Assembly (NCBI GenBank): GCA_024641305.1
Contig: JAHEDI010000009.1
Coordinates: forward strand, 1 to 32,173
DNA length: 32,173 bases
Direction: 5' to 3'
Source of the DNA: a bacterium
GTDB lineage: Bacteria; Actinomycetota; Acidimicrobiia; Spongiisociales; JAENVV01
A program made the translations under genes and the position numbers. Shown here one piece after another: positions 1-32,173 of this stretch (position 1 is its first letter; each line of letters opens with the position of its first letter). The notes under the pieces were generated by a model, which saw only the letters and a program-made list of their open reading frames with translations, searched no databases and had not been told where the DNA came from.

Positions 1-3000
1 GCGCTGTCCACATGACCTCGAACCAGGTTTGGCCGCTGTCGAAGAAGTCCTCACCAGCACCCTCGACGATCCCATCGCCGTCGACATCGCCGATCAGTAG
101 CCACGTCTCGTCGTCGGGTGCCCCACCCCAGAACAGCGGGTTGTGTGTCTTCCAGTAGCCCTGGGTGAGGGTACATCCGAAGTCGCACGCCACGAACACG
201 GGAACCTCACGGCTAGCGGTGTCGAGTTCGACACCGAGCGAACCGTCGTCGTTCACATATACCGTGGCATCGTTCACGATCAGATTATCGCCACACTCGA
301 GAGTCGCCTGGGGTTGATCCGCCGGATCCGATGACAACAGCGTCGAAACCGTGAACGTCTTCGGCTCATCAGCGAGTGTGACTACCCCAAGCTGGGCTCC
401 TGAGCCTCCGTTGAACTCGTCTGTGACAATCACACTGTCGTTGACCAGCGTGGTCGGAGACCCGAACGTCACAGCCTTCGTGCCGCTGAAGGCTGTTTGC
501 GGTGCTTGGACCAGGGTGGCCGTGGCTTCGTTTTCGCCGTCATCGTCGGTCTCGTAGCCGTACGTGCAGGTGAGCTCACCCGGTGTGTCGCCCACCGCGG
601 CAGGTACTTGCACACCGAGGGATTGACCGCCATCGGTTACGGCGTCGCAATCAACCGCCAGAGCGATGCCTAGACCGCCCGCTGGTGTGAACTCGTCCGT
701 GACGTCGACCGTCGCGACATTCGGAGACGGGTTCTTGATGGTGATGACCCCATCGACCCGATGATCCGAGTCAACGTACGGGATATCCGCCAACGAAACC
801 GTCACCTTCCAGTCGAGCAGGTACGACTGGCCGAAGGCGAGCACGAGCCCTTCAGGTCCGATCGTTGTCCCGTTTGCATCGACCGCATCCTTGGTGATCT
901 TCCAGTCGTACGTTCGTGTGAAGGTCGTATCGGCCGTCTTGCTCACGTCCAGTGCGTAGCAGTTCAACGTGACGGTGGCGTCGTCGTTGGCGCCGGTCTC
1001 GTCAATGGTCGCCGTGTTCACGAATGTGGCCTGGTAGACGCCATTCGTATACATCGTGAGATCGGTCGGGCACGTGAAGTCTCGCTCGTAGTCGAACGAA
1101 ACCCCGTCATCGCCGGTGTACCACGTCAAGTCGTCACTACTGTCGCCGTCGGTGGCGTAGTCGTCAGTCACGTTGACTTCGTCGTACCCGACGAGCGAGC
1201 TCTCCCAGCTGATGTCGACCGTGTCTGAAACATCAACGTCGTTTTCGGTGATGACAGTCGCGGTGTTTTCATCGGCTTCGTTGTCGGTCGGTGTCGCCGT
1301 GTAGTCACACGTTGCCGTGCTGTCTGCCGGAATTTCGAGCGAGTCCCCAGTCAACGTTCCGCCCGTGCAACTGTCGATGGTGGCGGCAGTCGCGTCGCTA
1401 AGGGCGTCTGAGATGGTCACCGTCATCGCTTCGGTTGGATGGGGGTTGGTGATCTCGATCTCACCCGTGACTTCGAAGTTCTCATCGATAACCGTTTCGG
1501 TCAGATCGATTTCGTACTCGTGGGTCACTGTTTGACCGGCGAACAGGTGGTATTCGTCGTCGAACTCCTTGACTATCTCCCACTCGTGGCGCTCGTCGCT
1601 TGTGCCGTCTGCAGTTTTAGACACGACCGGGATGTAGCACGTCACATCCACGCTCGCGGAAGCCGGCGTCCCGAACTTGTCGCCGCCATCGGTGAGGGTC
1701 GCCGTGTTGTCGACCGTATACGTGTATGTCCCGTCGGCGCCGTAGTCAGCTATGTCGGTGGAGCACTCGTATGTCGATGAGGTGTCAGTTTCGGCGCTGT
1801 CCATGAACGGACCGAATGTTGCGTCGGGGTCCTGGTCGCTCTCGTCGATGACGCCGACCTCTTGAATGCCACCCTTGGTCGTCGAATAGGTAAATAGTTC
1901 GGTCGCCGTGTAGTCGTCGCCGTTGAGGGTTACGGTCACGGTGTTCGACACCGCATCGCGATTGGCGTCTTCAACGTCGGTATAGGTGCAGTTGAGCGTT
2001 CCCGATGCGGGGATGGTGTACTCGCCGGAAACCGGATCGATGTCACACGACAACGTCACGGCTGTATTGTCCGAGAGCTTGTCGACCACAGGAACCACCA
2101 GAGCGTCTTCGGGGTTCGGGTTATAGACGGTGACGGTTCCCGAGACCATGCCGGGGCCATCGGTCTGCGTCAAGAAGACGTCGATGTCGTAATCATGCAC
2201 GACGTCGTCGCCGGCAAACAGGTGATACTCCCCGTCGTCGCCTTTCGTGATGCGCCAGGAGTTACCGATCTCGTAGGTCCCCTCTACCGTCTTCGATACG
2301 TCGGGCTGATAGCAATTGACCTGCACGTCTGCATCGTCGTCACCGGTGGTTCCGGTTGTCGAGGTCACGAACGTCGCCAGGTTGTTGTTATTGCCCTCAT
2401 CGTCGTCGCAGGTGAGCGTATCGTCGTATGTCCAGGGCTCAGTCCCACCGACGGCCAGCCACTCTTCGCCGTTCGTGTCTGACACGTCGACCGCCCCGTC
2501 CACGACGGTCGGATCCGCAAAGACCACCGGCGCACTGCCCGTGTAGTTCTTGGTGCCACCCGGGATGTTGATGTTTACGGTTGCCGTGTTCGTTCCGTCG
2601 ACCGCACTCGGCAGTGCTTGGTCGTAGGTGCAGGTCAAGGTGGCTCCCGCCGCCAGAACGTATGGGAAGGTCACGGGGCAGGAAACCGCCGCATTGGTGG
2701 TGACGCCTCCCAGGTTTAGGGCATCGGTAACGCTGTTGATGGTGGCCGGGATCGCTTTCGGAATGACCTGGCCCGGTCCGGTCGGGTTCTTGATGGTCAC
2801 CACACCGGTCACCTTGGCGTCGGATTTGACTCCAGTTCCCTTGGTGACGGTCACCTTCCAGGTGACGTCCTCGCTGTCACCGGTGAACATGTCGAGCGTC
2901 TGCGCGTCGGCGAACGCCGCATCGTCGGTTACACCGGCGCCCTTGGCGACCAGCTTTTCGATCGACCACGGATACGTGACCTTATAGGTAGGGATGGCCG

Positions 3001-3871
3001 TCTTGGTCACATGAACCACCGGCAAGAGACGGGTGTTCCACTCCTCGAACCCGGCTGTCACATTCCAGTTGTATGGCGCGAATTTTGCAATTTCCGTCGG
3101 ATCGAATCCGCCCTTTTCTGTCCAGAAGTACAGCCACTGGTCGCAGGCTGCGTTGCCGTAGTTGCAGTTGGTCGGGAAAAGGCCATTCGGGATCAGTACG
3201 GTGATATCAGCGTTCCCAGAACCCGACTCTCCAATCCCCGTCCCGCCGCACGATGGGGCGCCAGTTCGCTGCGACGACATGAGAATCGGGATGTCGAGGT
3301 CATAAATCTTCACCGCCTTGGTGGCGTCATCGTTGTTGAACGTATCGGCGCCAAGCTTTCCAAAGCCTTTTAGGTCGCTCTGGTTGTCGGTGAATAGCCT
3401 GATGTCGTCGACCGACATACATTTGTCGTTACCGGAATCGTTGGCATCGAGCACGAATTCTCGATACAGGTTCCCCTCGTAAAGCGTCTCGGGAATGGCG
3501 GCGACCTTAAGGGAGATGGTTCGCCCGCCTCCAAAGAAGCTGTCGTACGTGTCGTTAGATCCGGTTCCAGCCGAACTGGTGTTGTGACCCTTTTCCGTAT
3601 CTTGATTCGTCGAGAGCGTCAGAAACGGGTTGAACTGTCCAGTACCGGCTGACAAGGGTCCTTGCTTGAACACCGCGCCGTTGTGGGTGATGGTCGCATT
3701 GGCGTCGGCCAGATTGATGTAAACGTCGCCATGACTAGCGAACGCGATGGTCGCTCCGCCGACGATGAGAACCGCTATGAGAGAAACCGATCCTATCCGG
3801 CGGCGCCAGAAGGATGTGGATGTGGACGCCCTGTGCCTACTCGTAACTAGCCGGTGTTTGCCCCTAGACAT
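1..3871 (-). CDS. Large secreted modular surface protein, C-terminus cut by window edge
   Basis: An open frame runs leftwards from ATG 3871 to the window edge with no stop, giving 1290 visible residues. A strong GGAGG lies about 9 nt before the ATG. Residues 1-25 are basic, followed by a hydrophobic stretch (about 28-45) ending AFAS, a typical signal peptide. Residues 46-286 form a unique N-terminal domain (starting GDVYINLADANATI, with Cys-containing loops). From residue 287 there are four related modules with starts near 287, 520, 745 and 971, each opening with a V(S/T)KT motif and carrying a W-x-I-x-K strand and paired cysteines, as in DUF11/Ig-like adhesin repeats. TQGYWKTH at 1236-1243 is a motif I associate with actinobacterial surface proteins. 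The protein is Asp/Thr-rich and acidic. The role is probably cell-surface structure or adhesion. The anchoring end lies outside the window, so sortase or membrane attachment cannot be judged. No specific family name is claimed. Confidence 0.85.
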   Translation of the reverse strand, partial: MSRGKHRLVTSRHRASTSTSFWRRRIGSVSLIAVLIVGGATIAFASHGDVYINLADANATITHNGAVFKQGPLSAGTGQFNPFLTLSTNQDTEKGHNTSSAGTGSNDTYDSFFGGGRTISLKVAAIPETLYEGNLYREFVLDANDSGNDKCMSVDDIRLFTDNQSDLKGFGKLGADTFNNDDATKAVKIYDLDIPILMSSQRTGAPSCGGTGIGESGSGNADITVLIPNGLFPTNCNYGNAACDQWLYFWTEKGGFDPTEIAKFAPYNWNVTAGFEEWNTRLLPVVHVTKTAIPTYKVTYPWSIEKLVAKGAGVTDDAAFADAQTLDMFTGDSEDVTWKVTVTKGTGVKSDAKVTGVVTIKNPTGPGQVIPKAIPATINSVTDALNLGGVTTNAAVSCPVTFPYVLAAGATLTCTYDQALPSAVDGTNTATVNINIPGGTKNYTGSAPVVFADPTVVDGAVDVSDTNGEEWLAVGGTEPWTYDDTLTCDDDEGNNNNLATFVTSTTGTTGDDDADVQVNCYQPDVSKTVEGTYEIGNSWRITKGDDGEYHLFAGDDVVHDYDIDVFLTQTDGPGMVSGTVTVYNPNPEDALVVPVVDKLSDNTAVTLSCDIDPVSGEYTIPASGTLNCTYTDVEDANRDAVSNTVTVTLNGDDYTATELFTYSTTKGGIQEVGVIDESDQDPDATFGPFMDSAETDTSSTYECSTDIADYGADGTYTYTVDNTATLTDGGDKFGTPASASVDVTCYIPVVSKTADGTSDERHEWEIVKEFDDEYHLFAGQTVTHEYEIDLTETVIDENFEVTGEIEITNPHPTEAMTVTISDALSDATAATIDSCTGGTLTGDSLEIPADSTATCDYTATPTDNEADENTATVITENDVDVSDTVDISWESSLVGYDEVNVTDDYATDGDSSDDLTWYTGDDGVSFDYERDFTCPTDLTMYTNGVYQATFVNTATIDETGANDDATVTLNCYALDVSKTADTTFTRTYDWKITKDAVDANGTTIGPEGLVLAFGQSYLLDWKVTVSLADIPYVDSDHRVDGVITIKNPSPNVATVDVTDEFTPAGGLGIALAVDCDAVTDGGQSLGVQVPAAVGDTPGELTCTYGYETDDDGENEATATLVQAPQTAFSGTKAVTFGSPTTLVNDSVIVTDEFNGGSGAQLGVVTLADEPKTFTVSTLLSSDPADQPQATLECGDNLIVNDATVYVNDDGSLGVELDTASREVPVFVACDFGCTLTQGYWKTHNPLFWGGAPDDETWLLIGDVDGDGIVEGAGEDFFDSGQTWFEVMWTA
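182..961 (-). repeat. Surface-protein module 4 (residues 971 to about 1230)
   Basis: The module opens CYALDVSKTADTTF, then YDWKITKDAV and a longer loop before DWKVTVSLADIPY, then VITIKNPSPN and a Cys pair. It is followed by a further Ig-like strand set and leads into the TQGYWKTH segment. It resembles module 1 in the DWKVTV strand and modules 2 and 3 in the opening. Confidence 0.65.
962..1639 (-). repeat. Surface-protein module 3 (residues 745-970)
   Basis: The module opens CYIPVVSKTADGTS, then WEIVKEFDDEYHLFAG and VTHEYEIDLTET, then EITNPHPTEA and a Cys pair. The next module begins 226 residues later, again with CY-x(3)-VSKTAD. Confidence 0.75.
1640..2314 (-). repeat. Surface-protein module 2 (residues 520-744)
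   Basis: The module opens CYQPDVSKTVEGTY, then WRITKGDDGEYHLFAG and VVHDYDIDVFLT, then a VTVYNPNPEDA strand and a Cys-x(n)-Cys-Thr-Tyr pair. It matches module 3 closely in order and spacing, with a period of 225 residues. Confidence 0.75.
2315..3013 (-). repeat. Surface-protein module 1 (residues 287-519)
   Basis: This is the most divergent of four modules. It starts VHVTKTAIPTYK, followed by YPWSIEKL and then TWKVTVTKG. It lacks the HLFAG segment shared by modules 2 and 3 but keeps the VTIKNPTGPG strand and the Cys pair in the second half. Length is about 233 residues. Confidence 0.65.
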
Positions 3872-4035
3872 GAACCTATCCCCTCCGCTACTGATCGCAT
3901 CAGCGTGGTGGCAGACAAACGATGCGACCGGGCAGCCAAACGCTGTCAGTCACGGGCGGCCTCCCAACCACGGCTTACGCCTCTTCCCATCTCGAACAAT
4001 ATCAGTTCGCGAAGAGTCCCGTATACGAAATGTTT

Positions 4036-4082
4036 GTCGATTAAGCGGCCGTTAAGTCGACGCTGGAACCAGTCGTTTCCAG
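4036..4082. promoter_or_regulatory. Two adjacent inverted repeats between the surface-protein and aldolase genes
   Basis: In the 254-nt divergent intergenic region, a quasi-palindrome at 4036-4061 has GTCGA-TTAA arms around CGGCCG, broken by one-base bulges. Directly after it, CTGGAA (4063-4068) is repeated inverted as TTCCAG (4077-4082). The second repeat would cover the -35 zone of the extended -10 proposed just downstream, which is where an operator would sit. Binding by any regulator is inference. No other gene is seen between 3872 and 4125. Confidence 0.35.
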
Positions 4083-4088
4083 GTGTGA

Positions 4089-4097
4089 TGTTAAAGT
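4089..4097 (+). promoter_or_regulatory. Possible extended -10 promoter for the aldolase gene
   Basis: TG-T-TAAAGT (TG at 4089-4090, hexamer 4092-4097) fits an extended -10 with four of six consensus bases. Transcription would start near 4104, leaving about 22 nt before the GTG start at 4126. No good -35 is visible, which is usual for extended -10 promoters. Confidence 0.3.
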
Positions 4098-4125
4098 CCG
4101 CAGCTCGCAACCTTCGAGGGACAAC

Positions 4126-4899
4126 GTGCAACCAAACCCACTACATGAGTGCTTCAAATCCGGGCGGGTAGCGCTCGGAGGGTGGCTGACCATGCCGTCT
4201 CCGATCGGCGCCGAAGTCATGGCCGGGCTTGACCTCGAGTATGTGTGCATCGACCGGCAACACGGACTCATTGACTACTCCGACAGTCTGGCGTTACTGG
4301 CCTCTCTGACTGCCCGGTCCGTGACTGCCCTCATCCGGGTGCCCTGGAACACACCCGAGCACATCGGTAAAGCCCTCGACGCCGGAGCGGTGGGCGTGAT
4401 TATCCCGATGGTCAACTCAGCTTCCGCATGCCGGGCAGCAGTCGAAGCCGCTCTGTATCCGCCCCTCGGCAAGCGCAGCTACGGCCCTACTCGAGCTGGC
4501 ATCGTGGAAGGCCCCGGATACTTCAAAGAAGCCAACATCGCGATCGTTCCGATGATTGAAACTGCCGAAGCTCTTGCCGACCTCGACGGGATTCTCTCGG
4601 TCGAGAACGTCGCCGCGATATATGTGGGACCAGCGGACCTCGCCATCAGCATGGGATTTCAACCCGGTTCGGACCATCCTGAGTTCCTCCAGGCGCTCGA
4701 CCAGATCGTCGCCCGCTGCAACGCTCACGGCGTCGTGCCGGGGATTCATGCGACGTCTACCACCGCCGGCGATCGGCTCGAGCGAGGATTTCGGATGGTG
4801 ACGATCACGTCCGATCTCTCGGCGCTTCGAACCAAGCTGACTGAAGACGTCACGTCGGTTCGCAACGGCCTGGTCGGCGAAACGACCGTGGGTCACTAG
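4126..4899 (+). CDS. HpcH/HpaI family class II aldolase
   Basis: The predicted metal-dependent aldolase of 257 residues probably cleaves a 4-hydroxy-2-oxo acid to pyruvate plus an aldehyde, or runs the reverse reaction, in the cytoplasm. It starts at GTG 4126 with GAGGGA about 6 nt upstream. Landmarks match the family: His46 in the IDRQH motif (general base region), Arg71 in LIRVPW (pyruvate binding), Glu145 in PMIET and Asp171 in VGPADLA (metal ligands), and the glycine-rich barrel strand GAVGVIIPMV. Length is typical of HpaI/GarL. Family members act on 4-hydroxy-2-oxoheptanedioate, 2-keto-3-deoxy sugar acids or related compounds, and the substrate cannot be chosen from sequence. A shikimate kinase gene starts 13 nt downstream, so the two are probably cotranscribed, but no aromatic-degradation genes are nearby. 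Confidence 0.88.
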   Translation: MQPNPLHECFKSGRVALGGWLTMPSPIGAEVMAGLDLEYVCIDRQHGLIDYSDSLALLASLTARSVTALIRVPWNTPEHIGKALDAGAVGVIIPMVNSASACRAAVEAALYPPLGKRSYGPTRAGIVEGPGYFKEANIAIVPMIETAEALADLDGILSVENVAAIYVGPADLAISMGFQPGSDHPEFLQALDQIVARCNAHGVVPGIHATSTTAGDRLERGFRMVTITSDLSALRTKLTEDVTSVRNGLVGETTVGH

Positions 4900-4912
4900 C
4901 CTCAACCAACTG

Positions 4913-5428
4913 ATGGATGACGAGAGAAACATTGTTCTGACCGGGTTCATGGGAACCGGGAAATCAACGGTCGGACGGCTTCTGGCCAAGCTGCTCGACC
5001 GAGAGTGGCTCGACACCGACCGGATGATCGAGTCTGAGCACGGGCCGATCCCCGAAATCTTCGCCAACCACGGAGAAGGCTACTTTCGATCGCTCGAACG
5101 TCAGGTCGCCAACGAACTGGCCGAACGAACCCAGCTGGTGATCTCTACCGGTGGCGGGATGATGCTCGATCGCCAAGTCCTCAAGATTCTCAATCCGGTA
5201 TGCCGCATCTTTAGCCTGGTGGCGGCTCCTGAGAACATTCTCAGCCGGATTGGCCGGCACGTCGCTTCCCAACGGCCTCTCCTGGCCGGCGATGACACAA
5301 TGACGCGCATCGCCGAACTCCTCGCCGAGCGCTCAGTGGGCTACGCCCAATTCGAAGTAATCGTCACCGATGACAAAACCGCATTCGAGGTTGCCACCGA
5401 GATCGCCAGCCTGGTGGTGGCCGATTGA
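4913..5428 (+). CDS. aroK: Shikimate kinase
   Basis: This 171-residue kinase is predicted to phosphorylate the 3-hydroxyl of shikimate with ATP in the chorismate pathway. It has the P-loop GFMGTGKST (11-19), DTD (34-36, Mg and shikimate binding), the GE-x(2)-FR-x(2)-E block with Arg59 and Glu62, the glycine triplet STGGG (78-82), the lid motif QRPLL (Arg121) and Arg140 in AERSVGY. Length is normal for AroK. The gene is not next to aroB, aroC or aroE here, so it may be one of several shikimate-kinase-like genes. Start ATG 4913 has no clear ribosome binding site, and translation may be coupled to the aldolase gene ending 13 nt before. A specialised kinase of the same fold is possible but less likely. 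Confidence 0.82.
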   Translation: MDDERNIVLTGFMGTGKSTVGRLLAKLLDREWLDTDRMIESEHGPIPEIFANHGEGYFRSLERQVANELAERTQLVISTGGGMMLDRQVLKILNPVCRIFSLVAAPENILSRIGRHVASQRPLLAGDDTMTRIAELLAERSVGYAQFEVIVTDDKTAFEVATEIASLVVAD

Positions 5429-5532
5429 GCAACCCCGATTCCCCGACCGTGACCGACTTGAGACCTGATTGAGGATCCCGACCCGGGTGACCAATACCGA
5501 TTCGGCACGGTGAGGGTCAACTGCGGATCGGG

Positions 5533-7167
5533 CTAGGTGTCGAGGGGTATCGAGCCATCGTCGCGGTGATATTGCTCGTGGGAGGCAATTAGCTGATCCC
5601 ATCCATCGGGAGCTTCGACGTCGACCGCGACAAGGTGACGGCTGACCGGCGATCCCGCCCGGTCGAGCTTTCGAGCTTCACGCAAGAGAGCGGCCGACGC
5701 GTCATCTATTCGCCGATGCTGGGCAAGATGCTGCTCCCACGAGACGGTCAGAAACACTTCACTCAGCCGATGCGGGTCTTCGGCATTTCGGTACAACCGC
5801 CACCGATAGGCTCCCGTTCGCAGGCGCACCAGGCGAACCTCGGCCATGATCTCGGCAAATGCATCGAGGTTGACGGTGTCGACGTCCCAGGTGTTGACGA
5901 TCATGACAGGACCACCCTCGGTTATGGCATGGCCCATAACCGGCCCGGCGGTGAACTCGGGCGTCGACACGTCGGCCAGGGCCGGAATTCCGAGGCGGGG
6001 CGCCAGCGCTGCAAGCACCAGCGAACCTGCTGAAAACACCATCATGGAGGGACCCGCCCCGATCAGATCCGCGACGGTTCCGGCGAGAATCGAGCCAATC
6101 GGTAGCACGCCGACAAAGGCCAGCGAGTACAAACTCATCGCCCGACCTCGTACCCACTCGGGCGCCATCAACTGGGCCGTGGCGTTGGTCGTGGTCAGTG
6201 TCCACACCCAGGCCGCCCCGGCCACCACCAGTGCGACCATCGACCATGCCACCGACGGAGCAGCCCCTACCGCCAACCCGGCAAATCCGAATAGGCCGAT
6301 GGTCGCTGGCAACGAATGGATACCAAGCCGGGACACAACCGCTTCGCGCAGAAAGGCCGCCATGAGCGCGCCGAGGCCCATCGCTCCGAGCATCAACCCA
6401 TAGGCCGTAGCCGTACCACCGAGATCCTCGGTCCGACTCGGCAAGACCGACTGCACCACAGCCGAGGTCATCGCGAAGAGAGCTGCCAGCAAAAGAAGCC
6501 TGCGAAAGGGCTTGGTGAATCGGGCATAGCGAACTCCGAGAGCAATCGCGTTCGCCACCGAAGTCGTCTCTTTTTCGGACTCGGTAAGGGTCCTTCGCAT
6601 GAAAGCCAACACCACGATCACCCCGGCATAGCTGATGGCATTGAGCCCAAAGGCCAGCTCGGGACCGGCCGTGGCGACGATGAGACCCCCGAGCGCCGGA
6701 CCGACCGCTCTCGCCACATTGAATGCCACCGAGTTCAAGGCGACGGCGCTGGCGACCATACCCCGGGGGACCAGGTCGGGAACCATGGCTTGCCATGCGG
6801 GCAGGTTGAACGCCATGCCAACTCCGAGGACGAGTCCGAGGGTGAGCAGGACGGAGGGAGTGATCTGGCTGGTGTAGGTAATGACCGCCATGGCGGCTGC
6901 GGCTGAGCCCATCACGATCTGGGAAACGAGCAGAAGCTTGGCCCGATCGACGAGGTCGGCAAGTGCCCCGGCGGTGAGCGCCAGGAACAGGAGGGGCAAG
7001 GTCGTTGACGCCACCATGAACCCGACCCAGGTCGCCGAGCCCGTGAGTTCCAACATGAGCCACGAGCCTGCCACAGCCTGGAGGAACGACCCAACGTTCG
7101 AGACAACCGAAGCCAACCAAAGTGACCTGAACTGTCGAATGCGAAGGGGAGCAACTGCCTGTGACAT
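5533..7167 (-). CDS. MFS exporter (EntS/MFS_3 type) with C-terminal ABM-like domain
   Basis: The 544-residue protein starts at ATG 7167. Residues 1 to about 395 are a 12-helix major facilitator domain that opens with QFRSLWLASVVSNVGSFLQ, characteristic of the transmembrane secretion effector family (PF05977), which includes the enterobactin exporter EntS. Family members export siderophores or small drugs with proton exchange. Residues from about 410 to 544 are soluble and resemble the antibiotic-biosynthesis-monooxygenase-like tail common in this family (NTWDVDTVNLDAFAEIM, then YRWRLYRNAEDP and VSWEQHLAQHRR). The gene stands alone, convergent with aroK, with no siderophore genes beside it, so the substrate is unknown. 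The ribosome binding site is weak. Confidence 0.88.
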   Translation of the reverse strand: MSQAVAPLRIRQFRSLWLASVVSNVGSFLQAVAGSWLMLELTGSATWVGFMVASTTLPLLFLALTAGALADLVDRAKLLLVSQIVMGSAAAAMAVITYTSQITPSVLLTLGLVLGVGMAFNLPAWQAMVPDLVPRGMVASAVALNSVAFNVARAVGPALGGLIVATAGPELAFGLNAISYAGVIVVLAFMRRTLTESEKETTSVANAIALGVRYARFTKPFRRLLLLAALFAMTSAVVQSVLPSRTEDLGGTATAYGLMLGAMGLGALMAAFLREAVVSRLGIHSLPATIGLFGFAGLAVGAAPSVAWSMVALVVAGAAWVWTLTTTNATAQLMAPEWVRGRAMSLYSLAFVGVLPIGSILAGTVADLIGAGPSMMVFSAGSLVLAALAPRLGIPALADVSTPEFTAGPVMGHAITEGGPVMIVNTWDVDTVNLDAFAEIMAEVRLVRLRTGAYRWRLYRNAEDPHRLSEVFLTVSWEQHLAQHRRIDDASAALLREARKLDRAGSPVSRHLVAVDVEAPDGWDQLIASHEQYHRDDGSIPLDT

Positions 7168-7477
7168 CGGCCCAGTCTATGACACGACCAGTGAACGCAA
7201 ACTCGCCCGCCTATCGGCAGCTCTGCAAGGGTGTGGCTGGAAGATTCCGCGGACCGCCAGCCGTGGTCCAGTGAAAAGGCTAGCCCTACGGATCCCCCGG
7301 TCGTCTGAGTACGGCTGGGACAACAAAGACTTCGCGAACCGCCCGGGACCCGGATTGCTGAACACGATCAGACCTGATTCGCCAGCGACATCCACCGCTG
7401 CGTCGGGCGACCTGGCTGCGGTCGACCTCACCCAGCGCTAACGTTTCGTCAGATCCTGCCCTCACGGAGAACCGCTC
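7168..7477. other. Divergent intergenic region between MFS and ABC-exporter genes
   Basis: These 310 nt lie between two divergently transcribed genes and must hold both promoters. An open frame of 84 codons on the minus strand (7431 to 7177) resembles no protein I know, is rich in Arg, Ala and Ser and has no ribosome binding site, so it is not called. No convincing sigma-70 hexamers, hairpins or repeats are seen. Confidence 0.5.
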
Positions 7478-8332
7478 TTGGCAACTACGAACCCAGATTC
7501 ATCATCCGGCTTGACCTCGGTGAACGCAGTCCTATCGACCCGCGAGTACCTCGCGGCGATGTGGAATCGTCGGGAATTCGCTATTGAGGTGCCCCTGCAG
7601 CAGCTCCGTACCACCCATCAGACCACGCTGCTCGGAAACGTATGGCATCTCGGTAACCCGCTGCTATTCGTGGCCGTTTATTACCTCATTTTCGGTGTGA
7701 TATTCGAGGTCAACCGGGGAGTCGATCACTTCCTGCTCTGGCTCACCATGGGGGTGTTTGCCTTTCAATTGACGTCAAAAACCGTGCTTGGCGGAGCCAA
7801 TGCCATCACCAGCAACACCGGGTTGATCAGAGCCATCAAATTCCCTAGAGCCCTGCTCCCGGTTTCTGTGGTGATCAGCCAGCTCCTCAGCTTCGGTATA
7901 GAAATCGGCCTCCTGATAGCCATGGTGCTCCTGGGAGGCGTTGGTTTCTCACGGCGATGGTTACTCCTTCCATTCGTATTGATCGCGCACACGGCGTTGA
8001 ATCTGGGCGGCGCGTTGATCGCTGCGAGACTCAATGACACGTTCAAAGACATCCAACAAATCATTCCATTCGTGTTCCGATTACTGATGTACCTGTCAGG
8101 GGTGATGTTCCCGCTTGAACGAATCCTCTCGGGCCTCGACGGTCGGCCCTGGCTCGTCACCGTGTTCAGTCTCAATCCATTGGCCCGGATCATCGATCTG
8201 TACCGGTGGGTCTTGCTCGGCACGACCCTCACGGGCGGTTACCTGGTGGCGGCGGCCGCCATTCCGTTTCTGGTCTTGTGGTTCGGGTTTCGCTACTTCA
8301 AAGCGGTCGAGTGGAGATACGGCCGCGCATGA
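7478..8332 (+). CDS. ABC-2 type permease, polysaccharide/teichoic-acid exporter family (TagG/Wzm-like)
   Basis: This 284-residue inner-membrane permease has a soluble N-terminal segment of about 60 residues, the interface-helix sequence LQQLRTTHQTTLLGNVWHL, and six predicted membrane spans. It matches the ABC2_membrane family (PF01061), whose members with this N-terminus move undecaprenyl-linked polysaccharides or teichoic-acid polymers across the membrane. The IRAIKFPRALLPV stretch after the second span and SGVMFPLERI in a later loop are typical. TTG at 7478 is chosen because GGAG lies about 9 nt upstream and no ATG fits before the conserved region. It overlaps the ATPase gene by 4 nt (ATGA). 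No glycosyltransferases adjoin. Confidence 0.88.
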   Translation: MATTNPDSSSGLTSVNAVLSTREYLAAMWNRREFAIEVPLQQLRTTHQTTLLGNVWHLGNPLLFVAVYYLIFGVIFEVNRGVDHFLLWLTMGVFAFQLTSKTVLGGANAITSNTGLIRAIKFPRALLPVSVVISQLLSFGIEIGLLIAMVLLGGVGFSRRWLLLPFVLIAHTALNLGGALIAARLNDTFKDIQQIIPFVFRLLMYLSGVMFPLERILSGLDGRPWLVTVFSLNPLARIIDLYRWVLLGTTLTGGYLVAAAAIPFLVLWFGFRYFKAVEWRYGRA

Positions 8333-9060
8333 GCGAGTCTCTGGCAATAAGCGTTCGAGATCTGTACCTCGACTACGAGATCTATGAGGATCGCCGGGCG
8401 GCGATTCTCGAACGACTCGTCAAACGCGAAGGTACCGGCCGGAGGCTGGTGAGAGCCTTGAAAGGCGTCACGTTCGATGTCGCGATGGGAGAATCAGTCG
8501 GGATCATCGGATCGAACGGATCGGGCAAGTCGACACTGATGTCCGCCATCGCAGGGCTTCTGCCGCCGACGTCGGGCGACATCCTCGTTTCGGACGAACC
8601 GAAGCTGTTGGGGGTAGGCGCCACGCTGATGTTGGGTGCCAATGGGTACACCAATATCCGCATCGGACTGCTTGCCCTTGGTATGTCCTCCGACGAGGTG
8701 GACATACTCACGCCCGAAATTGCTGAATTTACCGGCCTGGGCGAAGCACTTGACCGTCCCTTCAAGACATATTCATCGGGGATGCGCGCCAGGCTCCATT
8801 TCGCCATCGCCACCTCGGTCCGTCCGAGAATCCTGCTCATCGATGAGGCTCTCTCGGTCGGCGACCAGGCGTTCAAGCACAAGTCCCGTGAGCGGATCGA
8901 CTCGCTCCTCGAGGAAGCAGGAACGCTGCTTTTCGTAAGTCATTCACTCAACGAAGTGTCAGCCATGTGCTCCCGGGTGATCTGGTTGGAGCAAGGCCGT
9001 CTCAAAGCCGACGGACCGCCCGATCGGGTCATCTCCAAATACGAAGCGTTCGCCGGTTAG
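8329..9060 (+). CDS. ABC exporter ATPase, polysaccharide/teichoic-acid type (TagH/Wzt N-domain-like)
   Basis: This 243-residue nucleotide-binding subunit pairs with the preceding permease. It has Walker A GSNGSGKST (61-69), the signature YSSGM (148-152) in the YSSGMRARL form typical of the RfbB/Wzt/TagH group, Walker B RILLIDEAL (167-175) and the H-loop FVSHSL. The start is ATG 8329, overlapping the permease stop; a longer frame from 8206 would lie inside the permease gene and precede the conserved N-terminus. It ends soon after the nucleotide-binding domain, so it lacks the C-terminal carbohydrate-binding domain of long Wzt proteins that selects capped O-antigen. The polymer exported is unknown. 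Confidence 0.9.
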   Translation: MSESLAISVRDLYLDYEIYEDRRAAILERLVKREGTGRRLVRALKGVTFDVAMGESVGIIGSNGSGKSTLMSAIAGLLPPTSGDILVSDEPKLLGVGATLMLGANGYTNIRIGLLALGMSSDEVDILTPEIAEFTGLGEALDRPFKTYSSGMRARLHFAIATSVRPRILLIDEALSVGDQAFKHKSRERIDSLLEEAGTLLFVSHSLNEVSAMCSRVIWLEQGRLKADGPPDRVISKYEAFAG

Positions 9061-9078
9061 GCCCTGCGCTTCAAGGGC
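9061..9078. terminator. Short hairpin between convergent genes
   Basis: GCCCT (9061-9065) pairs with AGGGC (9074-9078) around an 8-nt loop, exactly filling the gap between the stop of the ABC ATPase and the stop of the UPF0182 gene. The stem is only 5-6 bp and no T tract follows on either side, so termination is uncertain. Confidence 0.25.
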
Positions 9079-11741
9079 TAATTCAGGCCGAGTTTCTCTA
9101 CTGCCACTTTCAGCGCCTCGGACACCGAATCGGCTTGACCAACTGACCCGCTCGAGACGGCCGCCACACCGTACAGTCGTGGCGCCGTGGCATCGGCCGT
9201 ACCGATGACGACAATGGATCGAACCCAGACCAGTGCCCCTTCGACAGGAATAGGCGTCATCGGACCGAATTGAACCGCCGATCCGTTGGCGTTGAGCAGC
9301 GTAAACAGCGCAGCTAGATCCCGGTCCGTATCGATGGCCGCCTGGGCCACTCTCGGGTCGGACACCGGTCGACCAGGAGCGACTTCGATCCGAACCAACC
9401 GGAGGTTCTCAGGATTGTCGTGATCGGCAATTGCCAAAGCCGACAGCTCATTTCGAGCCGCAGCCGCATTGCCTGCCGAACCGACTCCATATGGGCGTAT
9501 CGCCACCCAATGCCCGGCGAGCGGCTCTGACTCGGGCATGAACAGCGACGCTGATGGAGCGGGGACTACGGGGGTGGAGCCGGCAGTACCCGAGGCCCGG
9601 GCCACGCCGTCGCCAGCGGACGCGCTAACCGCCCAGCTGTCCGAGCCATTGAAGAGGGTTTCGGCGTCCGACACGTGATAGCGGCCCAGCATCGACGTCT
9701 GAACGGTCAGGAGGTCATGGGGATACAGCAGATGATCACGCAACGAACCCGGCATGTTCGATATTGGCTCGACCAGGCCAGGAAAGATCGAAGACCAGGC
9801 GTCCAGAATGGGGTCATCGGCACCGCCGACCTCGGTCCGATACAGGTGAACGGTTCCATCGTAGGCGTCGACGGTTGCCTTGACAGAGGCGTGCATATAG
9901 TTGAAAGCCCGTCCGGACATACCGCTGGTCGTCGGGAGTCCTACCGAGCGAGCGAACTGCGAATGTGGGTACGTATTCGAGCTGGTATATCCATCGACGA
10001 TCCACGTGACTGCCCCGTCTGCTACCACTGGGTAGGGGTTCGAATCGAAAGACAAGAACGGGGCAAGCGCCGACAAACGTTCGCGAATGTCGCGCCGATA
10101 CAACAACTGAGAGTCGTCGGTCAGTTCCGAAGACACAACGGGTTCGATCTCACCCACACTCAGACCGAGAGTCAGTCGACGCCATAGGCTCGTGAGGGGA
10201 ATTCCGGTGCCGCCGTCGAATGCGGCGCCCCCCACCTCGGTGCGGTTGGTGCCGACGATCGCGTACCAACCAGCAAGATCCTCACCAAAATACAATTCGG
10301 GTCGTTCGGCCACCACTATTTCGGCTAGAGCAGCCAAATCAGGCCGACCATCAGCGGCCATGACATCGGCCGGAACAGCGATCACTCCGTCACCATGCGT
10401 ATAGACGAGATGGAACTGCACCCAGCCCTTCTCGGGGAGATCGGTCCGGCTGGAGTTTCGAGCCGCGATCAGGACAGGCCTGACAACCCCATCGATCTCG
10501 TACCGATCAAGGTCGACATCCCGAATCCGCGTGGCCGTCGTTCCCATCAGGACTTGTAGCGGCGCCACCATCTGATCCTCGTTCAGCAGCGGGATCCGTT
10601 TAAGGTCAGATTCAAGCGAAGCGCCTGGCGGACCATCGAGTCCATCAGCAAACGATTCCGTCACATGTTCGACCGAGCCGAGACCATACGCGGCGACGGT
10701 GGCTTCGAGATTGTCCGCAATGTATGGCAATTGACGTTCGCCTTCGGCCGGCATGACCACCAGCCAGGTAACCAGCGCCGGAAGAACCCAAAGAAGTGCG
10801 ACTTGGAGAGATCCCCACACGGCCAACCCGACCAGGGCCGGTCGCCACTGGGACCTTCGTACCCCGTAGAGCATGAGGGCGGCGACTCCAACAGCCACCA
10901 GAGCCATCACCCATAGCGACGGAACGATCACCTTCAATTCGGTGAACCCCGGGCCGTCAAAAGCACCATATTGGTTGGTTCCATTAGCGGGCCATTGTAC
11001 GAACAGGTAGGTGAGCGCTTGAGTGACGGCGTAGCCGGCTGCAATCAATCCCAGGTGCCTCAGGGCTCGCTCCGAGGAGCGCTTGCCGCCTCGCGGAATC
11101 TTGATAGCCCCATTGGCGATGTACCCGACAAGGGCGATTCCGCCAGCTATCAGCAACACCTGCCGGAGCCAACCGCTGGCCACGGTAAGGAACGGGAGAC
11201 GGAAGAGATGGTATCCGAGGTCCCACCCGATGTGTGACACGTCCTGACCCAGGTTGGGGCCATGTAGGAACAGCAGCCAAGGCTTCCATTGTCCCATCGC
11301 TGCCCAGGAGTCGCGCAGGATAACCAACATCGCCACCCCGAACAGCAGCCAGCGGTGGCCGGCTCCCATCCGCTGCCGGTACCTGACAACCAGCCGGTTG
11401 GGAAAGTTATCCCGGGCTGGTGTCATTCGATAGGCCGACCAGGCGGTCGGAAGCAGAATCGCGCCGGCAACTAGCAGCGCCAAGGCCGCCATAGTGAGCT
11501 GGGCGCGAACCTCGGTAGACCAGACGGAGGCGGTCGTAACCGTATCAAACCACCACATATCAAGTGCCATGTGAGCAACCCGACGGATGACGAATGCCAG
11601 CAGCACAAGGGCTATCAGCCCGGCACCCAGGCGGCGTTGCGGGGTGGTGCGGCGTTCTAACCACGCCACTATTGGGAAAGGAGGAGCAATTGGTCGGGTG
11701 ACGATCTGATGCAGATTAGGCATGATTTGGGGTTGCCGCAT
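9078..11741 (-). CDS. UPF0182 family membrane protein
   Basis: The 887-residue protein belongs to the UPF0182/COG1615 family, known across actinobacteria, cyanobacteria and clostridia and of unknown function. Several hydrophobic helices fill the N-terminal third, followed by a large domain probably outside the membrane. Hallmarks are NRTEVGGAAFDGGTGIPL, the SFDSNPYPVV strand followed by a TWIVDGYTSSNTYPHSQ segment, and a FNYMHASVKATVDAYDG segment. Length is usual for the family (about 900-1000). ATG 11741 is chosen; TTG 11765 would add 8 residues and ATG 11723 would remove 6, and none has a clear ribosome binding site. The gene lies 57 nt after the TIGR03084 gene on the same strand, so a two-gene transcript is plausible. 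Confidence 0.9.
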   Translation of the reverse strand: MRQPQIMPNLHQIVTRPIAPPFPIVAWLERRTTPQRRLGAGLIALVLLAFVIRRVAHMALDMWWFDTVTTASVWSTEVRAQLTMAALALLVAGAILLPTAWSAYRMTPARDNFPNRLVVRYRQRMGAGHRWLLFGVAMLVILRDSWAAMGQWKPWLLFLHGPNLGQDVSHIGWDLGYHLFRLPFLTVASGWLRQVLLIAGGIALVGYIANGAIKIPRGGKRSSERALRHLGLIAAGYAVTQALTYLFVQWPANGTNQYGAFDGPGFTELKVIVPSLWVMALVAVGVAALMLYGVRRSQWRPALVGLAVWGSLQVALLWVLPALVTWLVVMPAEGERQLPYIADNLEATVAAYGLGSVEHVTESFADGLDGPPGASLESDLKRIPLLNEDQMVAPLQVLMGTTATRIRDVDLDRYEIDGVVRPVLIAARNSSRTDLPEKGWVQFHLVYTHGDGVIAVPADVMAADGRPDLAALAEIVVAERPELYFGEDLAGWYAIVGTNRTEVGGAAFDGGTGIPLTSLWRRLTLGLSVGEIEPVVSSELTDDSQLLYRRDIRERLSALAPFLSFDSNPYPVVADGAVTWIVDGYTSSNTYPHSQFARSVGLPTTSGMSGRAFNYMHASVKATVDAYDGTVHLYRTEVGGADDPILDAWSSIFPGLVEPISNMPGSLRDHLLYPHDLLTVQTSMLGRYHVSDAETLFNGSDSWAVSASAGDGVARASGTAGSTPVVPAPSASLFMPESEPLAGHWVAIRPYGVGSAGNAAAARNELSALAIADHDNPENLRLVRIEVAPGRPVSDPRVAQAAIDTDRDLAALFTLLNANGSAVQFGPMTPIPVEGALVWVRSIVVIGTADATAPRLYGVAAVSSGSVGQADSVSEALKVAVEKLGLN

Positions 11742-11798
11742 CGTGACAGGGGTTGGCGAACTCAATCAGCCGCCCGTTGAAGGCCTGTCCGACGAGCG

Positions 11799-12593
11799 CT
11801 ACGGCCAGCGGGCTTTCGGACCTTCGGTTGACGGACCGGCGAACGCCTGGGCTTTTTCGAGCCAATCGCGACCCAGATCCGTCATCGTCAGTGTGGTGTC
11901 GTCGACATGGCGTCGCTGCGTGACCACCAGACAGAAGTCTTCAGCGGACCCTTCGACCGATTCGGTTGCCCCCTCTGGTCCGTAGAGCCACCGTTCGCCG
12001 GACGGCGACAACAACTCCACCCGAACCGACTCGGACGGCACCGAAAGCCCCCGGTTGGTGTATGACCACGCCCGGGTGATGAATCCGAGCTGGGCGATGT
12101 GCTGCAGGCGGTCGGTCGGAGGACGGACGGCACCGACCGTGTCAACGACATCCTGGCCATGGGCCCAGGTTTCCATAAGGCGAGCCGTCAGGAACGACCT
12201 GGAACTCATCGACGGACCGTACCAGTTCACCCGCTGATCATTGGTGAGTCCGGCCGATGCCGCCGCCAGCGCCTCGCGGTTGGTGCGCCACTCCTCCAGA
12301 AGGTCGCTCGATCGCATCTGCCGGTAGCCGCCCAACGTCAGCTCGTCGATCGCTTCGTCCCCTCCGCCAGCGATCGAGAACAGCTCTCCCAGGAGATTCG
12401 AGAAGCGTTCGGGATCGGTGATTGCCAGGACAGCGGAACGGTCGAAGTACGCCAGATGACCGATCTGGTCCGCAACCGACCACCGGGGGCTCGGCGTGGG
12501 ACTCGACCATTGTTCCGAGTCCAGGCCAGACACGATCTTGTCCAAAGCCTGCTGTTCGGCAATCAGGTCAGTACGGATCTGACTGACGTCCAT
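11799..12593 (-). CDS. TIGR03084 family, DinB-like (mycothiol-dependent type) metal-binding protein
   Basis: This 264-residue cytoplasmic protein has a DinB-fold N-terminal domain: RWSVADQIGHLAYFD near residues 38-52 supplies one conserved His, and METWAHGQDVVD near 137-148 supplies another. Together these match the maleylpyruvate isomerase-like, mycothiol-associated group that actinobacterial annotation calls TIGR03084. Relatives bind a divalent metal and use mycothiol as cofactor, but no reaction is known for this subgroup. Start ATG 12593 has AAGGA about 10 nt upstream. The gene diverges from the VOC gene (119 nt apart) and precedes the UPF0182 gene. Confidence 0.8.
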   Translation of the reverse strand: MDVSQIRTDLIAEQQALDKIVSGLDSEQWSSPTPSPRWSVADQIGHLAYFDRSAVLAITDPERFSNLLGELFSIAGGGDEAIDELTLGGYRQMRSSDLLEEWRTNREALAAASAGLTNDQRVNWYGPSMSSRSFLTARLMETWAHGQDVVDTVGAVRPPTDRLQHIAQLGFITRAWSYTNRGLSVPSESVRVELLSPSGERWLYGPEGATESVEGSAEDFCLVVTQRRHVDDTTLTMTDLGRDWLEKAQAFAGPSTEGPKARWP

Positions 12594-12712
12594 TCACAAT
12601 CCATCCTTGCGGGTCTTCCTATTGTGCCTGGCCGAGCCACCGATCGACAAACCCCCATTCAGACGTATTCCGATTGCGGGCTGGATTAGCCTCCACTTAA
12701 AGAGGAGTAACC

Positions 12713-13078
12713 ATGAACAACCGGATCACCCATTTTGAGTTTTACTCCCAGAACCCCGCCGCCTCTGTCACATTCTTCGAAAATGCCCTGGAATGGTCAT
12801 TCGAGCGCTGGGGGGATCAGCCATATTGGCTAGCGAATACCGGCGACAGCCCCGGCGGTATCAATGGTGCGGTTTCGGCACTCACTGATCCAAACGAGAC
12901 GCCACACACGCTGAACACGATCGATGTCGAGGACCTCGATGTGGCGATCGAAGCATGCGTAGCGGCCGGGGGTACCAAAGTATCCGATGTCATGGACATC
13001 CCGGGAATCGGACGCTGGGTGCGGATTCGAGAACCGGGCGGAAACCTATTCGGGATGATGGAGTCGGCTACCCAATAG
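12713..13078 (+). CDS. VOC (glyoxalase/bleomycin-resistance fold) family protein
   Basis: This small 121-residue protein has two beta-alpha-beta-beta-beta modules of the vicinal-oxygen-chelate superfamily. It begins ITHFEFYSQNPAASVTFFENALEW and ends with a WVRIREPGGNLFGMMES strand, where the final Glu is the usual metal ligand. Close relatives are listed simply as VOC family proteins and the substrate is unknown. AAGAGGAG lies 6 nt before the ATG, the best ribosome binding site in the window, so expression is probably efficient. It diverges from the TIGR03084 gene, which also belongs to a cofactor-linked detoxification-type family. Confidence 0.87.
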   Translation: MNNRITHFEFYSQNPAASVTFFENALEWSFERWGDQPYWLANTGDSPGGINGAVSALTDPNETPHTLNTIDVEDLDVAIEACVAAGGTKVSDVMDIPGIGRWVRIREPGGNLFGMMESATQ

Positions 13079-13139
13079 CACTGGCCAGCGTCCGACTCAA
13101 GAAGCCATCCTGGAGGATGTAATCGACTTCGTCCCGCTT

Positions 13140-13949
13140 ATGTTGGTGCTGGCATCAGCCCTGCTTCATGCTTCGTGGAACCTGATTGTCAAAGGTAGCC
13201 AGGATCGCCTCATCGCCGGCTTCGCACAAGCCGCTTTTGGGGCCATCGTCTTCTCGCCGGTCCTGTTCATATCCGGAATACCGACCGAGGTTTGGCCGGC
13301 CATCGCGCTATCCAGCTTCATTCATCTGTCCTACACCGTGACACTCGTCACGGCATACAACCATGGCGACATGTCCCTCGTTTATCCCGTCGCCCGAGGA
13401 ACGGCCCCGATACTCGTGACCATCGCCGCGGCCCTTCTGCTCGACGACGTGCCATCAGTCGCCGGCATGCTCGCCATCGCTCTGGCAGTGGGCGGCGTCT
13501 TCTGGGTGGCAGCCGGGAAGAATCGGAACGGGATCTGGTGGGCGGTCCTCACAGGAGGCATCATCGCGGCCTATACCGTCAACGATGCGGCGGCAGTTCG
13601 ATCGCTCGAGGCGGCGCTCCCCTATACCATCGCGACATTCTTCGGACAGACGCTTCTTCTCATCCCGGTCATCATATGGCGCCGGTCACTCACCCAAGCG
13701 GTCACCAGTCTCCGCATGGAATGGCGCCGCCACCTTTTTGCAGGCATGGCGTCGGCCGGCGCGTACGCGTTGGTTCTGTCGGCGGCCCGACTGGCGCCAC
13801 TTGGCCTGGTCGCAGCCTTTCGTGAAACGTCTGTCGTTTTTGGAACCCTTGGCGGCCTTTGGATTCTTAGAGAACCCGCCGCTCGATCCCGCCTTAAGGG
13901 CGCTGCGCTCATCGCCGCTGGACTGGTTGTCCTAGTCATCAGCAGCTAA
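13140..13949 (+). CDS. EamA/DMT family transporter
   Basis: The 269-residue membrane protein has about ten hydrophobic helices in two homologous halves, as in the drug/metabolite transporter superfamily. The opening helix with LLHASWNLIVK, the motif HGDMSLVYPVARGTAPILV in the first half and LAPLGLVAAFRETSVVFGTLGG in the second are diagnostic of the EamA repeat. Members export amino acids, metabolites or drugs, and the substrate is not predictable. ATG 13140 has no close ribosome binding site. A GGAGG at 13112-13116 lies 23 nt upstream and the frame is open there, but no acceptable start codon fits it. It follows the VOC gene by 61 nt and may share its transcript. Confidence 0.87.
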   Translation: MLVLASALLHASWNLIVKGSQDRLIAGFAQAAFGAIVFSPVLFISGIPTEVWPAIALSSFIHLSYTVTLVTAYNHGDMSLVYPVARGTAPILVTIAAALLLDDVPSVAGMLAIALAVGGVFWVAAGKNRNGIWWAVLTGGIIAAYTVNDAAAVRSLEAALPYTIATFFGQTLLLIPVIIWRRSLTQAVTSLRMEWRRHLFAGMASAGAYALVLSAARLAPLGLVAAFRETSVVFGTLGGLWILREPAARSRLKGAALIAAGLVVLVISS

Positions 13950-14021
13950 CCGGCCGGCTTCCCTCGACGACGTCTCCCAAGACACAACTACACCGGCATC
14001 ACAACATGCCACACTCGGAAT

Positions 14022-14231
14022 ATGGGCAAGCCATCAGGGTTCAGTTTCACACGACGCAAGAACGGCGACGTCGTCCTCTCCCATCAGGGTCGCGTCGTCA
14101 CCATCCTGCGCGGTCGCCGAGCAGATGCTTTCGTGAAAAAGATCGAAACCAGCGATGGTCAGGAGCTCATGGCGCGACTTACCGGCAACTATAAACGAGG
14201 AAACGAACACCGAGACTCCGGCGGAAGCTAA
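14022..14231 (+). CDS. Small conserved actinobacterial protein of unknown function
   Basis: This 69-residue basic protein has N-terminus MGKPSGFSFTRRKNGDVVLSH followed by a hydrophobic strand VVTILRG and ends QELMARLTGNYKRGNEH. I recognise this as a small protein recurring as hypothetical in actinobacterial genomes, where the FTRRKNGDVV and TGNYKRGNE ends are conserved. No catalytic motif, signal or membrane segment is present. The charge pattern would suit nucleic-acid or protein binding, but that is a guess. The overlapping frame starting at 14006 is Arg/Ser-rich noise. Confidence 0.72.
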   Translation: MGKPSGFSFTRRKNGDVVLSHQGRVVTILRGRRADAFVKKIETSDGQELMARLTGNYKRGNEHRDSGGS

Positions 14232-14429
14232 GCGAACACTGGCATACCAATCACAGATCGAAGGTGGCCGTTGCGGTCAGATCGATCGGGTCGCCACGCT
14301 CCGGAAAATACTGTCGTCCATGCCAAGATTGAGAATCAGTTTCGAGCCGCTCTGGGCGAAGACGGATCGGGCAGGGCACGCCGCATTAGCGAGCAACCTA
14401 CGATTAAGTGTGACAATCGAGGAGGTTGT

Positions 14430-14801
14430 ATGGCCGAAGAAGCGACGTTCACACCACAGGGCATCCAGCGACTAGTCGCCGAAGCGAAGGACCTCATGAC
14501 CGTCCGCCAGGTTGTCGGCGAACCGATTGAACGCGACGGTGCCACTCTCGTTCCGGTTGTCGAAGTCCGCGGTGGAGGTGGCGGAGGAGGCGGCGGGGGT
14601 GCCAACGCCACCGATGACATCGGAAGCGGTGAAGGCATCGGGTTCTTCATACGAGCCCGTCCGGTCGGCAGCTATGTCATGTCGGACGGCAAGGTTCGGT
14701 GGGAACCCGCCATCGACGTCACGAAGATTGCCGTGTTCGGCAACATTGTGGCGTTGATCTTGTTCCTGGCAATCTGGAAGTCCCGCCGACGCTCGCCATA
14801 G
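14430..14801 (+). CDS. GerW/YtfJ-like (sporulation-protein family) with C-terminal membrane helix
   Basis: This 123-residue protein resembles the Spore_YtfJ family (PF09579): VVGEPIERDGATLVPVVEVRG near 28-48, then a run of ten glycines (48-57), then GFFIRARPVGSYVMSDGKVRW. A hydrophobic helix near residues 100-116 followed by KSRRRSP would anchor it with the bulk in the cytoplasm or cell interior. In Bacillus, GerW is a spore germination protein; in non-sporulating actinobacteria related genes are common and their role is unknown. ATG 14430 has GAGGAGG 5 nt upstream, so an in-frame extension back to 14271 is rejected. It precedes the FtsH-like gene by 281 nt on the same strand. Confidence 0.83.
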   Translation: MAEEATFTPQGIQRLVAEAKDLMTVRQVVGEPIERDGATLVPVVEVRGGGGGGGGGGANATDDIGSGEGIGFFIRARPVGSYVMSDGKVRWEPAIDVTKIAVFGNIVALILFLAIWKSRRRSP

Positions 14802-15082
14802 CTGGCGCACCGGGACAAGAGGTTCCGCCCAAGCCACACGAGACCCCGCGCCGATCACCCGGTCTTCTGAAACAGCTCGCGGCGAGGCAGGATCTGTCCA
14901 ACCGCTTCCCACTTCCCCAGCACACCGGTATCGCTCCTGCCGCACCTGGCGACCGTGACACCACTCTCTGCGGTTGCAGCCGCACGCTCCCGGCGGAAAT
15001 ATTCGAGAGTCGCCAAAGATTTCCCTGGTCATGGGACCGCTTTGCGCCTAGTGTCAAACCTACGGAACCACGGAGAGTGGCT
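14802..15082. other. Intergenic region before the FtsH-like gene
   Basis: These 281 nt stay open in the frame of the downstream protease, but the translation is low-complexity (Pro/Arg/Ala-rich), overlaps GerW if extended, and lacks family similarity, so it is treated as untranslated. The region probably carries the protease promoter. No hairpin or repeat stands out. Confidence 0.5.
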
Positions 15083-16885
15083 ATGGGCGTGAGGGAGCAC
15101 CGGGAGGAACAGCGGCAACGCCGCCTGTTGAAGCTGTCCGGATGGCTGCTCATCCCGGCCGGATACTTGTGGTGGCGGATCGCATCCGGCCAGCCGATGT
15201 TCCCCCAGATCACCCTGCCAGACGAAGCCATGTTCTGGCTGCCCGGCCTGGCGATCATTCTCCTACTGTCGATCGTCATGGTGGCGCCGATGCTCACCAA
15301 TTCTCGATCCCCTCACATCATGTTCTTGCCAGAACAGATTGACATCGGATTCGATCAGGTCCAGGGAATGGGCCGCATCGTCGAAGATGTCAAGCACACC
15401 CTTACCGTCTTGACCGATAACGACCAGTTCCGCAATCAGATGGGCGGCACACCGCGACGGGGCATTCTCTTTGAAGGACCGCCAGGGACCGGCAAGACCC
15501 ACCTGGCCAAGGCGATGGCCAAGGAAGCCGGAGTTCCGTTTCTCTTCGTTTCATCGACCGCCTTCCAGAGCATGTGGTACGGAATGACCGCCCGGAAGAT
15601 CCGCGCCTACTTCAAGGCCCTTCGAAAAGTCGCCCGTGAAGAAGGCGGCGTCATTGGCTTCATCGAGGAAATTGACGCCATCGGTATGCGGCGATCTGAA
15701 ACCTCGGAGTCCCACGCGGATCTGAGCATCAACCGCTCGATGTCGTCTGGGACCGGGGGCGTGGTCAACGAACTTCTGATCCAGATGCAATCGTTCGATC
15801 AACCTGCCGGGCGCGAAAAGCTCCACAATTGGACGGTGGCCAGGGCCAACAAGTTCTTGCCGGCTCACCGCCAGATCCAAATCAAACCCACTCCGTACAA
15901 CAATGTCCTTCTCGTCGCTGCCACGAACCGGGCCGCCTCGCTGGACACCGCGCTTCTGCGCCCTGGCCGCTTTGACCGCCAGCTACATTTCGGGATCCCT
16001 GGTTCGTCGGCCCGACGCGAGCTGATCGATTTCTTCCTAGGCACGAAGTCACATGATCCCGAACTTGACGAGGATCAGGTACGGGTTGACATCGCATCAG
16101 CGACCCTCGGATACACCCCCGCGTCCCTCGAACGCCTCTTCGACGAAGCACTACTCATTGCCCTGCGGGATCACCGCAATGCCTTGTCGCTCGATGACGT
16201 GTGGCAAGCCAGAACCGACACCGAGTTGGGCCTTGCCGAACCCGTCGACTCCCCCGAGCACGAACGCGAATCAATTGCCATCCACGAGGCCGGCCACGCC
16301 ACGGTCGCCTACCTGGTTGGGAAAGGCCGTCGCCTCGAGATGCTTTCCATCATCAAGCGCCGGGAAGCGCTCGGATTCCTCTCCCACCGCATGCAGGAAG
16401 AGCGTCACACACAAAAGCGGAGCGAACTCGTCGCCCTCATTCAGATCTCCCTTGGCGGCATGGTGGCCGAGGAACTCTTCTTCGGTGAGTCGGGAACCGG
16501 TCCCGCCGGTGACCTCTCAGCAGCCACCAATGCGGCCGTCGAAATGGTCGGGTCACTCGGAATGGGTGGATCACTCGTCTCGTTCCGGGCTCTTGATCCT
16601 GGCGTGCTCGGCGGCAATCTGGCGGCCAAAGTGCTCTCGGATTCCCAAGCGCGCGGCCAGGTGGATGCAATTCTCAGTGAGAACAAGGTAATCGTCGACG
16701 ATCTCCTCAGCCGTCATCGTCATGTTGTCCGGGCTCTGGCTGACGCGCTTCTCGACCGGAACGAACTGATCGGTGACGAAATCATCGACGTCATCCTGGC
16801 GGCCCAGCGGGCTAGCGACCTGCCAATCGAGATCGATCTGCGCGATGGCGTGCCGGTGATAGGTCCACACTCCCCGGTCGGTTAG
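15083..16885 (+). CDS. FtsH-like membrane-bound AAA zinc metalloprotease, divergent
   Basis: This 600-residue protein has two N-terminal membrane helices (about 18-33 and 51-72), an AAA module and an M41 peptidase domain. Walker A is GPPGTGKTH (132-140); Walker B reads IGFIEEIDA (191-199), so the usual Asp is Glu195 while catalytic Glu196 is kept. The pore loop is FQSMWYGM (161-168) in place of the usual F-V-G type. The second region of homology has TNRAASLDTALLRPGRFDR (281-299) with its Arg fingers. About 35-40 extra residues (239-273) sit between Walker B and that region. Zinc ligands are His401 and His405 in HEAGH and probably Asp477 in GDLSAAT, so proteolysis should be possible. ATG 15083 has GGAG 7 nt upstream. 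It likely degrades membrane or unfolded proteins and is probably a second, specialised FtsH paralogue. Confidence 0.88.
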   Translation: MGVREHREEQRQRRLLKLSGWLLIPAGYLWWRIASGQPMFPQITLPDEAMFWLPGLAIILLLSIVMVAPMLTNSRSPHIMFLPEQIDIGFDQVQGMGRIVEDVKHTLTVLTDNDQFRNQMGGTPRRGILFEGPPGTGKTHLAKAMAKEAGVPFLFVSSTAFQSMWYGMTARKIRAYFKALRKVAREEGGVIGFIEEIDAIGMRRSETSESHADLSINRSMSSGTGGVVNELLIQMQSFDQPAGREKLHNWTVARANKFLPAHRQIQIKPTPYNNVLLVAATNRAASLDTALLRPGRFDRQLHFGIPGSSARRELIDFFLGTKSHDPELDEDQVRVDIASATLGYTPASLERLFDEALLIALRDHRNALSLDDVWQARTDTELGLAEPVDSPEHERESIAIHEAGHATVAYLVGKGRRLEMLSIIKRREALGFLSHRMQEERHTQKRSELVALIQISLGGMVAEELFFGESGTGPAGDLSAATNAAVEMVGSLGMGGSLVSFRALDPGVLGGNLAAKVLSDSQARGQVDAILSENKVIVDDLLSRHRHVVRALADALLDRNELIGDEIIDVILAAQRASDLPIEIDLRDGVPVIGPHSPVG

Positions 16886-16936
16886 TCGGCCGCTGGCGTC
16901 CCCGCCTCCAACGTGCACCCCGACTAGTTTCCATTC

Positions 16937-17920
16937 ATGCAGAAGGCCTTTACTCCTTTCAAAGCCGGCTTGGGGTTCCTCGGCGTGCTCGCCGTGGCTG
17001 CCGCCGTGTCCCGAATCGACGGTTGGGGTGACCCGGCATCTAACGAAAGTGCTATCGGGGAAGTCTCACGCTGGTGTGAGCGGGTCGGATCCGGACTACT
17101 TCGCGAACCAATTAATACGCTCGGAAACCTCGGATTTGTCATCTCGGGACTCGCCATGCTCTACGTCCTTGGCAAAGACCGGGCTTCGGGCCTTCCTGCT
17201 ACGAATCGCTTCATCGGGCACTCGCCCCTGGCGCTGCTGTACGCAGGCGCCGCCCTGTTCCTGGGTCCAGGTTCCATGGCGATGCATGGGACTCACACCC
17301 AATTCGGGGCGTGGCTCGACAATGTTTCGATGGTGGCCTACATCCTGGTCCCCTGGCTTCTCAACGTGTCAATCATGGGGCGCTGGTCGAACCGTCGGCT
17401 CTACGGCACCTACGGAAGCCTTTTGGCCATCTACGCGCTCGGATACTGGTTCATTGGCAGCGACCTCGGTATCGGCCTCGACCTGTTCGGCGTAAGCATC
17501 GCCCTGTGGATCATCTCCGAAGTTCTGTACAGATTCCACTCCCCGACGATGCGCTGGGCATCTGGCTTTGTCGGCTTCCTGGTCGGGGCAATCTTCGGGG
17601 TCACGCCGGCCGTCATCGGGGCGGATCTCGCCGGGCACTGGTGGATCCTCTTCTTCGGGCTACCGGGATTGTTGAGTACCCACCCACCGGAAGGTCGCCG
17701 TCGCTACATCCCGTGGTACTGGGTCGGTTCGATCGCGTTCGTGGCGGCGTATGCCATCTGGCTTACCGGCACCAACGACCATCCTGCCTGCAATCCTGAC
17801 TCGCTCATCCAAGCCCACGCCATCTGGCATATGCTCGGGGCGGTCTCGACCTGGAGCTTCTTCATATTCCTGAGAACCGAAACCGTGAAAACCCTTTCGC
17901 CGGTGCAAGCCGCCGGCTAG
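16937..17920 (+). CDS. CREST-superfamily membrane hydrolase, ceramidase-like
   Basis: The 327-residue membrane protein has about seven helices. Motifs of the alkaline ceramidase/PAQR/Per1 (CREST) superfamily are present in order: WCERVGSGLLREPINTLGNLGF (46-67), GPGSMAMHGTHTQFGAWLDN with Ser113, His117 and Asp128, and AHAIWHMLGA with His294 and His298. Together these form the predicted zinc site of an amide hydrolase acting within the membrane. Known relatives hydrolyse ceramides or other lipid amides; the bacterial substrate is unknown. No ribosome binding site precedes ATG 16937. The gene follows the protease by 51 nt and converges on pirin with only 11 nt between stops. Confidence 0.78.
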   Translation: MQKAFTPFKAGLGFLGVLAVAAAVSRIDGWGDPASNESAIGEVSRWCERVGSGLLREPINTLGNLGFVISGLAMLYVLGKDRASGLPATNRFIGHSPLALLYAGAALFLGPGSMAMHGTHTQFGAWLDNVSMVAYILVPWLLNVSIMGRWSNRRLYGTYGSLLAIYALGYWFIGSDLGIGLDLFGVSIALWIISEVLYRFHSPTMRWASGFVGFLVGAIFGVTPAVIGADLAGHWWILFFGLPGLLSTHPPEGRRRYIPWYWVGSIAFVAAYAIWLTGTNDHPACNPDSLIQAHAIWHMLGAVSTWSFFIFLRTETVKTLSPVQAAG

Positions 17921-17947
17921 AGGCCAGTCATTCAGGACCGCGGCTGC
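17905..17947. terminator. Possible bidirectional hairpin across two convergent stop codons
   Basis: GCAAGCCGC (17905-17913) can pair with GCGGCTGC (17940-17947) with one bulged A, bracketing the stops of the ceramidase-like gene and pirin. No T tract follows. It may limit read-through between the convergent genes, but the stem could be chance in G+C-rich DNA. Confidence 0.25.
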
Positions 17948-18966
17948 ATTTCGCGATGCTCGATCTTGCCGTCGGCATGGAGGGCGAACCGGCCTTCCGA
18001 ACGATCGTGGACATGGCTCGGCGACGACCAGGGCCACCCCCCAAACTGAGTGCGGCGGTAGTCATCGAGGGCTTCTTGGAGTTGCTCTGGAGTATTCATG
18101 ACGAACGGTCCCAGCTGAAAGACCGGCGCACCGATCGGCCGACCCTGCAGCAGCAAGAACTGGGCAGGGCCACCTTCATTACTAACGAACGTGGTCACGT
18201 CAGCTTTGAGTTGAACACCAGCGGACTTGGCGATCAGGGTCTCACCGATCGCTACCCGATCACCTTCGAAACAATGCAGAACTCGATTGATCTCACCGTC
18301 GGCGATGGGCATCTGCCAGGTCGCCCCCGATTCCATTCGCACGATCCAGATCCCCAAAGCATTGGCAGGATCAGCCGCCCACGAGTCGGGTGGCGGCGGT
18401 GGAGCTCGGTAGCCGTCGACTTCGCCTGCCACGACATCTACGACGACCCCCTTGGCGACATCGACGCTCGGAATGTCCTCGTTCCACAAGATGGCGAAAT
18501 GGGCCGGAACCATTTTGGATGCCGGCGGCAGGTTGAGCCAGATCTGAAACAATTCGAGCGGATTCGGTGAATCTTCTTCGAGAAGAGGGAACATCTCGGC
18601 GTGCATGATGCCCGACCCGGTCGTCAGCCACTGGGCATCGCCACCGCCATAGCGGGCGGTGGCACCCAGGGAATCGGAATGGTCGACATAACCCTGGCGG
18701 ACCACGGTTACCGTCTCAAACCCACGATGTGGATGCTGAGGAAACCCCGGCACCACGTTCCCGTGGTACATGCTCCAGCCGTCTCGGTATGAAAAGTCCG
18801 ATCCGATCTGGCGTCCGGCAAGCGAATCGACCGGCCCAAGCCGGTCGTTACCCGCCGGGTACCGGTCGAGGTGGTGCACGGTGAAAATGAAAGGATCGAT
18901 GCCCGGCCACGGCATACCCAGCTCTACGACTTCGATCACCGGGTCTTTCTGCATAGCTGCCTCCAT
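17932..18966 (-). CDS. Pirin family protein
   Basis: This 344-residue bicupin has the iron-site residues of pirins: His78 and His80 in QHPHRGFETVT, then His122 and Glu124 in GSGIMHAEM. YVDHSDSLG and AQWLTTGSG around them are classic for the N-terminal cupin. The C-terminal cupin holds the QFLLLQGRPIGAPVFQLGPFVMNT segment. Pirins include quercetin 2,3-dioxygenases, redox-sensing co-regulators and partners of metabolic enzymes, so function is not fixed by sequence. At 344 residues it is longer than typical pirins (about 230-300), with an added C-terminal tail rich in Asp, Arg and His. The gene starts 43 nt after the MarR gene on the same strand, so it is probably under MarR control. Confidence 0.92.
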   Translation of the reverse strand: MEAAMQKDPVIEVVELGMPWPGIDPFIFTVHHLDRYPAGNDRLGPVDSLAGRQIGSDFSYRDGWSMYHGNVVPGFPQHPHRGFETVTVVRQGYVDHSDSLGATARYGGGDAQWLTTGSGIMHAEMFPLLEEDSPNPLELFQIWLNLPPASKMVPAHFAILWNEDIPSVDVAKGVVVDVVAGEVDGYRAPPPPPDSWAADPANALGIWIVRMESGATWQMPIADGEINRVLHCFEGDRVAIGETLIAKSAGVQLKADVTTFVSNEGGPAQFLLLQGRPIGAPVFQLGPFVMNTPEQLQEALDDYRRTQFGGWPWSSPSHVHDRSEGRFALHADGKIEHREMQPRS

Positions 18967-19009
18967 GTTCGTTGCATGCTACAAACATCGACCAGCAACC
19001 GGTAAGCGG

Positions 19010-19501
19010 CTAGAAGTCCCCGGCGGATCGTCGCAGGTCTGACAATGACCCAACAACCGCTTTAGTCGTTACGTCGCTGAGGTCATCCATGCCATAGCGA
19101 ATCATCTCAAGATCGCGGGTGGCCGCCAATACCGCTTCCCGCCCTGGCTCAGTTATTTCAGCCAGGGTCGTACGCCGATCAGTCGGATGAGGCTTTCGTC
19201 GCACCAGTCCGGCAGTTTCGAGCCGATCGATTGCATTCGTCACCGAGGTGGGGTGCACCTGAAGACGCTCCCCGATCTTCCCCATCGGAAGCGAGCCTCT
19301 CCTGGTGAAGCTGATGAGTACGAGCGCCTCATATCGTGAGAAGGTCAGACCGTGGGGAGCCAACGCCTCATTGATTCGCGCCAGGACAATCTGGTGCGCC
19401 CTCGTGATTGAGGTGGCGGCCGCCATGGCGTCGGACTCTGCCCATCCATGCGCATCCCAGTTGCGCTTCGCCTCGCCAATCAGGTCGACATGTTCGTCCA
19501 T
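19010..19501 (-). CDS. MarR family transcriptional regulator
   Basis: The 163-residue winged-helix regulator has dimerisation helices at both ends, a recognition region LPMGKIGERLQVHPTSVTNAIDRLETAGLVRR (about 92-123) and the wing HPTDRRTTLAEIT. MarR proteins bind palindromes as dimers and are released by small ligands or oxidation. It contains no Cys, arguing against thiol-based sensing and for a ligand, perhaps an acyl-CoA or aromatic acid. The gene lies directly beside a 30-bp palindrome and diverges from the mutase operon. A TATAGT box ends 8 nt before the ATG and no ribosome binding site is present, so the transcript is probably leaderless. Pirin follows 43 nt downstream. Confidence 0.92.
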   Translation of the reverse strand: MDEHVDLIGEAKRNWDAHGWAESDAMAAATSITRAHQIVLARINEALAPHGLTFSRYEALVLISFTRRGSLPMGKIGERLQVHPTSVTNAIDRLETAGLVRRKPHPTDRRTTLAEITEPGREAVLAATRDLEMIRYGMDDLSDVTTKAVVGSLSDLRRSAGDF

Positions 19502-19509
19502 CGAGGATT

Positions 19510-19515
19510 ACTATA
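19510..19515 (-). promoter_or_regulatory. -10 box of the MarR gene, probably giving a leaderless mRNA
   Basis: Reading leftwards, TATAGT (five of six consensus bases) is followed by 8 nt and then ATG 19501. Transcription would begin at or next to the ATG. A TTGGAC 19 nt upstream, inside the palindrome, could act as -35, so MarR bound to the palindrome would block its own promoter. Confidence 0.55.
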
Positions 19516-19519
19516 GGTA

Positions 19520-19549
19520 GTGCAATAGTTGGACGTCCAACTATTGCAC
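19520..19549. promoter_or_regulatory. Perfect 30-bp palindrome, probable MarR operator
   Basis: The left half GTGCAATAGTTGGAC is mirrored exactly as GTCCAACTATTGCAC, centred between 19534 and 19535, with no spacer and no mismatch. It lies in the 75-nt gap between the divergent MarR gene (19501) and the mutase gene (19577). MarR dimers usually bind palindromes of 16-20 bp near their own promoter, and this one is longer, possibly for two dimers. A role in coordinated repression of both arms is inferred from position. Confidence 0.8.
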
Positions 19550-19576
19550 GGAACAGAGCTGCTCAAAGGAACCACC

Positions 19577-21223
19577 TTGTCAGACAGACCCGATTTGGAG
19601 CAAGATCGACGGACCTGGCAAGACGCCTACGACCGCACACCACTGCGCGACGTTGACTTCGAAACGATGTCCGGCATTCCGGTCGACCCGGTCTATGGCG
19701 AAGGGCCCAATCCAGGCGAGTATCCGTTTACCCGAGGCATCCGCCCATCGATGTATCGATCTCGACTGTGGACGATGCGCATGTTCGCCGGATTCGGTAC
19801 CGCCAGCGACACCAACGCTCGCTTCAAAGAAATTCTTCGCAACGGTGGTACGGGCCTATCAACCGCGTTCGACATGCCGACCCTCATGGGCCGCGACTCC
19901 GACCACGAATGGGCCCTCGGCGAAGTCGGACGGGCTGGAGTAGCCGTCGACACGCTGGCAGACATGCGCGACCTCTTCGCCGGCATCGACCTTGGCCACG
20001 TTTCGACATCGATGACCATCAACGGGCCAGCCCACATCATCATGGCCATGTATATCGCCCTTGCCGAGGAGACTTCTGTCGAACGCTCGTCTCTGAGCGG
20101 CACGATCCAGAATGACATCCTCAAGGAATACCAGGCGCAGAAGGAGTACATCTTCCCGCCCAGGCCGTCGATGCGTCTCATCACCGATCTCATCAGATTC
20201 ACAGCGACCGAAATGCCCCGCTGGCATCCGGTATCGGTTTCGGGTTATCACATCAGGGAAGCCGGAAGCAACGCCCAACAGGAACTGGCGTTCACCCTCG
20301 CCAACGGGTTCGCCTATGTAGAAGCGGCCGTCGCCGCCGGCCTCGATATCGACGACTTCGCTCCCCGATTGAGCTTTTTCTTCAACAGTCACAGTGACTT
20401 CTTCGAAGAGGTAGGCAAGTTCCGTGCGGCCAGACGGATCTGGGCAAGGTGGATGAAGGAACGGTACGGGGCTCAGGACGAACGGAGCATGCTCTGCCGA
20501 TTCCACACCCAGACCGCTGGCGTGTCCCTTACGGCACAACAACCCGAGATCAACGTCGCCCGGGTCGCCCTGCAAGCACTAGCTGCCGTTTTAGGTGGTT
20601 CTCAGAGCCTGCACACAGACAGCTTCGACGAAGCGATGGCCCTGCCTACTGAAGACGCCGCCCGCATCGCGTTGCGAACCCAGCAAATCATCGCCTACGA
20701 GACCGGGGTCGCCAACGTAGCCGATCCACTCGGAGGTTCAGCCTATGTTGAATGGATGACCGACGAAATCGAACGACGAGCCGAGGAGATCTTCGCCCAT
20801 CTCGACCAGCTTGGAGACGGTTCGATCCTCGAAGGGGTTTATGCAGGCATCGACAACGGATACTTCGTTGGAGCCATTGCCGACTCCGGATACCGGTTCG
20901 AGCGCGCCGTTAATGCCGGGCGTCGAATTGTGGTTGGCGTCAACCAGTTCACCGAAGGCGACCACCCCGGCGACCGGAACCTCCTCCGGATCGACCCGCA
21001 AGTCGAAGTCGACCAACTAAAGAGGTTGGCAACCGTCAAACAGGCGAGGAACACAGCTGCCGTGCACGCTGCTCTGTCGGAGTTGGCGATCGATGCCGCC
21101 GAACCAACAGCCAATGTCATGCCTGCCACCATCCGTGCGGTCCACGCCCTCGCGACCGAGGGTGAAATCGTTGCAGCCCTCGAAGCGGTGTTCGGCACGT
21201 ATGAAGAAACGGCAGTCATGTGA
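19577..21223 (+). CDS. B12-dependent acyl-CoA mutase, large (catalytic) subunit
   Basis: This 548-residue subunit is the TIM-barrel domain of the methylmalonyl-CoA mutase superfamily, without the B12-binding domain. Hallmarks are [72 protein letters not shown] and [18 protein letters not shown]. It rearranges the carbon skeleton of an acyl-CoA by a radical mechanism. The position of the substrate-contacting Tyr of methylmalonyl-CoA mutase (RQYAGF) is Phe here (RMFAGF), while the His in SGYH is kept. The Ile and Asp that I recall from 2-hydroxyisobutyryl-CoA mutase are Phe and Ala. TTG 19577 is chosen because AAAGGA precedes it and a TTG at 19529 would lie inside the operator. It overlaps the small-subunit gene by 4 nt. 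The substrate is unresolved. Confidence 0.9.
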
Positions 21224-21621
21224 TTCAGCCTCCCCTTCGTATCGTCCTTGCCAAGATCGGCTTCGATGGCCACGACCGCGGGCTCCGCATGGTCGCCCGC
21301 ATGTTGCGCGACGCCGGTTGCGAGGTCATCTACCTCGGCCTGCGCCAAACCACCGAAAACGTGGTCGCGGTGGTCGAACAAGAAGATGCTGATGCGGTCG
21401 GGCTGTCGATGCACAACGCCCAACATCTGACCCTGGCACCCAGGATGGTCGCCGCGCTCCGCAATGCCGACCTCGAGGTACCCGTGATTCTCGGCGGGGT
21501 GATTCCCGACCAGGACGTCGCTCCGCTCATGGATGCAGGGGTCGCCGTCATCCTCGGTCCTGGGTCCTCCGCCGAAAAGGTTGTCTCAGCCGTCCGCACG
21601 GCCGTAGCCTCTCGCTCGTGA
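21220..21621 (+). CDS. B12-binding small subunit of the acyl-CoA mutase
   Basis: This 133-residue Rossmann-like cobalamin-binding protein has the base-off/His-on motif D-x-H-x-x-G as Asp16, His18 and Gly21 in KIGFDGHDRG, followed by GLSMHNAQHL and ILGGVIPDQD, which line the nucleotide-tail pocket. As in HcmB/IcmB-type small subunits, it supplies adenosylcobalamin to the separate catalytic subunit. GTG 21220 overlaps the large-subunit stop, and its own stop overlaps the start of the next gene, so translation is coupled and stoichiometric. Confidence 0.93.
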   Translation: MIQPPLRIVLAKIGFDGHDRGLRMVARMLRDAGCEVIYLGLRQTTENVVAVVEQEDADAVGLSMHNAQHLTLAPRMVAALRNADLEVPVILGGVIPDQDVAPLMDAGVAVILGPGSSAEKVVSAVRTAVASRS

Positions 21622-22592
21622 AACGCGACTCAGTTAGCCCGACCGACCTCCTCCAGGTGGCAAGGTCCGGCAATCGTCACGCGGTCGGCCGGCTTCTCTC
21701 ATTGGTTGAGAAGGGGGGAACCATTGCAGACGAGGTAGCCGCAACCACCCATCCCCTGAGCGGCGACGCACGGATCATCGGGATTACCGGACCCCCTGGT
21801 TCGGGCAAGTCCACCCTCGTGAGTCAACTCTTGAAGGTCATAACCCAGGCCGGTCTGAAACCGGCAGTGATTGCAGTTGACCCGTCGTCACCCCTCACAG
21901 GGGGCGCCATACTCGGGGACCGGGTCCGGATCGACGCTACCGACACCGGCACCTTCATCCGATCGATCGCCACACGCGGACATGCTGGAGGCCTGGCCCT
22001 CGGAGTCCCTGGCGGCGTCAGGGTGCTTGACGCAGTCGGATACGACCCGATCATCATCGAAACGGTCGGAGTCGGGCAAGTCGAGGTCGATGTGACAGCT
22101 ACCGCCGACACGACCATCGTCGTGGCCAACCCCGGGACCGGAGACGCCGTCCAGGCCAATAAAGCGGGACTGCTCGAAGTGGCAGACATCTTCGTGGTGA
22201 ACAAGTCTGATCTCGCCGGCGCCGACGACGCCCGCCGCGACCTGGAATTGATGTTGGATTTGAGTCACATGACCGGACAGGAAGATCCAACCGGGCGCCG
22301 TCCACCCATCGTCATGGCCAACTCGCTGGATGGTTCTGGCTCGATTGAGCTCTGGTCAGCCATTGTCGCCCACGGCAACCATCTCGTATCAACCGGTCAG
22401 ATCAAGGGACGCAGAGCGGCTAGAGCCAGGGCCGAACTCCACAGTCGGGCAGCCGATCGGCTTCTGGCCGCATTGGACCAGACCATCGATTCTCCAGCGG
22501 GACGGGCCATCGTCGACGCGTTACAAAACAAGGACATTTCGCCGACAGAGGCGAGCGATCAATTGATACGACCGATCCTGCGCCAAGACTGA
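21618..22592 (+). CDS. meaB: MeaB/ArgK-type G3E GTPase, mutase chaperone
   Basis: This 324-residue GTPase loads and protects the adenosylcobalamin cofactor of acyl-CoA mutases. It shows the P-loop GPPGSGKST (58-66), the switch stretch VDPSSPLTGGAILGDRVRI, IIIETVGVGQVEVDV and the base-recognition motif NKSD. The length and the C-terminal dimerisation tail match MeaB. It starts at GTG 21618, overlapping the small-subunit stop. The order large subunit, small subunit, MeaB in one tightly packed operon strongly suggests it serves this mutase specifically. The name ArgK (LAO/AO transport kinase) in databases is historical. Confidence 0.93.
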   Translation: MKRDSVSPTDLLQVARSGNRHAVGRLLSLVEKGGTIADEVAATTHPLSGDARIIGITGPPGSGKSTLVSQLLKVITQAGLKPAVIAVDPSSPLTGGAILGDRVRIDATDTGTFIRSIATRGHAGGLALGVPGGVRVLDAVGYDPIIIETVGVGQVEVDVTATADTTIVVANPGTGDAVQANKAGLLEVADIFVVNKSDLAGADDARRDLELMLDLSHMTGQEDPTGRRPPIVMANSLDGSGSIELWSAIVAHGNHLVSTGQIKGRRAARARAELHSRAADRLLAALDQTIDSPAGRAIVDALQNKDISPTEASDQLIRPILRQD

Positions 22593-22626
22593 TCCGGCCT
22601 CAGGGACCGATCACCCCGACTGGAAC

Positions 22627-22703
22627 AGGCGATGACCCAACCCGATGGCCCATGGAACGGGCTTTCCCGAACCGAGCTTTTATGGACCACCGGGTCGTCG
22701 CCT
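22627..22703. terminator. Long stem-loop between convergent meaB and osmC genes
   Basis: AGGCGATGACCC (22627-22638) pairs with GGGTCGTCGCCT (22692-22703) over 12 bp with a single U-G wobble, enclosing 53 nt. It fills the 120-nt convergent gap and could act for both genes. No T tract follows on the plus strand, so it may protect 3' ends rather than terminate by itself. Confidence 0.45.
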
Positions 22704-22712
22704 ATTGGTGGA

Positions 22713-23141
22713 TCAGGCTTCGTGAACCTCAAGTGTGATCGGAACGTTACCGGCCAGCGCCTTGGAGACGGGGCAACCCGCCTTGGCACCTTCGGCCGCC
22801 TCTACGAACCCGGCGTGATCGAGTCCAGGAACATCGCCGCGCAGGACGAGCACCATGCCCGTGATTCCCTGCCCGGGAACAAAGGTGGCAGTTGCTTGGA
22901 CATCGAGTGATGCGGGCGGAAGTCCGGCTTTTCCGAGTGCGTTGGAAAGTGCCATCGAAAAACAAGAAGCGTGGGCAGCGGCGATCAACTCTTCAGGGCT
23001 CGTCTTGCCCCCGTGGGCCTCCGAGCGAGCTTTCCAGTCGACGGCCAACGGTCCGGACGCCCCTGAGGTCAGCGTGGTAGTTCCAGCTCCGGTCATCAGA
23101 TCGCCTTCCCAATGGGTCGACGCAGTCGAGTCAAGTGCCAT
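22713..23141 (-). CDS. OsmC-family peroxiredoxin (organic hydroperoxide reductase)
   Basis: The 142-residue protein has the OsmC fold with the two catalytic cysteines Cys60 in AAHASCFSM and Cys123 in AGCPVSKAL, plus Glu51 in SPEELIAAA. Such enzymes reduce organic hydroperoxides with a dithiol reductant. The N-terminus STASTHWEGDLMTGAG and length match OsmC rather than Ohr. ATG 23141 is preferred because AAAGG lies 7 nt upstream; ATG 23156 and more distal starts lack a site and precede the conserved region. It is transcribed towards meaB and is probably an independent stress gene. Confidence 0.9.
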   Translation of the reverse strand: MALDSTASTHWEGDLMTGAGTTTLTSGASGPLAVDWKARSEAHGGKTSPEELIAAAHASCFSMALSNALGKAGLPPASLDVQATATFVPGQGITGMVLVLRGDVPGLDHAGFVEAAEGAKAGCPVSKALAGNVPITLEVHEA

Positions 23142-23439
23142 GGTGGTGCCTTTCATTAGTTGAGTGCTGGAACAACTGTACCCGTATCCCCCGATGGTCG
23201 GTAAGCCGTCGAAGTGAGGACACGTAGACGAGCCCGCCGGACCGGCGAGGACCGAGAAATTGCTACGTGTATTCACTATGGCGGGCCACAGCACGCTAAC
23301 GTCTCATCCAATGGTGAGGCTTGAGACCTGGCTCGGGACGCACAACGTCTCCCGGGCGTCGTTGCATTCGCCGATCCCGGCCAGATTGCGACAGCAATTG
23401 TGGCCGCAGGAAAGAAAGCTCGAAAGGAATCGATTGCTT
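23142..23439. other. Divergent intergenic region, osmC and LIV-transporter leader
   Basis: This 298-nt gap must hold the promoters of osmC and the importer operon. A small inverted repeat, ATTGC-GACA-GCAAT, sits at 23385-23398, about 40 nt before the binding-protein start. It could be an operator or a leader hairpin, though five-base arms may be chance. No gene is supported here; the open frame upstream of 23440 is out of keeping with the signal peptide that follows. Confidence 0.4.
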
Positions 23440-24738
23440 ATGAAGCTCAAAAACTACCGAGGCCTTATGGCGCTCCTTGTGGTCCTGGCGCTGGTTGCCG
23501 CAGCATGCGGCAGCAGTGACAGCGACGGTGACAGCGACGGGAGCACCAATGGGGGCCCACCTGCCGTATGCGCGTCCGATGCGTTTGGCTGCGTCGAAGT
23601 TGCCTCCGGCGACCCCATCAAAATCGGTTCGTTGCTGGTGACCACCGGCCCGAACTCATCGCTTGGACTCGATAGCCAGTACGGGATCGAAATGGCCCTC
23701 GACTACGCCGACGGCACATTCGACGACACCAACATCACGATCCAGGGCCACGACGTGGTTCTCGTTCCTGAAGACGATGGATGTTCAGCCGAAGGTGGAA
23801 CCGCCGGCGCCAACAAACTGGCCGCCGACACACAGATCGTTGCCGTTATCGGTACGAGCTGTTCATCTGCTGCGCTTGGCACTGCCGACAAGATCCTGGG
23901 CGACAAAGGTGTGACGTTGATTTCACCGTCGAATACCAGCCCGGCCCTAACTGCCGAAGCCACTCGTAACCCGTTTTACTTCCGCACCGCCCACAACGAC
24001 ACGTTGCAGGGAGCGGCCGTAGCCGAGTTCGCGTACAACTTCGAAGGCGTCAAGACCGCCGCCACGATCCATGATGGAAGCCCATACGCCGAAGGCCTCG
24101 CCAACGCGTTTGCTGCTTCGTTCGAGGCCCTTGGTGGAACCATTACGAGCCAGGATGCCATTCAGGTCGGAGATACCGACTTCAGCGGCGTGCTCGCATC
24201 GATCCAGGCAGAATCGCCTGAATTGCTCTACTTCCCGATCTTCGTGGGAGAAGGCAGCCTTCTGGTTCAGCAGGCCAAGACCACCTTGGGCGATTCGGTC
24301 GTCCTGACCGGTTCTGACGGCCTCTGGTCCGATGACTTCTATGCAGCAGCCGGCGACGGTGTCTTCCTGTCGGGTCCCGACGTCTCGGCGTTCGCCGGCG
24401 ATGCCGCCCTGTACAAAGACATCTTCCTACCTCGCTATGCCGAAAAGTACGGATCTGAGCCACTGTCCGCTTTCCATGCTCATGCATGGGACGCCGCGAA
24501 CATCGTGCTCGGAGCCATCGAGAAGGTAGCTGTCGATTCCGGCGGCACGCTGTACATCCCGCGTAGCGGGCTGCGCGATGCCATCGCCGCCACGAGTGGC
24601 TACACCGGCATCACTGGAACGCTTAGCTGTAACGGTAATGGCGACTGCCAGCCGTCGGCCACGATCGCCGTGTTCGAGATTGTCGGGGGCAAGCAAGCTG
24701 CCGACCCTGTGTTCAGCGTCGTGAAGTCGCTCGAGTAA
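23440..24738 (+). CDS. livJ: Branched-chain amino acid-type ABC transporter substrate-binding lipoprotein
   Basis: This 432-residue periplasmic-binding-protein-like lipoprotein belongs to the Peripla_BP_6 (LivJ/LivK) family. The signal peptide ends LVAAAC with Cys23 as the lipidation site, followed by an Asp/Ser/Gly linker. IKIGSLLVTTGPNSSLG opens the first lobe; IGTSCSSAALG and LISPSNTSPALT carry the ligand-contacting serines and threonines; YPxxx-type hinge strands follow. Ligands in this family include Leu/Ile/Val, amides, urea and short acids, so the ligand is unproved. ATG 23440 follows AAAGGA by 11 nt, and TTG 23434 (5 nt away) would add two residues. The gene heads a five-gene importer operon and ends just before a strong hairpin. 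Confidence 0.9.
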   Translation: MKLKNYRGLMALLVVLALVAAACGSSDSDGDSDGSTNGGPPAVCASDAFGCVEVASGDPIKIGSLLVTTGPNSSLGLDSQYGIEMALDYADGTFDDTNITIQGHDVVLVPEDDGCSAEGGTAGANKLAADTQIVAVIGTSCSSAALGTADKILGDKGVTLISPSNTSPALTAEATRNPFYFRTAHNDTLQGAAVAEFAYNFEGVKTAATIHDGSPYAEGLANAFAASFEALGGTITSQDAIQVGDTDFSGVLASIQAESPELLYFPIFVGEGSLLVQQAKTTLGDSVVLTGSDGLWSDDFYAAAGDGVFLSGPDVSAFAGDAALYKDIFLPRYAEKYGSEPLSAFHAHAWDAANIVLGAIEKVAVDSGGTLYIPRSGLRDAIAATSGYTGITGTLSCNGNGDCQPSATIAVFEIVGGKQAADPVFSVVKSLE

Positions 24739-24756
24739 CCGTCAAGACGAAATAGT

Positions 24757-24780
24757 GGGAGGGGGCTTCGGCCCCCTCCC
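24757..24780 (+). terminator. Perfect 10-bp hairpin with UUCG loop after the binding-protein gene
   Basis: GGGAGGGGGC (24757-24766) and GCCCCCTCCC (24771-24780) pair fully around TTCG. No T tract follows, so it probably works as a partial terminator or as an RNA stabiliser protecting the 3' end of the binding-protein mRNA. This would give more binding protein than permease, as is common for such importers. Confidence 0.8.
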
Positions 24781-24819
24781 TGTTACCCAAAACCGAGTTC
24801 ACTGGAGAGAGTGACAAAT

Positions 24820-25908
24820 ATGACGACGCAATCCGCGGCTGGTAGTCGGTATCGACTTTTCCTCGAACGATTTCCCGTCAGACGTTTCGTCCTCGTTTTG
24901 CTTGCGCTGGTGATCGCCTACGGCGGCGCCGCCGGATCCATTGCCACCCTGCGGGCGGGCCGATTCTCGGGCGAAGTCTGGGCGAACCTTTTCATTTCTG
25001 GCGTGGCTCGTGGAAGCGTGTATGCCATCATCGCTCTCGGCTACACCCTCGTTTACGGCATTCTCTTCATCATCAACTTTGCGCACGGTGAAGTATTCAT
25101 GGCCGGAGCTTTCACCGCCTACTTCGTGGCCGTCGGGCTTGCATCCAAGGGCATGCTGGAATCGAACCCCATTATCTCCATCGGGATCCTTTTCGTCGTT
25201 TCGTCGCTGGTATCGATGGGCGTGGCCATCCTTCTCGAAAGAATCGCCTACCGCCCGTTGCGCGGCGCTCCCCGCCTCGTACCGCTTATCACCGCCATTG
25301 GCGCCTCATTGTTTCTCCAGTACACGTTCCGGGGTTTCTACGGCGCCAATGCCCGGGCTTACCCCACGATTCCCGCCATCCAGGGGACCTGGGAGATCGG
25401 CAGCTTCCCGGTACAGAAAGTCCACCTCATCTCGATTCTCGGGGCGGTGGCACTCTGGCTGGTCCTGTTCTGGATCGTGGAAAGAACCCGGGTCGGGCGG
25501 GAAATGCGAGCCGTCGGTGAAGATCGCGAAATCGCCGCTCTGATGGGGGTCGACGTAGACCGAACGATCGTTTTCACTTTCGGCATCGGTGGAGCCTTGG
25601 CCGGAGCTGCCGGGATTCTTTACGTTTTCCTCTTCAACCAGGTCATATTCACGATGGGTTTCTTCCCCGGATTGAAGGCATTCACAGCTGCGGTGCTCGG
25701 CGGCATCGGTTCGATCACGGGTGCGGCACTCGGTGGATTGATTCTCGGGATCCTCGAAACGGTCGGCCCCAACCTGTTCCTCGATGGGGCCGGGGTACCA
25801 TCTCCCAACCAGTTGATCCCCATCGTGGCATTCGGCATTCTGGTTCTGGTCTTGATCTTCCTGCCCGGAGGCTTCCTTGGCGCTCCTGACGACAAGAGCC
25901 GCGCATGA
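24820..25908 (+). CDS. livH: LIV/HAAT-type ABC importer permease, LivH family
   Basis: The 362-residue inner-membrane permease has an N-terminal anchor helix and about eight further helices of the BPD_transp_2 family. ARGSVYAIIALGYTLVYGIL and NFAHGEVFMAGAF near the start and GREMRAVGEDREIAALMGVD (the coupling-helix loop facing the ATPases) are diagnostic, as is GFFPGLKAFTAAVLGGIGS near the end. ATG 24820 is preferred, as GGAGAGA lies about 9 nt upstream; GTG 24811 touches that site. It overlaps livM by 4 nt. With LivM it forms the heterodimeric channel. Confidence 0.92.
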   Translation: MTTQSAAGSRYRLFLERFPVRRFVLVLLALVIAYGGAAGSIATLRAGRFSGEVWANLFISGVARGSVYAIIALGYTLVYGILFIINFAHGEVFMAGAFTAYFVAVGLASKGMLESNPIISIGILFVVSSLVSMGVAILLERIAYRPLRGAPRLVPLITAIGASLFLQYTFRGFYGANARAYPTIPAIQGTWEIGSFPVQKVHLISILGAVALWLVLFWIVERTRVGREMRAVGEDREIAALMGVDVDRTIVFTFGIGGALAGAAGILYVFLFNQVIFTMGFFPGLKAFTAAVLGGIGSITGAALGGLILGILETVGPNLFLDGAGVPSPNQLIPIVAFGILVLVLIFLPGGFLGAPDDKSRA

Positions 25909-27638
25909 CCCCGGAACTTCGACGCTCGGTCCGGCAGGGTCTTATCGGTGGTGCCGTGGTCCTCTACCTCGCCTCGGTCGGCATGCTCGTTGCCTTTGAC
26001 GCACGAGCGATCATCACGAACGTCGTCAACTTTGCGACGGTTCTAATCGTGATCACGTTTGCCGCCTTCGGATACCTGGCGGGCCGACCCGGTAAGGGTG
26101 GCGAACCAGCCCAACCATTCCTCCTGGCCGGAGCGGTCACCGGTGCCGTCGCCGGCGCAACAGTCGGCGTGGTGGCCGTACTCGTGGATTTCCTGATCAC
26201 GGGTCTCGAATGGGATGTCCGCAGCATGTGGACCAGCGTCAGCCCCACTTTGATGGAGCTGCTGTCATTCGGCCAATCGCCCATCGTTGGCGCCCTCCTG
26301 ATGACCTTGCTCGGCTTCACGGCCGGACTGGCCGCCGGTTCACTCCATCTGGCGACAACCATCACCCGCAAAGTCATCCTGTTGGGCTTGATGGCCTTTG
26401 TCTTCGGTGCTCTCGGAGCTCCCTTGTTCAAGGTCATGCTTGACGGCATGCACATTCCCAACCGGTGGCTCTTTGACCGCGACGGTCTCACCATCACCGG
26501 AGCCATCGTGCTGTTCGCCGCATTCGGCCTCGCCCGATTGGGATCGTTTCGGGTGGGTGGTCCCCGCCAGGCCCTATTGAAGGTACCCGGAACTTCCGAG
26601 AAAAACCTTCGGTGGGTGATCAGTGTCCTGGCGCTCCTCGGTATTGCGGTTCTGCCATGGATCGTCAACGATTTCGTCTCAGACGTACTCGGGTTCGTCG
26701 GCCTGTATATCTTGCTCGGTCTTGGGTTGAACATCGTCGTCGGCTTCGCCGGTCTGCTCGACCTGGGATACGTCGCTTTTTACGCGGTGGGTGCGTATTC
26801 GGTAGCCATCCTCACCGCTCGCAGTTCCTACCTCGTTGGAGGGTCCGTCACGGCTCCGGCCGTCGCCGGGTACACCAATTTTTGGGTGGCAGTGCCCATT
26901 ACGATCCTCATCGCGGTGGTCATCGGCGTTGCGATTGGTGCCCCGGTTCTCCGTCTGAGAGGCGACTATCTGGCCATCGTCACCCTCGGATTTGGCGAAA
27001 TTATTCGGACGTTGGTGCTGTCCGATTGGCTAAAGGCCAAGTTCGGTGGCCCGCAAGGCCTGACCGAAGTAGCCGCGGTTCCCTTCTTTGGGCTGAACAC
27101 CAGAGATCCCCAGATCCTCTACTACCTCATCTACGCCTTCGCCGGTTTGGCGCTCTTCATTTCGTATCGCCTCAAGACATCCCGGGTCGGCCGGGCGTGG
27201 GCGGCCATGCGAGAGGACGAAGACATCGCCGAAGGCATGGGCGTAAGCGTCATCAAATACAAGCTGCTCGCCTTCGCTACGGGAGCGGCGGTGGGATCTT
27301 TGGGAGGAGCGTTCTTCGCCGCCAAGCTGTCCGTTGCCAACCCCGGTTCGTTCACGTTGCTGGTTTCGATCAACGTACTCGCGGTCGTCGTACTGGGCGG
27401 CATCGGTTCGATTCCGGGCGTAGTCGTTGGGTCTCTTGTCCTGGTTGGACTTCCCGAACTGCTTCGCGAATTCGGCGAGTTCCGATTGCATATCTACGGT
27501 GCCATCCTGATCGCCATCATGATTCTCAAGCCCGAAGGCCTGATTCCCGACAAGCGTCGAGCCCTCGAACTTCACCAGCCCGATCACCAACCCGAGAAGT
27601 CCGTACTGAGCGCCGAGGCAACGGAAGGTATCCAATGA
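25905..27638 (+). CDS. livM: LIV/HAAT-type ABC importer permease, LivM family, with extra N-terminal membrane domain
   Basis: This 577-residue permease is much longer than usual LivM (about 300-420). The core runs from about residue 234: GLYILLGLGLNIVVGFAGLLDLGY, VLRLRGDYLAIVTLGFGEI and the coupling loop GRAWAAMREDEDIAEGMGV are typical. Residues 1-230 add about six hydrophobic segments (near 12-30, 36-58, 71-97, 126-150, 156-177 and 196-211) with Gly/Ala-rich helices such as LLAGAVTGAVAGATVGVV. I recognise no family for that part. The soluble tail after PEGLIPDKRR is also long. The gene starts at ATG 25905, overlapping livH, and overlaps livG by 4 nt. Confidence 0.9.
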   Translation: MTPELRRSVRQGLIGGAVVLYLASVGMLVAFDARAIITNVVNFATVLIVITFAAFGYLAGRPGKGGEPAQPFLLAGAVTGAVAGATVGVVAVLVDFLITGLEWDVRSMWTSVSPTLMELLSFGQSPIVGALLMTLLGFTAGLAAGSLHLATTITRKVILLGLMAFVFGALGAPLFKVMLDGMHIPNRWLFDRDGLTITGAIVLFAAFGLARLGSFRVGGPRQALLKVPGTSEKNLRWVISVLALLGIAVLPWIVNDFVSDVLGFVGLYILLGLGLNIVVGFAGLLDLGYVAFYAVGAYSVAILTARSSYLVGGSVTAPAVAGYTNFWVAVPITILIAVVIGVAIGAPVLRLRGDYLAIVTLGFGEIIRTLVLSDWLKAKFGGPQGLTEVAAVPFFGLNTRDPQILYYLIYAFAGLALFISYRLKTSRVGRAWAAMREDEDIAEGMGVSVIKYKLLAFATGAAVGSLGGAFFAAKLSVANPGSFTLLVSINVLAVVVLGGIGSIPGVVVGSLVLVGLPELLREFGEFRLHIYGAILIAIMILKPEGLIPDKRRALELHQPDHQPEKSVLSAEATEGIQ

Positions 27639-28423
27639 GTCACCTCCTGGATGTGAAGGGATTATCGATCCGCTTCGGTGGCGTTCAAGCCGTCAACAAG
27701 GTCGACTTTCATGCCGATCCCGGCGAAATCGTCGGTGTCATCGGACCGAACGGAGCTGGAAAGACCACCCTCTTCAACATCATCACCGGCTTCTACAGTC
27801 CCGACGAGGGCACCATGATCTTCGACGGTCACAACATCTCAGGACTCAAGCCCAACGCCCTGACCCGCCTCGGCATGGCAAGGACGTTTCAATCGGTAAG
27901 GCTCTTCAACGCGATGACCGTCCTCGAAAACGCCATGGTCGGCCAGCACACCCGGACCAAAGCCGGGGTGTGGGGGGCCCTCACGCGCTCGTCGAAAACA
28001 AAATCCGAAGAGGATCGAATCCGCGAAAGAGCCCGGGAAGTGCTGGCGTTCTTCGGCGATCGTCTGTCAGGACGCGAGGATGCCCTTGCTTCCGACCTTG
28101 CCTACGCCGACCGGCGTCGGCTGGAAATTGCCCGTGCCATGGCCACGGATGCCAAGCTTCTGTTACTGGACGAGCCGGCGGCCGGAATGAACCCGGCTGA
28201 GAAAGATGGATTGATTAGTCAGATCGGCCGTCTTCGGTCTGAGCTCGGCTATTCGATCATCCTCATCGAACACGACATGCCGGTCATCAAGAGCGTATCC
28301 GACCGGGTCGTCGCTCTCGATCACGGCGAGAAAATCACCGAAGGGACCTACGACGAGGTGTCGACCAACAAGCAAGTTATCGAGGCCTACCTCGGCAAGG
28401 CCGCCGAGGAGTCGCACCTATGA
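27635..28423 (+). CDS. livG: LIV/HAAT-type ABC importer ATPase, LivG family
   Basis: The 262-residue ATPase has Walker A GPNGAGKTT (37-45), TFQSVRLF in the Q-loop, Walker B LLLLDEPAAGMNP (175-187) and the H-loop IEHDM. The signature, normally LSYGQQRR in LivG, reads LAYADRR (155-161), replacing the small Gly by Ala and the Gln by Asp. The insertion SSKTKSEEDRIRERAREVL before it is usual for LivG. ATG 27635 follows GGAAGG by about 6 nt and overlaps the livM stop. It pairs with LivF to drive uptake. Confidence 0.92.
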   Translation: MSHLLDVKGLSIRFGGVQAVNKVDFHADPGEIVGVIGPNGAGKTTLFNIITGFYSPDEGTMIFDGHNISGLKPNALTRLGMARTFQSVRLFNAMTVLENAMVGQHTRTKAGVWGALTRSSKTKSEEDRIRERAREVLAFFGDRLSGREDALASDLAYADRRRLEIARAMATDAKLLLLDEPAAGMNPAEKDGLISQIGRLRSELGYSIILIEHDMPVIKSVSDRVVALDHGEKITEGTYDEVSTNKQVIEAYLGKAAEESHL

Positions 28424-29142
28424 CCGCCATCCTGTCAGTCAACGACGTCGACGCCGGATATGGACCAAGCGAGGTTCTCCAAAAGGTCAATATCTATGTG
28501 GACGAGGGCGAGATCGTTTGCCTGCTCGGTTCTAACGCCGCCGGCAAGAGCACCACACTGCGGACCATCCTCGGGATGGTCCGGGCCAGGGCCGGAACCA
28601 TCTCGCTGCGCGGGGAACAGATCCAAACCCTATCGACCCAGCAGATCGTATCGAAAGGCATCACGATGGTGCCCGAGAATCGCCGACTGTTCGCCAAAAT
28701 GACTGTACGAGAGAACCTTGAGATCGGCGCCAACATGCGCAGAGACAAGGCTGAGATCCTGACCGATATCGACCGGGTATTCCTGCTGTTTCCACGCCTC
28801 AAGGAGCGGGTTGCGCAAAAAGCCGGGTCTATGTCGGGGGGCGAGCAGCAGATGTTGGCCATCGGGCGGGCGTTGATGGCCAAACCGTCGGTCCTCCTCA
28901 TGGACGAACCGTCGATGGGTCTCGCCCCGATCCTGGTTCAGCAGGTCTTCGAAACCATCCAGCAAATCAACGCAGACGGCGTGACCGTGTTGGTCGTCGA
29001 ACAAAACGCCAACGTAGCGCTCGCCATTGCGGATCGTGGCTACGTCATCCAGACCGGTCGGATTGTGATGTCCGACACGGCAAAAGCGATGCTCGCCAAC
29101 CCGAAGCTCCGCGACGCCTACCTGGGCGAATTGGAAGGCTAA
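28420..29142 (+). CDS. livF: LIV/HAAT-type ABC importer ATPase, LivF family
   Basis: The 240-residue ATPase has Walker A GSNAAGKST (37-45), the canonical signature MSGGEQQMLAIGRAL, Walker B VLLMDEPSMGLAP and VEQN in the H-region, as usual for LivF, where His is replaced. VPENRRLFAKMTVRENLEIGA is the family Q-loop block. It overlaps livG by 4 nt and closes the operon. Its canonical signature contrasts with the altered one in LivG, so the two nucleotide sites may be functionally unequal. Confidence 0.93.
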   Translation: MTAILSVNDVDAGYGPSEVLQKVNIYVDEGEIVCLLGSNAAGKSTTLRTILGMVRARAGTISLRGEQIQTLSTQQIVSKGITMVPENRRLFAKMTVRENLEIGANMRRDKAEILTDIDRVFLLFPRLKERVAQKAGSMSGGEQQMLAIGRALMAKPSVLLMDEPSMGLAPILVQQVFETIQQINADGVTVLVVEQNANVALAIADRGYVIQTGRIVMSDTAKAMLANPKLRDAYLGELEG

Positions 29143-29303
29143 GGACCCCTCTGCAATTCCATCGGCGCTCCAGGTCCGGCCCGGCACCGGATGGTCGCCG
29201 GTATCGGCAGGCAACTACGAAGAACGCTTTCAGCTAACGAGAAAAGAGCGAGGACCTTGCTTCTCAGATCCAATGCACGCCGGCACCAGCGATAATCGGC
29301 GAC

Positions 29304-30896
29304 ATGGACGTCACCGTGCTTATCGTCGCGTTTGCCTTTGGTTTCGGCGCGAGCCTACTCCGACTTCCGCCTCTGGTGGGTTACCTGATAGCCGGGTTCA
29401 TGCTCAACGCGTACGGCTACGAATCCTCCTCGACCATCGAGACGATCGCCGACCTCGGAGTAATCCTCCTGCTCTTCGGAATAGGACTTAAGCTCAAATT
29501 CAGAACACTCACTCGTCCAGAGGTTTGGGCGTCGGCCGGCAGCTTTGCTGCTATCGCGACCGCAGTGGCCGCGGGCGCGTTGTGGGTATCCGGGCTGCTC
29601 GGATTGAGCCTTACCCAAGACCTGGATCTCCGAGCCACCCTCATCATCGCGCTGGCCCTCTCGTTTTCCAGCACCGTCTTCGCAGTAAAGGCTCTCGAAC
29701 GCACCGATGAAGCCCAATCGCTCGCCGGACGTATTGCGATCGGTGTTCTCATCATCCAGGACCTTGTTGCAGTGCTGTTCCTTGTCGTGTCAGGTGCACA
29801 ACGCCCCTCCTGGTGGGCGCTGGCCCTGGTCCCTCTGTTGCTGGCGTTTCGCCCGGTCGCTTTCTGGCTGATAGATCGAAGTGGCCATGGCGAATTGCTG
29901 ACGCTACTTGGGTTCACACTCGCCGCAGGCGTAGGAGCTGAGATGTTCTATCTGGTGGGCCTGAAACCAGACCTCGGAGCGCTCGTGATGGGTATCGCCT
30001 TGGCGACTCACCACCGTGCCCAGGAAATGTCCGATCAACTGCTTGGCTTCAAGGATCTCTTCTTGATCGGGTTCTTTCTCTCCATCGGCTTGTCGGGGAC
30101 TCCTCCAATTGCGGGCTGGATCGTTGGGCTAGTAGCTGCCATCCTTATCCCTACCCGCAGCTTCATGCTGGTTTGGCTTTTTACCCGCCTAAGGCTGCGA
30201 TCACGCACTGCCCTGCATGCTTCTCTCACCCTCTCGACGTACAGCGAATTTGGTCTGATTGTTATCGCCGCGGCGGTGGCGTCCGGGGACCTCCAACAAC
30301 ACTGGCTCTCCACCGTCGGAATAGCCGTGGCGGGATCGTTCGTGCTTGCTTCGGTGAACAACTCTGCTCGCTACCGCGTCTACGACCGCCTTGCGGTCTT
30401 TCTATCGAAACTCGAACGTCAGCCGTCGATCCCGGATGACGCCATCATCGAGTTCGGTTCGGCTCGGGTCCTCATTTTTGGGATGGGCCGCATTGGGATG
30501 GGCGCCTACGACGAACTCGTGAAGAACGAGCGCGGCCCCGTGGTCGGTGTCGATCGGGATGCCGAAATCAGCATAAAACACCAACAGGCCGGCCGAACAG
30601 TCGTTCGTGGCGATGCACTCGATCGTGACTTTTGGGAGCGGGTGCAGCTTCACCCGGACGTCGAACTGGTCATCGCAGCGACGAGTAACCACGCAGCCAA
30701 CCTCGAGTGCGTGCGACGCATCCGGGAATACTTACCCGATGCTCGCATTGCTGCGGCCGCTACCTATCCCGACGAAGTGGCGGAACTACACGACTCAGGA
30801 GTCGACATCGCCCGCAACCTCTACGAAGAAGCCGGCCAGGCCCTGGCCGATGACGCCGCCGCCACCCTATGGGACGACGCGCCGACCAGCGATTGA
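29304..30896 (+). CDS. CPA2/Kef-type cation:proton antiporter with C-terminal TrkA-N (RCK) domain
   Basis: The 530-residue protein has about twelve helices of the Na+/H+ exchanger fold (residues 1-365), followed by a cytoplasmic nucleotide-binding domain. LPPLVGYLIAGFML and the LALSFSSTVFAVKAL and GVLIIQDLVAVLF helices (Gln152-Asp153) match KefB/KefC. The RCK domain starts ARVLIFGMGRIGMGAYDEL with G-x-G-x-x-G and a downstream Asp in VVGVDRDAE for NAD(H). It probably exchanges K+ or Na+ for protons under control of nucleotide or stress signals. The cytoplasmic part ends after the first Rossmann lobe (about 140 residues). Start ATG 29304 has a poor ribosome binding site. It lies 161 nt after livF and seems independent. 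Confidence 0.88.
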   Translation: MDVTVLIVAFAFGFGASLLRLPPLVGYLIAGFMLNAYGYESSSTIETIADLGVILLLFGIGLKLKFRTLTRPEVWASAGSFAAIATAVAAGALWVSGLLGLSLTQDLDLRATLIIALALSFSSTVFAVKALERTDEAQSLAGRIAIGVLIIQDLVAVLFLVVSGAQRPSWWALALVPLLLAFRPVAFWLIDRSGHGELLTLLGFTLAAGVGAEMFYLVGLKPDLGALVMGIALATHHRAQEMSDQLLGFKDLFLIGFFLSIGLSGTPPIAGWIVGLVAAILIPTRSFMLVWLFTRLRLRSRTALHASLTLSTYSEFGLIVIAAAVASGDLQQHWLSTVGIAVAGSFVLASVNNSARYRVYDRLAVFLSKLERQPSIPDDAIIEFGSARVLIFGMGRIGMGAYDELVKNERGPVVGVDRDAEISIKHQQAGRTVVRGDALDRDFWERVQLHPDVELVIAATSNHAANLECVRRIREYLPDARIAAAATYPDEVAELHDSGVDIARNLYEEAGQALADDAAATLWDDAPTSD

Positions 30897-31010
30897 TCTT
30901 TGGGGCCTGGGTTCCTCCGGGTAGCTCGGACGTGCGAGCGCCTGGCTCGTCCCTTGACCGACTTGGAGCATCGACCAAGGCGCCGCCGTCCACAAGTCGA
31001 AAGGATGGAG

Positions 31011-31016
31011 TAAAGT
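31011..31016 (+). promoter_or_regulatory. Possible -10 box for the glycine riboswitch/gcvT transcript
   Basis: TAAAGT (four of six consensus bases) would place the transcription start near 31022, just before the first aptamer stem at 31035. No clear -35 is found, so this is a positional guess. Confidence 0.3.
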
Positions 31017-31034
31017 GCACGGTGCTGGTGAACA

Positions 31035-31236
31035 GCGCGGGAGAGACCACTTTCGAGGTGGTCGCCGAAGGAGCAACCGCCCCGGAACCTCTCAGGCACA
31101 CGGACCGCGTTGGGAAGCACTACTGGAGAGCAGGATCGGGTCTTCGGATCAGGGTCCTCGCCGAAGGAGTAAGCCTGCGCGAGGCAACTCGGCATGTGAA
31201 TCTCTCAGGCACCGATGACAGGCGGGGCGAGTGTTG
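31035..31236 (+). ncRNA. Tandem glycine riboswitch (two aptamers)
   Basis: Two successive glycine aptamers precede gcvT. Aptamer 1 runs about 31035-31110: its closing stem pairs GCGCGG (31035-31040) with CCGCGT, and it contains GGGAGAGACC, CGCCGAAGGAGCAA and CCTCTCAGGCAC. Aptamer 2 runs about 31117-31236 with CTGGAGAGCA, CGCCGAAGGAGTAAGCC and TCTCTCAGGCACC. These repeated GGAGAG, GCCGAAGGAG and CTCTCAGGCA boxes are the conserved core of the glycine class. It is known as a switch that turns on glycine-cleavage genes when glycine is high, which fits the gcvT gene starting about 26 nt downstream. No terminator hairpin is obvious, so control of translation is likely. Confidence 0.93.
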
Positions 31237-31261
31237 TACGTACGCACACGCAAAGGTCATC

Positions 31262-32173
31262 ATGTCTGAACCAACCCAGCCAGAACCAACCCGGATCCCC
31301 CTCCACACCCTTCATGACGACGCCGGTGCCCGCTTCGGGAAATTCGCCGGCTATGACATGCCAATGCGATACGAAAATGGAGCAGTAGCCGAGCACGAAT
31401 GGTGCCGCATTTCAGCCGCCCTATTCGATGTCTCCCACATGGGTGTCATAGAGATCCGTGGCGACTCACGAGCTTCCACACTTGAATCGTTGGTACCCGC
31501 CGCCCTCTCCGAGCTGGCTGTTGATCGGGCCCGCTACACGTTCTTCACCAACGAGGCGGGCGGGGTGCTAGACGATCTCATGGTCACGAACCGGGGCGAT
31601 TACCTTCAACTGGTCGTCAACGCCGGCACCAAACACGACGACCTGGCACACCTTCGGGCGCGGATCGGCAATCAATGCGACGTCTCCCCCCTGCTCGACA
31701 CCGCCATCCTGGCAATCCAAGGGCCCTTGGCAGTCGACGTTATGCTCCCTCACTCCCCCCAACTCGCCAATCTCTCCTTCGGTTTCGGGGCTTCGGTCGA
31801 TGTCGCCGGAGCGAAGGTTTGGGCATCCCGATCGGGCTATACGGGAGAAGACGGGTTCGAACTCATCGCCGACGCGGCTGACGCCGAACAAATCGCCCAC
31901 ACCCTTCTGAGGGATCCCCGGGTCAGATTGGCAGGGCTGGCCGCCCGAGACTCGCTGCGCCTTGAAGCAGGATTGTGCCTGTACGGTCACGAGCTGACAC
32001 CCGACATCACACCCATCGAAGCCGGACTCTTGTGGGCCATCCAAAAGCGTCGCCGGGTTGACGGCGGCTTTCCCGGCGACGAGATCATTCAGGAGCAAAT
32101 CGCCGGACGCCCCTCTCGGATCCGGGTGGGCCTGGTTTCAGAGAAACGTCCGGTGCGAGAGGAATCTTTGCTT
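31262..32173 (+). CDS. gcvT: Glycine cleavage system T protein (aminomethyltransferase), cut by window edge
   Basis: 304 codons are visible from ATG 31262 to the window edge, against about 360-370 for the whole protein, so only the C-terminal tail is missing. GcvT transfers the methylene group from the aminomethyl-lipoyl H protein to tetrahydrofolate, releasing ammonia. Visible marks are FGKFAGYDMPMRYENG near the start, ALFDVSHMG, GVLDDLMVTN with the folate-region Asp, LAIQGPLA, the SRSGYTGEDGFEL motif and LRLEAGLCLYGHEL. AAAGG sits about 6 nt before the ATG. The preceding tandem glycine riboswitch confirms the glycine-cleavage role, and the remaining gcv genes probably lie to the right of the window. 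Confidence 0.95.
   Translation, partial: MSEPTQPEPTRIPLHTLHDDAGARFGKFAGYDMPMRYENGAVAEHEWCRISAALFDVSHMGVIEIRGDSRASTLESLVPAALSELAVDRARYTFFTNEAGGVLDDLMVTNRGDYLQLVVNAGTKHDDLAHLRARIGNQCDVSPLLDTAILAIQGPLAVDVMLPHSPQLANLSFGFGASVDVAGAKVWASRSGYTGEDGFELIADAADAEQIAHTLLRDPRVRLAGLAARDSLRLEAGLCLYGHELTPDITPIEAGLLWAIQKRRRVDGGFPGDEIIQEQIAGRPSRIRVGLVSEKRPVREESLL

Follow-up and report, generated by a model that had tools for sequence, protein, structure and literature searches.

A conserved second FtsH-type protease of Actinomycetota with a changed Walker B motif and a fixed-length insertion in its AAA domain

The window, that is the whole stretch of 32,173 nucleotides of DNA analyzed here, carries at positions 15083-16885 of the plus strand an open reading frame for a protein of 600 amino acids, whose ATG start is preceded by a GGAG stretch. 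The protein combines an AAA domain (Pfam, 101.6 bits) with a peptidase M41 domain (101.8 bits), both above the respective cut-off. With TIGR01241, the equivalog model of FtsH, it reaches 279.1 bits and stays below the curated cut-off of 600; proteins of this kind are easily filed as “AAA family ATPase”. Its best relatives of solved structure by sequence are FtsH chains, and FtsH structures are also among its best fold matches, which indicates an FtsH-like fold. The gene and its parts are located as follows:

15083..16885, plus strand: FtsH-like AAA and M41 membrane protease, a paralogue of what is here called the EE clade, 600 amino acids (Pfam, TIGR01241, relatives)
15125..15295, plus strand: N-terminal transmembrane hairpin, residues 15-71 (hydropathy, Pfam)
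15476..15499, plus strand: Walker A GPPGTGKT, residues 132-139, intact (alignment)
15572..15583, plus strand: pore loop 1 MWYG, residues 164-167; MFVG in canonical FtsH (alignment)
15659..15676, plus strand: Walker B FIEEID, residues 193-198, with Glu195 where canonical FtsH has the Mg-coordinating Asp (alignment)
15677..15763, plus strand: pore-loop-2 region, residues 199-227 (alignment, structure model)
15788..15796, plus strand: inter-subunit signaling (ISS) motif QSF, residues 236-238; DGF in canonical FtsH (alignment; motif as defined in passages of PMC5415569 and PMC12994072)
15797..15901, plus strand: segment of constant length after the ISS motif, 35 residues, 239-273 (alignment, structure model)
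15920..15970, plus strand: sensor 1 N282 and arginine fingers R293 and R296, intact (alignment)
16283..16297, plus strand: zinc-binding HEAGH, residues 401-405, intact (alignment)
16511..16513, plus strand: third zinc ligand Asp477, intact (alignment)

The zinc ligands, the P-loop, the catalytic Glu, the sensor-1 Asn and the arginine fingers are all kept in the window protein, and a preliminary description of the sequence, which had taken HEAGH (401-405) and the third zinc ligand (D477) to be intact, was right on both. For comparison we aligned 70 distinct relatives, namely 68 distinct rows after removal of one duplicate and two deep rows that are 43-44% identical; the aligned matches are a subset of all matches, comprising the ones taken up as loci and the ones fetched afterwards. 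L073, L074 and L077 were left out (below 500 bits, with split frames or cut contigs); the first two also read FIEEID and QSF, and the aligned piece of L077 is without the Walker B region. L078 (72 residues) and L079 (from a Bacillus contig) were unusable as rows. Lys138, Asn282, Arg293 and Arg296 are kept in all 70 relatives, as is the zinc site with its HExxH ligands and the downstream Asp477. PF00004 and PF01434 were matched in each of the 31 clade members scanned, i.e. the AAA domain is fused to M41 throughout.

Compared with L040, a relative with 526 of 595 residues identical (88%), dN/dS is approximately 0.05 for the whole gene and 0.03 for its AAA part. This value and the wide conservation rule out a broken gene. 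As the features described below recur in all 70 distinct relatives and dN/dS is so low, they are not explained by chance or assembly noise. As judged from the sequence comparison, the residues for ATP binding and hydrolysis and for peptide cutting are retained under purifying selection.

The Walker B motif FIEEID, pointed out before as a departure from FIDEID, is real (193-198) and present in 70 of the 70 relatives, each of which possesses Glu195-Glu196, QSF at 236-238, and a segment of exactly 35 residues that separates QSF from the following strand. The canonical paralogues differ in every one of these respects: all 29 rows read DE in Walker B, have DGF where QSF immediately precedes the insertion in the window clade, and provide only 5 residues in the post-ISS region. 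The excess is therefore 30 residues; the preliminary description had placed the extra residues correctly (239-273) and had overestimated their number at 35-40. It had also asked for orthologues sharing both the exchange of Asp for Glu and the insertion, and this combination was found in 70 of 70 relatives and in none of the 29 canonical sequences. Five out of five canonical FtsHs fetched from other named bacteria possess Asp and DGF and are without the insertion.

Pore loop 1 is indeed MWYG in the window protein (164-167; canonical MFVG), as had been noted. Among 68 rows the motif is MWYG in 42, MWFG in 14, MWQG in five, MYYG in three and something else in four; both deep rows have MYYG. Further features had escaped the earlier inspection, namely the QSF motif itself, a very short loop between the transmembrane segments that contains no FtsH_ext domain, and a pore-loop-2 region that is long and variable. 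The latter measures 24 to 71 residues within the clade, compared to 20 in canonical rows, and is modeled with low confidence.

We further report that the Phe of the ISS motif (Phe238) is invariant in the 70 relatives. In the post-ISS segment conservation is mainly found at D239, P241, N256, L259 and P260, with a variable middle part. Measured against L040 this segment has a dN of 0.17 with saturated dS. These codon estimates point to strong constraint on the gene as a whole; the 35-residue segment is less constrained in sequence than the rest, with an invariant length. AlphaFold2 single-chain models were obtained for the full chain (mean pLDDT 72.0, with parts of M41 below 50) and for the AAA part alone (mean pLDDT 78.2). 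In both, the ISS helix (223/225-239) is immediately followed by another helix at 243-256/258, predicted with pLDDT values of 73-86; an extended stretch makes up the rest of the predicted segment. Judged from the position of the ISS motif, the insertion would be situated at the interface between subunits.

A few words on the role of the altered sites in better known proteins may be helpful. The position of Glu195 is one that we take, from the Walker B motif, to be that of D304 in p97. In p97 this Walker B Asp holds Mg in the ADP.Pi state (passages of PMC10914628). The ISS is described as a helix before sensor 1 that ends in an acidic residue and relays the nucleotide state to the next subunit (passages of PMC5415569); in YME1L it is DGF and transmits the nucleotide state between subunits (passages of PMC12994072), and its phenylalanine is reported to be crucial in YME1 (PMC7018516).

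Hydropathy assigns two N-terminal transmembrane segments to the window protein, with predicted helices at 3-35 and 49-72. On this scale the segment at 49-72 is strong, and the one within helix 3-35 is weaker. As the N-terminus is basic and the AAA domain cytoplasmic, both termini are probably inside. The outside loop between the two segments has a median length of 17 residues in the 49 of 69 EE rows in which two segments were called, compared to 85 residues in canonical rows (27 of 29, by hydropathy). None of 31 clade members matches the FtsH_ext domain (PF06480), which the canonical FtsH of the same genome contains with 32.1 bits.

The genome of the window (G000, 3.42 Mb in 93 contigs, completeness 97.1) encodes two M41 proteins. 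The second one, on contig C86, is a canonical FtsH with FtsH_ext, AAA and M41 domains, so that the window gene is not the only ftsH of its genome, a point the preliminary description had wished to see checked. The M41 search of 40 relatives returned at least one M41 protein in all 40; the incomplete genome G036 (56%) has the window type alone, and the window-type match of G009 is a fragment without M41 domain. Like the canonical bacterial FtsH (TIGR01241), the window protein is a fusion of AAA and M41 with two N-terminal transmembrane segments and with the zinc site HExxH...D, Walker A, catalytic Glu, sensor 1 and two arginine fingers. Unlike it, the window protein has Glu in Walker B, QSF, 30 additional residues and MWYG, has no FtsH_ext, and falls short of the model cut-off; the two proteins of this genome are only approximately 31% identical.

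To place the clade we calculated trees after removing the alignment columns that hold the traits in question (both pore loops, Walker B, ISS and insertion). One tree contained 24 of the 69 EE rows and another 15, each together with the two deep rows. A branch separates the EE and deep rows from all others, with a support of 100 in the first tree and 100/100 in the second, and the canonical FtsHs form a separate clade (100/100). Canonical and EE rows have different fixed residues (at least 95%) at 31 positions and the same fixed residue at 74. The notion of a specialized paralogue, put forward at the outset, is supported at the level of sequence: it is a second FtsH, it forms a clade, and it differs at these 31 positions. 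The accompanying proposal, that ATPase coupling or the choice of substrates is altered, is plausible, as the substitutions affect sites that coordinate Mg or signal between subunits.

Two further actinobacterial clades lie between the EE clade and the canonical clade in the tree. “SIS” (L140-L148, nine rows) has a Walker B of FIDEID type, DG[FLM] as ISS motif and 23-24 post-ISS residues; “THIRD” (L160-L166, seven rows) has FFDEAD, [SN]GL, 24 post-ISS residues and an open frame of more than 750 amino acids. Both resemble the EE clade in the fusion of AAA to M41 and in the post-ISS segment, and both differ in the retained Walker B Asp and in the ISS motif; THIRD proteins are moreover larger than the window protein and have at least four transmembrane-like segments. 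Post-ISS segments of similar size occur in Nonomuraea gerenzanensis (L169), which falls within THIRD, and in the more distant Thermomicrobium roseum WP_012643090.1, which is near SIS and THIRD without firm placement. Long branches join THIRD and the canonical set, and the deepest branching order is therefore unsure. As these sister clades keep the Asp and yet carry a segment of 23-24 residues, the insertion is probably older than the change to Glu. Most simply, Glu and QSF would have arisen once, on the stem of the EE clade.

Some observations on these relatives are worth recording on their own. Sensor 1 of THIRD reads ATNL or ATNM, i.e. the Arg is lost together with the acid of the ISS, and ATNR is found in the Nonomuraea row. 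THIRD proteins also have a very long pore-loop-2 region and 4-5 transmembrane-like segments. The T. roseum protein is encoded on a plasmid (L168:2288-4186) and annotated only as “AAA family ATPase”; it is a relative of M41 type in which Walker B reads FIDEID, the ISS resembles DPP and a similar insertion follows the ISS.

A match at E <= 1e-60 is present in 34 of 59 related genomes with 55-100% identity. The search for related loci gave 40, of which 39 are strong relatives or pieces of one; the remaining one, on the Bacillus contig, is distant. Across the phylum 80 of 396 sampled genomes match the window protein at E <= 1e-120; seven of these have a match of SIS type only (445-500 bits) and nine have both kinds. 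An EE-type match hence occurs in 73 of the 396 genomes, one being partial at 529 bits; the division between EE and SIS in this survey was made by score, and all nine of the 16 low-scoring matches that were read have Asp. The named contigs with relatives belong to metagenome-assembled Acidimicrobiia, other Actinomycetota and one member of the Nitriliruptoraceae. One contig titled Acidobacteria (that of L077) is a fragmentary metagenome bin. Many actinobacterial genomes thus carry a second FtsH-type protease. Titles and abstracts of open-licence papers yielded no report on this clade or on Glu for Asp in the Walker B motif of an FtsH.

The neighborhoods were inspected in 40 stretches of 10-18 kb and in the window, as well as in a separate set of 6-kb flanks, and no operon partner common to all lineages was found; absences are weak here, as the calls of open reading frames in high-GC stretches include shadow frames. 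Neighbors recur within lineages only, the gene having lineage-specific chromosomal contexts. In one group the opposite strand carries genes like those of S-adenosylhomocysteine hydrolase and phosphoglucomutase/phosphomannomutase; another has crotonyl-CoA carboxylase/reductase, a carboxyltransferase and acetyl-CoA acetyltransferase. In the window a ceramidase-like membrane protein (16937-17920, plus strand) begins 51 bases past the stop of the protease on the same strand, and this order recurs in L040, the relative with 88% identity. The window also encodes the large subunit of methylmalonyl-CoA mutase, a separate B12-binding subunit and MeaB in a row (19529-22592, plus strand), and a branched-chain amino-acid-type ABC transporter with binding protein, two permeases and two ATPases (23260-29142, plus strand). 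In the latter cluster the open frame called at 26612-28423 runs into the second permease and has probably been predicted longer than it is. A large UPF0182 membrane protein of 895 amino acids is encoded at 9078-11765 on the minus strand. A link between the protease and the acyl-CoA metabolism of the mutase or crotonyl-CoA neighbors is possible. We did not infer a substrate because the lineages share no neighboring partner.

Two other identities were considered and rejected. A defense function was suggested by PADLOC through matches to the AAA domain only (IetA with 80 bits, TRIP13), and PADLOC gave no match for the three neighbors scanned. With regard to a mobile origin, plasmid and phage collections matched at less than 60% identity only; of 40 matches listed seven were fetched, and these contained canonical or sister-like FtsHs and none of the EE type.

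The alignments demonstrate, as far as residues can tell, that changes at the nucleotide site and at the signaling motif go together: Asp to Glu, DGF to QSF, and an insertion of fixed length. On this basis we regard it as rather probable that the gene encodes an active protease paralogue of AAA+ type, conserved and anchored in the membrane, in which the nucleotide cycle and the coupling of subunits have been retuned. It would be a second, ancient FtsH-type enzyme beside the canonical FtsH, a AAA+ ring anchored by a transmembrane hairpin and equipped with an active M41 domain. Glu195 might change the way in which Mg and phosphate are held after hydrolysis, so that the ring would fire with a timing different from that of canonical FtsH. 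QSF and the insertion could replace or supplement the DGF switch, the insertion helix after the ISS helix taking over part of the signaling between neighboring subunits. The near-absent extracytoplasmic part and the pore loop with Trp and Tyr may favor different substrates, mainly in the cytoplasm or at the membrane surface. A stricter version, according to which the lineage replaced the DGF switch by QSF and a helical insertion and changed Walker B from Asp to Glu in step with it, is one that we hold tentatively and would sooner bet against.

For the proposed role of the insertion, the post-ISS nucleotide-communicating loop of Msp1 offers a comparison. Passages of PMC7018516 describe a degenerate ISS in Msp1, followed just C-terminally by a short insertion and this loop, and another mode of communication. 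Msp1/ATAD1 and other AAA proteins of the meiotic clade thus resemble the window protein in an altered ISS with a following insertion at the same place of the AAA fold, a likeness in how things may work and nothing further. Msp1/ATAD1 are not known to contain an M41 protease. Moreover, in Msp1 it is the ISS Phe that is replaced, by an aliphatic residue, whereas the window clade keeps the Phe and loses Asp-Gly, and the insertion of the latter comprises 30 residues while that of Msp1 is called short in the same source. A precedent for a second FtsH beside the core one is PaFtsH2 of the tLST island, for which a narrower activity is reported, with the substrate difference mapping to the linker between membrane and cytoplasm and with spread by horizontal transfer (passages of PMC10850787). 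As PaFtsH2 differs through its linker, N-terminal differences can matter for substrates; the changes of the window clade, in contrast, are in the AAA core, and its gene is found in lineage-specific chromosomal contexts.

Some facts speak against retuning. The exchange of Asp for Glu leaves the charge as it was and might be nearly neutral, and the ISS Phe and both arginine fingers are unchanged; as the Phe is retained, the change in signaling may be mild. The insertion, variable in its middle, and the Glu need not be linked, since the related clades have 23-24 residues at this place with a normal Walker B. The kept charge, ISS Phe and arginine fingers, with the FtsH-like overall fold, also fit an ordinary divergence in which a second FtsH works as the canonical one does and E195, QSF and insertion are old, neutral or compensated. 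We consider this unlikely, though it is the alternative to be taken most seriously: the three features are fixed in all relatives down to approximately 43% identity, 31 positions are fixed differently from canonical FtsH, and the length of the segment is constant while the adjacent pore-loop-2 region varies.

Another alternative is a regulatory or partner subunit: the protein would assemble with the cell's canonical FtsH into mixed rings, and its altered nucleotide site would make it the slow or sensing member. FtsH pairs in plants, cyanobacteria and mitochondria are a precedent, and the genome carries both proteins. Strictly regulated pairing is known where several FtsH homologues exist (passages of PMC9020784), and paraplegin has a degenerate ISS, DGM (PMC7018516). 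We nevertheless find such a partnership improbable, given the low identity of approximately 31% to the putative partner, the absence of a matching periplasmic domain, the different post-ISS segment and the complete proteolytic site. Least of all do we expect an unfoldase or holdase that no longer degrades and whose M41 domain is structural: the low M41 score (102 bits, compared to 254 bits for the canonical FtsH of the same genome) would agree with it, but all 70 relatives keep the HExxH and the third Asp ligand, unlike inactive forms of FtsH. The FtsHi type of such forms is defined by the loss of the zinc-binding site.

The EE-clade protein is neither ordinary FtsH variation nor a new type of system, but a widely conserved variant of a known machine. 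Which of the six subunits of a AAA+ ring fires next is a question that has been studied mostly with mutants. If the lineage did replace the DGF switch in the way outlined above, naturally evolved rings would exist that fire under an inter-subunit rule unlike that of FtsH, YME1 or AFG3L2, and the sister clades, with insertion and Asp, would preserve an intermediate stage. Canonical FtsH, the sisters with insertion and normal Walker B, and the EE clade with insertion, QSF and EE form a natural series, each step of which can be compared in proteins kept by selection.
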